Of a DNA stretch of 64,000 bases, positions 1-64,000 are shown piece by piece (the stretch's first letter is position 1; each line of letters starts with the position of its first letter). The position numbers and the translations under genes are program-made. The stretch comes from Planctomycetota bacterium (lineage in GTDB: Bacteria > Planctomycetota > UBA1135 > JADKAF01), in assembly GCA_016793245.1 (NCBI GenBank), contig JAEUHW010000290.1, forward strand, positions 1-64,000, written 5' to 3'. The notes under the pieces are model-generated. The model made no database searches, was not told where the DNA came from, and worked only from the letters and a program-made list of their open reading frames with translations.

Positions 1-2086
1 GCGTCTTCACGTCCTCGAGCACGCCTGGCGCGCTGCGCTTCGCGACGAGCTCGACCACGGCGCGCCGCTGCGGATCGAGCGCGGCTTCGACGCCGACGAA
101 CGCGAGCAGCGCGGTCGCGGCTTCCGGCTCCAGCAGCTCGCCGCCGGGCAGCGCGCGTTCGAGCGCGTCGTAAGCATCCCAGGCGAGCGCGGGCTCGAGG
201 TCGTCGAACGCGTGAGCGATCAGCAGGCGCAAGCGCGCGCGCCGCTCGTGCGGCTCGTGCGCCGCGCGCCACCAGCTCGCCTCCGCGGCGACCAGATCGC
301 CGAAGCGCGCGAAGCGGTCGGCATCGAGATAAGGCTGCCACGCGGTGCGCTCCTCCAGCGCGACGAGGGCCGCGCAGAGTCCATCCCAGCGCGCGTCTCC
401 CGAGATCGGCGGGCCCTCGATGCGCTTCGAGCTCCCACCGCGGCGAAGCTCGATGACGCGCCGCGCTTCGCCGCTCTCACCGAAGCGCCCGGCGGGCCAC
501 TCGGCGCGCGCGATGCCCGAACGCGCGAGCTCCTCGTAGAGCGCGCGCATCTCGTCGGCATCCAACCAGCGGAGCTGCGGCGCGCTCACCGCAGAGGCGA
601 GCACGCCGTCGCGGATCTGCGCGAAGACGAGCTCGCGCGCGTCCTCGCCGGAGACGTAGGTGGTGTGCAGCTCGAAATCGCCGAGCGCGTTGGGATCGAG
701 CAAGAAGAACTCGCGCCGCGGCGTGAAGTTCTCACCGACTCGGCCCCACCACGTCTTCCACGCGGTGCCGTCTTCGCCGAGATCGAGACCGCTCATGCGC
801 CGGAGCATGCGCAGCAGCGCCGGCCGCAGCATCGGGAGCTCCGGATGAGCGAGCTCCCCGCCCACCGCGCGCACGAGGAGGTGCGGGACGCGCTCGCGCA
901 ACCAGAGCGTCGCGCGCTCATCGTCGCAGCGGAGCCCGATCGCGGCGACCGCGCCGACGCCGGCCGAGGAGACGAACGCATCTTGGTGCGAGAACGCCGC
1001 GGCGCATCCCGCCAGATCCTCCAGCGCGAGGAGCGCGACGGCGCTCGCGGCTTCCTTCTCCAACACGGCGGCCACGGCGCGCGCCCACGTGCGATCGTAC
1101 GCGAAGCCGCGCACGCGCCGCTGCAGCTCGGCCCAGACCGCGGCGTCGCCCTGCGCGACGAGCAGCGCGACACACGCTTGCGCGATCGAGGGTTGCTCGT
1201 CGTCGAGGAGGCGCAGCGCCGCGCTCGCGAGCTCGGGATCGCGGCGCTGCTCGAGCACGCGCAGCGCGCGCCGACGCACGTCGGGATGCGCGTGCGCGAG
1301 ACGCGCGCGGAAGGGCTCGAGCGGGAGCTCGCGCGCGATCGCCTGGCGCTCGGCTTCCGCGCGCAGGTTCGGATTCGCCGCGTCGAACCAAGCGAAGATC
1401 CAGTCGGTTCGCTCGGGCTCGGCGGCGAGGAAGCCCGCGGCGAAGCGCTTCGCTCCACTCGCGGTCAGTCCTTCGGCGGCGCGGCGCCGCAGGAGATGCA
1501 AGTCCTCTGCGTCCGCGATCGCGAACAGCAGATCGGCGACGAGCAGAGCCGCGTCGCTGCGCTTCGCCGCGAGCCCGGCGCGCAGCGCGCCGCGCGCCTC
1601 GCTGGCGCGCGCCGCGAGCTCGGCCCGGATGCGTAGGCCTTCGTCGTCGTCGAGGCGCTTGCGCGTCGTGAGCGACTCGACGAGACGCGTGGAGCTCGCC
1701 TCCGCGATCGAAGCGCGCTCCTCGGGCGGAGCGCCGAGAGGCGCGAGCGTCGCGGCACGCGCCGTGTCGCTTACGCGCGCGGGCTCTGGCGCCGACGTCG
1801 GCGCGGGCGCCGGTGCATCGGGCAGGTCCGGCAAGCGCTTCCGCGCGGTCCGCGCGCTCGGCTGACGCGAGTTCCTCGGGATCACGAGCTCGGGCCCAGC
1901 CTTGCCGCGCTCCACCTTGGGCGCGCCGAGGTCGCTGCGCAGCTTCTGGGGCTCCTCGTCCTCGCGCGTCGGCGCGGGCGGATCCTGCCTCTGCGGCGGG
2001 AAATCCTGCGGGGCGCGGGTCCAGCCCACCGCAGCGGCGAGCGCGAGCGCAGGGAAAGAGAGGAGCGGGCGAATCGAGCGCGGCAT
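1..2086 (-). CDS. Exported HEAT-repeat-like protein, 3' end outside window
   Basis: The minus strand is open from an ATG at 2086 to the window edge, giving about 695 codons without a stop. Residues 1-20 form a signal peptide (basic MPRSIRP, then a hydrophobic LLSFPALALAAAVG core). A Pro-rich linker follows. Much of the rest is Ala/Leu/Arg-rich helical repeats resembling HEAT repeats, for example HPDVRRRALRVLEQRRDPEL. A conserved-looking segment around residues 420-445 has WKTWWGRV. HEAT proteins are usually protein-interaction scaffolds and I see no catalytic motif. It lies downstream of recG in the same direction, with about 130 nt between. The function is unknown and the C-terminus is missing. 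The plus strand shows long open frames here, but these are antisense artefacts of high GC. Confidence 0.8.
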   Translation of the reverse strand, partial: MPRSIRPLLSFPALALAAAVGWTRAPQDFPPQRQDPPAPTREDEEPQKLRSDLGAPKVERGKAGPELVIPRNSRQPSARTARKRLPDLPDAPAPAPTSAPEPARVSDTARAATLAPLGAPPEERASIAEASSTRLVESLTTRKRLDDDEGLRIRAELAARASEARGALRAGLAAKRSDAALLVADLLFAIADAEDLHLLRRRAAEGLTASGAKRFAAGFLAAEPERTDWIFAWFDAANPNLRAEAERQAIARELPLEPFRARLAHAHPDVRRRALRVLEQRRDPELASAALRLLDDEQPSIAQACVALLVAQGDAAVWAELQRRVRGFAYDRTWARAVAAVLEKEAASAVALLALEDLAGCAAAFSHQDAFVSSAGVGAVAAIGLRCDDERATLWLRERVPHLLVRAVGGELAHPELPMLRPALLRMLRRMSGLDLGEDGTAWKTWWGRVGENFTPRREFFLLDPNALGDFELHTTYVSGEDARELVFAQIRDGVLASAVSAPQLRWLDADEMRALYEELARSGIARAEWPAGRFGESGEARRVIELRRGGSSKRIEGPPISGDARWDGLCAALVALEERTAWQPYLDADRFARFGDLVAAEASWWRAAHEPHERRARLRLLIAHAFDDLEPALAWDAYDALERALPGGELLEPEAATALLAFVGVEAALDPQRRAVVELVAKRSAPGVLEDVKT

Positions 2087-2219
2087 GAGCGGTCCCCGGC
2101 GCGTGGCGGAGGCTGGAACGAACGTGGAGCCGCGGGGGCGTGCGGGTCGCAGAGCTTACCAGCCGATCGCGAAAGTGCTTCGAAGCGCCGCGCGCGCCGC
2201 CGCGCGAGTCCCCCGCGCT

Positions 2220-4262
2220 TCAGGAGCCCGCGCAGAAGCCAGAGCTGCGGTCGGCTTCCGGCGCCGCCGCTGCGGCGGAAGTGGCAGCTCGCAGGTCCGC
2301 TCCGGTCGTCGGTTGCGAGAGGCTCGCCGACGAGGGGAAGGTCGCCTTCGAAACGGCCTCGAGGAGGTCGAGATCCTTGCGCCCGGCGAAGAAGCGGCCC
2401 TTCTTCCAGCCGTGCTGCCGCAGCCCGAGCACTTCGCCGGGGCCGCGCTCGACCAAGTCGCGCGCCGCGACGTTCCGGCCTTCGCTCTCCTGCTCGAGGA
2501 AGCGGAGGCGCTCGACGGGCTCGTCGCTCTTCGCGAGCAGGATCGCACGCGCTTCGCGCTGCCCTCGACCGATGCGCCCGCGCATCTGATGGAGCTGCAC
2601 CAACCCGAAGCGATCGGCGTCCTCGATCACGAGGAAGGTCGCCACGGGAAAGTCCATGCCGACCTCGATCAAGCTCGAAGCGACGAGGAGATCCAGCTCA
2701 CCCGCGCGGAACGCGCGCACCACCTCGGCGATGCGCTCGGCGCCCGCGCCGCCGTGCAGCGCCGCCAGGCGTCGCCCGGGAAGCTCCTCCGCGAGCCGCT
2801 CGCGCGCGCTCTCGACGGCGGCCGCGGCACCTTCCTCGCCGCGTCGAACACGCGGGCAGATCCAGAGCCCGCGCCCTTCGCGCGCGAGCGCACCGCGCAG
2901 CTCCTCCATCGCGCGCGGGCGTTCGCTCCGCGAGAAGACCCGCGTCTCCACAGGCTGGCGCCCCGGCGGTCGCACCTCGAGCCACGACACTTCGAGACTG
3001 CCCCAGAGCGCGTGAACCCAGGTGCGCGGAATCGGCGTCGCCGACATCGAGAGCACGTGCGCGCCGCCCGTGAGCTCGTGCAAGCGCGACTTCTGACGCG
3101 TGCCGAAGCGATGCTGCTCGTCGATCACGAGGACGCCGGCGCGGCGGAAGCGCGCGCACGAGAGCAGCGCGTGCGTGCCCACCACGAGGTCGAGCTCACC
3201 GCGCGAGGCGGCGCGCCTCTCACCTCGCGCGCCACCGCCGATCAACAGCGCGCACTTCACGCGGCTACCCCGGAGCCAGAGCTGCGCGGTCTCGAAGTGC
3301 TGCCGCGCGAGCGCTTCCGTCGGCGCGAGGAGCAACCCCTGGCGACCGCAGCCGATCGCGCCGAGCAGCGCGTAGAGCGCGACCGCGGTCTTGCCCGTCC
3401 CGACGTCCCCGACGAGCAAGCGCGCCATCGGCGTGGTCCTCGCGAGGTCGGCGCGCACCGCCGCCATCGCTCGCTCTTGATCGGCGGTCGGGCGGAACGG
3501 CAGCCGACGACGGATCCGCGCCTCGAGCTTCTCGTCGATGCGGAGCGCCGCCACGGCTTGCGCCGCGCGCGAGGGCAACGCGATGCGCTTCCGCAGGCGA
3601 CAGAGCTCCTCCAGCGCCAGCCGTCGCCGCGCGCGCTCGGCTTCGCGTTCGTCGCTCGGCGCATGCAACGCGCGCAGCGCCGCGGCCCGGGAGGGCAAGG
3701 CGAGCTGCGCTTCGAGCGCCGGCGGCACTGCGCTCGGCACGGCCTCGTCGGCGATCTCCTCCAACGCGACGCCGATCCAGCGCCGCAGCGCGCGGCGCGG
3801 CACTCCGGCGAGCTGCGGATAGCGCGGACGCAAGGTACCGCGCGCTTCCGGCCCATCGTCGGCCTCGAGCAAGCGCGCCTTCTCGAGCTTCCAGAAGCGA
3901 CCGGCGACCGCTGTGCCGCTGAGGCGCAGAGGACTGCCCACCTCCGCGCTGCGGGCGATCCACGGCTGGTTGAAGAGCGCGGTGCGGATGCGGATGCCGT
4001 CGGCGAGCTCGAGCAAGAGCTCCGTGACGTGCACGCCGCGCGCGCCGCGGCGCGCGGTGCGCTGGACGACGCGGCCTTCGATCGCGTGGACCGCGCCGTC
4101 GCGCAGCTCGGCGCCCAGCGCGAAGCGCCGCGTCGGGGCGACGTAGCCGCGAGGTACGACCTCCAGCAGGTCGCGCACGCGCGTGAGTCCGAGGCGAGCG
4201 CCGAGGATGGCGGCGCGCTTCTGGCCCAGACCGGGCAATTGCGTCAGGGGTTCGTCCAGCAT
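2220..4262 (-). CDS. recG: ATP-dependent DNA helicase RecG
   Basis: RecG remodels stalled replication forks and Holliday junctions using ATP. The 680-aa protein starts with the RecG wedge-domain entry LPGLGQKRAAILGARLGL. It has Walker A (LLVGDVGTGKT), the DEQH box in VIDEQHRFG, motif III MSATPIPRT, and the RecG-specific C-terminal helicase region with IEVGMDFPVATFLVIEDADR and QMRGRIGRG. I chose the ATG at 4262 (MLDEPLTQLPGLG). The reading frame runs further upstream to 4436, but that part overlaps the glycosyltransferase gene and reads as low-complexity sequence. The length is close to the family norm, and the Ser/Ala-rich C-terminal tail is divergent. It is probably co-transcribed with the upstream glycosyltransferases (gap about 110 nt). 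Confidence 0.95.
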   Translation of the reverse strand: MLDEPLTQLPGLGQKRAAILGARLGLTRVRDLLEVVPRGYVAPTRRFALGAELRDGAVHAIEGRVVQRTARRGARGVHVTELLLELADGIRIRTALFNQPWIARSAEVGSPLRLSGTAVAGRFWKLEKARLLEADDGPEARGTLRPRYPQLAGVPRRALRRWIGVALEEIADEAVPSAVPPALEAQLALPSRAAALRALHAPSDEREAERARRRLALEELCRLRKRIALPSRAAQAVAALRIDEKLEARIRRRLPFRPTADQERAMAAVRADLARTTPMARLLVGDVGTGKTAVALYALLGAIGCGRQGLLLAPTEALARQHFETAQLWLRGSRVKCALLIGGGARGERRAASRGELDLVVGTHALLSCARFRRAGVLVIDEQHRFGTRQKSRLHELTGGAHVLSMSATPIPRTWVHALWGSLEVSWLEVRPPGRQPVETRVFSRSERPRAMEELRGALAREGRGLWICPRVRRGEEGAAAAVESARERLAEELPGRRLAALHGGAGAERIAEVVRAFRAGELDLLVASSLIEVGMDFPVATFLVIEDADRFGLVQLHQMRGRIGRGQREARAILLAKSDEPVERLRFLEQESEGRNVAARDLVERGPGEVLGLRQHGWKKGRFFAGRKDLDLLEAVSKATFPSSASLSQPTTGADLRAATSAAAAAPEADRSSGFCAGS

Positions 4263-4371
4263 CTCCACCCGCAGGATGGCATCCGGCGCGCGCAGCGCCA
4301 AGACGACGGATCGCTCCGAGTGCGAGAGGGCGCGCTCGGCAGCGCCTCTCGACGCGCTCGCGAGCTGCGGG

Positions 4372-5514
4372 TCACGCGCTCTGCGCGTGAGTTCCTCGGG
4401 CCAGGAGGGCTGCGAAGCGTTCGCGCAGCTCCTCACCGATGCGCGCGATGGAGAAGCGCGCCTCGAAGAGCTCGTGAGCCGCGGCGCCAGCGGAGACGAG
4501 ATCTCGCCCGCGCAGCGCGATCAACGCCGCGGCGAGCGCCTCCGGTGAGCCCGCGGGTACATAGCTCAGCGCCGACGAGCGACCGAGCAACTCGAGCGCG
4601 GCCGGCGTCTCGGCCGTCACGACCATGCGCCCGGCGGCGAGGGCGTCGTAGACCTTGCAAGGCACGACGCGGGCGGCCTTCGGGCCGGAGTCGAAGATGC
4701 CGCAGGCGAAGTCGCTCGCGGCGTGCAGCGCCTCGAGCTCCAGGGGGCCGACGAAGCGATCGACGAAGCGCACGCTGCGGAGCGCGAGTTCGCGTGCGAG
4801 CTCGCGATCGCCCGCGGTTCCGCCGACGAAGACGAGCTCGAAGGGCTGGCCGGAGCGCTCGACGATCTGGATCGCGCGGAGGAGGACCCCGGTCCCGTGC
4901 AAAGGGATGCCCGTGCCGACGAAGAGCCCGCGCAGGACATCGCTCGGCGCGGCCGGATCCTGACGCCGCAGCTCGGAGCCCACCGGAAGCGCGCTCCAAC
5001 GCGAGAGCTCGAGACCGGTCAGCTCCGAGAGGAAGCGCGCCGTGCTCGTGGTGTCGACGAGGGCCAGATCGGCGCGCTCGGCGACTTGCCGATCGATGCG
5101 CCGGAGCCAGCGCGCGCGGAGGGAGCCCTCGCTGCAGAGGCGTCGATCGAGCACCGCGGTCTCGTAGAGCGAGAGGAACGCGTCCGCGACGAGCGGGAGG
5201 CGGTGCTCGCGATCGAGACGGCGCGCCAGCGCTTGATCGCCGATGCCGCCGTAGCCGACGAAGACCAGGTCGCAGCCCTCGATCGCCGCGCGGTAGCGCC
5301 GACGCAGGTCGCGCGCGCTGCGAGCGGCGCGCGCTCCGAGCCCGATCAGGCGCAGCGGCGAGCTAGCCGCGGCCTTCCGGCTCTGCGCGTCCTCGAAGAG
5401 CGGGGCGTGCGCAGGCACGCATTCGATCCCGCTCGCTTCGAGCGCGCGCAGGAGCACGCGGTTCCGCGTGTAGCCGGGACAGCTCGGGAAGTTGCCGAAG
5501 AGGAGCAGGCGCAT
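4372..5514 (-). CDS. Glycosyltransferase, GT4-like GT-B fold
   Basis: This 380-aa protein looks like a GT-B glycosyltransferase. The N-terminal Rossmann half begins MRLLLFGNFPS and contains VFVGYGGIGDQ. The C-terminal nucleotide-sugar half has the linker LRGLFVGTGIPLHGTGVLLRA, then the acceptor-side signature region GIFDSGPKAARVVPCKVYDALAAGR, and then ETPAALELL. Such enzymes move a sugar from a nucleotide donor to a lipid, protein or polysaccharide acceptor at the cytoplasmic membrane; the substrate cannot be told from sequence. The gene begins 10 nt after the GT2 gene stop, so the two form an operon and probably act on the same glycan. Confidence 0.8.
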   Translation of the reverse strand: MRLLLFGNFPSCPGYTRNRVLLRALEASGIECVPAHAPLFEDAQSRKAAASSPLRLIGLGARAARSARDLRRRYRAAIEGCDLVFVGYGGIGDQALARRLDREHRLPLVADAFLSLYETAVLDRRLCSEGSLRARWLRRIDRQVAERADLALVDTTSTARFLSELTGLELSRWSALPVGSELRRQDPAAPSDVLRGLFVGTGIPLHGTGVLLRAIQIVERSGQPFELVFVGGTAGDRELARELALRSVRFVDRFVGPLELEALHAASDFACGIFDSGPKAARVVPCKVYDALAAGRMVVTAETPAALELLGRSSALSYVPAGSPEALAAALIALRGRDLVSAGAAAHELFEARFSIARIGEELRERFAALLARGTHAQSA

Positions 5515-5524
5515 GACCCGCGAA

Positions 5525-6496
5525 TCACTCTTCTTCGCTGTGCTGGAAGCGCAGCGCCGCGATCTGCTCGGAGATCAATCCGAGGCCCAGGGTCATCGCG
5601 GCCAAGATGAGCATCACCACGCTCATGTTCGTGAAGCGCGCTTGGGTCAGGTAGGTGTAGAGGTAGTTGAAGACACCGAGCCCCGCGATGAAGAGCGAGA
5701 GCGGCCCGAAGACGCGGAGCGGAGCGAAGAAGGTCGCGATCTTCGCGATGATGAGGAAGAAGCGCGAGCCGTCCTTCAGGAGCTTGATCTTCGACTTCCC
5801 ATCGCGATGCGCCGCCTCGATCGGGACGTACTTCACCGCGTAGCCCGCGCGGAAGAACGCGAGGGTGATGGTGGTGGGATACGAGAAGGTGTTCGGGAGC
5901 AGGTAGCAGAAGCGCTTCATCACGTCCGCGCGCGCCGCGCGGAAGCCGCTGGTGAGATCCGGGATGGGCTTGCCCACCACCCAGCTCGCGAGCCCGTTGT
6001 AGATGCGATTCGCCCAGCGCTTGTGCTTGCCATGTCCGGTGCCCCCGCGCGCGCCGACCACGAGATCGTGCGTCTGCATGCCCGCGAGCAGCTCCGGGAT
6101 CCGCTCGGGGGGGTGCTGCCCGTCGGCATCCATGAGCAGGATCACGTCGCCCTTCGCGGCGCGGATCCCGCGCTTCACGGCGGCGCCGTTGCCGAGGGCG
6201 TTGGGGTGCGAGATCACGCGCGCGCCATGCTGACGCGCGATGCGCGCGGTGCCATCGCGCGAGCCATCGTCGATGACCAGCACCTCGAAGCGGTAACCCT
6301 GGTCGCGGAGCGAGCTGCGCACGCGTGCGACGCGCTCCAGCACCGATCCGATGGCCGGCTCTTCGTCCAAGGCCGGGATGATGATCGAGACGCGCTGCAC
6401 TTTCGTGCGCAACGGGGTGCGCGCACGGCGCGAAGGCTGCGGACGTAGCGTTTGGATCGGGGCCTGACTTTCGATGACGCTGGTCACGGGGCGCAT
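5525..6496 (-). CDS. Family 2 glycosyltransferase (dolichol-phosphate-mannose-synthase type)
   Basis: This 323-aa GT-A enzyme has the GT2 start VSIIIPALDEEPAIGSVLERV, the DxD-type motif in ILLMDADGQHPPERIPELL, and the DPMS-like region VVGARGGTG followed by DLTSGFRAARADVMKRF. Two hydrophobic segments at the C-terminus (around FGPLSLFIAGLGVFNYLY and MLILAAMTLGLGLI) suggest membrane anchoring. The family moves a sugar from NDP-sugar to polyprenyl phosphate. An upstream in-frame start at 6595 would put a strong hairpin (6547-6580) inside the gene, so I chose the ATG at 6496 (MRPVTSVIES). It is followed after 10 nt by the GT4-like gene. Confidence 0.87.
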   Translation of the reverse strand: MRPVTSVIESQAPIQTLRPQPSRRARTPLRTKVQRVSIIIPALDEEPAIGSVLERVARVRSSLRDQGYRFEVLVIDDGSRDGTARIARQHGARVISHPNALGNGAAVKRGIRAAKGDVILLMDADGQHPPERIPELLAGMQTHDLVVGARGGTGHGKHKRWANRIYNGLASWVVGKPIPDLTSGFRAARADVMKRFCYLLPNTFSYPTTITLAFFRAGYAVKYVPIEAAHRDGKSKIKLLKDGSRFFLIIAKIATFFAPLRVFGPLSLFIAGLGVFNYLYTYLTQARFTNMSVVMLILAAMTLGLGLISEQIAALRFQHSEEE

Positions 6497-6546
6497 CCTC
6501 TCGATGAACTGCGAGTGCTCTCTCCGCGCGCGAAGCAGGAAAAGGC

Positions 6547-6580
6547 GCAGAGGTGGTCGGCTCGCGCCGACCACCTCTGC
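6547..6580 (-). terminator. Intrinsic terminator of the pilin gene
   Basis: This is a perfect 15-bp stem (6547-6561 with 6566-6580) and a 4-nt loop. On the minus strand it is followed by GCGCCTTTTCC, a short U-tract. It sits between the pilin stop (6618) and the GT2 start (6496), so it ends the pilin transcript and separates it from the glycosyltransferase-recG operon. A smaller GGCGGT/ACCGCC hairpin at 6584-6599 lies just before it. Confidence 0.85.
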
Positions 6581-6617
6581 TTCGGCGGTTTTCACCGCCT
6601 GCCTTAGAACTTCGTGC

Positions 6618-7304
6618 TTACTGCACGACGACCCAGGCTTCGCCGTCGTTGCCCGTCGAGTTGGCCGCGACGAGGCCGGTGATCTGGTTCGGCGAGCCGC
6701 CGGCGACGAACGCGGCGTCCGGGTTCGGTGCGGTGCCGGTCGTGTAGAGAGCGATGCGGTTCTGGCACGCCAGGGTGTCGCCCTGCTGGTTCACGAAGAA
6801 GCAGCGGTTGCCCGAGTTGCCGCGGTTGATCGGCCAGGCGTACGCGCACCAGGTGGTCTCGCAGAAGTCCGCAGCCGCGTCCCAGTCGTTGCCCGTCGGA
6901 GCGCCACCGGTGGCTTCTTCCGCGACACCCACACCCGCGTCATCGGGGAGGTAGATGGCGAAGTTGTAGCCCGAGCGGGTCACGACGCCGTTGTTGATCG
7001 CGCGGAAGGCCGCCGAAAGAACGGGCGGATTCACCGTCGAGGTCGTACCGCGGAGGCTGACGCCACCGCTGAGCTCGCCGAAGAAGCCGTACTCGCCAGC
7101 GCCGTCGCCGTCGACGTCGATCGCGCCCGACGCCTGCAGCTGAGACTGCGAGGACGCGAGGTTGCGGAGCGTGGAGATGGCCGCCGTCTCATTCGCGGTC
7201 AGGCGGGCCGAGAGAAGGTTCGGAATCGCGATCGAGGCGATGATGGCGATGATGGCCACGACGATCATCAACTCGATCAGGGTGAAGCCTTGGTCCCTAC
7301 GCAT
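6618..7304 (-). CDS. Type IV pilin / type II pseudopilin, major-pilin-like
   Basis: This is a 228-aa prepilin with a short basic leader MRRDQG and cleavage before Phe. The hydrophobic N-terminal helix is FTLIELMIVVAIIAIIASIA, including the conserved Glu5 of the mature protein. The globular part has six cysteines, including FCETTWC and the pair around NRCFFV and LACQ, which could form disulfides. It would be cleaved and N-methylated by the PilD at 15800 and assembled by PilB/PilC. The start at 7304 has GGAGAA about 9 nt upstream; longer in-frame starts lack support. The gene has its own leader with several hairpins and a strong terminator, as expected for an abundant structural subunit. Whether it is a pilus or a secretion pseudopilin cannot be decided. 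Confidence 0.9.
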   Translation of the reverse strand: MRRDQGFTLIELMIVVAIIAIIASIAIPNLLSARLTANETAAISTLRNLASSQSQLQASGAIDVDGDGAGEYGFFGELSGGVSLRGTTSTVNPPVLSAAFRAINNGVVTRSGYNFAIYLPDDAGVGVAEEATGGAPTGNDWDAAADFCETTWCAYAWPINRGNSGNRCFFVNQQGDTLACQNRIALYTTGTAPNPDAAFVAGGSPNQITGLVAANSTGNDGEAWVVVQ

Positions 7305-7327
7305 GTCTTTTCGGTTCTCCTGAATGT

Positions 7328-7429
7328 CTCCACCCAAGTGGAGGCTGTCTACAGCTTTTCGATCCGCTGGGGATCGATCCCCGAGAGAAAGGTCTCGTCC
7401 TTTTCTGCGCACATGCCGCGAACGGCATG
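7328..7429 (-). promoter_or_regulatory. Structured leader of the pilin gene
   Basis: Three short inverted repeats lie between the TPR gene stop (7445) and the pilin start (7304): 7412-7418/7423-7429 (7 bp, TTCG loop on the minus strand), a GGGGATCGATCCCC palindrome at 7369-7382, and 7328-7333/7338-7343 (6 bp) just upstream of the ribosome-binding site. The first could end the TPR transcript or protect the pilin mRNA 5' end. No sigma-54 site was recognised. Confidence 0.4.
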
Positions 7430-7444
7430 CTCGCTCACTTGTTC

Positions 7445-8086
7445 TTATCGACCACCTGGCTCGCCAGCTTGAGGAGCGCTAGACGAATCTGCGCTTTCCT
7501 TCTTCGGCCCCTCTGCTTCAGGGACCGGGAGGCCGAGCTCCGTGCGGAGTCGGGCCGAGTTCCAGTTGGCGCCGGCGGCTTCCTCGGCGGAGCGCACGGC
7601 GCTCTCGAGCTCGTCCTGACGACCGAGCGCCTTCAAGCAGCGCGCGCGGAGGATCTGCTTCTTCCAGAGCGTGTCGACCTGCTCGGTCTTCACGGCGTCC
7701 AAGCGCTGCAGCGCCTTCGAGCTCTCGCCCTTCGCGAGCTCGATCCGAGCGATCGCGACCTCGAGCTCGGCCTGCATGCCGACGGCGGTCGAGCGAGGTA
7801 GGAGCTGCTGGTAGAGCGCGACGGCTTCGTCCGTGCGGCCACGCCCCTCGTGGATGGCCGCGAGCATCGTCAACGCCTCGAAGTTGTCCGGCTCCTCCTG
7901 GAGTGCCTGGCGCACGAAAGGCTCGGCGTGATCGAGCATGCCCAGCCGCAGCTGCGGAGCAGCGCAGGAGAGCAAGGTCGGGACATCGGGCTTCGAGCGG
8001 TAGACGAATCCACCGTAGACGAGCCCGCTCAAGGTCAACGCGGCCGTGCTGTAGAGCACCACGCGGCGCTTGTTGGATGCCTGCAT
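7445..8086 (-). CDS. Membrane-anchored TPR protein of the pilus locus
   Basis: The 213-aa protein has an N-terminal membrane segment (RRVVLYSTAALTLSGLVYGG), then helical repeats of TPR type such as MLDHAEPFVRQALQEEPDNF and RTDEAVALYQQLLPR. A polar Ser-rich tail follows. The start at 8086 has an excellent GGAGGAG site about 6 nt upstream, while a frame upstream to 8125 lacks one. Its place between pilC and the pilin suggests a scaffold or assembly factor acting at the inner membrane, similar in position to PilF/PilW-type TPR proteins. It has no lipobox, so it is not a standard PilF. The specific role is unknown. Confidence 0.75.
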   Translation of the reverse strand: MQASNKRRVVLYSTAALTLSGLVYGGFVYRSKPDVPTLLSCAAPQLRLGMLDHAEPFVRQALQEEPDNFEALTMLAAIHEGRGRTDEAVALYQQLLPRSTAVGMQAELEVAIARIELAKGESSKALQRLDAVKTEQVDTLWKKQILRARCLKALGRQDELESAVRSAEEAAGANWNSARLRTELGLPVPEAEGPKKESADSSSAPQAGEPGGR

Positions 8087-8127
8087 CTCATCTCCTCCGC
8101 TTGTCGTCCCCATCCCTGCCGGCAAAG

Positions 8128-8187
8128 CGCATGGATGGTCGCGGGGAGTGCGGACATCGATGTCGCGCCACTCCCCGCTCCATGCGC
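8128..8187 (-). terminator. Long imperfect hairpin between pilC and the TPR gene
   Basis: The outer arms GCGCATGGA (8128-8136) and TCCATGCGC (8179-8187) pair. The next arms GCGGGGAGTG (8141-8150) and CACTCCCCGC (8169-8178) also pair. The loop contains the palindrome GACATCGATGTC (8153-8164). On the minus strand it is followed only by a short TTT. It may be a terminator or attenuator after pilB-pilC, or an mRNA-processing site. Confidence 0.45.
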
Positions 8188-8366
8188 CTCATCGGCGTTC
8201 TCGGACGCAACCTTTTGGGATTAGCCCGGTCGCAGGGCACGCGCGGCTCTTCTCTCCTCTTCTCTCGGTCCGGAGGCTCCGAAGCCGGGAACTCCCCCGA
8301 GCCTCGAGAGCGACCGGCCCGCCGCGAAGGGCGGAGCGGAGGCGCGTCGCTCCGTAGAGCTCGGGC

Positions 8367-9605
8367 TCAGCCCGCCAGCTTCTCCTGCAGCTTGAAGATC
8401 GGCAGGAACACCGCGAGGACGATCGTGCCGACGATGAAGCCCATCACCGAGATCATGATCGGCTCGATCATCGAGGTCAGGCTCTTCACCTCGGCCGCGA
8501 CCTGCTCGTCGTAGAAGACCGCGATCTTCTCGAGGAGGGTCTCCAAGGCGCCCGACTTCTCACCGATCGCGATCATCTTGGTGACCATGGGCGGGAAGAC
8601 CGGCGACTCGGAGAGCGGCCGCCAGAGCGTCTCGCCCGATCGCACCGAGGCCTTGGCGTGGTCGATCGCCTTGCTGACCACCGAGTTGCCGGAGGTGACC
8701 CCGACGATGTCCATCGCAGCCAGGATCGGAACGCCGCTCTTGATCAAGGTCGAGAAGGTGCGGGAGAAGCGCGAGAGCGCGATCTTGCGCACGAGCTGAC
8801 CGAAGATCGGGACGCGCAGATAGAAGCTGTCGAGCAAGGCGCTGCCGCGCTTGCTCTTCTTGAACGCGGAGAAGCCGAAGAAGAACCCCGCCCCGATGCC
8901 GAACATCGCGAGCACGTTGTCCTTCATCCAATCGGCCGTGTCCATCACCACCCTGGTGAGAGCGGGCAGCTCGATCTCCAGCGAGGTGAAGACCGGCTTG
9001 AACGACGGCACGATGCCGATCATGAGGAATCCGGCGATGCCGATGACCAGCACGAGGGAGATCACCGGGTAGGTCATCGCCGATTTCACCTCGCGCCGCA
9101 GCGAATCGGCGGCCTCCAGGTATTCGGCGAGGCGCACGAGGATCAAGTCGAGCTGACCGGAGACCTCTCCCGCCTTGATCATGGAGATGTAGAGGTCCGT
9201 GAAGATGCGCGGGTAGCGCTGCAGAGCCGACGAGAGGTCGGCCCCCGTGCGGACCTCGTCGACGACGCCGGTGACGCATTGCTTGAAGCCGGGAGACTCC
9301 GCCTGCTCGCTCAGGATCTCCAGCCCCTCGAGCAGAGGGATGCCCGCTCCGATCATCGTCGAGAGCTGGCGCGTGAAGAGGATCAGCTCGCCCTTCTTCG
9401 CCTTCGGTCGCGCGATCCGCTTGCCGCCACCGGAGCTGCGTCCCCCACCGCTGTCCTTGCCGGCCGCTCCCGCGGCGCGGACGCTGAGCACGGTGAGCGA
9501 CTGGCGCCGGAGCTCGTTGATCGCCTCGGACTGAGAGCCCGCGGTGATCATGCCCGAGACCGACTGGCCGCGCGCGTCCTTGGCCGCGTACTTGAACTTC
9601 TGCAT
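8367..9605 (-). CDS. pilC: Type IV pilus/T2SS inner-membrane platform protein PilC (GspF family)
   Basis: PilC is the polytopic inner-membrane platform that couples the PilB ATPase to pilin assembly. The 412-aa protein starts with the GspF-family opening MQKFKYAAKDARGQSVSGMI. Two GspF repeats follow, the first with LILFTRQLSTMIGAGIPLLEGL and the second with ALSRFSRTFSTLIKSGVPIL. Three hydrophobic segments lie around VISLVLVIGIAGFLMIGI, NVLAMFGIGAGFFFGF and the C-terminal IEPIMISVMGFIVGTIVLAV. The sequence motif PPMVTKMIAIGEKSG is typical. Length is standard. It begins 18 nt after the pilB stop, so the two are translated from one transcript. Confidence 0.95.
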   Translation of the reverse strand: MQKFKYAAKDARGQSVSGMITAGSQSEAINELRRQSLTVLSVRAAGAAGKDSGGGRSSGGGKRIARPKAKKGELILFTRQLSTMIGAGIPLLEGLEILSEQAESPGFKQCVTGVVDEVRTGADLSSALQRYPRIFTDLYISMIKAGEVSGQLDLILVRLAEYLEAADSLRREVKSAMTYPVISLVLVIGIAGFLMIGIVPSFKPVFTSLEIELPALTRVVMDTADWMKDNVLAMFGIGAGFFFGFSAFKKSKRGSALLDSFYLRVPIFGQLVRKIALSRFSRTFSTLIKSGVPILAAMDIVGVTSGNSVVSKAIDHAKASVRSGETLWRPLSESPVFPPMVTKMIAIGEKSGALETLLEKIAVFYDEQVAAEVKSLTSMIEPIMISVMGFIVGTIVLAVFLPIFKLQEKLAG

Positions 9606-9623
9606 CGTAGCCTACTCCCTCTC

Positions 9624-11345
9624 TCAGTCGTCTCCCGACGTGATGCGCAGGACTTCCTCGATCGTCGTCTTGCCCCGCGTGGCGTTCAGGATGCCCGTGC
9701 GCCGCAGCGTGAGCATCCCCTCCGCGACGGCCTTCGCCTTCAAGTCCAGGACCGGCTTGTTCTCGACGACCATGCGCTTCAGAGCCTCGCTCATGTACAT
9801 GGTCTCGAGGATCGCGAAGCGTCCTCGGTAGCCGCCGGAGCAGCGCTGGCAGCCCACGGCCTTCATCAAGCCGAGACCGCGCTCGAAGTCGGAGTCGATG
9901 AACCCGATGGCCCGCAAGCGCTCTTCCGGATACTCCACGGGCTCCTTGCAGTGCTCGCAGAGCTTGCGCAGCAGGCGCTGCGCCGAGATCAGCACGGTGG
10001 ACGACGCGACCATGAACGGATCGAGGCCCATGTCGACCATACGCGTGATCGTCGAAGGCGCGTCATTCGTATGGATGGTCGAGAGCACCAGGTGACCGGT
10101 GAGCGCGGCCTTCACCGCGATCTCGATCGTCTCCTTGTCGCGGATCTCGCCCATCAGGATCACGTCGGGGTCCTGGCGCAGGATCGAGCGCAGCGCGGCG
10201 GCGAAGGTCATCCCACGCTTCGGGTTCACGGGCACCTGGTTGATGCCCTCCATCTGGTACTCGACGGGGTCCTCGACGGTGACCAGGTTGATGTCCGGGG
10301 TCGCGATCTCCTGGACCGCGGAGTAGAGCGTGGTCGACTTGCCCGAGCCGGTCGGGCCCGTCACCAGGATCATCCCGTACGGCTGATTGATCGCGTCGCG
10401 GTAGTGCTGCAGAGCGATCGGCTCGAAGCCCAGGCTGTCGAGCGCCAGGTTCATCTTGCCGGTGTCGAGCACGCGCATGACGACCTTCTCGCCGTGCACG
10501 ATGGGCAGCGTCGAGACGCGGAAGTCGATCTGACGGCGCTCGAACTTGATCTGGAACTTGCCGTCCTGCGGCTTCATGCGCTCGGCGATGTCGAGCCGCG
10601 ACATGATCTTGATGCGCGAGATGATGCCGTTCTGGAGCGCCTTCGGCGGCTGCTTCGGGCATTCGCGCATGACGCCGTCGACGCGCATCCGCACGCGGAA
10701 GCGCTTCTCGTACGGCTCCATGTGGATGTCGCTCGCGCCCATCTTGAGGCCCATCGCGATGATCGCGTTGGCCACCTTGACCACGGGCGAGTCCTCGGAG
10801 CTCACGTCCGAGATGTCGTAGCTCTCGGCCTGCTCGGCTTCGGCGGCCTCCGCGGAGATCGAGTCGCCCTCGATCCCCTCCAGCATCTTCTCGACCTGCT
10901 TCTCCGCGACCTTGAAGGCCTTCTCCACCGCGTCGCGGATCGCCTTGTCGGTCGAGACGACGGGCCGCAGAGTGCACTGGGTGATCAGACGCAGGTCGTC
11001 CAGCTTGACGACGTTGAACGGGTCCGCGACCGCGACGGTGAGCACGTCGCCGGCCTTCGCCACCGGGAACACGCCGTGGTGCAGCGCGGTCTCGCGGTTG
11101 ATGATCTGCAGGCACTCGTCTTCGACCTGCACGCGAGCGAGGTCGATCGGCGGGATGTTGCTCGCGCGAGCGATCGCGGCGATGAGGGCCCCTTCGTCGA
11201 CCACCTTCTCCTCGAGCAAGAGGGTGACCAACGACTTCTTCTCCTGGTCGGCGCGCGCCGACATGGAGATCGCGATGTCCTCCGCCAAGACCCCCGCCTT
11301 GACGAGGATGTCGCGGAACCGCCGAGATACGCCGATCGCAACCAA
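9624..11345 (-). CDS. pilB: Type IV pilus assembly/T2SS ATPase PilB (GspE family)
   Basis: PilB is the cytoplasmic hexameric ATPase that powers pilin polymerisation. The 573-aa protein has an N-terminal GspE/MshEN-type domain (residues ~1-170), then a catalytic core. Walker A is GPTGSGKST (about 330-338), the Asp box is VTVEDPVEYQM, Walker B lies in RSILRQDPDVILMGEIRDKET, and the His box is HLVLSTIHTND. A four-cysteine zinc site (LCEHC ... GCQRC) is characteristic of the assembly ATPases and absent from PilT. It is 15 nt downstream of pilT and 18 nt upstream of pilC, in one operon. Confidence 0.96.
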   Translation of the reverse strand: MVAIGVSRRFRDILVKAGVLAEDIAISMSARADQEKKSLVTLLLEEKVVDEGALIAAIARASNIPPIDLARVQVEDECLQIINRETALHHGVFPVAKAGDVLTVAVADPFNVVKLDDLRLITQCTLRPVVSTDKAIRDAVEKAFKVAEKQVEKMLEGIEGDSISAEAAEAEQAESYDISDVSSEDSPVVKVANAIIAMGLKMGASDIHMEPYEKRFRVRMRVDGVMRECPKQPPKALQNGIISRIKIMSRLDIAERMKPQDGKFQIKFERRQIDFRVSTLPIVHGEKVVMRVLDTGKMNLALDSLGFEPIALQHYRDAINQPYGMILVTGPTGSGKSTTLYSAVQEIATPDINLVTVEDPVEYQMEGINQVPVNPKRGMTFAAALRSILRQDPDVILMGEIRDKETIEIAVKAALTGHLVLSTIHTNDAPSTITRMVDMGLDPFMVASSTVLISAQRLLRKLCEHCKEPVEYPEERLRAIGFIDSDFERGLGLMKAVGCQRCSGGYRGRFAILETMYMSEALKRMVVENKPVLDLKAKAVAEGMLTLRRTGILNATRGKTTIEEVLRITSGDD

Positions 11346-11360
11346 CGCAGGTTCCTCCGA

Positions 11361-12428
11361 CTAGGCGTTGCGGTTCAGCAAGCGCGCGAACTCCGAGGCG
11401 TCGGGAGAGACCGACGAAGCGTCCTCGTAGCCCACCTGGTTCGAACGGTAGAGGTCGGCGAGCGACTGGTTCATGGTCTTCATGCCCTGCCGCCCACCGG
11501 TCTGGATGATCGAGTAGATCTGGTGCGCCTTGTTCTCGCGGATCAGGCTGCGCACGGCGGCGTTCACCACGAGCACCTCGGCGGCAAGAGCACGACCGCG
11601 CTGGTTGGCGCGCTGCACGAGCTGCTGGCAGACGACGGCTTGCAGCGTGAAGCTGAGCTGGGTGCGGATCTGCTGCTGCTGATGGGCGGGGAAGACGTCG
11701 ATGATGCGGTTGATCGTCTGGATCGTGTCCGAAGTGTGCAGCGTCGCGAAGGTGAGGTGTCCGGTCTCGGCCAGCGTCATCGCGGCCTCGATCGTCTCCA
11801 TGTCTCGCATCTCGCCGACGAGCACGTAGTCGGGGTCCTGACGCAGCACCGAGCGCAGCGCCGGTGCGAAGGAGCGGGTGTCGCTCCCGACCTCGCGCTG
11901 ATTCACGAGGCAGTTGCGATTGCGGTGCAGGAACTCGATCGGGTCCTCGATCGTGACGATGTGCCCGTGCCGCATCTCGTTGATGTAGTTGATCATCGCG
12001 GCGAGGGTCGTCGATTTGCCGCTGCCGGTGGAGCCTGTGACCAGCACCAGGCCCTTCGGCATCATGCAGATCTCCTCGCAGACGCGGCGCGGCAGGCCGA
12101 GCTGGTCGAAGTCGTAGACCTCGAACGGGATCATGCGCAGCACGGCGGCGACCGTGCCGCGCTGCAGGAAGACGTTGGTGCGGAAGCGACCGAAGCCCGC
12201 GAAGCCGAAGGAGCAGTCGAGCTCCCACGTCGATTCGAAGCGGGCGATCTGCTCGGTCGTGAGCACCGAGTAGACGAGCTTCTGCGCGACCTCGCTCGTC
12301 AGCGGCGCGTACTCGGTCTCGATCAAGCGGCCATCGACCCGGATGCGCGGCGACGAGCCCACCGAGATGTGCAGGTCCGAGCCACCTCGCTCCACCAAGG
12401 TGGAGAGCAGGTCTTCCATCGAGATCAT
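11361..12428 (-). CDS. pilT: Type IV pilus retraction ATPase PilT
   Basis: PilT is the hexameric ATPase that depolymerises pili for twitching or DNA uptake. This 355-aa protein has Walker A GSTGSGKSTT, Asp box IEDPIEFLHR, Walker B RQDPDYVLVGEMRDMET, His box HLTFATLHTSDT, and an AIRNLIRE-like C-terminal motif (AVRSLIRENKAHQI), which is diagnostic for PilT. I use the ATG at 12428 (MISMEDLL); a TTG at 12446 is in frame but has no advantage. The zinc cysteines of PilB are absent. A second PilT-type gene lies at 31052. Confidence 0.94.
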   Translation of the reverse strand: MISMEDLLSTLVERGGSDLHISVGSSPRIRVDGRLIETEYAPLTSEVAQKLVYSVLTTEQIARFESTWELDCSFGFAGFGRFRTNVFLQRGTVAAVLRMIPFEVYDFDQLGLPRRVCEEICMMPKGLVLVTGSTGSGKSTTLAAMINYINEMRHGHIVTIEDPIEFLHRNRNCLVNQREVGSDTRSFAPALRSVLRQDPDYVLVGEMRDMETIEAAMTLAETGHLTFATLHTSDTIQTINRIIDVFPAHQQQQIRTQLSFTLQAVVCQQLVQRANQRGRALAAEVLVVNAAVRSLIRENKAHQIYSIIQTGGRQGMKTMNQSLADLYRSNQVGYEDASSVSPDASEFARLLNRNA

Positions 12429-12608
12429 CGGTCCGCCTCGCCGCAAGGTCCTTGGAGCGGTCGCACCTCCGCCTCCGCTGCGGCGGAGAGAGGATGCGGG
12501 CGCTCTATCCCGTGCGTTATCGGCGTTCGACTCGTGGGGGTTGAGCCCGCGCGAGGTTGGCTCGCAGGAGCCTCCATTCCGGAGGGCATCCCGGGCGGCC
12601 GAAACGCA

Positions 12609-12642
12609 CGCGAGCCGGCGCCCTTCGGGACGCCGGCTCGCG
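12609..12642 (-). terminator. Terminator-like hairpin after the EF-G-like gene
   Basis: The arms CGCGAGCCGGCG (12609-12620) and CGCCGGCTCGCG (12631-12642) form a perfect 12-bp stem around CCCTTCGGGA. On the minus strand it is followed by TGCGTTTCGG, a weak U-run. It lies between the EF-G-like stop (12712) and pilT (12428), so it probably separates that gene from the pilus operon. Confidence 0.6.
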
Positions 12643-12711
12643 CAATCGAAGCTCGAGGCCGGATGCCGAACGAGGCAGGCCGCTAAGCGGCATGCCGTCG
12701 TCCGCCGAGCC

Positions 12712-14748
12712 TCACTCCGCTTCCTCCGGATGCTTGTAGGCCGAGCTGACCTTCTCCTGCACCTGCGGCGGCGCGCTCTCGTAGCCGACGAAGCTCATCG
12801 CGTAGCTCCCCTCCCCCGCCGTGATCGAGCGGAGCTGCGTGGAGTAGGTCTGCACTTCGGAGAGCGGGATGTGTGCCTTGATGATCTGAACGTCGCCATC
12901 CGTGTCCATGCCCTGGATGCGACCGCGCCGCGTGTTCACGTCGCTCGTGATGTCGCCCAGGAAGCGCGAAGGGACGCGGATCTCGAGCTCGTAGATCGGC
13001 TCCAGCAGGACCGGCCGCGCCTTCAAGAAGCCCTCGAAGAATGCGCGGCGCCCAGCGAGCTTGAACGAAGCCTCGTCCGAGTCGACGTCGTGGTACTTGC
13101 CGTCGTAGACCTCGACGGCGACGTCCACGACCTCACAGCCCGCGACCGGACCGCGGGCCAAGCCCTCGCGGATGCCCTTGTCGACCGCCGGGATCAAGTT
13201 CCTCGGGATCGATCCGCCGACCACCGAATCGATGAACTCGAAGCCGCTGCCGCGCGGCTTCGGCGACACGCGCAAGAAGACTTCGCCGAACTGCCCGCGT
13301 CCGCCGGACTGCTTCTTGTGCCGGTAGTGCCCTTCGGCCTTTCCCTGCACGGTCTCCTTGTACGGGATGCGCGGCAAGTGCGTCTCGACCTCGACCTTCG
13401 CCCGGTGCTTCAGACGATCGATCATGATGTGCAAGTGCAGATCGCCGAGCCCTTCGAGAAGCATCTCGTGCGTCGTCTCTTCGCGACGCACGTGGAAGCA
13501 GGGATCTTCGACCCCGAGGCGCCGCAGCCCCTCCGCGAGCTTGGTCTCGTCCTGTGCGCTCTTCGGCCGCACGGAGAGCGCCGTCCACGGATGCGGGAAA
13601 CGCGGAGGAGTGAACTGCGGGAGATCGGCCTCGGTCCCGACCGTGGTGCCGAGGACGAAGTCCTCGATCTTCGTGATCGCGATCAAGCTGCCGGCCGGCG
13701 CGGCATCGATGTGCTTCAGACCTTCGCGACCTCGCGCCACGTTGATGCCGTGGAGCTTCACGGGCTTGCTTGCGCCCTTGGGATAGAGCTGCGCGTCGCC
13801 GCGCAGCACGCCCGAGCGAACGCGGAGATAGGTGATGCGACCGACGTGCATGTCGGTGACGACCTTCCAGACCTGCAGGATCGCCGGCCCGTCCTCGCGC
13901 GGCGCGATCGGGATCACCTCGCCGTCCTTGGTGGCCCCTCGCGCGGGGAAGTCGAGCGGTGAGGGGACGTGCAGCTCGAGGAAGCGCATGAGCCCTTCGA
14001 TGCCGCGATCTTCTCGCGCCCCCACCGTGAGCAGCGGCACCACGGCGCCCGCGGCGATCGCCTTCGGAAGCGCCGCCAACACGACCTCGCGCGAGAGCTG
14101 TCCCTGGTCGAGGTACGCCGTCATCAGCGCCTCATCGGACTCGGCGACGCGATCGACCAGGGTGGCGTAGTACGCCTGTGCGCGAGCGCGGAATGCCTCC
14201 GGAGCCGCGGAGGGATCGAGCGCGTCGATGACGGCCTTGAAGTCGTGGCCGTTGGCATCCGGGAAGCTCACCGGGACGCACTTGTCGCCGAAGGCCTCCT
14301 GGATCTCCGCGAGCAGGGTCTCGAAGTTCGTATTCTCGGCGTCGTTGCGCGTGACGATGAGGATCCGGCCGACGCCGGCTTCGCCGGCGAGCTTCCATAG
14401 CGTGCGCGTGCTGAAGGTGACGCGGCTCGCCGCGGAGACCACCACCGCGGCCACCTCGACGGCCGAGAGCGCGGAGATCACTTCGCCCACGAAGTCCGGG
14501 TAGCCGGGGCAATCCACGAGGTTCACCTCGCGGCCGGCGTGCGAAGCGTGGATCACCGTGGCGCGGAACGAGTGCTTACGCTCCAGCTCCTCCGTCTCGA
14601 AGTCGCTGATCGAAGTGCCGCTATCGACGCTTCCTAGCCTCGAGCCGACGCCCATGTGGTGGGCCAAGTGATCGACGATCGTCGTCTTCCCCGTTCCGCT
14701 GTGACCGATGAAGGCGACGTTGCGGGCTGCGCTGGCCGGGCTGCTCAT
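12712..14748 (-). CDS. Divergent EF-G-like translational GTPase
   Basis: This 678-aa protein has the five-domain layout of EF-G. The G1 loop is GHSGTGKTT and the G3 is DCPGYPDF instead of the usual DTPGHVDF. The switch-I region reads DFETEELERKHSF in place of the ERGITI-type sequence, as in the EF-G-like (FusA2) subgroup. The G4 guanine motif NKxD is replaced by TRND (in LIVTRNDAEN). Domain IV keeps GGRGQFGEVFLRV and the EF-G C-terminal fold ends with THEM/GLGDLHLHI upstream and the GSYAMSF segment. Canonical EF-G is probably elsewhere near the str operon. The paralogue may act in ribosome recycling, stalled-ribosome rescue or a stress form of translocation; this is inference. The ATG at 14748 has GAGG upstream. 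Confidence 0.88.
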   Translation of the reverse strand: MSSPASAARNVAFIGHSGTGKTTIVDHLAHHMGVGSRLGSVDSGTSISDFETEELERKHSFRATVIHASHAGREVNLVDCPGYPDFVGEVISALSAVEVAAVVVSAASRVTFSTRTLWKLAGEAGVGRILIVTRNDAENTNFETLLAEIQEAFGDKCVPVSFPDANGHDFKAVIDALDPSAAPEAFRARAQAYYATLVDRVAESDEALMTAYLDQGQLSREVVLAALPKAIAAGAVVPLLTVGAREDRGIEGLMRFLELHVPSPLDFPARGATKDGEVIPIAPREDGPAILQVWKVVTDMHVGRITYLRVRSGVLRGDAQLYPKGASKPVKLHGINVARGREGLKHIDAAPAGSLIAITKIEDFVLGTTVGTEADLPQFTPPRFPHPWTALSVRPKSAQDETKLAEGLRRLGVEDPCFHVRREETTHEMLLEGLGDLHLHIMIDRLKHRAKVEVETHLPRIPYKETVQGKAEGHYRHKKQSGGRGQFGEVFLRVSPKPRGSGFEFIDSVVGGSIPRNLIPAVDKGIREGLARGPVAGCEVVDVAVEVYDGKYHDVDSDEASFKLAGRRAFFEGFLKARPVLLEPIYELEIRVPSRFLGDITSDVNTRRGRIQGMDTDGDVQIIKAHIPLSEVQTYSTQLRSITAGEGSYAMSFVGYESAPPQVQEKVSSAYKHPEEAE

Positions 14749-14946
14749 GGAGACCTCGTCGGCTATGCCGCGAAGGGGTTTCTCCCGCAGCGGTCGAGGC
14801 ACCGCCGCGGATGGCGGCTCCGTCACGCAGAGGCCTACGTGGAGGCCGAGCGCTCATCCGCCCGGCGCGCGAGGCTCCTAGGGAGCCTGGGAAGTAGGCG
14901 CGGATTCTAGCAACCCCGCGGAGAATTCAACGTACGCGAGAAAGCA

Positions 14947-14990
14947 CACGCGGGCGGCCGCACACCCCCCTGGGTGCGGCCGCCCGCGTG
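14947..14990 (-). terminator. Strong intrinsic terminator after the OmpA-like lipoprotein gene
   Basis: A perfect 17-bp stem (14947-14963 with 14974-14990) encloses a 10-nt loop. On the minus strand the hairpin is followed by TGCTTTCTCG, a short U-rich stretch. It lies 37 nt after the stop codon at 15027 and ends the lipoprotein-pilD-OmpA transcript. Confidence 0.85.
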
Positions 14991-15026
14991 CTCGCGTTCA
15001 CTACCGACCCGATCCAGAGACCAAAT

Positions 15027-15743
15027 CTAGTCGGTGTTGGAAACGAGCAGCTCGACGCGGCGGTTCTTCGAACGCGCCACCTCGGTCTTCGCCTTCACCG
15101 CCGGCGAGAACTCGCCGTGGCCCACGCAGACGAGATCGTCGTCGCTGACGCCGCACTTCTCGCTCAGGTACTCGATCACGCTGAGCGAGCGAGCGACCGA
15201 AAGGTGCAGGTTCGACTTGAACGGCGACTTCACGATCGGCGTATCGTCGGTGTGTCCCTTCACCCACACGCGCCGATTCGGATAGCGCTGCTTGATCACC
15301 TTCGAGAGCTCGCGCAGCGTGGACTGCCCTTGCCCCGAGATGTCGGCCTTCCCCGGATCGAAGGTCACCTCGTTGTCGACGGTGATCATGATCCCGCCGG
15401 GGACCTGGGAGTAGGTCACGCCGGCGAGCTTGTTGTTGCGGTTCAGCTCGTCGGCCTCGCTCGCGCGTTTCGCGGCCTGCGAGTCGAGCTCGCCCTTCAT
15501 GCGATCGCGATCGGCGAGGGCTTCGCCCGCCAGTCGCTTCTGCTCGTCGATGAGCGCTTGGGAAGACGCGTTCTCGGCGCGGGCTTCCTCGAGCTCCTCG
15601 CGGAGCATCTTGTTGTCGTCGCGGAGGCTCGCGATCAAGCGATCGTCGGCTTCCTTCTGCAAGGCGTACTTCTGGGTGCAGCTGCTGGCGAAGAGCGCCA
15701 GGAGCAGGCCGCCCAGGAGGGAGGTGGCGTGCACGTTTCTCAT
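15027..15743 (-). CDS. OmpA/MotB-domain outer-membrane lipoprotein
   Basis: The 238-aa precursor has a lipoprotein signal (MRNVHATSLLGGLLLALFASSC, lipidated Cys22). An extended coiled coil of about 80 residues follows, rich in E, R and A (for example LREELEEARAENASSQALI). The C-terminal OmpA-like peptidoglycan-binding domain contains GIMITVDNEVTFDPGKADI, WVKGHTDDTPI, LSVARSLSVIEYL and CVGHGEFSP. It would tether the outer membrane to peptidoglycan. It starts 56 nt after the pilD stop and ends at a strong terminator. A Pal-like or motility stator-like (MotB) role is possible, but the transmembrane helix of MotB is absent. Confidence 0.9.
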   Translation of the reverse strand: MRNVHATSLLGGLLLALFASSCTQKYALQKEADDRLIASLRDDNKMLREELEEARAENASSQALIDEQKRLAGEALADRDRMKGELDSQAAKRASEADELNRNNKLAGVTYSQVPGGIMITVDNEVTFDPGKADISGQGQSTLRELSKVIKQRYPNRRVWVKGHTDDTPIVKSPFKSNLHLSVARSLSVIEYLSEKCGVSDDDLVCVGHGEFSPAVKAKTEVARSKNRRVELLVSNTD

Positions 15744-15799
15744 GGCTTCTGTTGAGGACCTCGGATGGAGAAGGGAACGTAGTCCGACCCGCCGCGCTC

Positions 15800-16780
15800 C
15801 TACCGACCTTGAACCCAAGCGGGCCAAGTCTGGAAGAGGAAGACGTTCAGCTCGGAACGGAAGAGGAGGACGACGGCGCCCCCGAGCGATAGCGCGGGGC
15901 CGAAGGGAATGACACGACCTGCGATCCAGGCGATGTCCCAGCGCCAACGCGGCCGCTGCGCGCGACGGCGCGACATGCGCACCGCGCGCACGGCCAAGAT
16001 GCGGAGAACGTTGAGCAGGCCCATCACGGAGCCGAGCATCGCACCGACCAGCAGCACGAACACGACGCCCACCGCACCGACGAAGGCACCGAGGCCGCCC
16101 ATCAGTTTCACGTCGCCGAAGCCCATCGCCTCGCGACCCGCGAGCTTGGAGGCGAGCCAACGCAGCCCCCCCACCAACGCGAGCCCAGCCAACATGCCGA
16201 GCACGCCGTCGAGCGCGCCGTGGAGCCAGGTGTAGTCGCCGCCCTTCCAACGCGCGATCAGCGAATGCTCGCGATGCAACGCCGGCACGAGGGCGCTGCA
16301 GAGGACGCCGAGCGGCATCATCGGCTTCGTCAGCACGTCGGGCAGGATCTGGAAGTCGAAGTCGATCATCGACGCCGCGAGCAGCACGGCGAGGAGCGCC
16401 CAGAGGACGAAGAGCAGAGCCCACGGGAAATCGAGCGCTTCGTGACGCACGCGCAGGTGTTCGAACACGAACCAGAACAACGCTCCGGTCGCGAGCTCGA
16501 CGGTCGGATAACGCACCGAGATGGCTCCGCGACACGCGCGGCACTTCCCGCGCAGCGCGAGCCACGAGAGCACGGGCACGTTCTCGTACCACGCGATCGC
16601 GTGCCCACAGCTCGGACAATGCGAGCGCCCCTCGGCGACGCCTTTGCCCTCGCGCGGCAGGCGATAGATGACGACGTTCAGGAACGACCCGACGAGCAGC
16701 CCGAAGACCGCCGCGAACGCGGAGAGCAGAGCGGGAGATTCTTCGAGGAGGACGGACAACGACTCACCGGGGCCGGACAA
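15800..16780 (-). CDS. pilD: Prepilin peptidase / N-methyltransferase PilD
   Basis: This membrane aspartic protease cleaves and N-methylates type IV prepilins and pseudopilins. The 326-aa protein has the N-terminal GSFLNVVIYRLPR signature, the zinc-binding CPSC ... CRAC pair (Cys 55, 58, 80, 83) of the bifunctional enzymes, and the catalytic aspartate regions MIDFDFQILPD (about 138-148) and GFGDVKL (220-226). Multiple hydrophobic segments span the protein. The initiation codon appears to be TTG at 16780, since no in-frame ATG or GTG precedes the conserved region. It sits between a large lipoprotein gene and the OmpA-like gene, far from pilBCT, and would serve the pilin at 6618. Confidence 0.95.
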   Translation of the reverse strand: MSGPGESLSVLLEESPALLSAFAAVFGLLVGSFLNVVIYRLPREGKGVAEGRSHCPSCGHAIAWYENVPVLSWLALRGKCRACRGAISVRYPTVELATGALFWFVFEHLRVRHEALDFPWALLFVLWALLAVLLAASMIDFDFQILPDVLTKPMMPLGVLCSALVPALHREHSLIARWKGGDYTWLHGALDGVLGMLAGLALVGGLRWLASKLAGREAMGFGDVKLMGGLGAFVGAVGVVFVLLVGAMLGSVMGLLNVLRILAVRAVRMSRRRAQRPRWRWDIAWIAGRVIPFGPALSLGGAVVLLFRSELNVFLFQTWPAWVQGR

Positions 16781-16868
16781 GGCTGCCCGCGCATTGTCCT
16801 TCCGGGTGCCCCAGCGTCAAGATCTAGGTCTCTCTCGAGCGCAGCCCCAAGATCTAGTGGGTCCGCGC

Positions 16869-18989
16869 TCAGCGCAAGAGAACCTCGAGGCGATCGACCT
16901 GTGCGTGACCGGCAGCGTCGTCGTCGCGCCCTTGCGCCGGGAAGAGCTCGATCTCGAGCGCGATGCGCGCGCGAGGTTGCCGCGGCAAGGCCAAGGGGAA
17001 CTCGGGCCGGAGCCTCCGAGCGATGCCCTCCCATGCGCGCGGACCTTCTCCCACCTGCACGTACGCGCGCACGTCGGCTTCTCGGCCTCGCGCGAGCCAG
17101 AGATGAGCGATGGCCGCCGGCTCGAAGACGCGGCGCAGATCGCCGAAGGGCACGCCGGGACCGACCGCTCGGAAGCGCAGCGGGACGGCGGGGCGCAACG
17201 AGCGATCGAAGCGAAAGCGCCCGTCGCGCACATGCACGATCGAAGGGAGCGCTGCCGCATCGACGCTGAGGCCCGAGACCATCGCGGAGATTCCAGCGGG
17301 GTGCTCGGGAGCGAAGATCCAGAGCGCCTCGGCGCGGATCTCCGCGAGCGGCGAGAGACGAACGCGATTGCTCGACGCCAAGACGACCACTCGTCCCGGA
17401 GCGTCCAGGCGCCCATCCCACGTGAGTTCGCCGCTCGCGACGAAGACCACCGCGGGCGTGCCCTCGTCCGCGAGTTGGCGCAGCGCGGCATCGAATCCCG
17501 CTTCGACGCGAGGCACGGAGCCGAGAGGAGCGAGGAGCGGCCCTTCTGGTGCCGCGACCTCGAACTGGCCGTGCATGCCGAGGCGCCCTTGCGAACGGAG
17601 CACCGCCAGACGTTCCGCACCGATGCTGGCGCAGCAGCCGGACGGCACGATGGCGCGCGAGGTCTGCAAGCCACGAACGCCCTTGCCTGAGGTCTCGATC
17701 CGCAGCTTCTCTCCGGGCGCCGCGCGCGGCAGCTCCTCATCGCTGCCGTCCCCGCCTTCCTCGGCGAGCATCGCCTCGGCGACGCCTTCCCACGTGCGCA
17801 GCACGCCGTCGGCGGGAGCCAGGCCCAGTTCGCCATCGTCGGGTGCGAGCTGCTCCCGCGGCAGGAAATCGAAGCTCAGCGCGCGCGAGCGCACCGGTCG
17901 CTCGAGCAGGGTGACCACGAAGTAGTTCTGATCCGGCTGCAGAGGCACGCTGCCGTATCCGCGCAGGCCGGCTGGCACGAGGTAGCCATCGGACGCCCGC
18001 TGGAGCGGAACGTCATCGGCGGGGCGATCGAAGGCGAGGAAGAAGCGGGTTCCAGCCGTTGGCGGGGCCACGAATTGCGGTCGGAGTTCCAGCGCGCAAC
18101 CATCGACGAGCCATTGAGGATCGAAGGATAGGCCTGCGGGCAGCGGGATCTCGCCTTCGTCCCAACGCCGGCGCGCCTCCTCGGCGCGCAGCAAGCGCAT
18201 CGCCACGGGGATCAGCTCTTCTGCGGGCCACTCGTGCGGAGCCTGCTGGAACAGCGGAGAGCTTGAATCGCGCGGCTCCTGCACGAGGCGCACGCTGCGC
18301 GGCCCGAGCGAGTCGGGCCGCAGCGGACTGTCGAAGAGGAGGAACCACGTCTCGGCATCCGTCCAGGCATGCACGTTGTGGTCGAAGTCCTGCTGCGGGA
18401 TGACGCGCGGCAGGTGAGGCAGGTCATCGCCGGGCCAGGTTCGATCACCGAGCGTGAAGAGGCGCTTCACTTCGCCTTTCCCGACGGTGCGGAACTCGAT
18501 CACCGCGCTCTCCTCGAGGAGTTGGCCTTCGAGGGCGCGCAGCCCATCGGGGCGCGGATAGCCGGCGATGCGCACCCGATACATCGAATCGGGTTTCAGT
18601 CCACCGTCCTCGAGATCGGGGCGCAGTGGGACTTCGGGGACGAACGCGACGACGTTGCCTCGACCGATGAGGCGATAGGTGCCGGCCACGTTCTCGGTGG
18701 AAGGCTCACCGGCGACCAGGCGCGCGATGCGGATCGTCTCGGGACGCAAGGTGCCGGGGTCCACCGGTGCGGAGAAGCGCAGCCAGAGCGCGTCGTTCAG
18801 GCGCACGGCATCGCCGCCTGCCTGGTCGCAGCCTAGGAAACGAAAGGAAACGGGTCGCGAGCGCTCCCCCGGATCGCTGCAGGCGGATGCGAGGCAAGTC
18901 ACCACCAGCGCAGCGACCGCGACCACGGCATGCAGCGCGCGCGCAGCAGCGAAGCGTCTCGAGAGGAGAGGATCGCGTCCCGGAACCAT
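16869..18989 (-). CDS. Large lipoprotein with Ig-like domain
   Basis: The 706-aa precursor has a lipobox (LVVTCLASAC, Cys37), placing the mature protein in the envelope. The N-terminal part reads LWLRFSAPVDPGTLRPETI, a pattern common to bacterial Ig-like (Big_5/SbsA-type) domains in which a sentence such as FSxPVDPxTL recurs. A second copy of the feature may lie at WFLLFDSPLRPDSLGPRSV and a third at RFFLAFDRPADDV. The C-terminal part has no recognisable family and no catalytic motif. It resembles the next two genes in having a lipobox and Ig-like pieces, and precedes pilD by 88 nt. Cell-surface or secretion-system accessory roles are guesses. Confidence 0.8.
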   Translation of the reverse strand: MVPGRDPLLSRRFAAARALHAVVAVAALVVTCLASACSDPGERSRPVSFRFLGCDQAGGDAVRLNDALWLRFSAPVDPGTLRPETIRIARLVAGEPSTENVAGTYRLIGRGNVVAFVPEVPLRPDLEDGGLKPDSMYRVRIAGYPRPDGLRALEGQLLEESAVIEFRTVGKGEVKRLFTLGDRTWPGDDLPHLPRVIPQQDFDHNVHAWTDAETWFLLFDSPLRPDSLGPRSVRLVQEPRDSSSPLFQQAPHEWPAEELIPVAMRLLRAEEARRRWDEGEIPLPAGLSFDPQWLVDGCALELRPQFVAPPTAGTRFFLAFDRPADDVPLQRASDGYLVPAGLRGYGSVPLQPDQNYFVVTLLERPVRSRALSFDFLPREQLAPDDGELGLAPADGVLRTWEGVAEAMLAEEGGDGSDEELPRAAPGEKLRIETSGKGVRGLQTSRAIVPSGCCASIGAERLAVLRSQGRLGMHGQFEVAAPEGPLLAPLGSVPRVEAGFDAALRQLADEGTPAVVFVASGELTWDGRLDAPGRVVVLASSNRVRLSPLAEIRAEALWIFAPEHPAGISAMVSGLSVDAAALPSIVHVRDGRFRFDRSLRPAVPLRFRAVGPGVPFGDLRRVFEPAAIAHLWLARGREADVRAYVQVGEGPRAWEGIARRLRPEFPLALPRQPRARIALEIELFPAQGRDDDAAGHAQVDRLEVLLR

Positions 18990-19066
18990 GACCTCAGTTC
19001 CTAGCGCGACCGCAGAGCTCCGGCAAGGGCAGACCCCTTCTCCTCACGGCGGCAGCCCAACAAAGC

Positions 19067-19104
19067 GCGAGGCGCGGCGAGCCCTAGAGCTCGCCGCGCC
19101 TCGC
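19067..19104 (-). terminator. Intrinsic terminator after the Gly-rich lipoprotein gene
   Basis: The arms 19067-19082 and 19089-19104 form a perfect 16-bp stem with a 6-nt loop. The minus strand then reads GCTTTGTTGGG. It lies 31 nt after the stop codon at 19135 and ends that transcript. Confidence 0.82.
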
Positions 19105-19134
19105 CGCGATTCGCTTGCGCCTCAGGCGCGCGGA

Positions 19135-22100
19135 TCAGAACCGGAAGGGCAGCTTGAAGAAGTCGATCTCCGCGCGCGGCGAAGTGCTGCTCAGGCCCTG
19201 CAGGTTGAAGTTCAGGTTGAAGAGGAAGCGCGTGCGGAAGAACTGCTTTCCGTTCAGCACGCTGACGTCGCCGGTCCACGTGTTGGCGCTCGGCACCACG
19301 GTGGAAGGATCAGGCTGCGACGGATTGTTCGAGAGCGGATCCGCGCCCTGGAACTGGATGAAGACCCCCACCGAGGGCGGATACGCCCCTTCGACCCCAT
19401 CCGTGAGGATGCGGAAGTAGCGCGGGTTCAGCGAGACCACGGCGGTAGCTTGCACGAAGGTGAGCTGCGTCAGCAGGTTGCCGTCCGCGGCATCCGTGGT
19501 GAGCAGCGTCTCGCCGCCTTCGTAGGCCGCTCCCACGATCGTGAACGAACGCCGATTGGGGTCGCTCTCATCGGCCAGCTCCCAACCGATCATGATCGCC
19601 GGATTGTCGATCTCGATCGGCACGCTGGGGAGCCGGATGCTGTTCGCCGTCACCTCAGCCTGGTCGACTCGGTAGGTCTCGAAGTAGCGCGGCGGGTTCT
19701 GCACCGTGTTGTTCGCCGAGCGATCGACGAGACCAGCGTTGGCACCCGTCGGTTGCGTACCGTCGAACCAGTAGAAGGGCGGATTGAAGATCGTGCCGCT
19801 GCCCGGATCGCTGAAGCCCGTGGAGATCCACTTGCTCTGCGCGACCGAGACGGAGCCGAAGTCCGGCACCAGAACCACCGGAGCCGGAGTACCGGGCGGA
19901 TTCGGCGGGGTCAGGTTGGCAAGCGGATCCGGCACGTGAACCTGGATCACGCCCGAACCGCCGTGCCCGCCGGCGCTGTCCGCAGGATAGGCCACGCGAC
20001 CTCCACCCGGACCACCCGTGCCACCGCGCGCGTCGAGCGTCGCACCGGTCAGGTTCACCGACGAAGTCGACATCAGGATGATCATGCCGCCGGCACCGGC
20101 ACCCGAGCCGCCGGGCACGGTGTTGGTTCCACCGGTCGACTCACCGGAGCCGCCGCTGCCGCCAACGGCGAGGATCTGACCCGCGACCCGGATCGTCCCG
20201 AGCGCCTTGATCACCACCGCGCCACCACCGCCACCGCCGCCCGCGCCCTTCAGGTCGCAGTTCTGCGCCGAGGCGTTCGCGCTGTTCCAGTTCGGGCTCG
20301 GGCAAGAGGCCCACTGAATGGAGTCGCCACCGGCGCCGCCACCTTGTCCGCCTTGGATGGTGTTGAGCTCGCCGAAGATGACCCCGAGCACGAGATCGGA
20401 GCGCACGCCGAAGAAATTGTTGTTGTTCGCCGTGTCACGGAAGAGCGCCGGGCCAGACGCGCCGCCGGGGCAAGGCTGCTGGAACGAGCAGTTCTGCGAG
20501 GCGCTCGGACCATTGCGCCCGCAACGCCCTTCATCGGAGCGCGCCGCCGGGGGGTTGGTCGTGATGCACGTTCCCTGGCGCCACGTACCGCCACCGCCAC
20601 CGCCCGCGCGATGCTGTGTTACGGCAGTGCCGACACCGGAGTCGCCGCCTTGACCGCCCGCGCCGAGCGCGTTGAACGCGCCGTTGCCGGGGCCGCCGCG
20701 ACGCGTCGAGGTCGTGGTCTCGAACGAGCCCGTGCCGCCGCTGCCGCCGGAGCAGGTTCCCGGAGAGCCGCGCTCGGGGATCGCCGTCGAGCACACGGTG
20801 TTGACGTTCGGGTTGTTGATCCCGTTCATCAGGAGCGTGCCGTTGATCGTCACGTTCCCCGTGCAGAGGATGACCAGCGGATTGGAGCCCTGCGCGCGCA
20901 GGGTGCTGCCCGCGTTGATGGTGAAGTTCCGCACGTCGACGATCCCGTTCGCCACCGGCTGCGTCAGCGTACCCGTGGCATTGGTGATCGTGTCGAAGTC
21001 GGTATCGATGACCGTCGTGCCCTGGATGACCCAATCGAAGTCGATGTTGGTCCCGTCGAAGGGCGTCGCCGGAGCGAGCGTGCGGTTGGCGGTCGCCCAC
21101 TCCGCGCGCGGCTCGGGGAAGACCGCCTGACTGTCCCAGTAGGTCTCGGTGCGGAAATCCTCGAAGAACGCGTCGGTGAGGGTCTCGGTCAACGGCTGCA
21201 CGGCGAAGCGCAGCGGATCGATGTCGGCCAAGTTCGTCTCCCCGACGATGTCCTGGAGCTCGCGCTTGATGCGCAGGCGCAGGTTCGAGCCTTGGGGCAG
21301 GAGGCCCTGCGGCGAGAGCATGACGGTCGAGCCTTCGATGCCGCAGTTCTCGACCAGCGTCACCACGATCGGCACTTGTACGGTCGCGCCGCCGGGCACG
21401 TCGTAGAGCAGCTGGAAGTTGCTCGTCGAGATGTTGGTGTCCGTCGGGCGGAGCGGCTGATCGAACTGGACGACGATCGGATCGATCGGATCGGAGTAGC
21501 TGTTGAGACCGATGTCCACCGGGTTCGCCGGGATCCCGCCGGTGGCCGGGTCAGGGAACACCTGCTCCGAGCCAACGAAGATCTTGGTCACGAGAGGCGG
21601 CGCTTGAGGCCGCGGGTCGAGGAAGAACTCGAGCGAAGAGGTCGGCGTGGTGAACTGCCGCGTGATGCCCAGCGAGATGCGCTCGCCCTCGGTGCTCTTC
21701 AGGACCGTGGCATTGCGCCCATTCGCGGTGGGGATCGCCAGACGGTACTGCGTTCCGAACGGCAGCAAGCCACCGTTGTCGAACGAGTTGTTCGTCGGGC
21801 AGAGCGGCTGGAACACGAGCGTTCGACCACCGCTGCCGGCCTTCAGGAAGAAGGAGCCGACCGCGGGAACTCCCGTGAGCACCTCGTAGATCTGAATCGA
21901 GTTCAGATTGGCCGAGCTGAGGTCGACCGCTTGGTTGAAGGTGATCTCGATCGGGCGGTTGATCTGCCAGGTCACGTTGTCGAGCAGACCACCGGTCGAT
22001 TCCAGGCTGAACCGGCCGTTGCCGCCGCCGCCACCACCGCTGCAGGCCGGCAGCGAGAGCGCGAGCAAAGTGCCCAGCGCAAAGCAGGCTCGGCTGCGCC

Positions 22101-22155
22101 CCAACTGCGGGCGCGGGGGGCCGACGAAGCGTAGGAGAGACGAGAGAAGAGACAT
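19135..22155 (-). CDS. Large Gly-rich lipoprotein with Ig-like and beta-helix-like regions
   Basis: The 1006-aa precursor has a lipobox (LALSLPAC, Cys38) followed by a polyglycine linker (GGGGGG). An Ig-like unit with IEITFNQAVDLSSANLNSI lies near residue 70 and a second (IVVQFDQPLRPTDTNISTS) near 230. The middle, about residues 410-760, has segments such as NFTINAGSTLRAQGSNPLVI and NVTINGTLLMNG, then many GGxGG stretches. This arrangement resembles large adhesin-like, AgmC-like proteins of predatory and gliding bacteria, and suggests a beta-helix. The function is unknown, but surface exposure through lipidation is likely. It has its own terminator, and it is the middle of three adjacent lipoprotein genes. 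Confidence 0.8.
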   Translation of the reverse strand: MSLLSSLLRFVGPPRPQLGRSRACFALGTLLALSLPACSGGGGGGNGRFSLESTGGLLDNVTWQINRPIEITFNQAVDLSSANLNSIQIYEVLTGVPAVGSFFLKAGSGGRTLVFQPLCPTNNSFDNGGLLPFGTQYRLAIPTANGRNATVLKSTEGERISLGITRQFTTPTSSLEFFLDPRPQAPPLVTKIFVGSEQVFPDPATGGIPANPVDIGLNSYSDPIDPIVVQFDQPLRPTDTNISTSNFQLLYDVPGGATVQVPIVVTLVENCGIEGSTVMLSPQGLLPQGSNLRLRIKRELQDIVGETNLADIDPLRFAVQPLTETLTDAFFEDFRTETYWDSQAVFPEPRAEWATANRTLAPATPFDGTNIDFDWVIQGTTVIDTDFDTITNATGTLTQPVANGIVDVRNFTINAGSTLRAQGSNPLVILCTGNVTINGTLLMNGINNPNVNTVCSTAIPERGSPGTCSGGSGGTGSFETTTSTRRGGPGNGAFNALGAGGQGGDSGVGTAVTQHRAGGGGGGTWRQGTCITTNPPAARSDEGRCGRNGPSASQNCSFQQPCPGGASGPALFRDTANNNNFFGVRSDLVLGVIFGELNTIQGGQGGGAGGDSIQWASCPSPNWNSANASAQNCDLKGAGGGGGGGAVVIKALGTIRVAGQILAVGGSGGSGESTGGTNTVPGGSGAGAGGMIILMSTSSVNLTGATLDARGGTGGPGGGRVAYPADSAGGHGGSGVIQVHVPDPLANLTPPNPPGTPAPVVLVPDFGSVSVAQSKWISTGFSDPGSGTIFNPPFYWFDGTQPTGANAGLVDRSANNTVQNPPRYFETYRVDQAEVTANSIRLPSVPIEIDNPAIMIGWELADESDPNRRSFTIVGAAYEGGETLLTTDAADGNLLTQLTFVQATAVVSLNPRYFRILTDGVEGAYPPSVGVFIQFQGADPLSNNPSQPDPSTVVPSANTWTGDVSVLNGKQFFRTRFLFNLNFNLQGLSSTSPRAEIDFFKLPFRF

Positions 22156-22314
22156 CGGGGACTCTTGCTCGGATGCGAGAACGGCGCGGATGCGCGCGAC
22201 TCGCGGTTTTGAGGGAGATCGTCTCGGCGCGGAGCTCGCGAGCTCGAGAGCCGAACGTAGAAGGCGAGGAGAGAAGCGAGATCGCGTCGCCCTGGCAGGC
22301 GGCAGCGATCGTCC

Positions 22315-22377
22315 CCGCGGCGCGCAGGCGCGCCGCGGAGGAGATCACGAGCACCGCGGGTTCGGCCCGCGGCGCTC
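22315..22377 (-). terminator. Paired hairpins after the third lipoprotein gene
   Basis: The first stem (22349-22360 with 22366-22377) is 12 bp with one mismatch and starts 3 nt after the stop codon at 22380. A second, perfect 10-bp stem (22315-22324 with 22329-22338) follows. There is no clear U-tract, so Rho-independent termination is uncertain. Confidence 0.5.
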
Positions 22378-22379
22378 GA

Positions 22380-25343
22380 TCAGGGCAGACGCAGCCAACC
22401 GAGGCCGATCGTCGAGATCGTCGGCACGCCGCCGGTCGCGAGGTTGTTCACCAACGTGAAGCGCATCTGGAGGAAGCGCTTGCCATTCACACTCGTGATG
22501 TTGCGCGTCCAGGGAGAGATGCCCGTTGCAGCCCCGTTCGGCGTGCACTCGGCAAGGATCGCCGTGGGCATCGGATCGCCGTAGAGGTTCACGCACTCGG
22601 CGTGCTGCAGATGACGCGTGTTCGACACGACGTTGTCGGAGCCGCGGAAGTCGAGGAAGAAGTTGGTCCCTGCCGGCTGCTCGGACTCGAGGGGCTCGAT
22701 GACCGGCGGCTGGTAGCGCGGGAACGAGAAGGTGGGATCCACGACCTGCGTGTCGAGCCAGCGCGTGATGCCGCGCGAGATGCGAATCACGAAGTCCGCT
22801 TGGCCCCAGTAGATCACCGGGTCGTCGGCCGGCGTCGGGCGCCCCGGAGGCGTCGTCGTCGGATCGAAGCCGCCGCGCGGGGTGTTGTTGTTCGGATCGA
22901 CGCTCACGCGCTGGTTCTGCGTGTTGAATCCACCCGAGGAGAAGACGCGGAAGTTCGGTCGGTTCGAAGTCACGCCCGCGAGCGAGATCTGGAAGCCGTT
23001 CAGACCACGCGACTGGGAGCCCTGGTCGGGATAGACGCGGTAGTCCATCAGCAGCGGCAAGCCGATCGTGGGCACCTGGTTCGCCGCGGCGAAGTTGCGC
23101 CGCGAGTTGGGGCCGAAGATCTGATCCAGGATCATCGGGTCGGCGCCGACGCCGTTCGGCGCGGCGCGCGACTCGATCGTCGTGTCGCGCCAGGTGTAGG
23201 TCACCTTCTGGCCGAAGTCGTCTTCGAAGATCGGGAACGGCACCATCGTCGATCCCGAGCCGGGCACGATGAACGCGTCGAGGTTGTTGAAGCTGTATCC
23301 GGAGTCGACGACCTTGAGCTGCGCCGTCTGGCTCAGCACGTTGTTGGAGAAGGTCGAGCGATTGAGGCCCGAGTTCGGGTAGGTCGGCATCTGCGAGCCC
23401 GGGTCGATGTACTCGTCCGGGAGGAACTGGCAGTGCGACAGGTGGATCTCCATGCGCGGGAAAATGTCAGCGATGACCTGTCCGCCGAAGGGAGACCAAG
23501 AGAGACGCTCGACGTCGATGTTGTAGCCGCTCTCGTCGTCGTAGGTCAGCCCGAGGTCGATGTAGCGCCACACCGTCATCATGCGGCTGCCCAGAGGCAC
23601 GAGCGGCGTCTGGATCGGCTGCGTGAAGGCGATCTTCTGCGCGATCACGGGCTGACTCGGGTCGACAGGCACCTGGAAGCGAGTCACCGGACGCCCGCGC
23701 ACGAAGCCGAGCTCGGTGAAGCGCTGGAACTGCCCGCGCCATTCGCTGCCGATGAGCTGCGTGGTCGTCGGCGGGTTCGGGTGGGAGTTGTCCTCGTCCT
23801 GCGTGGAGAAGCGGAAGACGAAGGAATCGACCTTCACCGAAGGACGCGCGCTGTCGATCGTGAACGAGATCGCCTGGTCATCGAAGTCGAGCGCGTTCCC
23901 CGCGAGGTCGCGCATGCTGAACGGGGATTGCTGGTCCGCGCGAAGGTGCAGGTAGTAGGTCTCGGAGGTCCCGAGGTCATGCGCGAGCCCCGGCGCCGCG
24001 GCCTGGAAGGTGAACTGCCGGTTGTCCGGCGAAGGCACCACTTCGCCCATCGCGAACTCGCGATAGGTCAGCGTCGCGAGGTTCGGGTTGCGGCTCACCA
24101 TCATCGAGTCGAAGGGACTGATGGTGGTGGGGTCCATCGGCTCCGAGAAGCGCAGCGAGATGCTCGCGGTCGGATCGACGCCGTTCGTCGGCATGGTGAT
24201 CGCGAACGGAGTGAAGCGCGCGAAGCAGTCGATGAGATCGGAGCCCTGGTCGAAGGGGCTCACGTATTGCGCGCGTTGCACCGTCGAGAAGAGGCCGCCG
24301 ACATTGTCGAGCCGGCGAACGTTCACGAGGAAGTCCGGAGGCGAGGCATCGAGGATCTCGGTGATCTCGGCGAAGCGATTGCCCTGCTGGATGACATCGC
24401 CGCGGTCGGGGACGACCAAGCAGGCCGCGACATCGAACTCGTAGGCGAGCTGCGTCGCCGTCTGGTTCACGATGGCGACGGGCTGCTCGCCGAGCAGTCG
24501 CGGCGCCGCGAGGTCGAGGAGGAAGCCGCGGTTCTGGTCAAGCGCGTTGCCGGCGCGGAACGCGCGCACGACGATCGAGCTGTTAGAGGAGTCGGTCGGC
24601 CCGTTGCCCACCGAGCTGAGCGGGCTGCCAGAGCGACTGAGGAGGATCTTGGTTTGCCCTGCGCCCGGATCTTCGAGGGTCGGGATGCGGATCGAGATGT
24701 TCGGGGTGCTGGGATCGACCGAGCTGGGAAATCCCGTCGCGTTCACCGGGGTGCCGGTCGTCGCCTGGTCGATGAGCGTGATCGTCGGATCGACGACGAC
24801 GACGGTCGGGTCGATGGGGTCGACGATGTAGCGCACGTTGAGCGGGGTCGTCGGCGGCACGCCGGCGAAGACCTGCAGGGTCGTGTTGTCGAGAGTGCTC
24901 TCATCGACGTCACCGGAGAACTTGAAGCGCAGCGCCGCGTTGCGGGGCACGAGAGAGAACGGCGGGATGGCGTCGTACCCCTTCGAGAGCACCGTGCCGA
25001 GGCCCGCGGTCAGGCGATCGAAGAGCAGCTGCCACGCGGGATCCTGCTGCGTGCGCAGGATGCGCAGCGTCGCGATCTCGGTCACCGGATTGAAGGTGAG
25101 CTCGTAGCTCTGCCCGTCGGAGATGATGTCCTCCCCGATCACGTAGTCCGGGCGAACCTCGGCGCCGTTCACGTCGACCACGTTGACGAGGCGTCCCCAC
25201 GAGATGTTGCGGATCGTGAGGCGACCGCCGGAGCTGCCGCCACCGCCTCCCCCCCCGCAGCTCGGGAAGGCCACGGCCAACACGGCCAGGGCGATCGCTC
25301 CTCCTAAGAAGCGCGAAGCCCGGTTGAAGACGAATCTCGACAT
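22380..25343 (-). CDS. Large lipoprotein with repeated Ig-like domains
   Basis: The 987-aa precursor has a signal peptide and lipobox (AVLAVAFPSC, Cys29) followed by seven glycines. Ig-like (Big_5-type) units include LRFKFSGDVDESTLDNTTLQ and ISLRFSEPMDPTTISPFDSM. The rest is beta-rich with many Asn, Thr and Gly. The C-terminal end (SVNGKRFLQMRFTLVNN, then TISTIGLGWLRLP) matches in pattern the C-terminal end of the preceding gene (VLNGKQFFRTRFLFNLN), so the two are paralogues in part. The true start is the ATG at 25343; the frame upstream is low-complexity. No enzyme motif was found. Localisation is the outer membrane or surface by inference. Confidence 0.8.
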   Translation of the reverse strand: MSRFVFNRASRFLGGAIALAVLAVAFPSCGGGGGGGSSGGRLTIRNISWGRLVNVVDVNGAEVRPDYVIGEDIISDGQSYELTFNPVTEIATLRILRTQQDPAWQLLFDRLTAGLGTVLSKGYDAIPPFSLVPRNAALRFKFSGDVDESTLDNTTLQVFAGVPPTTPLNVRYIVDPIDPTVVVVDPTITLIDQATTGTPVNATGFPSSVDPSTPNISIRIPTLEDPGAGQTKILLSRSGSPLSSVGNGPTDSSNSSIVVRAFRAGNALDQNRGFLLDLAAPRLLGEQPVAIVNQTATQLAYEFDVAACLVVPDRGDVIQQGNRFAEITEILDASPPDFLVNVRRLDNVGGLFSTVQRAQYVSPFDQGSDLIDCFARFTPFAITMPTNGVDPTASISLRFSEPMDPTTISPFDSMMVSRNPNLATLTYREFAMGEVVPSPDNRQFTFQAAAPGLAHDLGTSETYYLHLRADQQSPFSMRDLAGNALDFDDQAISFTIDSARPSVKVDSFVFRFSTQDEDNSHPNPPTTTQLIGSEWRGQFQRFTELGFVRGRPVTRFQVPVDPSQPVIAQKIAFTQPIQTPLVPLGSRMMTVWRYIDLGLTYDDESGYNIDVERLSWSPFGGQVIADIFPRMEIHLSHCQFLPDEYIDPGSQMPTYPNSGLNRSTFSNNVLSQTAQLKVVDSGYSFNNLDAFIVPGSGSTMVPFPIFEDDFGQKVTYTWRDTTIESRAAPNGVGADPMILDQIFGPNSRRNFAAANQVPTIGLPLLMDYRVYPDQGSQSRGLNGFQISLAGVTSNRPNFRVFSSGGFNTQNQRVSVDPNNNTPRGGFDPTTTPPGRPTPADDPVIYWGQADFVIRISRGITRWLDTQVVDPTFSFPRYQPPVIEPLESEQPAGTNFFLDFRGSDNVVSNTRHLQHAECVNLYGDPMPTAILAECTPNGAATGISPWTRNITSVNGKRFLQMRFTLVNNLATGGVPTISTIGLGWLRLP

Positions 25344-26062
25344 GATGCTTCCTGGCTGGAGACGGCTCGCGGGCCCGATCGGGCGGACCGGAGAGCCATC
25401 ATCAGAGTGCTTGGAGTGGGAGTGCAGAGGAGGCGAGGGATCCGAGAAGCCTACGTCCAGGGGCGAAGCAATCCGGAACGGAGATCCTGAGCCTTCGAGC
25501 GCAGGACCAGGCCGACGCGAAGGGGCGCTCACACCGACTCCCCGCGAAGGGAACGTCGAATTCCTGCCCCGATCGAGCCGCTGAACTGCGAGCGAGTGGC
25601 CTGCGGCCAAGGCGGAGAAGCCCAGGATCGCAGTGGCGCGCGGTTCACTCGTTCCGATGCGTGCCGCTCCCCCCATCGCCGTCGTCGACCCCGCCCATGC
25701 GGAGCGACCACTCGGGTCCAGAGGAGCGCAGCGCGGCATTCTCGAAATCGAAAGTAGCAGTGTCAACGCTGGCCGTAACCGGCGCTGGCATCGTTCCCCG
25801 CGGCGGGCGCTTCGGGTGCCCCGATCGCTTCGAGCGACCAGGTCGAGCGAGAACGCCTCGCGCGGCACCTACCTTCGGGCAGTCCGGAGAGCAGCAAAGG
25901 CCTTGCCAGCGCCTCCGATTCCGAAAACTCGTACATAAATCGGCCGCCCATATGGACTTACAGACGGAACTTCGGGGCTCGCGACCTCGGACTTGCGCGG
26001 CGCGCGGAGCAGGCGTGCTCGCTCGGCGTGCGCTTTCGCACACCACGGAGCGGGACCGGCCC
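25344..26062. other. 719-bp intergenic region between pyrB and the lipoprotein gene
   Basis: No gene is recognised. The stretch 25900-25960 is lower in GC than its surroundings. A small minus-strand frame (25763-25951, ATG start, beginning MGGRFMYEFSESEALARP) has no ribosome-binding site and ordinary codon use at best, so I do not call it. A promoter-like sequence lies at 25738-25766. Confidence 0.5.
25738..25766 (-). promoter_or_regulatory. Candidate sigma-70-type promoter for the lipoprotein gene
   Basis: On the minus strand a consensus -35 TTGACA (25761-25766) is followed 17 nt later by GAGAAT (25738-25743), four of six matches to TATAAT. It would start a transcript about 385 nt upstream of the lipoprotein start at 25343. 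No other recognisable promoter was found in this gap. Confidence 0.45.
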
Positions 26063-27415
26063 TCAATTCGCGAAGGCCGCGCGCTGCACCTGCTCGTCGC
26101 TTTCGAAGAGCACCATTTCCTGCGCCCGCACGTTGGCGGCCTCGGGAGCACCCGCGCGCCACGCGGTCCGGCGCTCGCGATCCCCGACGAATCCGACGGG
26201 ACGCTCGGTCTCGCAGAAGGCGCAGCGCACGCGGAGCGGCCGGCGCGAGTCGATGCGGAAGCGCGAACCGAGGTGGGCCTCCTTGCTGCTGATGCAGGTC
26301 GGATTCGCGCAGGAGAGCGGGCTCCCCAGCACCTCGTCTTCGTCCTGGATGCGCTCCGGAGGCGGGCTCTTGAAGCTCGAGCGACCGAGGAGCACGGAGA
26401 TCAGCGCCATGCGGACGTGGACGCCGCGAGCCGCCTGGACGAAGTAGATCGAACGCGGGTCCTTGTCCATCTCGTAGGCGATCTCGCCGGTCCGCGGCAG
26501 CGGATGCATGAGTGAGGTCGCCTGGAACTTCTTGCCCGCCATCGTGTGCGGCTCGATGCGCAGATAGCGCTCGGGCGCCCGCCCCCCATCGCGAACGAAG
26601 CGCTCGATCTGCGGGCGCGTGACGTAGAGCGCGTCGTAGCTCGGGACATCCAGCTCGGTGACTTCGGTGAAGAGCGAGAGCTGGTGCGGCTTCTGCGGAG
26701 TGCAGTAGACGACATCCGCGTCGCGGGACACGTCCGGGAAGTCCCTGAGCGTGACGTGCTGCGGCTCGTAGGCCTGACGTCGACCGAGGCGCTCGAGCAC
26801 ATAGCTGGGCAGCTCGAGCCCGGGGTGCGGTACGAACACGAGGTTCGCGCGGAAGCGCGCGAGGGCGTACGCGAACGAGTGCACCGTTCGCGAGTACCGG
26901 AGGTCGCCCACGAGAACGACCGTGAGCCCTTCGAGAGACCCCTTCTCGACCCACAGCGAGTAGAGATCGCAGAGCGTCTGCGTCGGATGCTCGTGAGATC
27001 CGTCTCCGGCGTTCACCACCGGAACGGCGGCGAACTCCGCGGCGACTTTGGCGGCTCCTTCACAAGGGTGCCGCAGGATGATCACGTCCGCGTAGCTGCC
27101 GCCCACGACGCGCACCGTGTCGGCCAAGCTCTCGCCCTTCGAAGCGGACGACGACGACATGTCCGCCGCGGAGATCACGCGTCCGCCGAGGCGTCCCATC
27201 GCGGACTCGAACGAGAGCCGGGTGCGCGTCGAGGGTTCGTAGAAGAGGCTGGCGAGGATGAAACCGCCGCAGAGATGCGACCAGGCGCGGAGGTCTCGGC
27301 CCATCTCGTGCGCGAGCTTGAAGAGCTCGAGGATCTCCTGATTGCTGAGATCGTCGATGGAAACGAGATCGCGCTTCGCAGGCCGCAGGGCACTCGGGTC
27401 GGCGGGGTCGTGCAT
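26063..27415 (-). CDS. pyrB: Aspartate carbamoyltransferase with fused PyrI-type zinc domain
   Basis: ATCase joins carbamoyl phosphate and aspartate to N-carbamoyl-aspartate, the second step of pyrimidine synthesis. Residues 1-345 are a standard catalytic chain with the carbamoyl-phosphate loop FYEPSTRTRLSFESA (58-72), RHPCEGAA and HEHPTQTLCD (141-150). The C-terminal 100 residues contain CANPTC and CAFC (Cys 369, 374, 398, 401). The spacing CX4C-X23-CX2C matches the zinc domain of the regulatory subunit PyrI, which contacts the catalytic chain. The nucleotide-binding N-terminal domain of PyrI is absent. It follows the MnmE-like gene by about 54 nt and is probably in one operon with coaX. Confidence 0.92.
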   Translation of the reverse strand: MHDPADPSALRPAKRDLVSIDDLSNQEILELFKLAHEMGRDLRAWSHLCGGFILASLFYEPSTRTRLSFESAMGRLGGRVISAADMSSSSASKGESLADTVRVVGGSYADVIILRHPCEGAAKVAAEFAAVPVVNAGDGSHEHPTQTLCDLYSLWVEKGSLEGLTVVLVGDLRYSRTVHSFAYALARFRANLVFVPHPGLELPSYVLERLGRRQAYEPQHVTLRDFPDVSRDADVVYCTPQKPHQLSLFTEVTELDVPSYDALYVTRPQIERFVRDGGRAPERYLRIEPHTMAGKKFQATSLMHPLPRTGEIAYEMDKDPRSIYFVQAARGVHVRMALISVLLGRSSFKSPPPERIQDEDEVLGSPLSCANPTCISSKEAHLGSRFRIDSRRPLRVRCAFCETERPVGFVGDRERRTAWRAGAPEAANVRAQEMVLFESDEQVQRAAFAN

Positions 27416-27469
27416 CTCGGCGCGTCCGTGGGTCGGGAATCGAGGCGCGGAGAGCGCCTCGCTCGAACC

Positions 27470-28579
27470 TCAATGTTCGGTCGCGCCGAGGTCGTTGACA
27501 AGCGTCGCCACCGCGAGGTCCAGCGCTGCGGCGCCATCGGCGTCCCGCGCTTCGCGCAGCGCGAGCAGGATCTCGGCATCCGGCGCGCAAGCACGAGGAC
27601 TCCCCAACCCCTCTGGCGCAGGCCAGCGTTGATCGAGGAGGGCGCGGAGCAGCGCCCGCGCGCCTTCGGGGTCCTCTCGCGCCTGGAGCACCGGCAGCGC
27701 AGGCCGCAGCGAGGGACCGAGATCGCCACGGGTCGCGACCTCCGCATCGATGCGCTCACGCCAAGGCCCCGGTGGCGGAACGGAGCCGCGCGGGCTGAGC
27801 CAGATCACGAAATCCGAGCGGAGCACGCGGCGCTCCGTCTCGGCCCCCGCTCGCGCCGCGAGCCCGGTGGAAGCCGGGTCCAGCCCGGCGGTGTCCCACA
27901 GATCCACGCTGAGGTCGCCGAGCGCGATCCGGCGCTGGACTGGGTCCATCGTCGACCCGGCGCGCGCATCCACGATGTTCTCCGAGCGCCCGATCAGGGC
28001 GTTGAAGCACGTCGACTTCCCGGCGTTGGGCGGACCGACCAGAGCGACGCTGCGCGGAGCGAAGAACGGCGCGCACCGAGCGCTGAACTCCGCCAATTCG
28101 TCCAGCATTCGACGCGCTTGCTCCGTCTCCCCGAGAGCCAGGCGGCCGCGAATTCGACGCAGCTCGCGCGAGAGGGCGCCGCTCCTCTGTGCGAGGAGTC
28201 CGAGCAAAGGCCGTGGTGCGACGAGCTCTCCCGCCGCGCGATCGATGCGCGTCGCGATCGTCAGAAGCGGAGCCGCTTCCCCCGAGGTCCAGCAGACGCC
28301 CCGCGCCTCGAGCTCCGAGCGCAGCGCCTCCCGCACGGCTACGCCCCCGTGGAGTCCGAGCTCGAAGCGATCGCACTCTCGCGCCACCACCAGCGCATCG
28401 TCGATCGCCGCGCCGCCACGCCCCCGCAAGGACGCACGTCGCGGAGCTCCGAGCTCGGGAAGCCGCTCCACACCTAGCTCACGCAGAAGCGCCGCGGCCC
28501 CTCTCCCGCACAGCTCGACGACGGCGATGGCGCCCGTGAGTGTGCCGGTGAGCACGCGCGCCCGAACTTCGACGCTCAC
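27470..28579 (-). CDS. Degenerate MnmE-like GTPase
   Basis: The 369-aa protein has the layout of MnmE (TrmE): an N-terminal tetrahydrofolate-binding-like domain (GTLTGAIAVVELCGRGAAAL, then LGLHGGVAVREAL) followed by helices and an inserted G domain. The G1 loop is GPPNAGKSTC and G3 is DTAGLDP. The G4 NKxD motif is not found; the expected strand reads VIWLSPRGS. The C-terminal CxGK catalytic cysteine of MnmE, needed for tRNA U34 modification, is absent, and the protein is about 80 residues shorter. It starts with GTG, overlapping the coaX stop by 4 nt (GTGA), so it is translationally coupled. It is probably a paralogue with another role. Confidence 0.75.
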   Translation of the reverse strand: MSVEVRARVLTGTLTGAIAVVELCGRGAAALLRELGVERLPELGAPRRASLRGRGGAAIDDALVVARECDRFELGLHGGVAVREALRSELEARGVCWTSGEAAPLLTIATRIDRAAGELVAPRPLLGLLAQRSGALSRELRRIRGRLALGETEQARRMLDELAEFSARCAPFFAPRSVALVGPPNAGKSTCFNALIGRSENIVDARAGSTMDPVQRRIALGDLSVDLWDTAGLDPASTGLAARAGAETERRVLRSDFVIWLSPRGSVPPPGPWRERIDAEVATRGDLGPSLRPALPVLQAREDPEGARALLRALLDQRWPAPEGLGSPRACAPDAEILLALREARDADGAAALDLAVATLVNDLGATEH

Positions 28580-29343
28580 GCTCCGCTCGCGCGATGAAGT
28601 CGAACCAGAGCGCGATGGATGACATCGCGCTCGCGGACATGCGCGGTGGAGAGAGCCGCCGACAACACGGGCGCATAGCCTCCACAGAGCAGCACGCCAC
28701 GCGGAGCGAGGTCCTGACCGACGATCGCGATCAGCCGATCGATCATTCCCGCCGTCCCGTGAAAGAGCGAGAGCTCGATCGCGCTCTGCGTGTCGCGACC
28801 GCGCTCGGCCGGCACGGCTCGCAGCGCGACTTCCGGCAGGAGCTCGGTCTCCGATCGCAGCGCTCGCGCGAGCAGGCGCGGCCCCGGCGCGATGGCCCCG
28901 CCTCGAAACGCCCCGGTCTCGTCCACGGCATCGACCGTGATCGCCGTCCCCACGTCGACGGCGATCGCGGCACCGCCAAAACGCGCGCGCGCCTCCGAGG
29001 CCGCGAGCAAGCGATCCTTCCCCACGCGCTCGGGTTCGCGACAGAGGTTGGCGAGATCGAGGCGCAACGCCGCATCTCCCACGCCGACGACGTGCGCGAC
29101 CCCCGCCTCGCGCGCGAGCGAGAGGAGCTCCGCGGCGCGCCGCGGAGCGACCGCCGCATGCAGGAGCTGCCCCCCCGCGGCCGCGACGCTGTCCAGCCAG
29201 GCGCGCAATGCCGCTGGATCCTCGGGTTGCTGGAGCCCCTTGTCACCGTGGACGAAGCGCGGCCGGGAGTCCCAGCTCGCCGAGAGATCGGGGTGCGCCA
29301 TCCACGTCGAGCGCGTATTGCCGACGTCGACCGTGAGGAGCAT
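28576..29343 (-). CDS. coaX: Type III pantothenate kinase CoaX
   Basis: CoaX phosphorylates pantothenate, the first step of coenzyme A synthesis. The 255-aa protein has the ASKHA-fold start MLLTVDVGNTRSTW, the second phosphate motif AIAVDVGTAITVDAV with the catalytic Asp, GGAIAPGPRLLARAL and VLLCGGYAPVL. The expected length of the family is about 250. The ATG at 29343 begins the conserved domain; the longer frame upstream is not conserved. The stop overlaps the GTG start of the MnmE-like gene. Confidence 0.9.
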   Translation of the reverse strand: MLLTVDVGNTRSTWMAHPDLSASWDSRPRFVHGDKGLQQPEDPAALRAWLDSVAAAGGQLLHAAVAPRRAAELLSLAREAGVAHVVGVGDAALRLDLANLCREPERVGKDRLLAASEARARFGGAAIAVDVGTAITVDAVDETGAFRGGAIAPGPRLLARALRSETELLPEVALRAVPAERGRDTQSAIELSLFHGTAGMIDRLIAIVGQDLAPRGVLLCGGYAPVLSAALSTAHVRERDVIHRALVRLHRASGA

Positions 29344-29520
29344 GACAGGAGGGCTCGGAGGGGGCGCGTGTGCGCGACTCAGGAGCGAACGCGCCTGGAC
29401 CGTCGACGATCGTGAAGCGCGAAGACCTGCCGCGCGTCCGCGCAGCGCGGCATCCTTGGCGCTCCGCGGATCAGCGCCGCGCGACATCCATGGCGCGCCA
29501 CGCAGCGGCGCGGCGCGGTG

Positions 29521-29588
29521 TTGATCGCGCGCCGCGCGTCAGCGCGGCACGTGGTTGATCTCGCGCCGCGCGTCAGCGCGGCACGTGA
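29521..29588. repeat. 34-bp tandem duplication over the end of the PDZ gene
   Basis: The units 29521-29554 and 29555-29588 match over about 31-32 of 34 positions, with one change (G to T) near the start and the last two bases diverging. Each contains the stem GCCGCGC/GCGCGGC around GTCA. The second copy covers the last codons and stop of the PDZ gene (stop at 29573), so the first copy looks like a partial copy of the gene end. The hairpins may also act as terminators. Confidence 0.7.
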
Positions 29589-30694
29589 TAGGTCAAGATC
29601 CGCTCGCGGCCGTTCCGCAACACCTTGAACTCGTAGAAGTTGCGCTCGGGATTCTTCCGCACGTAACGAACGGCCTCGGACATCGTCGGGATCGAATGCT
29701 CGTTCACGGCGATCACGACGTCGTTTTGCATCAGCCCCTTGCCGAAGAAGACGGACTTCTCCGAGATCCGCTGGATCTGAACGCCGACGACCCCGTTCTT
29801 GTTGTAGCTGGTCGCCGTCACGTCTTGGCGGATGCGATCGTCGTAGTCCTCGGCGAGGCTGCTCAAGTCCTCGGTGCCGATCGCCCAGTTGTTCGAACCA
29901 GGGAACGTCTCCTCGGTGAACTTGGGCGCCTCGCGATCGAGGGCGAGCAGCCGCATCGACGCGGCCTGCCGACGCGCGGAATCCTCCTTCTCGACGGCGT
30001 CCAGGCTAGCCGCATCCTTCGAGGAGAGGAGCTTCGAGTCCAAGGTCTCGGTGAGCACCACGCGCTCGATCACCTGCGAGTCGCTCGCATCGGCCTTGTA
30101 GCCCTCGTAGCGTCCGCGAGCATCGCGGTGCTTCGGCATGCGGAACGAGACCAGGTTCTTCAGCGGGTCGATGCGTTCGACCTTGATCTCGGGGAATGGA
30201 TCGAGGGTCTCGCCTTCGCGGTAATAGCCGAGCGGGACCTTGGCCTTGTCCTCGAGATGCGCGCGGGGCTGCTTCACTTCGAAGAGGAGCACCACGCGGT
30301 CGTCCTGCCGATGATCGCCATCGCCGAGGATCAAGCCCGTGATGCTGACCTCGGGGAAATGCGGATAGGGCTCGGGCCCACTCGAGGTCGGAGTGACCTC
30401 GCGCACTTCTTCCTTCTTGGGGGGCTCGGAGCCCGAGACGTTGGCGGTAGCGATCGTGGAATACAGTTCGATCTTGGTGCGCGCCGTCGGAGCCTTCACC
30501 GGATCCTTGTTCCAGAGCTCGGTGCGCCTGCCGTTGTACCAATCCGTCACCGCATCGGCCGGCAATCGCCCGGCGGCGGGGTTCAGGATCGTCTTCTTTC
30601 CGATGGCGGCGAACCAGCCGAGACGTCCGGCCACGGCCACGCCGGCACCCAGCGCCGCCAGGACGATCAGGAGCTTTGCTTTCTGAACACGCAT
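29573..30694 (-). CDS. GspC-like inner-membrane PDZ protein
   Basis: The 373-aa protein has one N-terminal transmembrane helix (AKLLIVLAALGAGVAVAG), a long periplasmic region and a C-terminal PDZ-like domain (about 300-373) containing GVVGVQIQRISEKSVFFGKG, LMQNDVVIAVNEHSIP and FKVLRNGRERILTY. This layout, single anchor, periplasmic stretch and terminal PDZ, is that of the T2SS protein GspC, which links the inner membrane platform to the secretin. With the other pilus/T2SS genes in this window it may be part of the same machine. A PDZ-containing protein outside T2SS cannot be excluded. The ATG at 30694 starts the anchor; an upstream frame is not conserved. Confidence 0.65.
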   Translation of the reverse strand: MRVQKAKLLIVLAALGAGVAVAGRLGWFAAIGKKTILNPAAGRLPADAVTDWYNGRRTELWNKDPVKAPTARTKIELYSTIATANVSGSEPPKKEEVREVTPTSSGPEPYPHFPEVSITGLILGDGDHRQDDRVVLLFEVKQPRAHLEDKAKVPLGYYREGETLDPFPEIKVERIDPLKNLVSFRMPKHRDARGRYEGYKADASDSQVIERVVLTETLDSKLLSSKDAASLDAVEKEDSARRQAASMRLLALDREAPKFTEETFPGSNNWAIGTEDLSSLAEDYDDRIRQDVTATSYNKNGVVGVQIQRISEKSVFFGKGLMQNDVVIAVNEHSIPTMSEAVRYVRKNPERNFYEFKVLRNGRERILTYHVPR

Positions 30695-31051
30695 CGGGAA
30701 CTCGACTCGGCAGATGCCGGCCCGAACGCCGGAAGGCGCCCGGAGAGGAAGGGCCGCCACGGACGCGGAGCCGCCGAGCGATCTTCCGGGTTTCTCCCGG
30801 CCCGTCGGCGCCTCCGCCGCGAGGCTTGCGGGGCGGAGCTACTGTAGCAGCGCTCCTGCCATCGAGCCACGCCAGCGCAACGGAGAACCTGCGAGCGCCC
30901 GCGAGCCGCGAACTTCGTCGTGACCGCGCCCGATGACGAGCCGCGGAGCGACTTCACCACGGCGCCGACCATCGCAGCGCTTCGCGGGCTCGCGACGCGA
31001 GGGCAAGCCCCGTTCCGTGCCCTTCTCCAGCCGAGGCGAAGCTCGCGCCTC
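30695..31051. other. Intergenic region between PDZ gene and pilT2
   Basis: 357 bp with no recognised gene. Short frames occur on both strands but with no ribosome-binding site and no family resemblance. I see no clear promoter. Confidence 0.5.
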
Positions 31052-32197
31052 TCAGAATCGAGCCGGTCCCTTGTTGCGCTGCGGATTCCCGCCCTCGCGA
31101 GCCGCTGCGGCCGCCGCGGCGGTCCCGCTGCCGCTCGACACGCCGCGGATCAGGAGCTTCAGCTCGTCGGGATTGTCGGAGGCCGCGAGGGCTTCTTCGA
31201 GATCGATGTTGCCCGTCTCGTAGAGGCGGATCAGCGACTGGTTGAAGGTCATCGTCCCGTAGTACGCGCCCTCGGCGAGCGCCTTCTCGAGCTGCCGGGT
31301 CTTGCCCTGCTGCAAGAGCTCTCTCACGGTCGGCGTGGAGAGCAGGATCTCGCAGGCCGGAACGACGCCGCCTTCGGACTTCGTGCGGATCAGACGCTGG
31401 GACACGACGCCGGCCAGATTCATCGAGAGCTGCAGGCGGATCAGCTCGTGCTGATGCGGCGGGAAGAAGGTGATGATGCGCTCGACGGTCTGGACGGCGT
31501 TCACCGTGTGCAGCGTCGAGAGCACGAGGTGGCCGGTCTCCGCCGCGTTCACCGCCGCCTCCACGGTGTCACGATCGCGCATCTCGCCGATCATGATTAC
31601 GTCGGGCGATTGGCGCACGCAGTGCTTCAGCGCCGTGCGGAAGTCCTCGCAGTCGAGGCCGATCTCGCGCTGCGAGATCACCGAGAGCTTGTCCTCGAAG
31701 AGGTACTCGATCGGATCCTCGATCGTCACGACGTGGCGATTCATGGACCGATTGATCTCCTCGACCATCGCCGCGAGGGTCGTCGACTTGCCGGAGCCCG
31801 CGATGCCCGTCACGAGCACGAGGCCGCGGCTCAACGTCGAGAGGGCCTTCAATTGGTCGACGGGGAGGCAGAGCCGGCGGAAGTCCGGGACCTCGCTCTT
31901 CACATGCCGGAAGACGAAGGCCGGATTGCCGCACTGGCGGAACGCATTCACGCGGAAGCGCCCGATGCCGTCCACGCTCATCGCGAGGTCGAACTCGCTG
32001 GCGTGCTCCGGCTCGGGGATCGACAGATGGCGGCGCAGCTCGGCGAGGACTTCCTGCGCGAAGCGCCCGCTCACCTTCTCGTCCGAGAGGTAGCGGATGC
32101 GGCGGTTCACTCGCGCCGCCGGAAAGGACCCCGTCTTCAGGATCATGTCGGAGCCGCCGTGCTGCACGAGCAGGGCGAGGAGGGCCTTCAGTTCCAC
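31052..32197 (-). CDS. Second PilT/PilU-type ATPase
   Basis: This 381-aa paralogue of PilT has Walker A GIAGSGKSTT, Asp box IEDPIEYLFEDK, Walker B RQSPDVIMIGEMRDRDT and His box HLVLSTLHTVNA. The C-terminal part (TVRELLQQGKTRQLEKAL then TMTFNQSLIRLYETGNI) lacks the AIRNLIRE motif of PilT at 11361 and looks more PilU-like. A Gly/Ser/Ala tail ends the protein. The start is uncertain: GTG at 32197 has GAGGA upstream and gives the usual PilT beginning; an ATG at 32236 is also in frame. It probably powers retraction or modulates PilT. It is downstream of the WaaP-like kinase gene. Confidence 0.88.
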   Translation of the reverse strand: MELKALLALLVQHGGSDMILKTGSFPAARVNRRIRYLSDEKVSGRFAQEVLAELRRHLSIPEPEHASEFDLAMSVDGIGRFRVNAFRQCGNPAFVFRHVKSEVPDFRRLCLPVDQLKALSTLSRGLVLVTGIAGSGKSTTLAAMVEEINRSMNRHVVTIEDPIEYLFEDKLSVISQREIGLDCEDFRTALKHCVRQSPDVIMIGEMRDRDTVEAAVNAAETGHLVLSTLHTVNAVQTVERIITFFPPHQHELIRLQLSMNLAGVVSQRLIRTKSEGGVVPACEILLSTPTVRELLQQGKTRQLEKALAEGAYYGTMTFNQSLIRLYETGNIDLEEALAASDNPDELKLLIRGVSSGSGTAAAAAAAREGGNPQRNKGPARF

Positions 32198-32267
32198 GGT
32201 CGCTTCCTCGTTCGCAACGCGGCGCAGATGCCGCATTCGAGTTATCGACCGTTCGGCGCCGCGCGGT

Positions 32268-33044
32268 TCAGCCTCGAGCCCATCGCTGGAGCAGGGAATC
32301 GATTCCGAGGCCGATGCGAGCGGCCTGCGCGACCTGGACCGCCGCTCGGCGCGAGAGGAAACGCCGGACGAGGCGCGCGCGCGCCGCGGCCACGAGCCGC
32401 TGCAATCGAGGGCGCGGGGGCGGGAAGGGCGCGTCGGCGAGATAGGCCTCCCAGAAAAATCTTCGCTCGGCGTCCTCCGCGATCGCGAGCAAGTCGAGCT
32501 CGAGGCACGCGAGATCGTAGGCGAAGCCGCGCGGCGAGAGCCACGGCGCGAAGCGCGGTCGTCCTCCGCGATGCGCATCGATCCAAACCAGCGCCCGGCC
32601 TTCGAGGACGAGGTTGCGAAGGTAGGCATCTCGATGCACGAAGCCGGCGCCATGCAGCGCCGCGAGTGCGGCGCCGATGCTCGCCGCCCACGTGCTCGGC
32701 GCCTCGCGCTGCAAGACGGCGCGCTCCAGATCGGGACCGCGGAGGAGGCGCGTCGCGAGAAAGGCCCGCCCCTCTCCTCGAGCGATCTGCGCTCCTGCGA
32801 TCCGCGGCTCCACCGCATCGAGTCCGGCGGCTCGCAGCGAGCGCAGCACGCGGGCCTCGCGCAGGCTCCAGCACTTGCGGTGCAGCGGCCAGCCCGCGGC
32901 CCAGATCGGCCATCGGGCCGTTCGGATCTTCAGATGGACGCGCCGATCGGCGGCCTCTCGGCGTGCGAGCTCGAGCACCGCGGCGAAACCCGGCTCACAC
33001 CCCGGCTTCGCGAGATCGGGCGCGACCCACGTGATCTCGCGCAC
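32268..33044 (-). CDS. WaaP/InaA-like lipopolysaccharide kinase
   Basis: The 258-aa protein has the small-kinase fold of LPS heptose or Kdo kinases. The catalytic loop is FVHRDAYLRNLVL (HRDxxxxN), followed by the metal-binding Asp in VWIDAHRGG where protein kinases carry DFG. A long hydrophobic helix region and basic C-terminus follow. Such enzymes phosphorylate the inner core sugars of lipopolysaccharide on the cytoplasmic face of the membrane. I selected GTG at 33044, 15 nt after the obg stop and with GAGAGA upstream, so it is co-transcribed with obg. The exact substrate is unknown. Confidence 0.78.
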   Translation of the reverse strand: MREITWVAPDLAKPGCEPGFAAVLELARREAADRRVHLKIRTARWPIWAAGWPLHRKCWSLREARVLRSLRAAGLDAVEPRIAGAQIARGEGRAFLATRLLRGPDLERAVLQREAPSTWAASIGAALAALHGAGFVHRDAYLRNLVLEGRALVWIDAHRGGRPRFAPWLSPRGFAYDLACLELDLLAIAEDAERRFFWEAYLADAPFPPPRPRLQRLVAAARARLVRRFLSRRAAVQVAQAARIGLGIDSLLQRWARG

Positions 33045-33058
33045 GTTTGCTCTCTCGC

Positions 33059-34093
33059 TCAGACGCCGGCGAGACCGGGCTCCGAGGCTGCCGCGACGGC
33101 TTTCCACAGCGCGGCCTTCAGCTCGCCGAGGCCGCGGCCCGTCGCCGAGGAGATGAACAAGATCTCGCGCTTCAGCTCGGTCGCGAGCGCGCGCGCCATC
33201 GCCTCCGCTTCCTCCCCCTCGACCTTCGTCGCGACGAGTAGGCGCGGCTTGCTCGCCAGCGTGCCGGAGAACGCGGCGAGCTCGCGCTCGATCACTCGCA
33301 CGGCCTGCACCGGATCCATCTCGGCGCTCGCGCCGACGTCGACCAGATGCGCGATCACGCGCGTGCGCTCGATGTGCCTCAAGAAGCGGTCACCGAGGCC
33401 GTGTCCCTCGTGCGCGCCTTCGATCAACCCCGGCAGGTCGGCGAGCGTAAGCGACTTCGTCTCGTCGATGGCCACGACGCCGAGCGCGGGCTGCAGCGTC
33501 GTGAAGGGATAGTCGGCGATCTTCGGACGCAGCGCGGAGAGGCGCGAGATCAGGGTGGACTTGCCAGCGTTCGGCAACCCGACCAAGCCGACATCGGCGA
33601 TCAACTTCAAGTCCAAGCGCAGCTTGCGACGCTCCCCGGGGAGCCCGGGCTGAGCGAAGCGCGGCGTTCGTCGCGTCGCGGTCGCGAAGTAGGTATTGCC
33701 GTGGCCGCCGAGCCCGCCCTTCGCGACGACCAGCGTGAGCCCGTCCTCGTTCAAGTCCTTCAGCACGTTGCCGTGCAGCGCGTCGCGCACGATGGTGCCC
33801 ACGGGAACGCGGATCACGAGGTCCTCCGCCGAGCGCCCGGTGCAGTTGCGCGAAGCCCCGGCTCTGCCGTCCTCGGCCTCCCAGAGCGGGCGACCGCGGA
33901 AACCGAGGAACGAGGCGAGCCCGCGATCGGCGACGAGGATCACGTCGCCGCCGCGGCCCCCATCACCGCCATCGGGGCCGCCGCGCGTGACGAGAGCCTC
34001 GCGGCGAAAGGACACGGCCCCGGCGCCGCCATGTCCGGCGACGACCTCGATCAGGGCTTCATCCCAGAAGAGCTGGTCCAACCGCTCGCTCAT
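33059..34093 (-). CDS. obg: GTPase Obg/CgtA
   Basis: Obg is an essential ribosome-associated GTPase (50S assembly and stress signalling). The 344-aa protein has the Gly-rich Obg fold (GGPDGGDGGRGGDVILVAD, GGLGGHGNTYFATATRRTPR) followed by the G domain with G1 GLPNAGKSTL, G2 DYPFTTL, G3 DLPGLIEGAHEGHGL. The G4 motif, normally NKxD, reads TKVE (LLVATKVEGE). The C-terminal extension of some Obg proteins is absent. The ATG at 34093 begins the conserved domain; the frame further upstream runs through a terminator hairpin and is not used. It is downstream of rplU-rpmA, the usual order. Confidence 0.96.
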   Translation of the reverse strand: MSERLDQLFWDEALIEVVAGHGGAGAVSFRREALVTRGGPDGGDGGRGGDVILVADRGLASFLGFRGRPLWEAEDGRAGASRNCTGRSAEDLVIRVPVGTIVRDALHGNVLKDLNEDGLTLVVAKGGLGGHGNTYFATATRRTPRFAQPGLPGERRKLRLDLKLIADVGLVGLPNAGKSTLISRLSALRPKIADYPFTTLQPALGVVAIDETKSLTLADLPGLIEGAHEGHGLGDRFLRHIERTRVIAHLVDVGASAEMDPVQAVRVIERELAAFSGTLASKPRLLVATKVEGEEAEAMARALATELKREILFISSATGRGLGELKAALWKAVAAASEPGLAGV

Positions 34094-34122
34094 GACCTTC
34101 GCCGTATCCGCTTCGGGAAAGC

Positions 34123-34151
34123 AGCGGAGCGCACCTCTGGTGCGCTCCGCT
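34123..34151 (-). terminator. Terminator between rpmA and obg
   Basis: A perfect 13-bp stem (34123-34135 with 34139-34151) has a 3-nt loop. On the minus strand it is followed by GCTTTCCC, a short U-run. It lies 119 nt after the rpmA stop and could partially end the rplU-rpmA transcript before obg. Confidence 0.7.
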
Positions 34152-34269
34152 CGGGCTCCGCGCGAACCAGGTCGCCGGAGGAACATCGGAAGCGCTCGCG
34201 CTCCCGATCGCCGTGCCATCGCGCTCCCCGCTCACGCGCACTGCGCGGAACGACGGAGCTCGGGCGTGA

Positions 34270-34527
34270 TCAATTGTTGCCGGCCGACGTCACTTGGACG
34301 ACGCGCTTGCGCCCGCTGCGGAACTCCACCGTCCCATCGACGAGCGCGAAGATGGTGTAGTCCGAGCCCATGCCGACGCCGCGACCGGGATGGAACTTCG
34401 TCCCGCATTGGCGAACGATGATGTTCCCGGCCCGCACGGCTTGACCGCCGTAGACCTTGATCCCGCGGTGCTGCGGATTGGAATCGCGCCCGTTGCGCGT
34501 CGAACCTTGACCTTTCTTGTGTGCCAC
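34270..34527 (-). CDS. rpmA: 50S ribosomal protein bL27
   Basis: bL27 lies near the peptidyl-transferase centre, its N-terminus reaching toward the tRNA ends. The 85-aa protein is typical: [58 protein letters not shown]. It starts directly with MAHKK, so no Firmicute-type N-terminal cleavage extension is present. It follows rplU after about 230 nt, in which no ysxB-type protease gene was recognised. Confidence 0.97.
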
Positions 34528-34756
34528 GGAGCTCTACCTCGGAACGGGGCGCGATGCGAAGCGCCCGGAGGGGTTGTATTGCGCTAGGTTCCGCGCGCGC
34601 CGCCGAGATCCGCGTTGCGCGTGGATCTGGATCGGCCTCGCGGGCGGGAAGAGGAAGGGAAGGACCCGCACGCATCGAAGCGCTCCCGCGCGGCCGCACC
34701 GAGCCAAGACGCTACGCGTAGGATCGATGCTGCGCACGGGCGCTCGCCGCGTACGA

Positions 34757-35077
34757 TCAGGCCTGGATCGTGTCGATGCGCACGCGCGTCAGCGACTGGC
34801 GATGCCCGTTCTTCCGCCGGTAGTTCTTGCGCCGACGGAACTTGCCCACGATCAGCTTCGGGCCGAGCTCGTGGTCGACGACGGTGGCCCGCACGCTCGC
34901 GCCCTTCACGTAAGGGGCGCCGACAGCGGAGTTCCCCGCATCGCCGTGCCCCACGAAGAGGACGCGATCGAAGGTGAGGACGGAACCGGCCTCGGCGGAC
35001 TCATTGCGGTCGAGCAGGAGGGTATCTCCTTCCTGCACGCGGTATTGCTTGTTGCGATCTTCGAAGACGGCGAACAC
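34757..35077 (-). CDS. rplU: 50S ribosomal protein bL21
   Basis: The 106-aa protein matches bL21: VFAVFEDRNKQYRVQEGDTL, then GAPYVKGASVRATVVDHELG, and the C-terminal FRRRKNYRRKNGHRQ loop typical of the family. The start is GTG at 35077, with GGAGG 7 nt upstream; the in-frame sequence further upstream is not conserved. It is the first gene after rne in the conserved rne-rplU-rpmA-obg order. Confidence 0.95.
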   Translation of the reverse strand: MFAVFEDRNKQYRVQEGDTLLLDRNESAEAGSVLTFDRVLFVGHGDAGNSAVGAPYVKGASVRATVVDHELGPKLIVGKFRRRKNYRRKNGHRQSLTRVRIDTIQA

Positions 35078-35134
35078 GTGCGTTCCTCCCCGATGTAGCG
35101 GGGTGCGGAGGCCGGGCCGAGGGGCCGGCCGACG

Positions 35135-35162
35135 AAAAAGGCCCGGCATGCTAGCTACCGGG
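35135..35162 (-). terminator. Possible terminator of rne
   Basis: On the minus strand CCCGG, an 11-nt loop and CCGGG are followed by CCTTTTTCG (T-run at 35135-35139). The stem is only five base pairs, so the evidence is the U-tract. It lies about 195 nt after the rne stop and before rplU, and could be an L21 leader structure instead. Confidence 0.4.
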
Positions 35163-35356
35163 AGAGGGAAACGGAAGCCCGAAGTTCCGCGAGCGCGAAG
35201 CGCGTCGGCGTGCTTCGCGTCGCGGATGGGCCCTCCAGGGCCGGCTCTCCACGAGGGAGAGCGACCTTCGGCCGGAGCTCGGGAGGTTGCCTAGAGGGGC
35301 CTCGATCCGAGGACTGGCCGATCGGAGGAGCAGGAGACCGGAACCGAAGAGCGAGC

Positions 35357-38300
35357 TCAGAGACCCGGGCGGATCTCGCGGCCATCCTCCGTGAGGAAGC
35401 GGAAGTGCACCTGGCCCACGGGCAGGCGGTAGTCGCTGACCGTGCGGATCCGCTTCGCGTAGCGCTCTTCGAGCTGGAAGATCTCGCGCCGCTTCTGGTT
35501 CGCGAGGAACTCCTCTACCTCAGGGCGCACTTTCACCTCGAGGTGTTGGAAGCCCTTGCGGCCGAGCACCGCCTGGATGTCGCGGATGATCCCGAGGCTC
35601 TGGGCTTCCGGGGTCTTGATGTGGCCCATCCCCTGGCAGTGCGGGCAGACCTCGAAGAAGGTCTTCTTCAAGCCGGGGCCGAGGCGCTGACGGGTCATCT
35701 CCAGCAAGCCGAACTGCGAGATGCGGCTCAGCTTGGTGCGCGCCCGATCGTTGGCGATCGCCGCGCGGAACGCGCGCTCGACCTGGCGGCGGTGACTCCC
35801 GTCCATCATGTCGATGAAGTCGATCACCACGATGCCGCCGAGGTCGCGGAGGCGCATCTGGCGCGTGATCTCGGGGATCGCCGCCAGATTGGTGCGCAGC
35901 GCGGTCTGCTCGAGATCGCCCGACTCCTTCGACTTCCCGGAGTTCACGTCGATCGCGACCAGCGCCTCTGCTTGGTCGATCACGATGGAGCCGCCCGTCG
36001 GCAACTCGACCTTGCGGGCGAAGAGCTGCTCGAGCTGGGACTCGACGCCGTAGGCGTGGAAGATCGGGGTCGGGCCCTTGTAGAGCTTCACGCGATCGAC
36101 GTAGCCGGGCGACGCGATGTTCATGAACGCGCAGATGCGCTCGAAGGCCTGGTCGTCATCGACCGCGATCTCCTTCACATCGGGCGTGAAGATGTCGCGG
36201 ATCGTGCGCAAAGCGACGTCGCTCTCTTCGTAGAGCTCCTTCGGTGCACGCCCCGTCGCGAGCTTCTGGGAGAAGTCCTTCCAGAGCTGCATCAAGTAGT
36301 CGAGGTCCGCGCGGATCTCCTCCTTCGAGCGCTTCGATCCGGCGGTGCGGACGATGACACCCATGCCGGGCGGCGTCTCGATGTCCTTCAGGATCCTTCG
36401 CAGACGACGGCGTTCCCGCTCGTCCTCGATCTTGCGCGAGACTCCGCAGCGCGTGAGCGACGGCATCAGCACGAGGTAGCGGCCGGGGATCGAGACGAAG
36501 GTCGTCAGCGTCGGCCCTTTCTCGCCGATGCCGTCCTTCGTGATCTGCACGAGGACTTCCTGCCCCTTCTTCAGGAACTCGGTGACGTTCTGGCGCGCCT
36601 TCGCGTCGCCGCGCCCGCGATCCTCGGGATCGAATTCCTGCGCCCATTCCGGATCGAGGAGCTTCTTCAGCGTGAAGCCCTCGCGGCCGTAGATCGGCAT
36701 CACGTCGGAGACGTGCAGGAAGCCGTTGCGGCCGACGCCGAAATCGACGAACGCGGCGCCGATCGACGGCTCCAGGTTCACGACGCGGCCCTTGTAGATG
36801 TTGCCGAGGTAGCTGCTCTGCGAGCGCACGTTGACCTGGATGTCGTCCAGGATCCCGTCGGCCACGAGTGCCACGCGCGACTCTTCTTCGTTCACGCAGT
36901 TGATGACGAGGCGCTGCAGTCCCGCGGCGCGGCGCGGCGCGGGCTCGACATCCTCGTCCTCATCGTCGCGGAACTCGCGCTCGCGATCTCGATCGCGACG
37001 GGTGCGTCGCCCACCTCGTTCCCCGCGATCGCCGCGCCGGCGATCGCGCTCACGACCGCGCGGAGCGCCATCGGCGGGCGCTGCGGCTCCTTCCTCTTCG
37101 ACGGGCTCGGATGCGGTAGCGGAGCCGGTGCGAGCGCCTTCGCCGGCGGCGTGCGGAGCAACGCTGCGCTCGTCCGCGGGGTAGCGACCGTCGGCCGACC
37201 GGCGCCGCCGCCGCCGACGACGACGACGCTGGGACGCGCTGTCTCCGCCCTCGAGACGCGCGTCGCCTTCCGCAGCGGCGCCTTCGTCTCGACCGGATGA
37301 CGACTCGAAGCCTTCGTCCTCGAAGGCCTCGCCGAGATCCGCGGAATCGCCTTCGCGCGGCCCTTCGCCCTCAGGGGAGAACTCGTCCTCGAGCGCGGGC
37401 GCATCGAGATCGGCGAGAGGCCCATCGGGGCCATCTCCGTGGACGTCGTCGTCAGCCCGGGGCGCTCCGTCGAGGCCTCCGGCAGACGCGGGCTCACCTT
37501 CGCGCTCGCGCCGTCGCCTGCGACCGCCGCGACGCCGCCGACGTCGCCGTCCGGAGTCATCGCCTTCAGGAACACCTGCGCCGGAGGAGCTTCCGGGAGC
37601 GCCCTCGCCCTCGACGAGCTCCGGCTCTCCAGCGCCTTCCATGCCACGCTCGGCGCCTTCGTCCGCGTACGGCGCGCCCGAGGACCAATCGTCCCCCAAC
37701 GCACGGTCGGCGCGCACCTCTTCGTCGGACTCGATCGAGGCGCGTTCGCCCCGCCCCGCGGGTCGCGGGTAATCGGGCACCGGTCGGGCGGGCGCGCTGG
37801 ATCGATCGTCGGTCGCACGGGCTGCGCGGTCGAAGTCCCAAGGCGCAGCGCCTTCGCTCGCCGCAGCCGCGGCACCGGACTCGCCGCGTCGCTCGTCGTC
37901 GCGTCCGAGCGGCCGTTCGTCTCGCCCCCGCTGCCGGCCTCGACCACCGCGGCGACCGCGGCGGGCCGCCCCGGCTCTCGCGTCGGAGGCCTCGGGCGCC
38001 GAGGCGCCGCGCGCACCCTCGATCGGCTCCTCCGACTCGAGAGATTCCGGAGCCACCTCGCCGTCGTCCCCGCTGAAACTCTCGGCGATCGACGGCTCGG
38101 GTTCCGCCGACGGACGCGGCCTGGGCCTTAAGTTCGAAGGATCGGACTCCGTGAACGGCCTCTCCTTCGGCGGCAGCGAATCTGCCGACGGTTCTTCTTC
38201 GCGCTCGCGGCGCGCACCTCCGCTGCGCCGTCCGCGCCGGGACCTCGGGGCGTCGCCCCGCTCGCCTTCGCTCGCTTCGGCGACCTGCGGCGCGAGCTCC

Positions 38301-38446
38301 GACGTCGCGCGAGCCTCGGGCTCGCGGCGCGGCTCCACCGGCATCAAGACTCCGGCGCCGAAATCGTCCAGCCCGGCGTCGTCGCTAGGCCGCCGGCTCG
38401 AGCCGCGGATCTCCCTGGCTGGGTCTTGCTTCGGTTCCATGCTCAT
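35357..38446 (-). CDS. rne: Ribonuclease E/G with a long N-terminal disordered arm
   Basis: RNase E/G cleaves single-stranded RNA and drives mRNA decay and rRNA maturation. The catalytic part is residues 510-1029: LQRLVINCVNEEESRVALV, an S1 domain (NIYKGRVVNLEPSIGAAFVD), the catalytic aspartates in VAIDVNSGK (Asp833) and VVIDFIDMMD (Asp876), and the zinc-link CPHC (934, 937). Residues 1-509 are low complexity, alternating acidic and Arg-rich runs such as GRRRRRRRGG, and have no fold signature. In E. coli the arm is C-terminal; here it is N-terminal. ATG at 38446 has the best ribosome-binding site in the window (GGGAGGAG, spacing 4-5) and lies inside the end of the preceding gene. Confidence 0.93.
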   Translation of the reverse strand: MSMEPKQDPAREIRGSSRRPSDDAGLDDFGAGVLMPVEPRREPEARATSELAPQVAEASEGERGDAPRSRRGRRSGGARREREEEPSADSLPPKERPFTESDPSNLRPRPRPSAEPEPSIAESFSGDDGEVAPESLESEEPIEGARGASAPEASDARAGAARRGRRGGRGRQRGRDERPLGRDDERRGESGAAAAASEGAAPWDFDRAARATDDRSSAPARPVPDYPRPAGRGERASIESDEEVRADRALGDDWSSGAPYADEGAERGMEGAGEPELVEGEGAPGSSSGAGVPEGDDSGRRRRRRRGGRRRRREREGEPASAGGLDGAPRADDDVHGDGPDGPLADLDAPALEDEFSPEGEGPREGDSADLGEAFEDEGFESSSGRDEGAAAEGDARLEGGDSASQRRRRRRRRRRSADGRYPADERSVAPHAAGEGARTGSATASEPVEEEGAAAPADGAPRGRERDRRRGDRGERGGRRTRRDRDREREFRDDEDEDVEPAPRRAAGLQRLVINCVNEEESRVALVADGILDDIQVNVRSQSSYLGNIYKGRVVNLEPSIGAAFVDFGVGRNGFLHVSDVMPIYGREGFTLKKLLDPEWAQEFDPEDRGRGDAKARQNVTEFLKKGQEVLVQITKDGIGEKGPTLTTFVSIPGRYLVLMPSLTRCGVSRKIEDERERRRLRRILKDIETPPGMGVIVRTAGSKRSKEEIRADLDYLMQLWKDFSQKLATGRAPKELYEESDVALRTIRDIFTPDVKEIAVDDDQAFERICAFMNIASPGYVDRVKLYKGPTPIFHAYGVESQLEQLFARKVELPTGGSIVIDQAEALVAIDVNSGKSKESGDLEQTALRTNLAAIPEITRQMRLRDLGGIVVIDFIDMMDGSHRRQVERAFRAAIANDRARTKLSRISQFGLLEMTRQRLGPGLKKTFFEVCPHCQGMGHIKTPEAQSLGIIRDIQAVLGRKGFQHLEVKVRPEVEEFLANQKRREIFQLEERYAKRIRTVSDYRLPVGQVHFRFLTEDGREIRPGL

Positions 38447-39164
38447 GCGTCTCCTCCCTTCTGTCGGGGTGGAACGCGAGCTTCAGGATCCGGAGAGGCT
38501 GCACCTTGGGACCAGGCTCGACGAGCTCGGTGAGGAGTTCGTCGAGACGCAGATGCCCGCCATCGACTCGCGTGAGCAGCTCCAAGCGCAAGACGGAGAC
38601 GTCCTGTGCGGTCGCGCTCATCGACACGGCGCTCGCGACTGCATGCGAGCGATCCGCGAGCTCGGCGAGAGGGAGACCTCCCGCCAAGAGCTCGCGCCCT
38701 TCGTTCCCGGAGAGGAGACGGCATTCACGGAGCTCCGCTCGCACTTCGGGGGCGAGGAGTCCGAGCCGGCGCTCCAGCTCAGCGGGTTCCGGGGGCCATG
38801 CGCGATGACGATACACCGCGAAGGCCACCGTGGCCGCACGAGGGCGATCGGACTTGGTCACGTGGCGATCGATGCCGCGCACGGAGAGACCGCGCGGGAG
38901 CGCAGTCGAGATCCGGCGGCACAGCTCTTCGGAGGAGTGGTCCTCGGCCAGCTGGAGCTCGACGTACTCGGCGTGGGATTCCCAGCCGGTAGGTAGAGCT
39001 CCGGAGAACGATAGGCGCAGGCGTGGATTGAACCCGTCGGTGAAGACGAGATCCAGCCCCGTGCGCCGCAGCGCTCGCTCCCACGTGCGGACGAGGTCCA
39101 GGTGGGAGAGGAAGCGCAGGTCGCCCGTCTTGCTGTAGCGGACCCTGACTCGCTCGCGTTCCAT
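38385..39164 (-). CDS. TIGR03936-family (DUF2344) protein
   Basis: The 259-aa protein begins VRVRYSKTGDLRFLSHLDLV, the signature of the TIGR03936 domain (DUF2344), followed by NPRLRLSFSGALPTGWES and AEYVELQLAED. In many bacteria this domain is fused to, or sits beside, a radical-SAM protein and precedes rne, rplU and rpmA. Here the radical-SAM partner is not next to it; pilQ is. The biochemical role is unknown. The ATG at 39164 has GGAG about 9 nt upstream. Its last 62 nt overlap the start of rne, so the two are translationally linked. Confidence 0.82.
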   Translation of the reverse strand: MERERVRVRYSKTGDLRFLSHLDLVRTWERALRRTGLDLVFTDGFNPRLRLSFSGALPTGWESHAEYVELQLAEDHSSEELCRRISTALPRGLSVRGIDRHVTKSDRPRAATVAFAVYRHRAWPPEPAELERRLGLLAPEVRAELRECRLLSGNEGRELLAGGLPLAELADRSHAVASAVSMSATAQDVSVLRLELLTRVDGGHLRLDELLTELVEPGPKVQPLRILKLAFHPDRREETHEHGTEARPSQGDPRLEPAA

Positions 39165-39567
39165 GTCGAGAGGCTCCACGGCCTCTCTGGGTGTTCGTTG
39201 CTGGGAAAGTCGCGCGATCCTGTCGGAGCACGCGAACTTCCCGGAGCACGACCAACGGGCCATCCGCTGTCGCCGCGCTCGCTGAGCCCATCACCTGCAC
39301 GCGAGCCGAAGGCGGCCGAAACTCCCCGTGGGGCGACGCCGTCGGCGATGCGATCCCTTGGGGCTCTTCCCTGCCCGCGCGATACGAGGCACCAGCGCTA
39401 GTGGCGAGGTGCTCCGGCGAGAAGGGGCGCGCCGGAGCCTGCGCCCCGGATGAGCTTGGGGCGGGATGCTACGGGTCGGCCCGGCAAAACACAAGCGCGC
39501 GAGCCCGCCCCTGCCGGGACGAGCTCGCGCGCCGAGAGCCTGCGGCCCGGAGGGGCCGCGCCTGCGA
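39165..39567. other. Intergenic region between the pil operon and the TIGR03936 gene
   Basis: 403 bp with no recognised gene. It holds the pilQ terminator (39495-39532). The rest should contain the promoter of the TIGR03936-rne operon, but no convincing -35/-10 pair was found. Confidence 0.5.
39495..39532 (-). terminator. Intrinsic terminator of the pilMNOQ operon
   Basis: The arms GCGCGCGAGC (39495-39504) and GCTCGCGCGC (39523-39532) form a perfect 10-bp stem. On the minus strand it is followed by TTGTGTTTTG, a good U-rich tract. It lies 36 nt after the pilQ stop. Confidence 0.85.
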
Positions 39568-41472
39568 TCACTCGCCGCCTTCGACCGGCGGATGCTCGCC
39601 GAAGACGTCCTTCAGTTCCTTCTCGAGGATGTCGCGGCGCTGGGTGAGCTCTTCCTCGAGCCAGTTCTGCGTGTCCTCGGGCGAGGCGACGATGTGCGGC
39701 GTGATCAGCACGATCAGGCTGCGGCGATCCTTCGAGTTGCTGGTGAACTTGAAGAGCCAGCCCGCGATCGGGATGTCGCCGAGGAACGGCACCTTGCGGA
39801 CGATCTCGGTCTCCGTGTCGGTGCTGAGGCCCCCGATCACCGCGGTCTGCCCCGAGTCGAGCATCATGCGCGTCATGACCTCGCCGCTCTGGATGCGCGG
39901 GAGCGCGACGCGGCCTTCGGCGTCGTTGGCGCCGACGGTGAAGATGTCGAAGCCGGGAGGAGCGCCATCGCCGCCGGAGCCGGTCAGCGCCTGCTGCTTC
40001 GGCATCACCTCGAGGATGATCTTGTCCGAGCCGGGCACGATCTGCGGGATCATCAGGAGCTGGAAGCCCGTGTTCACCGGCGAGTTGCGCGCTTCCTCGA
40101 CGGTCAGCGAGAGGCCGCCCGCCTGGCCCTGCTCGGTGCGGGCTTCGGCGTAGCGAATCTCCTCACCGACGAAGATCGTCGCCGGCTGGCGATCCAGCGC
40201 GATGATCCGCGGCGCCTGGACGATCTTCGCGCGGATGTCGCTCTTCAGGAGGCGCAGGGTCGCCTGCACGCCGGTGAAGTCGAGCATCCCGTAGAGCGTG
40301 TCCGGAATGGTCCCGGGCGAGGCCCCGCCAGGGAAGGGACCGCTGCCGCCGCCCTGGAAGTTCGGCGACTGGGGCCCACCGGTGCCGGGATTCGTGACGA
40401 TGATGCCGTCCTCGAAACCGCCGTCGCCGAGGACGAAGGGCAAGGAGATCGGCACCGCCCCCATCGAGATCGAGGCCGAGGGACCGGACTGCCCGTAGTC
40501 CATGCCGAAGTCGAAGACGTCGGTGTTCACCGTCGAGATGAACTTCACGTCCACGAACACCTGCCGCGGCTCGATGTCCATCGCGCGCAGCATGCGCTCG
40601 ATCGCGCCATGCGCGATCGGAGTGTCGGTGACGATGAGCACGTTCTTCGACGCGACGTAGTCGAGGGTGCCGTCCGCCGAGAGTCCCTTGCGCAGAGCGG
40701 GCAGGAGGTCGAAGTCGACACCTTCCGCCTTCGCGAGCTTCACGTCGCCCGCGTCGCGAGTGCCCTGAGTGGCCCCGCCGGAGCCGATGAAGAACTGCGA
40801 CTGGATGCGAGGCGTGTAGTAGGACGACGGCGAGAGGTAGCGGAGCTGGTAGGAGCGCGTCTCGAGCTCCGCTTTGAGCCGCGTGGAGTGCACGATGCGC
40901 AGGATGCCTCGGCCCTCCTCCACCACCACATAGCCGAGCTGCTTCACCGCGGTGTCGAGCGCGTCGCGCCAGGGGATGTCCTTCAGGCGCATGGTGATCG
41001 TGCCCTGCACCTCGGCGTCGAAGACCACGTTGGCGCCCGCCAGCTTCGAGATCACGTTGATGACCTCCGCGAGCTCGGCGCTCTCGAAGGAGAACGTGAC
41101 CGTCACCGGCTTCTCGATCTTGAAGAGGTTCGGCGCTCGCTCGATCACGATGCAGCCGCCCTTCTCCGCAGCGAGGTCGAGGGCTTGGCGCCACTCGACG
41201 TCGTTCAGCTCGAGCGAGATCGAGACATCGATCGCCTCGTCGACGACGATGTTCACTCCGGCCTGGCCGGCGATGTACTCCATCACCGTGCGGAGCTTGC
41301 GGTCCTGCACGGCGATGCTGAGCTTCACCACGCCACCGGAGCGGCTGCTCCGCTGCGCGGATTGCGGCGCTTCCTGGCCCGAGATGGGGCCTTGTTCCTG
41401 CGGAACCGCCTCGCCGGCGAAGAGCAGAGCTCCCGCCGCGAGCGCCGCCAGGAGCATCTTGGCTCTGGTCAT
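39568..41472 (-). CDS. pilQ: Type IV pilus secretin PilQ
   Basis: PilQ forms the outer-membrane pore through which the pilus passes. The 634-aa precursor has a signal peptide (TRAKMLLAALAAGALLFAGE). Two N-domains follow, each with the LRTVMEYIAGQAGVNIVVDE and LAEVINVISKLAGANVVFD pattern. The C-terminal secretin domain contains QVFVDVKFISTVNTDVFDFG, AVIGGLSTDTETEIVRKVPF and LGDIPIAGWLFK. An AMIN peptidoglycan-binding domain was not recognised. I chose the ATG at 41472 with GAGGAGAG upstream. It is the last gene of pilM-pilN-pilO-pilQ, 73 nt from pilO. Confidence 0.94.
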   Translation of the reverse strand: MTRAKMLLAALAAGALLFAGEAVPQEQGPISGQEAPQSAQRSSRSGGVVKLSIAVQDRKLRTVMEYIAGQAGVNIVVDEAIDVSISLELNDVEWRQALDLAAEKGGCIVIERAPNLFKIEKPVTVTFSFESAELAEVINVISKLAGANVVFDAEVQGTITMRLKDIPWRDALDTAVKQLGYVVVEEGRGILRIVHSTRLKAELETRSYQLRYLSPSSYYTPRIQSQFFIGSGGATQGTRDAGDVKLAKAEGVDFDLLPALRKGLSADGTLDYVASKNVLIVTDTPIAHGAIERMLRAMDIEPRQVFVDVKFISTVNTDVFDFGMDYGQSGPSASISMGAVPISLPFVLGDGGFEDGIIVTNPGTGGPQSPNFQGGGSGPFPGGASPGTIPDTLYGMLDFTGVQATLRLLKSDIRAKIVQAPRIIALDRQPATIFVGEEIRYAEARTEQGQAGGLSLTVEEARNSPVNTGFQLLMIPQIVPGSDKIILEVMPKQQALTGSGGDGAPPGFDIFTVGANDAEGRVALPRIQSGEVMTRMMLDSGQTAVIGGLSTDTETEIVRKVPFLGDIPIAGWLFKFTSNSKDRRSLIVLITPHIVASPEDTQNWLEEELTQRRDILEKELKDVFGEHPPVEGGE

Positions 41473-41545
41473 CTTCTCTCCTCTTGCTTCCATGCGTCCG
41501 TTCTCGTCCGACCGCCCCCTCCTCGCAGGAACGGCCCGTCGCGCG

Positions 41546-42958
41546 TCAGCGTTTCTTGACGATCACGACGTTCTTGTAGATGAACTCGATGCTGTCTTGC
41601 TTGATCAGGTGGACGACCAGGTCGTCCTCGAGCAGCTCGCCCTCGGAGACCGCCTGGCCATTGATGATCGCGGCCGCGCCGGTCGGCATGATCGCGACCC
41701 CCGAGACATCGAGCTTCTTCGCGCGGAACTCCTTCGCGACGACCGCCTTCGAGGCGAGTCGCTGGATCTCCGTCACGTAGGGCCGGCGCTTCGGGTCCTT
41801 CGCCGTCGCGGCGAGGCGGTCCTTCACCTTCGTATTGCGTTCGATGACCGCGTCGAGGTCACCGGACTGCAACAGCTTCTGCACGTGGTCCAGGAGGACC
41901 TTCAGCTCCTTCATCGTGAGCGTGAAGTCGAGCTCGCCTTCGCCCTTCAGCTTGTCGAAGCGCAGCTTCAGCTCTTCGAAGAGCTTGACCTCGCGATTGA
42001 ACTTCGAGCGCAGCGGGAGATAGGTGAAGACGTTCTCCGCCTCGGCGTCGTGGACCATCTTGTCCAGCTCGGCGATGCCGGCGCTGATGCGGTGGTGCAA
42101 GTCGAGGCGCTCGATCATCGCCGTGGCTTCGAGGCGGCGCTCGTACGCGCCCTCGACCTCGGTCAGCTTCGCGTGGATCTGCTCGAAGATCTCGCGCTGC
42201 TCCTCGATGCCTCGCGCCGCGAAGGGCTGCTCGGTGTCGACGGGGATGCGCGGATCGATGAAGGGATCGCGCCGATTGCGCGCGCCGGTGAAGGCGTACG
42301 GGGTCGGCGGGATGATGTCCTTGCGGTTCAGCGCGATGCGCTCCTGCAGCTCCTGGACGCGGCGCTCCTCGTTCTGGATGCGGGTCGGCTCGGAGCTCCC
42401 CTTGCGCGGGTTGTAGCGGTAGGTCTGCACGAGCAGCTTGGCCTCGTGGACGACGTCCTCGATGTCGCCGCCCGGCGCGCCCTTGCCCGGCTTGATCGAG
42501 ATGCGGGGCACGATCATGAAGCGCCGACGCGACTCGACGCGGTTCAGGAACGACATGAGCTGCCAGAGCGTGCCATCGACGCTGAGCTGGTAGGAGACCG
42601 GCTCGAAGGCCCCCTTGCTCGCGCCTCCCGGGTTCGGGTTGTAACCCTGCACCCTGATCCCGGTCTCGGCCGCCGTGTTGGACAGCGAATCGAGGAACTC
42701 GGTCACCATGCGCTCGTCGGGGAGGATCTTCACGTACTCCTCGACGTTCTGTCGCAGCACGATCACGTCGTCCTCGAGACCGCGGATCTTCGCGATCCTC
42801 GTCCGCGCATCCGTGACCTTCTTCGACTCGCCCTCGATCTCTCGAGTGCGGAGCTCGATCTGCTCCTTCGCCGAGTAGGTCAGGTATCCCAAGGCTCCGC
42901 ACGCGAGCAAGGTGCCCGCGCCGATCAAGAGCAGGGTTTTCTTCTGGTCGAGAGCCAC
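41546..42958 (-). CDS. pilO: PilO-type pilus alignment protein with a C-terminal PilP/GspB-like part
   Basis: PilO forms the inner-membrane alignment complex with PilM, PilN and PilP. The 470-aa protein is twice the usual length. Residues 1-180 are PilO-like: a transmembrane helix (LLLIGAGTLLACGALGYLT), coiled coil and the periplasmic ferredoxin-like part (FEPVSYQLSVDGTLWQLMSF). The motif RRDPFIDPR at 229-237 is typical of PilP, which follows. Residues ~250-400 are a charged helical insert, and the last 60 residues (GAAAIINGQAVSEGELLEDD) resemble the PilP/GspB beta-domain. I therefore read it as a PilO-PilP fusion, and no separate pilP was found. It starts with GTG. Confidence 0.8.
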   Translation of the reverse strand: MALDQKKTLLLIGAGTLLACGALGYLTYSAKEQIELRTREIEGESKKVTDARTRIAKIRGLEDDVIVLRQNVEEYVKILPDERMVTEFLDSLSNTAAETGIRVQGYNPNPGGASKGAFEPVSYQLSVDGTLWQLMSFLNRVESRRRFMIVPRISIKPGKGAPGGDIEDVVHEAKLLVQTYRYNPRKGSSEPTRIQNEERRVQELQERIALNRKDIIPPTPYAFTGARNRRDPFIDPRIPVDTEQPFAARGIEEQREIFEQIHAKLTEVEGAYERRLEATAMIERLDLHHRISAGIAELDKMVHDAEAENVFTYLPLRSKFNREVKLFEELKLRFDKLKGEGELDFTLTMKELKVLLDHVQKLLQSGDLDAVIERNTKVKDRLAATAKDPKRRPYVTEIQRLASKAVVAKEFRAKKLDVSGVAIMPTGAAAIINGQAVSEGELLEDDLVVHLIKQDSIEFIYKNVVIVKKR

Positions 42959-43037
42959 CGTGTTCGCCTCTCTGCTGAGGAGCGCCTGAGCACTCCCATC
43001 CTCGGTCCGCTAAGGATCGCGACTCGAGCTTCGCGGG

Positions 43038-43724
43038 TTATTTGGCCGATCGCGCGGCGCGCGAGAGCACCGGCATGGCGATCGGGAAGTTCATGACGTT
43101 CGCGGGCTCGAGGGCTTGATCCTCTTGCTCCACCAGGTCGAACTTCGGGTCTTCGATGTGGGCGAAGTCCCGGAAGAACTCCTCGTTCGACTTCAGGTCG
43201 TTCAGGAACGCCACGATCGAGCTCGCGTGCTCGGTGGCGCACATGCCCGTCAGGCGCACGTTGCCCGCCGTCTCGGCCTCGGCGCTGTCCTTCTTCTTCT
43301 TCTTCTTGCCGCTCTCGATCACGTTCTGGGTGATGTCGATGGAGCCGAACCATACGAGGTAGCCCTCGCCGGACTCCTCACGCGGCTCGCCGGCGTTCGT
43401 GATGTCGATCAGCTCGTCGATCTTCTTCGTCCACGAGATGCGGCTCTTCGAGATCTCGTGGATCGTCGTCGCGCGCGCGGAGTAGTCGTCCTTCTCGCGC
43501 ACCAGCGAGTCGTGGTGCTTCACCTGCGGCGCGAGGCCCGAGAGCTCGGACTTCACTTCCGCCAGGCGGGCTTCGACGGAGCTCAGCTCGCCGAAGAAGG
43601 TGTCTGCGTAGTAGAAGCCGCAGGCGCAGACGGCCATGACGGCGGCGATCAGCGCGCCGAACACACGGAGCGGCGTGCGATCGCGACGGCGGTACTCCGC
43701 CGGTAGGAGATTGACGCGAATCAT
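43038..43724 (-). CDS. pilN: Type IV pilus alignment protein PilN
   Basis: PilN binds PilM with its N-terminal peptide and pairs with PilO. The 228-aa protein starts with the PilM-binding motif MIRVNLLPAEYRRR, a transmembrane helix (VFGALIAAVMAVCACGFYY) and a coiled coil, then the periplasmic part with YLVWFGSIDITQNV and VRLTGMCATEHASSIVAFLN. A Lys-rich run (six Lys) lies in the middle. It begins 18 nt after pilM. Confidence 0.9.
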   Translation of the reverse strand: MIRVNLLPAEYRRRDRTPLRVFGALIAAVMAVCACGFYYADTFFGELSSVEARLAEVKSELSGLAPQVKHHDSLVREKDDYSARATTIHEISKSRISWTKKIDELIDITNAGEPREESGEGYLVWFGSIDITQNVIESGKKKKKKDSAEAETAGNVRLTGMCATEHASSIVAFLNDLKSNEEFFRDFAHIEDPKFDLVEQEDQALEPANVMNFPIAMPVLSRAARSAK

Positions 43725-43742
43725 GTTCCTCTTCCTCTCTGC

Positions 43743-44774
43743 CTAGGCCGCGCGAGCGGCGAGCCCCACGGCGACGGCCAGCGAAGGCGCCCAGAGGTTC
43801 AGCTCGTCGATGTCGACGCCCTCGGAGCGGATCTTCAGCCCTTCGATCGGGTTCCAGACGCGGGTCTTCTTCTCGATGCGCCGCTCGAGGTCGACGTCGA
43901 GGAACGGCAGGAGCGCCGAACCACCGGAGAGGAAGACCTCCTCCACCGCGACGTTGTTCTGCTGCTCGAAGAACTCGAACGACATCGCCACTTCGTTGGC
44001 GAGGTCTTCCAGCTCCTTCGCGAGCGCGGACTGGATCTGCTCGATCTGATGGTCCTCGGGCGAGCACTTCAGCGTCTCGGCGTCGAGCAGCTCCTTGCCG
44101 AAGCTGCGCGCGACCGCCTGCGTGAAGGCATTGCCGCCCGAGTAGATCTCGCGCGTGAACATGCTCGTCCCCGCGCGCACCACGTTGATGCAGGACTTGT
44201 TGGCGCCGATGTCGATCAGCGCGATCGCGCGGTCCTCGCCGCTGATCGTGGGCACGAGGCCTTCGTTCAGCTCGAAGGCGTTGCCGATCGCGAAGGCATC
44301 GACGTCGATGGCCATCGGCGAGAGCCCGGCCCCGACCAGGTTCTTCGCCATCTCGTCCACCTGCGAGCGCTTCACCGCGACGAGGAGGACCTTCATCATG
44401 TCGCCGACGGCTTCCTTGCCTTCCTCTTCGAGCGGCACGCAATCGAGCGCGACCTCATCGATGTCGAAGGGGATGTACTTGTCCGCTTCGAACTGGATGG
44501 CGTTCTTCAGCTCGTCGCGCGACATCCGCACCATCGGCACGTAGCGCACGATGACGCCCTTCCCGCTCACCGCGGCGACGACGCGCTTCGTCTTGAAGCC
44601 GCCGCGCCGGAAGAGCTCCGGCACGACGTCGACGGGGTTCCCGTCCGGTGGTACCTCGACCCGCGCGAAGCCGGTGATCAGGTAGTCGTACTTGTCGCGG
44701 GTGATCTCGACCGCCTTCACTGCGTTCGTGCCGAGATCCAGACCGACGATGCTCTTGCGGGTTCCGAAGAACAA
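43743..44774 (-). CDS. pilM: Type IV pilus actin-like protein PilM
   Basis: PilM is a cytoplasmic actin-fold ATPase-like protein that binds the PilN N-terminus. The 343-aa protein has the opening GLDLGTNAVKAVEI, the region VVAAVSGKGVIVRYVPM with ELKNAIQFEADKYIPFDI, the phosphate loop ALIDIGANKSCINVV and the C-terminal FLSGGSALLPFLD. It starts with TTG at 44774, with GGGAGG upstream, and a small hairpin (44792-44810) lies just before it. It heads the pilMNOQ operon. Confidence 0.94.
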   Translation of the reverse strand: MFFGTRKSIVGLDLGTNAVKAVEITRDKYDYLITGFARVEVPPDGNPVDVVPELFRRGGFKTKRVVAAVSGKGVIVRYVPMVRMSRDELKNAIQFEADKYIPFDIDEVALDCVPLEEEGKEAVGDMMKVLLVAVKRSQVDEMAKNLVGAGLSPMAIDVDAFAIGNAFELNEGLVPTISGEDRAIALIDIGANKSCINVVRAGTSMFTREIYSGGNAFTQAVARSFGKELLDAETLKCSPEDHQIEQIQSALAKELEDLANEVAMSFEFFEQQNNVAVEEVFLSGGSALLPFLDVDLERRIEKKTRVWNPIEGLKIRSEGVDIDELNLWAPSLAVAVGLAARAA

Positions 44775-44913
44775 GGCGCACCTCCCTGCGGGGCCGATGC
44801 TGTATCGGCCGCTCGGAAGGGGCGGCTTGAAGCCGAAGGGAGATCCTCGGACGCAGGCCCTGCCGAGAGAGGGGGCGCTGTCGTTCTCTCCGGCCGAAGT
44901 CCGGGCTCTTGGA

Positions 44914-45225
44914 TCAGGCCTTGAACCCGGAGGAGACGAGCCGCGCCAAAGCCTCCACGGCCTCGGACGCTCCGGGCCCTTTGGCTCGGATGCGCAGGCG
45001 GGCTCCGCATTCGGCGGCGAGCGTCATGATCATCATGATGCTCTTCCCGTTCACTCGACGATCGCCGAGTCCCAGCTCGACCTCGCAAGCGAAGCGGTTG
45101 GCGGTCAGGACGAAGAGGTGGGATGGGCGCGCGTGCATGCCCTCGGCATTCACGACTTCGACTTCGCGCTCCGCGACTTCGGTGGCGCCACCCCCACCGC
45201 CAGACGCGGCGGTCGGCTCAGCCAT
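44914..45225 (-). CDS. HPr-family phosphocarrier protein
   Basis: HPr carries a phosphate on a histidine in phosphotransferase cascades. The 103-aa protein has a Gly-rich start and the HPr signature GMHARPSHLFVL (His31 as phospho-acceptor), then VNGKSIMMIMTLA with Ser62 matching the regulatory serine. With ptsN, hpf and rpoN alongside, the arrangement recalls the PTS-Ntr npr gene rather than a sugar PTS, since no EII membrane component is present. The start overlaps the ptsN stop by 8 nt. No HPr kinase or EI is in this window. Confidence 0.9.
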   Translation of the reverse strand: MAEPTAASGGGGGATEVAEREVEVVNAEGMHARPSHLFVLTANRFACEVELGLGDRRVNGKSIMMIMTLAAECGARLRIRAKGPGASEAVEALARLVSSGFKA

Positions 45226-45682
45226 GGCCGAGCTCCTCCAGCAGGTCGATCACCTCGAGCGCGCTCTTCGCCTGCAGCAGGAAGGAGCGGCAATCGCGAT
45301 GTCGCCCGGCCTGCGAGATCTTCTTCAGCACGCGCAGATGCAGGTCGTCCTGCTTCTCGGCGCGCACGATGAGCACGACGGCGTGCACGGGCTCCCCGTC
45401 GATGGCGCGGAAGTCGATCCCTCCGCGATGGATGCCGACGGCGAGGTGCAGACCTTTCACCCCGGGAACCTTGGCGTGCGGGATCGCGACCCCGCGACCC
45501 ACGCCCGTCGTTCCGAGCGTTTCGCGCGCGGCGAGAGCGGCGAGCACGGCGCTGCGCTCCGAGCCCGGGATCCGCCCCGAGGAGATGAGGCGATCCGCGA
45601 GCTCCTCGAAGATGCTGCCCCTCTCGGCGGCAGCCAGGTCGAGGACCACGTTCTCGGGGGCAAGCAGGTCTTGGAAGCGCAT
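45218..45682 (-). CDS. ptsN: PTS IIA-Ntr-like protein (PtsN)
   Basis: This 154-aa protein is an EIIA-Ntr/fructose-type IIA domain. The phospho-acceptor is His69 in GVAIPHAKVP; other conserved parts are ETLGTTGVGRG and VGIHRGGIDFRAID. EIIA-Ntr accepts phosphate from HPr/NPr and regulates nitrogen, potassium and envelope responses by binding partners, not by sugar transport. It is part of rpoN-truA-hpf-ptsN-HPr and overlaps the HPr start by 8 nt. The start is inferred from the ATG before the domain; no strong ribosome site is seen. Confidence 0.9.
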   Translation of the reverse strand: MRFQDLLAPENVVLDLAAAERGSIFEELADRLISSGRIPGSERSAVLAALAARETLGTTGVGRGVAIPHAKVPGVKGLHLAVGIHRGGIDFRAIDGEPVHAVVLIVRAEKQDDLHLRVLKKISQAGRHRDCRSFLLQAKSALEVIDLLEELGHG

Positions 45683-45768
45683 GGAGGGGTTCGAAGCGAG
45701 GGCCGACGCTCGGGCATACCCTCCGGGAGCGACGCGCGCAAGCGGAGCGCGCGCCGCTCTCGTGGCGC

Positions 45769-46167
45769 TCAGGCCCTGCGGCGGTCCTTCCCGCGCGGAG
45801 CGAGGACGCTCTGATAGGTCGGCTCGTCGTCCTCGATCTCCGGGGCGGGCAGCTCGGGGATCGGACGCGACTGGCGGCCCCGTTCGTAGAGGCGCTCCTT
45901 CGTCTTCCGCACGTGGCGCTCCATGCGCGCCGCGGCGAGGTCGATCGCCGCGAGGAGATCGGTGTGCAGCTCTTCGATCACGATCGTGTGCTTGCCCGGC
46001 GTGGTCGCGATGAGCTCGACGCGGAAGTCGTCGTGCTGCTTGTCCAGGATCGCACGGACCGAAGTGTGGCCGTGGAAGAACCTCTCGAGCTTGCTGCACT
46101 TCTCCGTGGCGAGCCGGCGTGCCGTTTCGGTGACTTCGGAGCTACGCGACGTGATCTCGATCTTCAC
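45769..46167 (-). CDS. hpf: Ribosome hibernation-promoting factor HPF/RaiA
   Basis: HPF binds the 30S decoding centre and silences ribosomes in stationary phase. The 132-aa protein has the beta-alpha-beta-beta-beta-alpha fold: MKIEITSRSSEVTETARRLA, FHGHTSVRAILDKQ, RVELIATTPGKHTIVIEE and DLLAAIDLAAARMERHVRKT. The C-terminal extension of about 35 residues is shorter than the dimerising tail of long HPF. It is 86 nt upstream of ptsN, typical of the rpoN-hpf-ptsN order. Confidence 0.93.
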   Translation of the reverse strand: MKIEITSRSSEVTETARRLATEKCSKLERFFHGHTSVRAILDKQHDDFRVELIATTPGKHTIVIEELHTDLLAAIDLAAARMERHVRKTKERLYERGRQSRPIPELPAPEIEDDEPTYQSVLAPRGKDRRRA

Positions 46168-46297
46168 CTGAGCCTCCGCAATGCTTGGAGCCTGCTGCGA
46201 AACCCACGTACGTCGAGGCCGGGCATCCAGCGCCGAGCGCAGGTGGGGTGGCCGAGCCCGACTCGCGCGCTCCTCAGAAGGCGCGCGCGAACCGAGT

Positions 46298-47131
46298 TCA
46301 GTCGAAAGGTATCCGTTCTCCCTCGGCCGTACGGCCGCGAGGTGCGATTTCTAGTGGGTTTGCCGGAGTACGGCCTGGCGCATCGTTCGATGCGCGCGGA
46401 TAGAGCGCGCGCACGAGGTAGAGCGCATGCGCCGGAGCCGTCGGGCCACCGGAGCGGCGATCGCGCGCCTCGCGCATCGCGAGCACCTCCGCCGGCTCGA
46501 GCGCCCCGCGCCCCACTTCGGCGAGCGTGCCCGCGAAGGCGCGCACCATGTTGTAGAGGAAGCCGTCCGCCTGCACGACCATCGCGAGGCGCTGGCCGCG
46601 CCGCCAGAGATGCAGCGCGCGCACCGTGCGCACGGACGTCTTCGCCGAAGAGCCCGTGGTCTGGAACGAGCGCCAATCGTGGCGTCCGACGAGATGCCGC
46701 GCCGCTTCGCGCATGCGCGCGAGATCGAGTCGGTAGGGCGCCCACCAGACGCGGCCCCGCGTGAGCGGATCTTCGACGGGCGCATCGCAGAAGAGGTAGG
46801 CGTAGCGCTTGCCCACCGCGGAGAAACGCGCGTGGAACTCGTCCTCCACCGTGCGCGCCTCCGTCACCGCCGCCCCCGAGGGCAGGTGCGCGTTCAGCGC
46901 GCGCACCCAGCGTTGATCCTGCAGCCGCGTCTCTGCGCGGAAGTGCGCGACTTGCCGGAGCGCATGCACTCCCGAGTCGGTTCGCCCGGAGCCGTGCACC
47001 ACCACGGTCTGCCCGCAGATCCGCGCGATCGCCTCCTCGAGCGCCTGCTGCACCGTCGGGAAGCCCGGTTGGCGCTGCCATCCGGAGAACGCGCCGCCGT
47101 CGTAGCGGATCATCAGTCGGATCGTGCGCAT
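46298..47131 (-). CDS. truA: tRNA pseudouridine(38-40) synthase TruA
   Basis: TruA converts uridines 38-40 in tRNA anticodon arms to pseudouridine. The 277-aa protein has IRYDGGAFSGWQRQPGFPTV, the catalytic Asp in SGRTDSGVHALRQVAHF, and the region DGFLYNMVRAFAGTLAEVG. The start is ATG at 47131, 57 nt after the rpoN stop. It interrupts the usual rpoN-hpf order and belongs to the same transcript by spacing. Confidence 0.95.
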   Translation of the reverse strand: MRTIRLMIRYDGGAFSGWQRQPGFPTVQQALEEAIARICGQTVVVHGSGRTDSGVHALRQVAHFRAETRLQDQRWVRALNAHLPSGAAVTEARTVEDEFHARFSAVGKRYAYLFCDAPVEDPLTRGRVWWAPYRLDLARMREAARHLVGRHDWRSFQTTGSSAKTSVRTVRALHLWRRGQRLAMVVQADGFLYNMVRAFAGTLAEVGRGALEPAEVLAMREARDRRSGGPTAPAHALYLVRALYPRASNDAPGRTPANPLEIAPRGRTAEGERIPFD

Positions 47132-47188
47132 GCTCGCGAGGCGAAGCGTCCCGCGCCGTCGCAGCACCGCGTGCGCGGCCTCCCGCGC

Positions 47189-48520
47189 TCAGTGGAGACG
47201 GCGACGCCACGACGAGGGGATCCCCAGCTCCTTACGGTACTTCGCCACGGTGCGCCGCGCCACGTCGAGACCGTGACGCTGCGCGAGCACGCGCACGATG
47301 TCGTCGTCGGAGAGCGGCGCCCCCCGATCCTCTTCCGCGAGCACCGCTCGCAATGCGACTTGGATCTCGGCGCGGGAATGCTCGTGCCCTTCTTCGTCGA
47401 CGAGGCCCGCGGAGAAGAACGAGCGCAGCGAGAAGAGCCCCCAAGGCGTCGCTGCCCACTTGCCGGCGACGGCGCGGCTCACCGTCGACACGTGGATCGA
47501 GAGGCGATCGGCGATCTGCTGCATCCGCAAGGGCTCCACGTGATCGGGGCCGTGCGCCAGGAAGGCGCGCTGCGCCGCGAAGAGCGCTCGAGCCACGCGC
47601 GCCAACGTCGCGCGGCGCTGCTCGAGCGCATCGATCAGATCGCGAGCGGCATCCACGCGCTCTCGCCAGTAAGAGCGCGCCGAGCTCTCCATCCGCCGAT
47701 CGCGTGCGAGCGCGGAGACATCCTCGTCGATCGAGAGTCGCGGCAGCGGGCCGTGCTCGACTTCGACCTCGAAGCCCGAGGCGGTCCACTCGACGATGAC
47801 GTCGGGACGGACCTGGGCCGCGCTCTCGGACTCGAACTCCGCGCCCGGCCGCAGACGCAGCCCCCGCGCGTGCTCGAGCGAAGCGCGCAGCTCCTCGACG
47901 CTGATCCCGAGGCGCTTCGCCACCTTCGGCAAGCGGTTCTTCGAGACGTCCTCCAGGAAGTCGACGAGCACGCGGCGCACGACCTCTTCTTGAGGATCCG
48001 CCGGATCGAGCTGCAGCAGAAGACACTCGATCGAACCGCGGCCTCCGACGCCCCGCGGCTCGAGCTGCTGGACGTAGGCGATCGCGCGGCTCCAGAGCGC
48101 CGCGTCGCTCGCTCTCCCGAAGCTCGCCGCGAGGGCGCTCTCCTCGGCGACCAGCCAGCCCGTCGCGGGATCGACATGCGCGATCACGTGCATCACGGCG
48201 TCCTCGAGCTCTCGGTCCAGCGCCGCGAGCGCGACCTGCCGGCTCAAGTGCTCGATCAAGCCTTCGCCGTGAGCCGGCGCGCTTTCGAGCAGGTGATCCG
48301 CGCGCTCCTCGCGCGCCGCGCGCCGCGCGGGAAGGGCCGCGGAAGCGCGCGTCGCCTCCGTCGGCACCGCGACGAGCGCTTCGTTCTCGGAGATCGCCTG
48401 CTCCACCCGCTCGGCGAGGTCTTCCACGGGGAGCTGCAGCACCTCGATCGCCTGCAGCATCTTCGGCAGCAGCAAGAGCCGCTGCTCCGCACCCTGGCGC
48501 AGTTCCTGCCCGATCCGCAT
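47189..48520 (-). CDS. rpoN: RNA polymerase sigma-54 factor RpoN
   Basis: Sigma-54 recognises -24/-12 promoters and needs enhancer-binding ATPases. The 443-aa protein has the activator-binding region (QELRQGAEQRLLLLPKMLQA), a core-binding domain with DPATGWLV, and the RpoN box ARRTVAKYRKELGIPSSWRR at the C-terminus. I use ATG at 48520 with GGAGAGG upstream; a longer frame lacks conserved sequence. It heads the cluster with truA, hpf, ptsN and HPr. In other bacteria RpoN controls pilin transcription, but no clear -24/-12 site was found before the pilin here. Confidence 0.94.
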   Translation of the reverse strand: MRIGQELRQGAEQRLLLLPKMLQAIEVLQLPVEDLAERVEQAISENEALVAVPTEATRASAALPARRAAREERADHLLESAPAHGEGLIEHLSRQVALAALDRELEDAVMHVIAHVDPATGWLVAEESALAASFGRASDAALWSRAIAYVQQLEPRGVGGRGSIECLLLQLDPADPQEEVVRRVLVDFLEDVSKNRLPKVAKRLGISVEELRASLEHARGLRLRPGAEFESESAAQVRPDVIVEWTASGFEVEVEHGPLPRLSIDEDVSALARDRRMESSARSYWRERVDAARDLIDALEQRRATLARVARALFAAQRAFLAHGPDHVEPLRMQQIADRLSIHVSTVSRAVAGKWAATPWGLFSLRSFFSAGLVDEEGHEHSRAEIQVALRAVLAEEDRGAPLSDDDIVRVLAQRHGLDVARRTVAKYRKELGIPSSWRRRLH

Positions 48521-48758
48521 GAGCGTCCTCTCCGTCCCCGTGCTGGCGAAGCCGCCGAACACCCCTCTTCCGAGGAAGAGGTGCCCTTCTCATCGGGCGG
48601 GAACCCCTCGATCCAGGGGGAGCATTTTTCGCGTAGCGGCGAGCACGGCTGCCAGCGCTCGCTCCCGCGGGGGCCGAAGTCGCGGCGACGGCGTCGATCG
48701 CCATCGGCACGGACCGCTGCGCATCAAATCGCGTCGGCGCGGGCCCAGCGCGCGCCGA

Positions 48759-49358
48759 CTAGAGCAGCGCGCGCCGCCCTTCGAGGGCGTCGTGGAGCAC
48801 CGCGCGGTTCAGGTGCTCGATCGACGCGCCCGCCGGAACACCGCGCGCGAGCCGCGTGAGCCGGATCCCCGTCGGGCGCAGCGCCTCGGCGAGGATCAGC
48901 GCCGTGCCGTCGCCTTCGAAGTCGGGGTCGAGCGCGAGGACCAGCTCTTCGATGCCTCCGGCGCGCACGCGCGCGACGAGCTCGTCGACGCCGAGATGCC
49001 GCGGCTCGACGCCGTCGGAGGGATTGAGCGCGCCCATCAACACGTGATAGCGCCCGCGGTGGACGCCGGCGCGCTCGAAGGCCTCGACGTCGCGCGGATC
49101 CTCGACCACGAGCACGGTCCCGGTGCGGCGTTCGGGATCGGAGCAGATCTCGCAGCGCTCGGAGTCGGTGACGTTCTTGCAGTCGACACAGCGGCGCGTC
49201 TCGACGCGCGCGTCGCGGATCGCGCGCGCGAGCGCCACCGCTTCGGGATGCGGCAACTTCAGGATGTGGAGCGCCAGACGCTCCGCGCTCCGACGCCCGA
49301 TGCCGGGGAGCTTCTCGAGCTCGACGACGAGCGTTTCGACCGAACGAGGAAAGCCCAT
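48759..49358 (-). CDS. recR: Recombination mediator RecR
   Basis: RecR, with RecO and RecF, helps load RecA at gaps. The 199-aa protein has the helix-hairpin-helix LPGIGRRSAERLALHIL, the zinc finger CVDCKNVTDSERCEIC (57-72) and the Toprim region VLVVEDPRDVEAFE with LALDPDFEGDGTALIL. Length is standard. It follows ybaB by about 54 nt, the usual dnaX-ybaB-recR order. Confidence 0.95.
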   Translation of the reverse strand: MGFPRSVETLVVELEKLPGIGRRSAERLALHILKLPHPEAVALARAIRDARVETRRCVDCKNVTDSERCEICSDPERRTGTVLVVEDPRDVEAFERAGVHRGRYHVLMGALNPSDGVEPRHLGVDELVARVRAGGIEELVLALDPDFEGDGTALILAEALRPTGIRLTRLARGVPAGASIEHLNRAVLHDALEGRRALL

Positions 49359-49412
49359 GCGGGATTGGGGAACCGCGGCAGGAGCGCCGAAGGACGGCGC
49401 TCGCGCGCGCGC

Positions 49413-49739
49413 TCAGCAGTAGCCTGGAGGAACCATGCCGCCGGTCAGACGCTCGACCTGCTCTTGCTTCAGGCGCGCCGCTTCGCGCTGCGCCGAAGAC
49501 ACGGCGGCCACGACGGCGTCCTCGAGCGCGGCGACGTCGCGCGGATCGACGATCTCTCGGCGGATGCTGAGGCGCACGAGCTCGCCTTGACCGTTCACCA
49601 CCGCGGTGACGACCCCGCCGCCGGCCGAGGCTTCGATCTGCCTCTGCCCCAGCTCCTCCTGCATGCGCTGCAGTCCGCGCTGCATCTCCTGGGCTTGGCG
49701 CAAGAGGCTGCCCATGTCGTGGAATCCACCACTGGCCAT
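49413..49739 (-). CDS. ybaB: YbaB/EbfC nucleoid-associated protein
   Basis: YbaB forms dimers that bind DNA. The 108-aa protein matches the family: the N-terminal coiled helix (MGSLLRQAQEMQRGLQRMQE), then GGGVVTAVVNGQGELVRLSI and the helical end AALEDAVVAAVSSAQREAARL. The ATG at 49739 has GGAGGG upstream; a longer frame reads Arg-rich and is not conserved. It lies between dnaX and recR. Confidence 0.93.
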   Translation of the reverse strand: MASGGFHDMGSLLRQAQEMQRGLQRMQEELGQRQIEASAGGGVVTAVVNGQGELVRLSIRREIVDPRDVAALEDAVVAAVSSAQREAARLKQEQVERLTGGMVPPGYC

Positions 49740-49911
49740 CGATTGCCCTCCGGAGGGAGTCGGATTCGGGTGAGGAATTCGTGCGCAACGGCGCGCGCCG
49801 ACGACAGCGGCCGCGCACCGCTGACCGACCACGAGAGTGCGCCGTGAAAGCCGAGGCGGCGAGCCCAAGCTACGAGCCGCGCGGCGCGCGCGCTACGTGG
49901 CGCTGGCGAGC

Positions 49912-51651
49912 TCAGTCCACTTCTTCGCCGTCGAAGAGCTGCTTCGCGCGATCGACCAGCGGATCCGCGGGCCTCTCGCGGCGCGGCGCGCGCTCTCCCG
50001 CGGGTTCCCCCGTTCGACGCTCGGGAGCCGCGGAGCGGTCGACACGCGGTGCCTCCGAGCGCGACGCGGACGACGGAGGCGCGGCGTCCCCATCGAGCAC
50101 GAGCTTGGCCTGGGGTCCCAGCACGGCGCGCAAGCTCTCCTCCAAGAGCCGTCGATTCTGCGGGTCGTCGAAGAGGACGAGCTCGGTGAAGTCGGCTCCT
50201 CCGAGCGCCAGCGTCAGCTCCTGGCCGGTCCAGCGCAGCGGCGCCATTCGCCCGGAAGCGACTTCGTGAAGGGCGCGGTCGCGCTGGGCGAGCTCCTCGA
50301 GGAAACGCCCGAAGAGCTCGGTCTCGTCCTGCGGCCGCGGACGCCCCGCAGGGGCGGCGCTCCGGCCTCCGGCAGCGCTCGCCGACACGGAGCTCGGCGC
50401 CGGCGCTTGCGCGCGAGCCGCCGGGCTCGCCGCCGCGGGTCGCGGCGGAGCCGCGCGCGGCGCGGCCGACGCGCTCGCGGGTGCCGCGGCCGGTGCTTGT
50501 TCGAGACGCCGCGCGAGCGCGTCGAGCGACGTCAACCCGCGCAGCCTCGCGAAGCGCACCAGGGCGAGCTCGAGCACGAGGCGCGCAGCGCTGCCCGCGC
50601 GGCGCAGGTCGCCGCGCGCGCGCAAGAGCAGCGCCAGGCCGGCATCGATCCACTCGAGGGCGTCCCCTTCGCTCTTCTCCGCATCCGTGAGCAAGGCGCT
50701 CCACGCCGAGCGCTGGGCGCTGGGAACCGACGAGAGCTCCGTGTTCGCGCCGAGCGCACGCAGCAAGAGCAGCTCTCGCAGCGCGACGGTGAGCTCCTCG
50801 ATCAGATCCTCTTCGCGCCGACCGCGATCGAGCGCCTCCGCGATGGCGCGCAACAGCGAGGCCGTATCGCCCTTCTGCGCGAAGCCGAGCCACGCGAGCG
50901 CCGCCGCGAGCCCGGAGCGCCCGCTCATGCGTTCGAAGTCCTCGAGCGATGGGACCCCCGGCCCCATCGCGAGGAGCTGATCGAGCATCGTCTGCGCATC
51001 GCGCATGCCGCCGCGCGCCGCCGAGGCGATCGCCTCCAAGACCGGGCGCGGAACTTCGCGCCCTTCGGCGGCCGCGACCTCCTGCAGCCGCTGCGCGATC
51101 TCGTCCTCGCGGATGCGATGGAACTCGTGGATCTGGCAGCGCGAGCGAATCGTCTCGGGGACCTTCTCCACCTCCGTCGTCGCGAAGAGGAACTTCACGT
51201 GCGGCGGAGGTTCCTCCAGCGTCTTCAGCAGCGCGTTGAAGGCCTCCGAAGTGAGCTGATGCACTTCGTCGATGATGTAGACCTTGAAGCGCGAACGCAT
51301 CGGCGCGTAGCCGACCTGCTCGCGCAGCGCGCGGATGTCGTCGATCTTGCGATTCGATGCGCCGTCGATCTCGACGACATCGACGTCGTTGCCCGCCGCG
51401 ATGGCGCGGCAGCTATCACAGGTGCCGCAAGGCGTCGCGGTCGGCGCGCTCGCGTTCTGGCAATTCAGCGCGGCGGCGAGGATGCGCGCCGTGGAGGTCT
51501 TGCCGACGCCGCGGGGCCCCGTGAAGAGAAACGCGTGGCCGAGGCGGTTCTGCTCGATCGCGCCGCGCAGCACGCGGGCGACGGCATCCTGCCCGGTGAG
51601 CTCGGAGAAGCTCTTCGGTCGGTACTTGCGGGCCAGGACTTCGTAGCTCAT
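49912..51651 (-). CDS. dnaX: DNA polymerase III subunits gamma/tau DnaX
   Basis: DnaX is the clamp-loader ATPase. The 579-aa protein has the opening YEVLARKYRPKSFSELTGQ, Walker A FTGPRGVGKTSTARI, the zinc cysteines (CQ ... CGTCDSC), Walker B-like YIIDEVHQL, and SRC in TIRSRCQIHEFHR. The C-terminal half after about residue 390 is a Pro/Ala-rich linker, then a small conserved region (LTLALGGADFTELVLFDD). No obvious slippery A-run for a gamma-form frameshift was seen. It is followed by ybaB and preceded by the SRP RNA. Confidence 0.95.
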   Translation of the reverse strand: MSYEVLARKYRPKSFSELTGQDAVARVLRGAIEQNRLGHAFLFTGPRGVGKTSTARILAAALNCQNASAPTATPCGTCDSCRAIAAGNDVDVVEIDGASNRKIDDIRALREQVGYAPMRSRFKVYIIDEVHQLTSEAFNALLKTLEEPPPHVKFLFATTEVEKVPETIRSRCQIHEFHRIREDEIAQRLQEVAAAEGREVPRPVLEAIASAARGGMRDAQTMLDQLLAMGPGVPSLEDFERMSGRSGLAAALAWLGFAQKGDTASLLRAIAEALDRGRREEDLIEELTVALRELLLLRALGANTELSSVPSAQRSAWSALLTDAEKSEGDALEWIDAGLALLLRARGDLRRAGSAARLVLELALVRFARLRGLTSLDALARRLEQAPAAAPASASAAPRAAPPRPAAASPAARAQAPAPSSVSASAAGGRSAAPAGRPRPQDETELFGRFLEELAQRDRALHEVASGRMAPLRWTGQELTLALGGADFTELVLFDDPQNRRLLEESLRAVLGPQAKLVLDGDAAPPSSASRSEAPRVDRSAAPERRTGEPAGERAPRRERPADPLVDRAKQLFDGEEVD

Positions 51652-51874
51652 CGCGCGGATCGCTCCGAGGAGATCGAGGCGCGAATCGTAGACCCGAGCA
51701 CGCCGCGAGCGAGCGCTCTTCTCCGCGGCGCGAATGCAGAACTTTCTTCAAGGCCGCGGGCCGCTGCTGCTCGGCCGCAGGCTACATGCGCGCATCGTAC
51801 GTGCGCAGCAGGCTCGCGCTTCCGGCGATCGGCAGCGCGCCCCAGCGCTGCTCCCCCATCGTCGCTCGAGGTGA

Positions 51875-51997
51875 GGGAGCGGAAGAGAGGCGGGCGCCCC
51901 GACAGCACACGAAACCGCATACTTATGGCTGCTCCGTTCCCGGCCTGACCAGGTTCGTACCGTCCCGTTGCGTCGGACCCGCCCCTCTTCCGCTCCC
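51875..51997 (-). ncRNA. ffs: Bacterial small signal recognition particle RNA
   Basis: The minus strand contains the SRP domain IV core GGTCAGGCCGG followed by GAACGGAGCAGCC, corresponding to the 4.5S RNA loop that binds Ffh. The ends pair as a long helix: GGGAGCGGAAGAGGGGCGGG at 51978-51997 with the complementary arm at 51875-51894, with a single G-U position. Total length about 123 nt, the size of the small SRP RNA without an Alu domain. It lies between tRNA-Ser(GGA) and dnaX, the same order as in many Firmicutes. Confidence 0.92.
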
Positions 51998-52031
51998 GCC
52001 TCGCTGCGCGCAGGGCAACGAGTGCGAAAAA

Positions 52032-52121
52032 TGGCGGAGAGAGAGGGATTCGAACCCTCGATACGGTTTCCCGTATACACGCTTTCCAAGCGTGCTCCTT
52101 CGGCCACTCGGACACCTCTCC
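52032..52121 (-). tRNA. tRNA-Ser(GGA)
   Basis: 90 nt on the minus strand with the acceptor GGAGAGG pairing TCTCTCC, anticodon arm ...GCACGC-TTGGAAA-GCGTGT... with anticodon GGA, and a long variable arm (TACGGGAAACCGTA) typical of serine tRNA. The T-loop is TTCGAAT. CCA is encoded at the 3' end (52032-52034). It reads codons UCC and UCU. Confidence 0.95.
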
Positions 52122-52230
52122 GCGAGGGAGCATCGGACCTCGTCCTCGTCGCGCCGCGGCTTCGAGGCGCTCCTACCGCGACGCGCCGCAGCTTCGAGCG
52201 CGCGCGGCGCCGAGAAAGGCGCGCGCGCAT

Positions 52231-52272
52231 CGCCGAAGACGAAACGCCGAAGACGAGACGCTGAAGACGCTG
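52231..52272. repeat. Three 14-bp tandem repeats between the tRNA-Ser genes
   Basis: The units CGCCGAAGACGAAA (52231-52244), CGCCGAAGACGAGA (52245-52258) and CGCTGAAGACGCTG (52259-52272) are imperfect copies. The neighbouring GC hairpin around 52196-52230 may help end the tRNA-Ser(CGA) transcript. No coding role. Confidence 0.6.
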
Positions 52273-52370
52273 CGAGCCGACGAGGGCTTCGAGGTCCTGC
52301 TCAGTGCTTCGAGGCCCGAGGAGCAGATCACTCGGGAGGGACCGCGCGCATGGCGCGCGGGAGGAAGAAG

Positions 52371-52461
<91 letters not shown>

Positions 52462-52560
52462 GCGGGGCTCTTCCTCAGGCGCTGCGCACTCCGTCGATCC
52501 GGCGTCGGGCTTGCGCCTCTCGCCGTTCCGACGGCCGCACGCGGCCTTCGTCGAAGCGTA

Positions 52561-53088
52561 TCAAAGATCGTCTTCCGGAGGCGCGACGCTTGATCTCGCC
52601 TCGGGCTCACCGCCGCGCGCCTTGGCGCGTGCGCGAAGCTCCCGAAAGAACGAGGCCAAGAGAGTGCGGCTCTCCTCGGCTCGGACGCCTTCCTCGATCG
52701 CCACGCGATGATTCGCGCGGGGATGATCGAGCAGCTCGGCCAAGGATCGGACACCACCGAACTTGGGATCTCGCGGCCCGAAGACGACCCGCTCGACGCG
52801 GGTCAGCAAGAGCGCTCCGCAGCACTGGAGACAAGGCTCCAAGGTGCAGTAGAGCGTCGTGCCTTCGAGGCGCTTCGCCCCGAGCTCGGTCAGCCCCTCG
52901 CGCAGGGCGAGGAGCTCGGCGTGCGCCGTAGCGTCCCGCGCAGCCTCGCAGCGATTGTGCGCCCGGGAGACGAGGCGCTCGCCGAGGACGAGCACCGCGC
53001 CGACCGGGACCTCGCCCTCCGCCGCGGCCCGTCGGGCCTCGGCGAGAGCGAGGAGCATCCAGCCGTCATCTGCGGCGGTGGCGCTCAC
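52561..53088 (-). CDS. tadA: tRNA adenosine(34) deaminase TadA
   Basis: TadA converts A34 of tRNA-Arg(ACG) to inosine. The protein has the zinc deaminase motifs TAHAELLAL (His56, Glu58) and [12 protein letters not shown] (Cys86, Cys89), and EVPVGAVLV before them. Length about 175 aa, with a polar C-terminal tail. The start is uncertain: GTG at 53088 is used here; an in-frame ATG at 53133 lies inside the tRNA-Arg gene and is unlikely. It is directly downstream of the tRNA-Arg(ACG) gene, its expected substrate. Confidence 0.92.
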
Positions 53089-53124
53089 GTTCGCTGCGGG
53101 ACCGGTGCGGTACGACCGGTCGGA

Positions 53125-53198
53125 TACGCCCATGAGGAGTCGAACCTCAAACCTCCTGATCCGTAGTCAGGTGCTCTATCCAATTGAGCTATGGGCGC
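53125..53198 (-). tRNA. tRNA-Arg(ACG)
   Basis: 74 nt on the minus strand: acceptor GCGCCCA, D-arm AGCTCAATTGGATAGAGC, anticodon arm CCTGA-CTACGGA-TCAGG with anticodon ACG, T-arm with TTCGACT, and 3' strand TGGGCGT. CCA is not encoded; the sequence continues TCC. A34 is the site edited by TadA to inosine so that one tRNA reads CGU, CGC and CGA. A consensus promoter lies just upstream and tadA downstream. Confidence 0.95.
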
Positions 53199-53211
53199 GA
53201 GGAGGGCGAAG

Positions 53212-53240
53212 GTTGTAAGGGGCGGAATCGCGCGTGTCAA
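53212..53240 (-). promoter_or_regulatory. Sigma-70-type promoter of tRNA-Arg(ACG)
   Basis: On the minus strand consensus -35 TTGACA (53235-53240), a 17-nt spacer and -10 TACAAC (53212-53217) lie about 13 nt before the tRNA 5' end (53198). The transcript could continue into tadA. Confidence 0.75.
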
Positions 53241-53280
53241 CGACTTCGTCCGGCTTCCTGGATCGTCGCGAGCGGGCGAC

Positions 53281-53286
53281 TACAAT
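53281..53286 (+). promoter_or_regulatory. Possible -10 element of the carbamoyltransferase gene
   Basis: TACAAT lies 44 nt before the start codon at 53331. The -35 region (around 53257-53263, CCTGGAT) is a poor match, so the assignment rests on the -10 only. Confidence 0.4.
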
Positions 53287-53330
53287 CCCCCGCTCTTCCG
53301 AGCGCTCCACGTAAGCCACCGACGAACCCG

Positions 53331-54326
53331 ATGACCGCACCTCGCCATCTGATCTCGCTGAACGATCTACCGCAAGCCGAGATCGAGAGCCTGCTCCTCC
53401 GCGCCCGCGACCTGAAGCGCGGCGCGACCCAGCCCACGCTGCAAGGCAAGAGCCTGGGTCTCATCTTCTTCAACCCTTCGCTGCGCACTCGCACCTCTTG
53501 CCAGGTCGCGATGTTCCAGCTCGGTGGACAGACGGTGCTGCTCTCGTCGACCGCCGACTTCTGGGACTTGGAGACCCAGGAGGGCGCGATGATGGACGGC
53601 GAGAAGCCCGAGCACGTGAAGGACGCCGCGCGCGTGCTCGCGCGCTACGTCGATGGCCTCGCGATCCGCACGGTGCGCGAGCCGGGGCCGCGCTATCGCG
53701 AAGACCGTCGCGACGAAGCGATCCAGCTCTGGGCGCGCCATTCGACGGTGCCCGTGTTCAACCTGGAGTCGATGCTCTGGCACCCGTTGCAAGCGCTCGC
53801 GGACCTGCTCGCGATGCGCGAGTCGCTGGGCTCGCTGCAGGGCAAGAAGCTCGCGCTCACGTGGACCGCGAATCCGCAACCCCAGCAGGCTTCGGTCGCC
53901 AACAGCCTGCTCCTCGCCGCGGCGCGCTTCGGGATGGAGATCTCGATCGCCCATCCGGCCGGATACGAGCTCGACGAGCAGCTCGTCGCCGAGGCGAAGG
54001 GCGCGACGAAGGTGCGCGAGTGCTTCTCGATGTCCGAGGGCGTCGAAGGAGCGGATGTGGTGTACGCGCGGTCCTGGGGCTCGCTGAAGCACTACGGCCA
54101 GCCGACGGTCGAGGCAGCGCAGCGCGGCAAGCTCCGCGACTGGATCGTCAATCGCGACCTGATGTCGCGCACGCGCGATGGGCGCTTCATGAACGCGATG
54201 CCCGTTCGTCGCAACGTCGTCGTCACCGATGACGTGATCGACGGCGAGCTCTCGCTCGTCTACGAGCAGGCCGAGAATCGGCTGCATACGCAGAAGGCCG
54301 TCCTCGAGCACTTCTTGAGCGCCTGA
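53331..54326 (+). CDS. argF': N-acyl-L-ornithine carbamoyltransferase, succinyl-type (ArgF')
   Basis: This 331-aa enzyme belongs to the N-acylornithine transcarbamylase family (AOTCase/SOTCase), which replaces OTCase in an arginine pathway with acylated intermediates. The carbamoyl-phosphate loop is FFNPSLRTRTSCQ (47-59). Family motifs are MMDGEKPEH (87-95), KLALTWTANPQPQQASVANS, GADVVYARSWGSL and EAENRLHTQKAVL. Position 93 is Pro within KPEH. In Xanthomonas acetyl-specific enzyme the equivalent residue is Glu92, and in Bacteroides succinyl-specific enzyme Pro90, so succinyl specificity is predicted. The ATG at 53331 starts the domain. It is monocistronic, running toward the epimerase gene. 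Confidence 0.88.
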   Translation: MTAPRHLISLNDLPQAEIESLLLRARDLKRGATQPTLQGKSLGLIFFNPSLRTRTSCQVAMFQLGGQTVLLSSTADFWDLETQEGAMMDGEKPEHVKDAARVLARYVDGLAIRTVREPGPRYREDRRDEAIQLWARHSTVPVFNLESMLWHPLQALADLLAMRESLGSLQGKKLALTWTANPQPQQASVANSLLLAAARFGMEISIAHPAGYELDEQLVAEAKGATKVRECFSMSEGVEGADVVYARSWGSLKHYGQPTVEAAQRGKLRDWIVNRDLMSRTRDGRFMNAMPVRRNVVVTDDVIDGELSLVYEQAENRLHTQKAVLEHFLSA

Positions 54327-54390
54327 GGACAGGCGGAGCGGCCGAGCAGGAATCGCTCCGAGAGCCTCTCCGGCGATGGCGGGCGCGGCG

Positions 54391-54556
54391 TCCTGACGGC
54401 CCGGCGGTGTTGGTGGGCGCAGCGTCCTGACGGCGCCGCGGGGTTGGATAGCGCAAAGCCTGACGGCGCGTCGATGTTGGACAGCGCAGCGCCTGACGGC
54501 GCCGCGATGTTGGCTGGCGCAGCGCCTGACGGCGCTGCGATGTTGGTGCGCGCGCT
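54391..54556. repeat. Five-copy 33-bp tandem repeat between convergent genes
   Basis: Units begin CCTGACGGC at 54391, 54425, 54458, 54491 and 54524 (period 34, 33, 33, 33), with a partial sixth copy after 54556. The inner units have the form CCTGACGGCGCCGCGATGTT followed by GG and a GCGCAGCG tail. Copies differ by a few bases. The array lies in the 246-bp gap where ArgF' and the epimerase converge. The 33-bp period keeps reading frames open, but no gene is supported. Confidence 0.85.
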
Positions 54557-54572
54557 CGACGGCGGCGCGGAA

Positions 54573-55577
54573 TCAGATCCAGCCGCGCTCGCGATACCAC
54601 GCCGCGGTCGCCTCCAGGCCCTCTCGCCACGCGATCGTCGGCGCGAAGCCGAGCTCCGCGCGTGCGCGCTCGCCCGAGCAGGTCCAGGCCGGCGCGGCGA
54701 GCTCGCGCAGCTTGTCGCGGCTGAGCTCCGGTGCCTTGCCTCGCAGGCGCGCGTAGAGCTCGCTGCCGAACGCGACGCCGTTCGCGAGGAAGCGCGGGAT
54801 CCGCACGACGCGCGCTCGCTTGCCCAGCGCACGCGCGATCACCTCGATCACCTCCGCGAAGGAAGGCGTCCCCGCGCCGGTGAAGAAATAGCTCCTACCG
54901 GTCGGCACCTCGCGCTCGAGCAGCAGAACGAGCCCGCGTGCGAGATCCGCCGCGTGGATGAGGGAGAGCTCGATGCCCGGGGCACCGGGGAACGGCGCCC
55001 AACCCGCGCGCGCCATCTTGAAGAACGAGAGAGTCGCGCGATCTCCGGGACCGTAGACCGCGGGCGGCCGAGCGATCGCGACCCGCAGGCGATCGGCTCG
55101 CCGCAGCGCCTCGAGTTCGCCCTCGCGCTTGCTCTGGCCGTACCACGAGATGGGCGCCTCGACCTCGGTCTCGAGACGCGCCGCCCCGGGGCGCGAAGGC
55201 CCGGCGGCCGCGAGCGAGGAGACGAGGACGAAACGCGGTGGCGCCGGCTGGCGCAGCGCGGCATCGAGGAGACGGGCGGTCCCCTCCGCGTTCACCGTGC
55301 GGAACGCGGCGAGGTCGCGGGCGGCGATGAGCCCGGCGAGGTGCAGCACGGCATCGCAGCCGCTCAACGCCTCGGTCAGATCGTCCGCGGAGCCGAGGTC
55401 GCCGGGGCAGAGCTCCAGCGCGTCGGGATCGAGCCCGATCGCCGCGAGCTCCGCTCGACGCGACTCGGCGCGCGAGACGCTGCGGACCAGCGCGCGCACG
55501 CGATGTCCTCGGCGCACGAGCTCGGGCAGGGCGAATCCACCGACGAATCCGGTGATCCCGGTCGAGAAGACGAGCAT
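54573..55577 (-). CDS. NAD-dependent epimerase/dehydratase family protein (extended SDR)
   Basis: The 334-aa protein has the Rossmann start MLVFSTGITGFVGGFALPEL (GxxGxxG), SSLAAAGPSRPG and the catalytic YGQSK, then ARPPAVYGPGD typical of extended SDRs. Substrates range from NDP-sugars to lipid ketones. The neighbouring SPT-like gene, divergent across about 320 nt, raises the possibility that it reduces a 3-ketosphinganine as CerR does in Caulobacter. The ATG at 55577 begins the Rossmann fold; longer frames are not supported. Confidence 0.85.
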   Translation of the reverse strand: MLVFSTGITGFVGGFALPELVRRGHRVRALVRSVSRAESRRAELAAIGLDPDALELCPGDLGSADDLTEALSGCDAVLHLAGLIAARDLAAFRTVNAEGTARLLDAALRQPAPPRFVLVSSLAAAGPSRPGAARLETEVEAPISWYGQSKREGELEALRRADRLRVAIARPPAVYGPGDRATLSFFKMARAGWAPFPGAPGIELSLIHAADLARGLVLLLEREVPTGRSYFFTGAGTPSFAEVIEVIARALGKRARVVRIPRFLANGVAFGSELYARLRGKAPELSRDKLRELAAPAWTCSGERARAELGFAPTIAWREGLEATAAWYRERGWI

Positions 55578-55677
55578 GGGTTCCTGGGGGCGTTCCGCAG
55601 CCGCGGCGGAAGCGCGCGTTCCTACCGCTTCGCCCGGCGCCGTCAAGCGCGGGGCCCCCTCCGGGCTCCGCCGCGGG

Positions 55678-55707
55678 TTGACATGCCCTCCGGCGCGCCC
55701 CTACACT
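55678..55707 (+). promoter_or_regulatory. Sigma-70-type promoter upstream of the SPT-like gene
   Basis: Consensus -35 TTGACA (55678-55683), an 18-nt spacer and -10 TACACT (55702-55707) lie in the divergent gap between the epimerase and the SPT-like gene, giving a 5' untranslated region of about 185 nt. Confidence 0.7.
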
Positions 55708-55897
55708 CCGCCCCTTCGCAGGCAGCGGGTCGCCGCGCCTGTCGCCGCCGGCGTCCGATCCGCCGGGCTACCGTCCCCGAAGACCTCTCGGCAGATTGCT
55801 CCCGCTTGTGCGCGTGGCCGACTCCGGCCGCTCGTACTTCTCGAGCGTCCGCGAGGGCCTTCGGTGGAGCGGATCCAACGCTGGAGACCCTGCCCAA

Positions 55898-57112
55898 GTG
55901 CCCGACCTCTTCGACAAGGTCCTTCGCTTTCACGAGCTCGACGCGTTCAAGGCGGCTGGCCTCTATCCCTACTTCCGCGCCATCCGCGCGAGTGAAGGCA
56001 ACGAGGTCGAGATCGACGGCCGCCGCCTCGTGATGGCGGGATCGAACAACTACCTCGGCCTGACCCACGACGCGCGGGTGAAGGCCGCCGCGATCCACGC
56101 GGTCGAGGAGTTCGGGTCCGGCTGCACGGGCTCGCGCTTCCTGAACGGGACCCTCGAGCTCCACGTCGAGCTCGAGCGCCGGCTCTCCGCCTGGACGAAG
56201 CGCGGCGCGGCGATCACCTTCTCCACCGGCTTCCAGACCAACCTGGGCATCATCTCGTGCTTGGTCGGCCGCGAGGACGTGGTGTTCAGCGACCGCGACA
56301 ACCACGCCTGCATCGTCGATGGCTGCCGCCTCTCGTTCGGCGAGTTCGTGAAGTTCCGCCACAACGACATGAGCGACCTGCAGCGGCGCCTCGCGGCGTC
56401 GCCCGCCGACAAGGGCAAGCTCATCGTCGTGGACGGCTGTTACTCGATGTGCGCCGACCTGGCGCCCCTCGACCAGATCTGCGAGCTGGCCGACCGCTAC
56501 GGCGCGCGCGTCCTGGTCGACGAAGCGCACTCCTTCGGCGTCTTCGGCGCGAACGGCCGAGGGGCCTGCGAGCACTTCGGCGTCGAGGAGCGCGTCGATC
56601 TCGTGATGGGGACCTTCTCGAAGTCCTTCGCTTCGCTCGGCGGCTTCGCCGCGGGACGAGCGGACGTCATCGCCTACATCCAGCATCACGCGCGCTCGCT
56701 CATCTTCTCTGCGTCGATCGCACCGGCCTCCGCCGCCGCAGCTCTCGCGGCGCTCGACGTGATCGAGCGCGAGCCCGAACGGCGCGAACGCGTGCTGGCC
56801 ATCGCCCAGCGCGTTCGAGACACCCTGCGCGCAGACGGCTTTCCCGTCCTCGGGGAGATCTCCCCCATCATCCCGCTCGTGATCGGCGAACGCGTGCGCG
56901 TCTTCCGCTTCTGGAAGCGCCTCTTCGAGCGCGGCGTGTTCACGAACCCGGTCACGGCGCCCGCCGTGCCGCAGGGCATGGACTTGATCCGCATGTCGTT
57001 CATGTCCACGCACACCGAAGCGCAGGTCGACTTCGTGATCGAGCAGGTGCGCGAAACGGTGGCGGAATTCGCCGACGAGCTGCCCTGGTATCAGGGCAGC
57101 GTGGCCGGCTGA
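55898..57112 (+). CDS. Alpha-oxoamine synthase, serine palmitoyltransferase-like
   Basis: This PLP enzyme of the alpha-oxoamine synthase family (SPT, AONS, KBL, ALAS) has 404 aa. Family motifs: GSNNYLGL, EFGSGCTGSRFLNGT, the PLP-stacking His in RDNHACIVDG (His136), VDEAHSFGVFG (Asp208), and the PLP lysine in GTFSKSFASLGG (Lys242). The opening region LFDKVLRFHELDAFKAAGLY followed by PYF resembles bacterial serine palmitoyltransferases more than AONS or KBL. Serine palmitoyltransferase condenses serine and acyl-CoA to 3-ketosphinganine. AONS (biotin) or another oxoamine synthase remains possible. GTG at 55898 is chosen; a TTG at 55796 is also in frame. Confidence 0.8.
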   Translation: MPDLFDKVLRFHELDAFKAAGLYPYFRAIRASEGNEVEIDGRRLVMAGSNNYLGLTHDARVKAAAIHAVEEFGSGCTGSRFLNGTLELHVELERRLSAWTKRGAAITFSTGFQTNLGIISCLVGREDVVFSDRDNHACIVDGCRLSFGEFVKFRHNDMSDLQRRLAASPADKGKLIVVDGCYSMCADLAPLDQICELADRYGARVLVDEAHSFGVFGANGRGACEHFGVEERVDLVMGTFSKSFASLGGFAAGRADVIAYIQHHARSLIFSASIAPASAAAALAALDVIEREPERRERVLAIAQRVRDTLRADGFPVLGEISPIIPLVIGERVRVFRFWKRLFERGVFTNPVTAPAVPQGMDLIRMSFMSTHTEAQVDFVIEQVRETVAEFADELPWYQGSVAG

Positions 57113-57427
57113 GAAGCAGACGCGGGAACGAACCGGCGCGAGATCACCGCCGTGCTCGAGCTTCGCCGTGTTCGAGCTTCGCGCGCTCCGCGAGCGTCGA
57201 GGGCTGCGCGTCGAGGTAGACTCGTCGCGGCCAGGCTCGGCAGCCGAGAGCCTCGCAGCGCGCTTCGCGCGCGCGAGAACGACGCCGCGGCGCGATCGAC
57301 GTCGCGGCTTGCTCCGCACGGTGTCATGGGAGACACTCCCGCTCTGCGCGAGCCCTAGGGTTGGGGCCGCCGCGCCGTCCGTCCGCGATCGGTTGTGGAT
57401 GGAGCTCTGCTTCCCCTGGGGGGTCCG
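57113..57427. other. Intergenic region upstream of dnaE
   Basis: 315 bp without a gene. It has a 16-bp tandem duplication (57149-57164 and 57165-57180, one mismatch). No convincing promoter was seen, although dnaE needs one unless it is transcribed from the SPT-like gene. Confidence 0.5.
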
Positions 57428-60400
57428 ATGAGCGGGTCCGATTTCTGCCACCTCCACGTCCACTCGCATTACAGCCTGCTGGACGGCGCGAATCGCATCG
57501 ACGATCTGGTGGCCGCCGCGGTGAAGGACGGCCAGCCCGCGCTGGCGCTGACCGACCACGGCAACATGTTCGGCGCGATCGAGCTCTACAAGAAGTGCCG
57601 CGCCGCCGGCATCAAGCCGATCGTCGGCTGCGAGATCTACCTCTCGAAGGGCTCGCACCGCGAGAAGCACAACAAAACGAGCAACCCCTACTTCCACCTC
57701 ACCCTGCTCGCGCGCAACGAGACGGGCTACAAGAACCTCGTGCAGATCGCCTCCGAGGCGTACGTGAACGGGTACTCGACCCGCCCGCGCGTCGACAAGG
57801 CCTTCCTCGCGCAGCACTCCGCGGGGATCACGGCGCTCTCGGGCTGCCTCTCCGGCGAGGTGAATCGCCTCTTCCTCGATGGGCAAGAAGAGGCCGCGGT
57901 CCGAGCCGCCGGCGACTATCAGGACATCTTCGGCAAGGAGCACTTCTATCTCGAGCTCCAGCGCAACGGCATCCACATCCAGACCAAGGTGAACGAAGAG
58001 ATGGTGCGCCTGCATCAGCGCACCGCGATGCCGCTCGTCGCGACGAACGACATCCACTACCTCCGCAAGGAGGACTGCCAGGCCCACGACGTCCTGCTCT
58101 GCATCCAGACCAACTCGAAGGTGAACGACGAGAAGCGCTGGCGGATGGACACCGACACGCTTTGGTTCCACACCGCCGATCAGATGCAGGCGATCTTCCG
58201 CGATCTGCCCGAGGCCGTGCGGAACACCGTCGTGATCGCCGAGCAGATCGATCTGCAGATCCAGCTCGGCAAGTACCGGGTGCCGAAGTTCGTCAGCGAG
58301 ACGAAGGAGAGCTCGGAGGACCTCTTCCGTCGGCTCTGCGGCGAGGGCTTCCGCAGGCTCTATCCCGCGCCCACCGCTCAGCATCACGACCGCCTCGAGA
58401 TGGAGATCGAGGTGATCAAGAAGATGGGCTTCGTCGACTACTTCCTGATCGTCTGGGACTTCATCCGCCACTCGCGCGCGATCGGGGTGCCCGTCGGTCC
58501 GGGACGCGGCTCGGCCGCCGGCTCCATCGTCGCGTACTGCCTCGGCATCACGCAGGTCGACCCGATCAAGTACGACCTGCTCTTCGAGCGCTTCCTCAAC
58601 TCGGAGCGCATCTCGATGCCCGACATCGACATCGACTTCTGCCGCGACGGCCGCGAGAAGGTGATCCAGTACGTGCGCCAGCGCTACGGCGAGGAATGCG
58701 TCGCGCAGATCATCACCTTCAACACGATGGCCTCGCGCCTGGCCGTGCGAGACGTCGGCCGCGCGCTCGACATCCCGCTCCCCGAAGTCGATCGCATCGC
58801 GAAGAAGGTCCCCGACGGACCGGGCGCCAGCTTGAGGGCCGCGCTGGAGACCGACGCCGAGCTGAAGGAGATCCGCAGCAGCAACCAGGAGTACGCGCGC
58901 CTCCTCGACACCGCGACCTTCCTGGAGGGACTCGCGCGCCACGCCGGCGTGCATGCCGCCGGCGTCGTGATCGGCGACTCCCCGCTGAAGGACCTGGTCC
59001 CGCTCTATCGCAACAAGGAGGACATCACCACGCAGTACCCGATGACGGACCTGGAGGACGTCGGGCTGCTGAAGATGGACTTCCTCGGGTTGAAGACGCT
59101 GACGGTCCTGGAGAAGGCCGTCGAGCTGATCGCGCGGCATCGCGGGCAGCAGATCCTCCTCGATACGAGCGACTTCGACGACCCGAAGACCTACGAGCTC
59201 CTCTCCCAGGGCAAGACCCTCGGCGTGTTCCAGCTCGAATCGGAGGGCATGCGCAAGCTGCTGCAGAAGCTGAAGCCCGACTGCTTCGAGGACATCATCG
59301 CGGTGCTCGCGCTCTATCGCCCCGGGCCGCTGGGCTCGGGGATGGTCGACACCTTCGTCGAGTGCAAGCACGGACGGAAGGCGATCAAGTACCTGCATCC
59401 CGCGCTCGAGCAGGTGCTGAAGGAGACCTACGGGGTCATCGTCTACCAAGAGCAGGTGATGCGTATCACCAACGTGCTCGCGGGCTTCTCGCTCAACGAG
59501 GCGGACGGACTGCGCAAGGCCATGGGCAAGAAGAAGCCCGAGATCATGGCCAAGTACCGCCAGAAGTTCATCGACGGTGCCGCCGCGAAGGGCGTCGCGA
59601 AGAAGGTGGCTGAGGAGATCTGGACGCTGATGGAGTTCTTCGGCGGCTACGGCTTCAACAAGTCGCACACGACCGCCTACGCGATCCTCACCTATCAAAC
59701 GGCTTGGCTGCGAGCGAACTACGCGACGGAGTTCCTCGCCGCGAACATGACGTGCGAGTCCACCGACACCGACAAGGTGAAGGAGTTCCTCGATGAGTGC
59801 CGCGCGAGCGGCATCGAGATTCGTCCTCCGGACGTCAATCGCTCGCAGAAGGAGTTCGATCTCGAGGAAGCCGCGATCCGCTACTCGCTCGAGGCCATCA
59901 AGGGGCTCGGCGCGAAGCCGGTCGAAGCGATCCTCGCCACGCGCGCGGCTCAGACGCCGCCGCGCTTCCGCGGCCTGAAGAGCTTCTGCCGCGCCGTCGA
60001 TCCAACGCAGGTGAACAAGCTCCCGATCGAAGCTCTGGTGAAGGCCGGGGCGTTCGACTTCGCCGGCTGGGACCGCGGAGTCCTCTTCGCCGAGATCGAA
60101 GACGCCATGGCCCTCGGCGCCGAGCGGCAACGCGATCAGCGCGCCGGCCAGGGCAACCTCTTCGATCTGCTCGAGGAGGCGCCGACGGCCCCCGCTCCCG
60201 GCGCCTCGGCCGCCGCCGAAGAGGAGGAGAAGCCGAGCTATCCCGCGGCGATCTGGTCGGCGCGAGAGCGCTTGATGCGCGAGCGGGAGGCCCTCGGCTT
60301 CTATCTCTCTTCGCACCCGACGACGCGCGTCGAGTCGCTGGCCCGCGCGCTGCGCACCTCCACCGTGGCGGAAGTCGATCCCAACGCCGAGGAGGCTATT

Positions 60401-60922
60401 CTGGTCGGGTTGGTGACGGCGCTCTCCGTGCGCATCATCTCGAAGGGCCGCTTCGTGGGTCAGAAGATGGCGCGCTTCGTGCTCGAGGACACGACCGGCA
60501 CTCGCGGCGTCGTCGTCTTCGCGGAGCTCTACAATCGCATCCGCGACATGCTGCAGAACGATCTCGTGGTGTCCGTGCGCGGCAAGGTATCGCGGCGACC
60601 GGACGAAGAAGGCCCGCCCGAGATCATCGCCGAGCAGATCGAACCGCTGGAGCAAGCGCTACGCGCGTTCAACGGCGTCGTGGAGATCCGCGTGCGCCCC
60701 GAAGAGATCGAGAAGCTGCCTTCTCTCGTGCCGGTCTGCGAGCGCTACCCTGGCTCTCGACCGATCCTCTTCGAGCTCGAGCTCGCGCCCGAGCCTAGGC
60801 GCGTGCGCTCGGGCCCGTCCTTCCGCGTGCACCCGAGCGAGGGTTTCCTCGAGGATGTGCAGAAGATCCTCGGGGCGGATCGCGTCGCGCTCCGGAAGCT
60901 GGTCGCGCACCGGAGCGGATAG
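57428..60922 (+). CDS. dnaE: DNA polymerase III alpha subunit DnaE
   Basis: DnaE is the replicative DNA polymerase. The 1164-aa protein has a PHP domain (CHLHVHSHYSLLDG, LTDHGNMFG), the catalytic aspartates in MPDIDIDFC (about residue 398), helicase-like HHH parts, and FGGYGFNKSHTTAYA followed by the finger and OB-fold (GLVTALSVRIISKGRFVGQK). Its length is normal for the DnaE1 group, and the PHP metal motif HxHxH is present. The ATG at 57428 has GGGGGG at a suitable distance. No proofreading exonuclease domain is fused. Confidence 0.96.
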   Translation: MSGSDFCHLHVHSHYSLLDGANRIDDLVAAAVKDGQPALALTDHGNMFGAIELYKKCRAAGIKPIVGCEIYLSKGSHREKHNKTSNPYFHLTLLARNETGYKNLVQIASEAYVNGYSTRPRVDKAFLAQHSAGITALSGCLSGEVNRLFLDGQEEAAVRAAGDYQDIFGKEHFYLELQRNGIHIQTKVNEEMVRLHQRTAMPLVATNDIHYLRKEDCQAHDVLLCIQTNSKVNDEKRWRMDTDTLWFHTADQMQAIFRDLPEAVRNTVVIAEQIDLQIQLGKYRVPKFVSETKESSEDLFRRLCGEGFRRLYPAPTAQHHDRLEMEIEVIKKMGFVDYFLIVWDFIRHSRAIGVPVGPGRGSAAGSIVAYCLGITQVDPIKYDLLFERFLNSERISMPDIDIDFCRDGREKVIQYVRQRYGEECVAQIITFNTMASRLAVRDVGRALDIPLPEVDRIAKKVPDGPGASLRAALETDAELKEIRSSNQEYARLLDTATFLEGLARHAGVHAAGVVIGDSPLKDLVPLYRNKEDITTQYPMTDLEDVGLLKMDFLGLKTLTVLEKAVELIARHRGQQILLDTSDFDDPKTYELLSQGKTLGVFQLESEGMRKLLQKLKPDCFEDIIAVLALYRPGPLGSGMVDTFVECKHGRKAIKYLHPALEQVLKETYGVIVYQEQVMRITNVLAGFSLNEADGLRKAMGKKKPEIMAKYRQKFIDGAAAKGVAKKVAEEIWTLMEFFGGYGFNKSHTTAYAILTYQTAWLRANYATEFLAANMTCESTDTDKVKEFLDECRASGIEIRPPDVNRSQKEFDLEEAAIRYSLEAIKGLGAKPVEAILATRAAQTPPRFRGLKSFCRAVDPTQVNKLPIEALVKAGAFDFAGWDRGVLFAEIEDAMALGAERQRDQRAGQGNLFDLLEEAPTAPAPGASAAAEEEEKPSYPAAIWSARERLMREREALGFYLSSHPTTRVESLARALRTSTVAEVDPNAEEAILVGLVTALSVRIISKGRFVGQKMARFVLEDTTGTRGVVVFAELYNRIRDMLQNDLVVSVRGKVSRRPDEEGPPEIIAEQIEPLEQALRAFNGVVEIRVRPEEIEKLPSLVPVCERYPGSRPILFELELAPEPRRVRSGPSFRVHPSEGFLEDVQKILGADRVALRKLVAHRSG

Positions 60923-60991
60923 GGAGCGCGGTCTCGCGCGCTCAAGGTCTCGAGCCCAGGGCCCGCGAGAGCACCGGGTCTCAAAAGCACG

Positions 60992-61032
60992 AGACCTCGC
61001 CGGTCCAGCCCGCGGCTGGATCGGCGAGGTCT
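60992..61032. terminator. Bidirectional terminator between dnaE and rplQ
   Basis: AGACCTCGCC (60992-61001) pairs with GGCGAGGTCT (61023-61032) and the inner arms TCCAGCC (61004-61010)/GGCTGGA (61014-61020) extend it. The minus strand continues CGTGCTTTTG; the plus strand continues TCTGCTCC. dnaE (plus) and rplQ (minus) converge here, so one hairpin may end both. Confidence 0.75.
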
Positions 61033-61154
61033 TCTGCTCCGCAGCTCGTGTAGATCCGCGCGACGCGGTTCTCCCCCCACTGCAGGAGTCGCAGCCCCCC
61101 CGGGAAAGCGGCCTCAGCGAGGCGCCAGCTCCGGCGGGTTCGACTCCGCAGCGA

Positions 61155-61697
61155 TCACTCCTCGACCGGGACCGGAGCCTTCTTGCGCACACCGCGGCGA
61201 GGCGGACGGCGCGTCTGGCACGCGGCGTAGTCGCGCCCCTTCTTCTTCCGCTGCAGCTTGGTCACGCGCTCCTGCCGACGCGTCTCGTTCAACTGCTCGC
61301 GCGCCTGCTGCTCCGCCGCGAGCTCTTCGGCGCTCGACTTCTCGACGAGCTCGAGGATCGCAAGGGGAGCGTTGTCGCCGAGGCGCCGGCGATCGAGCTT
61401 CAGCACGCGCGTGTAACCACCGTTGCGGGTGGCGAAGCGCGGACCGATCTTCTCGAAGAGCTTGCGGACGACTTGCTTGTCGTTGCCGAGCGCACTCAAG
61501 GCCTGGCGCATGTTGTGCAGGCTCTTGCTGCGCGCCAGGGTGATCAGCTTCTCGGCAGCGCGCCGGAATTCCTTGGCCTTCGGGACAGTGGTGATGACGC
61601 GCTCATGGGTGAAGAGCGAGGTCACCATGCTGCGCTCGGTGGCGAGGCGGTGCCCCGTCTTCCGGCCCAGCTTGTTGGTGCGGCGACTGTGTCTCAT
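61155..61697 (-). CDS. rplQ: 50S ribosomal protein bL17
   Basis: bL17 lies on the solvent side of the 50S. The first 120 residues are canonical: MRHSRRTNKLGRKTGHRLAT, TTVPKAKEFRRAAEKLITLA, NDKQVVRKLFEKIGPRF and GGYTRVLKL. The protein is 180 aa, with an extra 55-residue basic C-terminal tail (ERVTKLQRKKKGRDY, then Arg/Pro-rich). It is the last gene of the alpha operon segment. Confidence 0.96.
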   Translation of the reverse strand: MRHSRRTNKLGRKTGHRLATERSMVTSLFTHERVITTVPKAKEFRRAAEKLITLARSKSLHNMRQALSALGNDKQVVRKLFEKIGPRFATRNGGYTRVLKLDRRRLGDNAPLAILELVEKSSAEELAAEQQAREQLNETRRQERVTKLQRKKKGRDYAACQTRRPPRRGVRKKAPVPVEE

Positions 61698-61765
61698 CGC
61701 AGGTGCGGAGGGTGGAGTGCTTCGGAGGTGCGCTCGACTCGCGAGCGCGGGATTGCGGAGGCAGT

Positions 61766-61803
61766 ATCAGGCGTAACCGGATCAGGCGTAACCGGATCAG
61801 GCG
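61766..61803. repeat. 15-bp tandem repeat between rpoA and rplQ
   Basis: ATCAGGCGTAACCGG occurs at 61766-61780 and 61781-61795, followed by the partial copy ATCAGGCG (61796-61803). It lies in the 115-nt rpoA-rplQ gap. It may be a slipped-strand product. Confidence 0.65.
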
Positions 61804-61812
61804 GAGGCGACT

Positions 61813-62799
61813 CTAGACGGTCATGCCCAAGCCGAGGCCATGCTCTTCGAGCTTCTTCTGAACCTCGATCAGGCTCGTCTGACCGAAGTTGCGGATCGCC
61901 ATCAGGTCCGACTCGGTGTTGCGGACGAGATCGCGCAAGGTCCGGATCGAGTCCGAATCGAGGCAATTCTTCGCGCGCACCGAGAGCCCCAGGATCTCGA
62001 CCGGCTGATCGAGCAGTCGATCGAGGGAGGACTTCTCCGAGTTCTTCTCCGCTTCAGCGGGACGAACGCCCATGGCGATGGGAGTCTCGCGACGTCCGTC
62101 GTAGTACTGCACGAAGGGCGTCAGGTGTTTGCGGTAGATCTTCGAGGCCTCGACGAGCGCCATCTCCGGCGTCACCGTGCCATCGGTCCACACTTCGAGC
62201 ACGAGGCGATCGTAGTTCGTGTACTTGCCGACGCGCGTGGCCTCGATGCCGTACTTCACGCGATACACCGGCGAGAAGATGGAGTCGATCGGGATCGCGC
62301 CCTTCGGCAAGTCCTCGCGGACGTTGTCCTCGGCGGAGGAGTAACCTCGCCCGCGGGCGAGTTCCATCTCGCAGCGGAAGGTGACGTCGCCGGTCAGGGT
62401 GCAGATGTGGAGGTCGCGGTTCGCGATCTCGGTCTGGTGATCGACTTGGATGTCGGAAGCGAGGATCGGCCCGGGGCCGGTCTTCTCGATCCGCATCACC
62501 GTCTTGTCCTCACCGTGATAGCGCACGCGCAGGCGCTTCAACTGGAGGACGATGTCGGTGACATCCTCCAGCACGCCTTCGAGGCTGGAGAACTCGTGGT
62601 CGGCCCCCTCGACGCGGATCCAGGTGATCGCCGTGCCTTCGATGGACGAGAGCAGCACGCGGCGCAAGCCGTTGCCGATCGTCGTCCCGAAGCCGCGATG
62701 GAACGGCTCGACGAGGAACTTGCCGTAGGTGTCGGAGTAGGTGGCCTCTTCCTTGACCACCTGGGTCGGCAGCTCGAAATTCCGCCAACGGATTCTCAT
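61813..62799 (-). CDS. rpoA: RNA polymerase subunit alpha
   Basis: RpoA organises RNA polymerase assembly and contacts promoters and activators. The 328-aa protein has the N-terminal domain (MRIRWRNFELPTQVV, FGTTIGNGLRRVLLSSIEGT, ELARGRGY) and the C-terminal HhH domain (LSVRAKNCLDSDSIRTLRDL, RNFGQTSLIEVQKKLEE), joined by a linker. Length is standard. Confidence 0.97.
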   Translation of the reverse strand: MRIRWRNFELPTQVVKEEATYSDTYGKFLVEPFHRGFGTTIGNGLRRVLLSSIEGTAITWIRVEGADHEFSSLEGVLEDVTDIVLQLKRLRVRYHGEDKTVMRIEKTGPGPILASDIQVDHQTEIANRDLHICTLTGDVTFRCEMELARGRGYSSAEDNVREDLPKGAIPIDSIFSPVYRVKYGIEATRVGKYTNYDRLVLEVWTDGTVTPEMALVEASKIYRKHLTPFVQYYDGRRETPIAMGVRPAEAEKNSEKSSLDRLLDQPVEILGLSVRAKNCLDSDSIRTLRDLVRNTESDLMAIRNFGQTSLIEVQKKLEEHGLGLGMTV

Positions 62800-62879
62800 G
62801 GATCTCTTCCCCGGTCGGTGGCGCCGCGGTTCGCGCGCGGCGGGCAGCGTTTCGTGATGACTTTCTGCTCAGCAGGTCC

Positions 62880-62905
62880 GAGCCGTGCGCTTCGGCGCGC
62901 GGCTC
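62880..62905 (-). other. UUCG-type hairpin between rpsD and rpoA
   Basis: The stem 62880-62890/62895-62905 (11 bp with one G-T) closes a TTCG loop, read on the plus strand; on the minus strand the loop is CGAA. The gap is 194 nt, between the rpsD stop and rpoA start. Possible mRNA-stability or partial-termination element. Confidence 0.45.
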
Positions 62906-62993
62906 GACCGTCGATCCTGCGTCGCGCCAGAGGAGCTGCGAGAGCTCATGCGGCGCGCCAGGAGAGAGCGCGATCGAGCGGAGCTCGGCGGCG

Positions 62994-63620
62994 CTACTTG
63001 GAGCAGAGCTCGACGATGAGCTGCTCTTGGATGGGATGCGGGATGTCCTCGCGAGTCGGCAAGCTCGCGACGCGAGCGGTCATCTTCTCGCGCGAGATCT
63101 CGAGCCAATTCGGGATGCGCATGCTGGCGTTCACCTCGAGCGCGGACTGCACCATCTTGCGCGGGCGCTCCTTCTCCGCGGGCGAGATCTCGTCACCAGC
63201 GCGGAGCTGGAACGACGCGATGTCGACCTTGCGGCCGTTCACGCGGAAGTGCCCGTGGTTGATGAGCTGACGCGCGTGATTGCGCGAGAGCGCGAAACCC
63301 GCGGAGAGGACCACGTTGTCGAGGCGCCTCTCGAGCAAGCTCAAGAGATTCGCGCCGGTGTTGCCCGGCAGGCGCTCGGCTTCCTGGAAGTAGAGGCGGA
63401 ACTGGCGTTCGAGCACGCCGTAGATGCGCTTCAGCTTCTGCTTTTCGCGGAGCTGGATGCCGTACTCGGAGATCTTGCCGCGGCGGTGCGAGTGCTCGCC
63501 GGGAGGATAGTTCCGGCGATGGACGGCGCACTTCTCGGTGAAGCAGCGTTGCCCCTTCAAGAAGAGCTTCATGCCCTCGCGGCGGCAGAGCTTGCAGACG
63601 TTTCCGGTAAACCTGGCCAT
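62994..63620 (-). CDS. rpsD: 30S ribosomal protein uS4
   Basis: uS4 is an early 16S rRNA-binding protein that often represses its own operon. The 208-aa protein has the zinc-binding C+ form (CKLCRREG ... CFTEKC, Cys 9, 12, 26, 31), LSLLERRLDNVVLSAGFAL, and the S4 RNA-binding region LINHGHFRVNGRKVDIASF. ATG at 63620 begins the domain; the longer frame upstream is not conserved. It is upstream of rpoA and downstream of rpsK. Confidence 0.97.
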   Translation of the reverse strand: MARFTGNVCKLCRREGMKLFLKGQRCFTEKCAVHRRNYPPGEHSHRRGKISEYGIQLREKQKLKRIYGVLERQFRLYFQEAERLPGNTGANLLSLLERRLDNVVLSAGFALSRNHARQLINHGHFRVNGRKVDIASFQLRAGDEISPAEKERPRKMVQSALEVNASMRIPNWLEISREKMTARVASLPTREDIPHPIQEQLIVELCSK

Positions 63621-63663
63621 GGGATCGTTCTCGTGTTCGGTGAGGCTCGAGGCGCTTCTTGCT

Positions 63664-63788
63664 CCGACACGCTTTGGTGTCGGGCCTGGCGGACGTCGCG
63701 TCGGCACTCTGTCGTGCCGGGGCGGCAGCATCCCCGACACCATGCGGTGCGGGGACAGCGGTCCCCCCAGCACCGTCGGGTGCTGGGG
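63664..63788 (-). repeat. Cluster of four related hairpins between rpsK and rpsD
   Basis: Stems at 63664-63670/63677-63683 (7 bp), 63702-63707/63714-63719 (6 bp), 63731-63741/63746-63755 (10 bp, one bulge) and 63765-63774/63779-63788 (10 bp, perfect). All share a CACC/GGTG-like core. They fill the 175-nt gap before rpsD, where an S4 translational operator or RNA-processing element would be expected. Confidence 0.7.
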
Positions 63789-63795
63789 CAAGAGA

Positions 63796-64000
63796 TCAGA
63801 CGCGGCGCTTCTTACGCGGCCGGCATCCGTTGTGAGGCAGCGGGGTCACGTCTTCGATCGTCGTGACCTTCAGTCCGACGCTCTGCAGCGTGCGGATCGC
63901 GGACTCGCGGCCCGAGCCGGGGCCCTTGACGCGGACGTCCACTTCGCGCATGCCCATCTTCATCGCGTTGCGCGCGCTCTTCTCGGCGGCGCGCTGAGCG
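63796..64000 (-). CDS. rpsK: 30S ribosomal protein uS11, 5' end outside window
   Basis: The last 67 residues of uS11 are visible: [20 protein letters not shown], then [20 protein letters not shown] and the C-terminal [15 protein letters not shown]. uS11 is on the 30S platform near the E site. It is the first gene of the segment and rpsD follows after 175 nt. The N-terminus continues past the window. Confidence 0.95.

Follow-up and report, generated by a model that had tools for sequence, protein, structure and literature searches.

The window, a 64,000-nucleotide stretch of DNA, comes from a genome of the planctomycete order that contains Poly30 (Saltatorellus ferox) and Pla86. It carries three adjoining genes for large lipoproteins, L3, L2 and L1, which in this order lie directly upstream of the prepilin peptidase gene pilD on the minus strand and are followed, after pilD, by a gene for an OmpA-like lipoprotein (Table 1). 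The trio had been proposed in a preliminary description, which is borne out by the gene coordinates, the Pfam matches of pilD and the lipobox rates given below; the OmpA-like gene that it placed next is confirmed by its Pfam match and lies just beyond the 15800-25343 range. The longest open frame of L3 begins upstream of the ATG adopted here. Also present in the region are pilT, pilB, pilC, a pilin gene and genes for PilM, PilO and a secretin.

Table 1. Genes and sequence features of the lipoprotein-pilD locus, in window coordinates.
Feature	Position	Strand	Remarks
sigma-54 (-24/-12) like site	25893..25908	-	one mismatch; 565 bases before L3
L3, 987-aa lipoprotein	22380..25343	-	frame from ATG at 25343
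L2, 1006-aa lipoprotein	19135..22155	-	
17-pair terminator-like stem, L2-L1 gap	19067..19104	-	consensus match only; no regional excess of matches
L1, 706-aa lipoprotein	16869..18989	-	
pilD, prepilin peptidase	15800..16780	-	Pfam A24_N_bact 2.7e-35, Peptidase_A24 9.2e-14
OmpA-like lipoprotein	15027..15743	-	Pfam OmpA 6.8e-16; start taken from sequence
rpoN (sigma-54)	47189..48562	-	one of two genome copies; same pilus/secretion region

The predicted lipid-carrying cysteines of the window proteins are Cys29 (L3), Cys38 (L2) and Cys37 (L1). A hydrophobicity rule of our own found a lipobox-like cysteine in 38 of 48 L1, 79 of 84 L2 and 130 of 140 L3 frames from the loci of relatives, a count that excludes frames truncated at the edge of a locus and frames containing X (0 L1, 8 L2 and 25 L3). 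Among control frames, the same rule accepted 0/54 for EF-G, 0/57 for pyrB, 0/30 for pilT, 8/67 for pilD and 56/56 for OmpA. The cysteine is invariant or nearly so in the alignments of the L proteins, the rows of which had been preselected by the same kind of rule. Judged by the lipobox, L1, L2 and L3 are probably fixed to the cell envelope via a lipid anchor. Polyglycine after the cysteine, which had been pointed out earlier, is present in the window proteins but is not a conserved signature: in rows preselected by the lipobox rule, GGG occurred within 12 residues of the cysteine in 33 of 77 L2, 51 of 132 L3 and none of 42 L1 sequences. A role for it as a sorting signal was rejected for this lack of conservation. 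The C-terminal pattern said to be common to L2 and L3 holds at the profile level (hhalign 88% over 77 columns), and L1 matches the same end weakly (6%).

The Ig-like character of the proteins is supported for L2 and L3 by direct matches to Pfam Big_5 (PF13205; 30.5 and 26.1 bits for the window proteins, cut-off 23.6), which was found at E<=0.01 in 25 of 32 L2 and 37 of 44 L3 members. The window L1 has no direct Pfam match, and we consider it Ig-like because its profile resembles that of L2 (hhalign 99.75%). AlphaFold models were obtained with a mean pLDDT of 88.5 for L3 and 82.1 for L2. In L3, a Gly/Ser linker after Cys29 leads to two Ig-like domains, recognized by fold match within residues 41-272 and 277-501, and the C-terminal part (about 505-987) is matched by jelly-roll proteins. 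From the match ranges, the jelly-roll appears to enclose a further beta domain, located at about 553-854. L2 has Ig-like domains at about 48-172 and 185-320, a region of strands and Gly-rich sequence at about 400-740, and a C-terminal domain whose last residue is Phe, while the N-terminal half of L1 is related to both Ig-like domains of L2 and carries a short head. Judged from sequences and models, L1, L2 and L3 are thus sister proteins with a predicted lipid anchor, an Ig-like stalk and differing heads.

Residues 505-987 of L3 matched the phage SU10 chain 7z4b_DW (Z 9.3, rmsd 2.8, 123 aligned residues) and Eph ligand-binding domains (Z 7.5-7.6, 121-123 aligned); these jelly-roll matches lie at Z 7-9, a range also reached by unrelated folds. 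The fold predicted for the L3 head is one known from ligand-binding and phage tail proteins. Sequence searches against solved structures returned none for L3 and two weak matches for L2, namely 4l8j (E 0.001) and, in the Gly-rich region, Obg 1lnz (E 0.02). TM-scores were low among the matches listed from a viral structure library. Family searches of the L proteins returned no established function, in agreement with the preliminary description, and the predicted architecture of L2 and L3 is compatible with the surface adhesin-like set that it had envisaged.

The Ig parts of the L2 and L3 models match CopC, SbsC, TssM and LdtMt2 at Z of about 7-11. The likeness to the S-layer proteins SbsC and SbsB (Z 8.1-9.6) raises the question whether L1-L3 might cover the cell with an S-layer-like or scaffold coat, which could be connected with the changes of shape in this clade. 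Several L paralogues per genome would suit such a coat, as would the cells of Saltatorellus, a member of the order, which are reported in the available text of PMC11032199 to change shape and fuse. However, CopC and L,D-transpeptidases match the same Ig fold about equally well, so that fold likeness is no proof of S-layer membership and an S-layer identity was not accepted on that ground. Moreover, unlike SbsC and SbsB, the L proteins have a predicted lipid anchor and no Pfam S-layer anchoring domain was found in the scanned L2 and L3 members or the window L1. We regard the coat as improbable.

The association with pilD was examined within the order. At least one of L1, L2 and L3 lies directly upstream of pilD on the same strand in 75 of the 80 pilD-bearing genomes (our own and 79 relatives), and the remaining five have no more than 1.4 kb of contig upstream of pilD. 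This tally covered all 80 pilD places and matches to L1, L2 and L3 on pilD contigs only, the numbers for L2 and L3 being "at least" counts. The genes are therefore not unlinked from pilD in related genomes of the order, and synteny around pilD is seen across the order in loci selected for their matches. L3 was detected in 119 of the 121 genomes of the class sample. Outside the order the arrangement is present in some lineages and absent in others. L genes occupy the same place in eight loci selected for an L3 match and in 9 of 40 loci selected by pilD, four of the nine (G105, G099, G087 and G172) having given no match in an earlier L3 search outside the order. The 9/40 is not a rate, because the 40, hand-picked among the matches listed, were enriched for L3-match genomes (13/40 against 33/230 outside the order). 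In the remaining 31 of these 40 loci no L-family gene was found by profile, which indicates that the machine can work without the module.

Linkage to pilD can also be a matter of inertia, since neighbouring genes that we read as coaX-, mnmE- and pyrB-like, together with obg and rng, share the same synteny, also outside the order. L1-L3 could thus be positional passengers, serving the surface or nutrient capture and functionally unrelated to pilD, in a region that rarely rearranges. L3 paralogues distant from pilD are common, L3 and L2 are found together away from the pilD locus in L112, L183 and L187, and G083 has its L genes after pyrB but its pilD on another contig, where no L genes occur. 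Against this, an L1-like gene is found at pilD without an adjoining pyrB- or mnmE-like match in L275, L278 and L297, and a single L3-like gene is left between pyrB and pilD in G117 and G155. We consider a passenger unlikely.

The preliminary description had further suggested a surface adhesin set assembled with a T4P/T2SS-like machine. The adhesin-like architecture fits the first part of this idea, and the presence of L genes in one region with pilus genes, in synteny throughout the order, would agree with L1-L3 belonging to the type IV pilus apparatus, either as outer-membrane partners or as adhesins acting with pilus extension and retraction. Assembly by the pilus is weakened, however, because two families, f4 within the order and f47 from elsewhere, have neither PilB nor PilT at the locus, although L3 and L2 still adjoin pilD there; in both, L1 is either short or undetected. 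The best PilB matches were only 1e-121 to 1e-134 in 15 of 15 f4 genomes tested and 1e-118 to 1e-128 in 5 of 5 f47 genomes, in each case away from the locus, and four f4 genomes had one weak PilT match each. Neither pilT nor pilB was found in the 9 of 9 f4 loci with at least 1.5 kb beyond EF-G, all of which retain L3 and/or L2 beside pilD. These counts omit L140 (another EF-G of our own genome) and eight loci without a family label that also have no pilT or pilB (L197, L203, L205, L206, L211, L214, L215 and L223). The L genes and the PilB/PilT motors are therefore not retained or lost together in f4 and f47, and a role as pilus parts seems quite doubtful. PilY1 is a large pilus tip adhesin encoded with pilus genes, and the L genes resemble it in placing a large, putatively surface-located protein beside such genes. 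A tip adhesin of this kind was rejected because no PilY1 domain (PF05567) was detected in the window L1, 32 L2 members or 44 L3 members.

Our preferred interpretation, given a probability of about 0.5, is that L1-L3 form a surface-displayed, adhesin-like lipoprotein module that is tied to pilD but independent of PilB and PilT at the locus. From sequences and models they resemble adhesins in which a stalk carries a binding head, and two of the three are present even in a family that has no pilus motors at this locus. Each protein would pass through Sec and receive its lipid at the lipobox cysteine. Two Ig domains, predicted from the models of L2 and L3 and from the profile of L1, would then serve as a stalk that, together with the flexible linker, holds the head off the membrane. 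The head is predicted to be a jelly-roll with an inserted second beta domain in L3 and a strand and Gly-rich domain in L2, whereas L1 would be a variant with a short head. The probable ligand of the heads is a glycan or another polymer of a surface. Type II systems require a prepilin peptidase, and the likeliest reason for the tie to pilD would be display through such a PilD-requiring pseudopilin machine, which is the step of which we are least sure. A precedent is InvL of Acinetobacter baumannii, a predicted lipoprotein of 492 aa in which a lectin-like domain caps three Ig-like domains and whose surface display depends on the type II system according to the available text of PMC9245377. By that description InvL resembles the L proteins, which have a predicted lipid anchor, Ig-like domains and a putative binding-type head at the C terminus. 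L3, however, has roughly double the length of InvL, and in it two Ig-like domains were found, followed by a predicted jelly-roll plus inserted domain. The Lig proteins of Leptospira are likewise Ig-like lipoproteins, reported as surface adhesins, but the route given in the available text of PMC7821625 is Lol export followed by translocation to the surface, and no pilD link is described there. On the best reading of our analysis, the module is not a part of the type IV pilus, and its display may depend on a type II-like system of the sort described for InvL. No description of the L1-L3 genes was found in the portions of the literature searched. The persistence of L genes without motors at the locus cautions against naming pilus genes by position alone.

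The sigma-54-like site before L3 is not significant in the window alone (3 matches against 6.8 expected). Among relatives, the motif with at most one mismatch precedes L3 in 15 of 52 deduplicated gaps, compared with a shuffle mean of 0.18 (maximum 1) and 0 on the opposite strand. This motif evidence suggests that in many relatives a sigma-54 promoter drives transcription of L3. With its fixed home, its recurrent promoter motif and L3 in nearly all genomes of the class sample, the L set is a good candidate for the outward-displayed cell surface. A far-reaching and very doubtful extension would be that a sigma-54-switched, lipid-anchored stalk-and-head set, displayed by a PilD-dependent pseudopilin machine, constitutes a previously undescribed surface system of the Saltatorellus order, an outer scaffold or grip for shape-changing, fusing cells that is retained without pilus motors.

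The placement of rpoN was compared in genomes where pilD and an rpoN match share a contig, plus one where they do not. We do not claim that L3 is paired with the rpoN of the locus, because f4 genomes, which have one rpoN match each (none in G079), also carry the sigma-54 motif before L3.

Within the order of the window, the genes for the large predicted lipoproteins L1, L2 and L3 were consistently found beside pilD, the prepilin peptidase gene. At E ≤ 1e-5, L2 was matched in 81 of 81 genomes (the window's own and 80 relatives), L3 and pilD in 80 each and L1 in 71, where some L1 matches land in L2 genes because the three proteins have domains in common. In 75 of the 80 pilD-bearing genomes, at least one of the three genes precedes pilD by no more than 14 kb and shares its contig and strand (L1 in 67, L2 in at least 61, L3 in at least 42); in the five exceptions the contig reaches only 0.03 to 1.4 kb beyond the pilD match on its upstream side. 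The order coaX-mnmE-pyrB-L3-L2-L1-pilD-OmpA-EF-G-pilT, with one or more L3 genes, is repeated in most loci read, and families f5 and f6 carry an extra L3-like gene between L2 and L1.

Genes at the window locus, starting with those in transcription order
Feature	Coordinates	Strand	Position or remark
pyrB-like gene	26063-27415	-	first in transcription order, before L3
L3	22380-25343	-	after pyrB-like gene
L2	19135-22155	-	after L3
L1	16869-18989	-	after L2
pilD	15800-16780	-	after L1
OmpA-like lipoprotein	15027-15743	-	after pilD
EF-G-like gene	12712-14826	-	between OmpA-like gene and pilT
PilT-, PilB-, PilC-like genes		-	after EF-G-like gene, then TPR protein and pilin
mnmE-like, coaX-like genes			upstream side; names by reading
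PDZ protein			upstream side; below Pfam cut-off
second T2SSE-family ATPase, obg, rng, secretin, PilO, PilM			upstream side
rpoN	47189-48562	-	upstream side; one of two rpoN matches in genome

The L3 profile matched 119 of 121 genomes in a class sample and 49 of 246 in a phylum sample; 16 of these 49 belong to the order, and the others, 33 of the 230 genomes from elsewhere in the phylum, have mostly partial matches. Outside the order we read 20 loci selected for L3 matches and 40 selected by pilD, the selection of these 40 not being blind. The arrangement L3-L2-L1-pilD was present in six of the 20 (L251, L253, L254, L255, L257 and L258, from genome G096 and the outside family f47), a lone L3-like gene between pyrB and pilD in two (L265, L266), L3 at a contig end in one (L256), L genes following pyrB, pilD lying on a different contig, in one (L263, G083) and free-standing L3 in ten. 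By profile, an L-family gene lies upstream of pilD in nine of the 40 pilD-selected loci (L275, L277, L278, L283, L285, L289, L297, L301 and L304), some scoring only 28-38 bits, and none was detected there in the other 31. Many loci from outside the order likewise keep the pilD, OmpA-like, EF-G-like and pilT genes as a group.

Profile comparison related the N-terminal halves of L1 and L2 at 99.75%, and gave 95.7% for L1-L3 and 94.1% for L2-L3. The C-terminal 77 columns of L2 and L3 matched at 88.2%, and L1 matched the beginning of L2's middle region at 78%; the C-termini gave 6.2% for L1-L2 and no relation for L1-L3 (0.06%). In the predicted models (L3 pLDDT 88.5, pTM 0.80; L2 pLDDT 82.1, pTM 0.69), the Ig parts of L2 and L3 resembled CopC (Z 10.9 and 9.2), TssM (10.4 and 9.4), SbsC (9.6 and 9.4), LdtMt2 (8.8 and 8.0) and SbsB (8.3 and 8.1), while L3 505-987 matched 7z4b_DW (Z 9.3, rmsd 2.8, 123 aligned), 7s7k EphB2 (7.6, 2.8, 121) and 3nru EPHA7 (7.5, 3.1, 123), and L3 about 553-854 matched 9d93_Pa (7.8, 3.8, 161) and 9kr0 (7.2, 3.4, 154), a Z near 8 possibly reflecting a common arrangement. 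From these ranges, the second L3 domain (about 553-854) appears to be nested in the jelly-roll.

L3 and L2 remain with pilD where the PilT and PilB motors of the locus are missing, which is evidence against their being part of a retracting pilus. In the phylum sample, PilT matched at 4.9e-131 or better in all 12 genomes of the order outside family f4, once each at 1e-84 to 1e-93 in four f4 genomes, and in f47 at 1e-74 to 1e-77 in four genomes, at 2.5e-103 in G179 and not at all in G223. In eight of nine non-f4 genomes of the order tested, the pilD contig carries a PilB match of 6.9e-174 or better (the exception, G006, has 1.3e-128 and elsewhere). PilB matched only at 1e-121 to 1e-134 in 15 of 15 f4 genomes, either on a different contig or at least 240 kb distant, and at 1e-118 to 1e-128 in five of five f47 genomes. 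Nine f4 loci have 1.5 kb or more of sequence downstream of EF-G (L131, L132, L133, L142, L143, L144, L145, L152, L153), and neither pilT nor pilB was found there in any of them; among the 23 non-f4 loci offering 900 bases or more, 20 have pilT and L095, L115 and L118 lack it. Four f4 loci (L142, L150, L151, L152) have, after EF-G, a frame resembling a prepilin (GFTLLE or a near variant). L1 in f4, where matched at all, is short, at about 275-320 aa. A pseudopilin machine may be present: each of the 32 genomes searched for PilB has 3 to 7 matches to its ATPase family.

Among 52 deduplicated pyrB-L3 gaps, 15 hold a sigma-54 type motif with no more than one mismatch, against a shuffle mean of 0.18 (maximum 1) and none on the opposite strand; allowing two mismatches raises the count to 25, against a shuffle mean of 2.38 (maximum 6) and 2 on the opposite strand. 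Before deduplication, 23 of 71 gaps had the motif. The one-mismatch motif precedes L2 in 1/66, L1 in 0/35, pyrB in 0/55, mnmE in 2/53, pilD in 0/66 and EF-G in 0/47 cases, regions before non-L genes being cut differently, and L3 copies elsewhere in 6/75 (shuffle mean 0.28, maximum 2). RpoN was matched in 80 of 81 genomes. In 19, the window's own included, a copy on the strand of pilD lies 25.7-41.6 kb upstream of it; f4 genomes, like some others, have a single match. According to PMC12316311, type IV pili of some bacteria are under sigma-54 control. The window's site is far from L3 (565 bases before it); given a terminator-like stem that separates L2 from L1, a single transcript is not assumed. 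The gap before L3 (window 25344-26062) is about 480-910 bases in the window and many relatives versus about 175-255 in f4.

We propose that L1, L2 and L3 would be secreted by Sec, then lipidated, and probably displayed outside, where an Ig stalk would carry heads that may hold on to a polymer or to an adjacent cell; display may depend on a PilD-requiring machine. Lipobox, architecture, sister relation, linkage and promoter motif are the supported elements. The closest described case is InvL (PMC9245377). No description of the L genes themselves came up in the literature searched, which covers few of the clade's subscription papers and no preprints.

A scan of named genomes with an L3 alignment turned up 132 candidate stretches, 104 relatives among them, and 78 loci were kept. 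Record titles of L3-bearing relatives are mostly Planctomycetota, with some Planctomycetaceae, Planctomycetes, bacterium and uncultured bacterium. Poly30 and Pla86, both in the window's order, are among them. Poly30 is named Saltatorellus ferox in PMC10896814; two further papers describe shape change, fusion and a switch between budding and fission in Saltatorellus cells (PMC11032199) and call its clade shapeshifting (PMC11481906). The window's own genome has, away from pilD, a second L3 copy (62% identical; L135 8500-11442) and L2-like frames reaching two contig ends (L136 13887-16163, L137 17910-18809). Pla86 (G020 C1 5128064-5142728; L174) has four consecutive L3 matches beside L2 at the pilD locus, a row that suggests an expansion of head variants.

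Follow-up and report, generated by a model that had tools for sequence, protein, structure and literature searches.

A divergent spt-cerR-like gene pair in a planctomycete order and its predicted place in bacterial ceramide synthesis

The stretch of DNA analysed here, referred to as the window, comprises 64,000 nucleotides on contig C157 of a 7.57 Mb genome assembly (458 contigs, 89.6% complete). No SSU rRNA was found in the assembly. The encoded RpoA shared 50-59% identity with its counterparts in five named genomes of Planctomycetota and no more than 46% with those of other phyla; being closest to Planctomycetota, it identifies the organism as a planctomycete. Within the window, an SDR gene and an alpha-oxoamine synthase gene were both intact and lay where the first-pass annotation had placed them. 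The longest open reading frame of the SDR spans 54573-55646 on the minus strand, with the ATG at 55577 as the likely start of a 334-residue protein, while that of the synthase spans 55796-57112 on the plus strand, beginning with a TTG at 55796. The homologous part of the synthase starts near 55898, and the likeliest start of spt is a GTG at 55898, which is preceded by a GGAG 11 nt upstream and would yield a product of ~404 residues. The codon-position GC pattern of the two reading frames was of the type expected for real genes, with GC3 values of 0.87 for the SDR and 0.91 for the synthase. The features of the locus are:

54573..55577, minus strand: candidate cerR-like extended SDR reductase (3-ketosphinganine or 3-ketoceramide reductase), from the CerR HMM and linkage to spt
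55898..57112, plus strand: spt, putative serine palmitoyltransferase-type alpha-oxoamine synthase, from the PDB match, tree, AU tests and active-site residues
55678..55707, plus strand: sigma-70-like promoter of spt, TTGACA-18-TACACT, from a pattern scan
55578..55897, strand not applicable: divergent intergenic region, from the cerR start to the spt start

The flanks of the pair consist of housekeeping genes, named by eye as tadA and an N-acetylornithine-carbamoyltransferase-like gene, followed by dnaE, rplQ and rpoA. The gap that separates the carbamoyltransferase gene from the end of the SDR holds a 33-base tandem repeat at 54377-54569 (~5.7 copies, 80% match). The region between dnaX and the carbamoyltransferase gene holds a bacterial small SRP RNA (51885-51984, minus strand) and three tRNA genes (52035-52121, 52375-52461 and 53125-53198, minus strand). 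Elsewhere in the window, type IV pilus/type II secretion genes were recognised by eye at 8367-12446 and 39568-44774 (minus strand). The divergent adjacency of spt and the SDR gene was retained in 27 of the 28 Spt-positive genomes of the order to which this planctomycete belongs, the 28th being split by a contig end.

The two genes had been described in the first-pass annotation as divergent around a consensus promoter, and both the divergence and a sigma-70-like pattern were indeed found. The element at 55678-55707 (plus strand) matched the consensus at 10 of 12 positions, as compared to 0 occurrences in 50 shuffles. Of 25 relatives, most carry a similar TTGAC/TTGTC-(16-18)-TA box ahead of spt, in a comparison without a shuffled control. 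The element faces the direction of spt only, so that the description holds, but there is no evidence for a bidirectional promoter shared by both genes.

Among solved structures in the PDB, the synthase was most similar to Sphingobacterium Spt (8guh/3a2b, 414 bits), with lower scores for Sphingomonas-type Spt (278-285 bits), KBL (244 bits), the cysteate acyltransferase CFAT (207 bits) and AONS (199 bits). Its identity to S. multivorum Spt amounted to 50% over 381 residues, as compared to 36% for E. coli Kbl and 32% for BioF. The top NCBIfam model, SerpalmtaseCFB (NF047600), scored 512.4 bits, which is under the curated cut-off of 640, a naming threshold and not a biochemical definition. This cut-off appears to have been set for Bacteroidota, and the shortfall is to be expected because the model was trained on one phylum, but it is still a miss.

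A phylogeny with SPT, AONS and KBL had been set beforehand as the test that could refute an SPT-like synthase. In a tree of 76 rows, the synthase fell within a 57-row clade (93/90) that holds the Spt proteins of S. multivorum, S. wittichii and E. coli BL21, and it clustered with almost all of the sequences from its order. Forcing its union with Kbl or with BioF was rejected in AU tests (p 0.0003 and p 0.003, respectively), which rules out a KBL or AONS identity. A separate Kbl is encoded in the same genome (486.7 bits, cut-off 460). The genome also carries a third alpha-oxoamine synthase on contig C268 (2324-3382; 2327-3451 in locus L012), which is BioF-like with 216 bits against the bioF cut-off of 426, has Ser and Ala aligned with the Asn and Arg found in the active site of the others, and sits on a very long branch.

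The active-site and PLP residues N53, H139, D211, H214, K245 and R368 (numbering of the synthase, P0001) were all present, K245 being the PLP lysine and H139 the stacking His. At the position of Lys281, which is diagnostic of the cysteate enzyme SulA and is Ala in Spt (PMC9304779), the synthase has A275, and Ala was found in all 26 members of the order that were compared. A SulA/CFAT identity was ruled out by this Ala275 and by the 207 bits for CFAT versus 414 for Spt. Together, the placement in the Spt clade, the 50% identity to S. multivorum Spt and the Spt-type A275 are in agreement with the earlier description of the synthase as SPT-like and largely support its assignment to the Spt group, with its substrate use being predicted.

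For the divergently transcribed SDR, a CerR HMM was used that consisted of SDRs located beside Spt/bCerS in other phyla plus the CerR of E. coli BL21, with zero sequences from the order under study. This order-free model gave 322 bits for the SDR (P0002), as compared to 193 bits for the highest-scoring of its paralogues in this genome; the paralogues compared were the SDRs that had already been retrieved by their similarity to P0002. The spt-adjacent SDRs of other order members scored 225-319 bits. The protein has a Rossmann TGxxGxxG motif at residue 6 and a catalytic YGQSK (YxxxK) at residues 146-150, both of which were conserved in the alignment; with the Rossmann motif already at residue 6, no obvious signal peptide was seen by eye. 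SDRs related to P0002 directly adjoin Spt and bCerS in other phyla, and SDR-Spt-bCerS neighbours were found in Nitrospirota, Planctomycetota, Gemmatimonadota, Chloroflexota, Acidobacteriota and others. The SDR tree was weakly resolved, with the SDR and the BL21 CerR falling together into one large clade. The best NCBIfam model was HpnA, with 123.5 bits well under its cut-off of 367.65, and another SDR in the genome was nearer to HpnA with 228 bits; these scores rule out an HpnA-type epimerase. The order-free HMM scores and the conserved position beside spt thus substantiate the proposal that the SDR is a reductase of the CerR group.

Acyl carrier protein and ceramide synthase genes had been named in the first-pass annotation as companions to look for. 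A bCerS profile that combined 15 sequences of several phyla, E. coli YghO among them, detected one bCerS in the genome, on contig C163 (50756-51853, minus strand; 444 bits, E 5e-133). The ceramide synthase gene is therefore present, although it is unlinked to the pair. Its product is 36% identical to BL21 YghO. The gene adjoins mraZ-mraW-ftsI-murF of the dcw cluster, as in many relatives; by eye, the conserved bCerS neighbours were mraZ, mraW, ftsI, murF and unassigned proteins. At the loci of this order bCerS was not found beside the spt-SDR pair, and in seven relatives that have spt and bCerS on one contig the two are roughly 50-110 kb apart. No obvious sphingolipid genes were seen among the neighbours conserved in at least six spt loci or at least four bCerS loci. 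The search for an acyl carrier protein gave the opposite outcome to that for bCerS, since no such family was conserved in the flanks of the pair. Likewise, an AasR orthologue was not found in the genome, where the search returned weak generic matches (26-27%). The hallmarks of the Rhodobacteria type, namely a specialised AcpR together with AasR and an acpR preceding spt, were accordingly absent from the AasR search and from the flanks of the pair. This fits the Bacteroidota/deltaproteobacterial Spt subgroup (PMC9386255).

Across the order, Spt and bCerS occurred in an identical set of 28 out of 61 genomes. Exactly the same 28 genomes have a CerR-type SDR with a score of 311 bits or more, and the next best SDR anywhere reached 215 bits; the CerR model of this count (A3) contains order members, so that the count leans towards orthologues from the order. 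All sampled members of family f8 (e.g. G007, G012, G016 and G020) were without Spt, bCerS and the CerR-type SDR, and families f5 and f4 were mixed for the three genes. Mapping presence and absence onto an rpoA tree required seven joint changes (gains or losses) of Spt, the CerR-type SDR and bCerS. The independent pairs on well-supported branches agreed in five out of five cases (sign test, p 0.0625), this value reflecting the five pairs available, as fewer than six cannot reach 0.05. That three genes at two separate places on the chromosome were gained or lost together is good genetic evidence for a single pathway.

We therefore consider it highly probable (about 0.9) that spt and cerR belong to a bacterial ceramide pathway of three genes, with bCerS as the third, and that its predicted output is ceramide. 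The candidate sphingolipid gene pair proposed earlier has thus gained support from the Spt clade placement, the CerR-type SDR, the bCerS gene in the genome and the perfect co-occurrence of all three. In the proposed mechanism, the PLP enzyme Spt would convert serine and a long-chain acyl thioester, with either ACP or CoA as the presumed acyl carrier, to 3-ketosphinganine and CO2. The GNAT-type N-acyltransferase bCerS would attach the second acyl chain, and CerR would use NAD(P)H to reduce the 3-keto group, either ahead of this acylation or following it. The end product of the three-gene set would be (dihydro)ceramide, most simply dihydroceramide, presumably destined for the cell envelope.

In a variant of this pathway, the reductase may act first. 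According to the first-pass annotation the pair by itself could make dihydrosphingosine, in which case bCerS would subsequently acylate this free base, as in eukaryotes. Such an order was proposed for Caulobacter by Olea-Ozuna and colleagues (as cited in PMC11324152), Bacteroides thetaiotaomicron has a known 3-ketosphinganine reductase (PMC11087976), and in the planctomycete cerR and spt share one locus while bCerS lies elsewhere. Gene position does not, however, settle the order of reactions. In Caulobacter, moreover, a cerR deletion leads to the accumulation of oxidised ceramide and CerR is periplasmic, which supports acylation first; CerR may there reduce N-acyl-3-ketosphinganine after bCerS (PMC11087976). 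The order of CerR and bCerS is disputed in Caulobacter itself (PMC11324152, PMC11087976). We regard the reductase-first variant as a realistic option, somewhat less likely than not.

An analogue of ceramide as the product, either a 1-deoxyceramide made from alanine or a sulfonolipid made from cysteate, seems unlikely to us. In the Black Sea, 1-deoxyceramides and sulfono-1-deoxyceramides correlate with Spt-like genes, and Planctomycetota there carry such genes (PMC11334938). Enzymes of the Spt family are able to accept alanine or other amino acids, which makes a 1-deoxy backbone conceivable. Against the analogue stand the Ala at the diagnostic Lys281 position of SulA (PMC9304779) and the far lower score of the CFAT structures. 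We consider it very improbable that the pair is unrelated to sphingolipids, with the synthase being a KBL, AONS or autoinducer synthase and the SDR a sugar epimerase such as HpnA: all these enzymes belong to the same superfamilies and HpnA is the best NCBIfam model of the SDR, but Kbl and BioF were rejected by the AU tests, the genome has its own Kbl and an SDR nearer to HpnA, a CqsA-type autoinducer synthase model scored far lower, and the co-occurrence with bCerS was perfect.

Returning to the three-gene ceramide pathway, its distribution suggests a history for which we see roughly even odds: ceramide synthesis may be an ancestral capacity of this planctomycete order, and the unlinked three-gene set, operating without an AasR activation step, may have been lost as a unit several times. 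If so, the members with and without the set would offer a natural comparison for the role of sphingolipids in the planctomycete envelope.

Ceramide is a membrane lipid that was once considered rare in bacteria. The present analysis provides a well-supported pathway prediction for a mostly uncultured group, for which matched Spt-positive and Spt-negative relatives are available for lipid analysis. A literature search by titles and abstracts yielded no direct report of sphingolipids in a cultured planctomycete, which does not prove their absence. The findings add to the case for sphingolipids as a common bacterial lipid and leave the known chemistry unchanged.

In comparison with known systems, all the active-site residues listed above are common to the planctomycete synthase and Sphingobacterium multivorum Spt (3A2B, 8GUH). 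The synthase belongs to the same major clade as this enzyme and the Bacteroidota/deltaproteobacterial Spt subgroup; it differs in representing a separate Planctomycetota lineage, with a predicted substrate use. The ceramide cluster of Caulobacter crescentus and E. coli BL21 consists of aasR, cerR, acpR, spt and bcerS, and Spt, a CerR-type SDR and bCerS are found in the planctomycete as well. The planctomycete differs from that cluster in that the search for AasR gave no orthologue, the flanks of the pair hold no conserved AcpR family, cerR and spt are divergent, and bCerS is unlinked, lying beside mraZ-mraW-ftsI. Spt-like genes were previously reported in 138 Planctomycetota MAGs from the Black Sea, and in many of the cases of that study bCerS and CerR were likewise present without being co-localised (PMC11334938). 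Gene family and phylum are the same as here, so that the gene pair represents an already-known kind of pathway. What the present analysis adds to the Black Sea MAGs is the order-wide synteny of spt and cerR, the position of bCerS in the genome, and the finding that all three genes were gained or lost together within one order.
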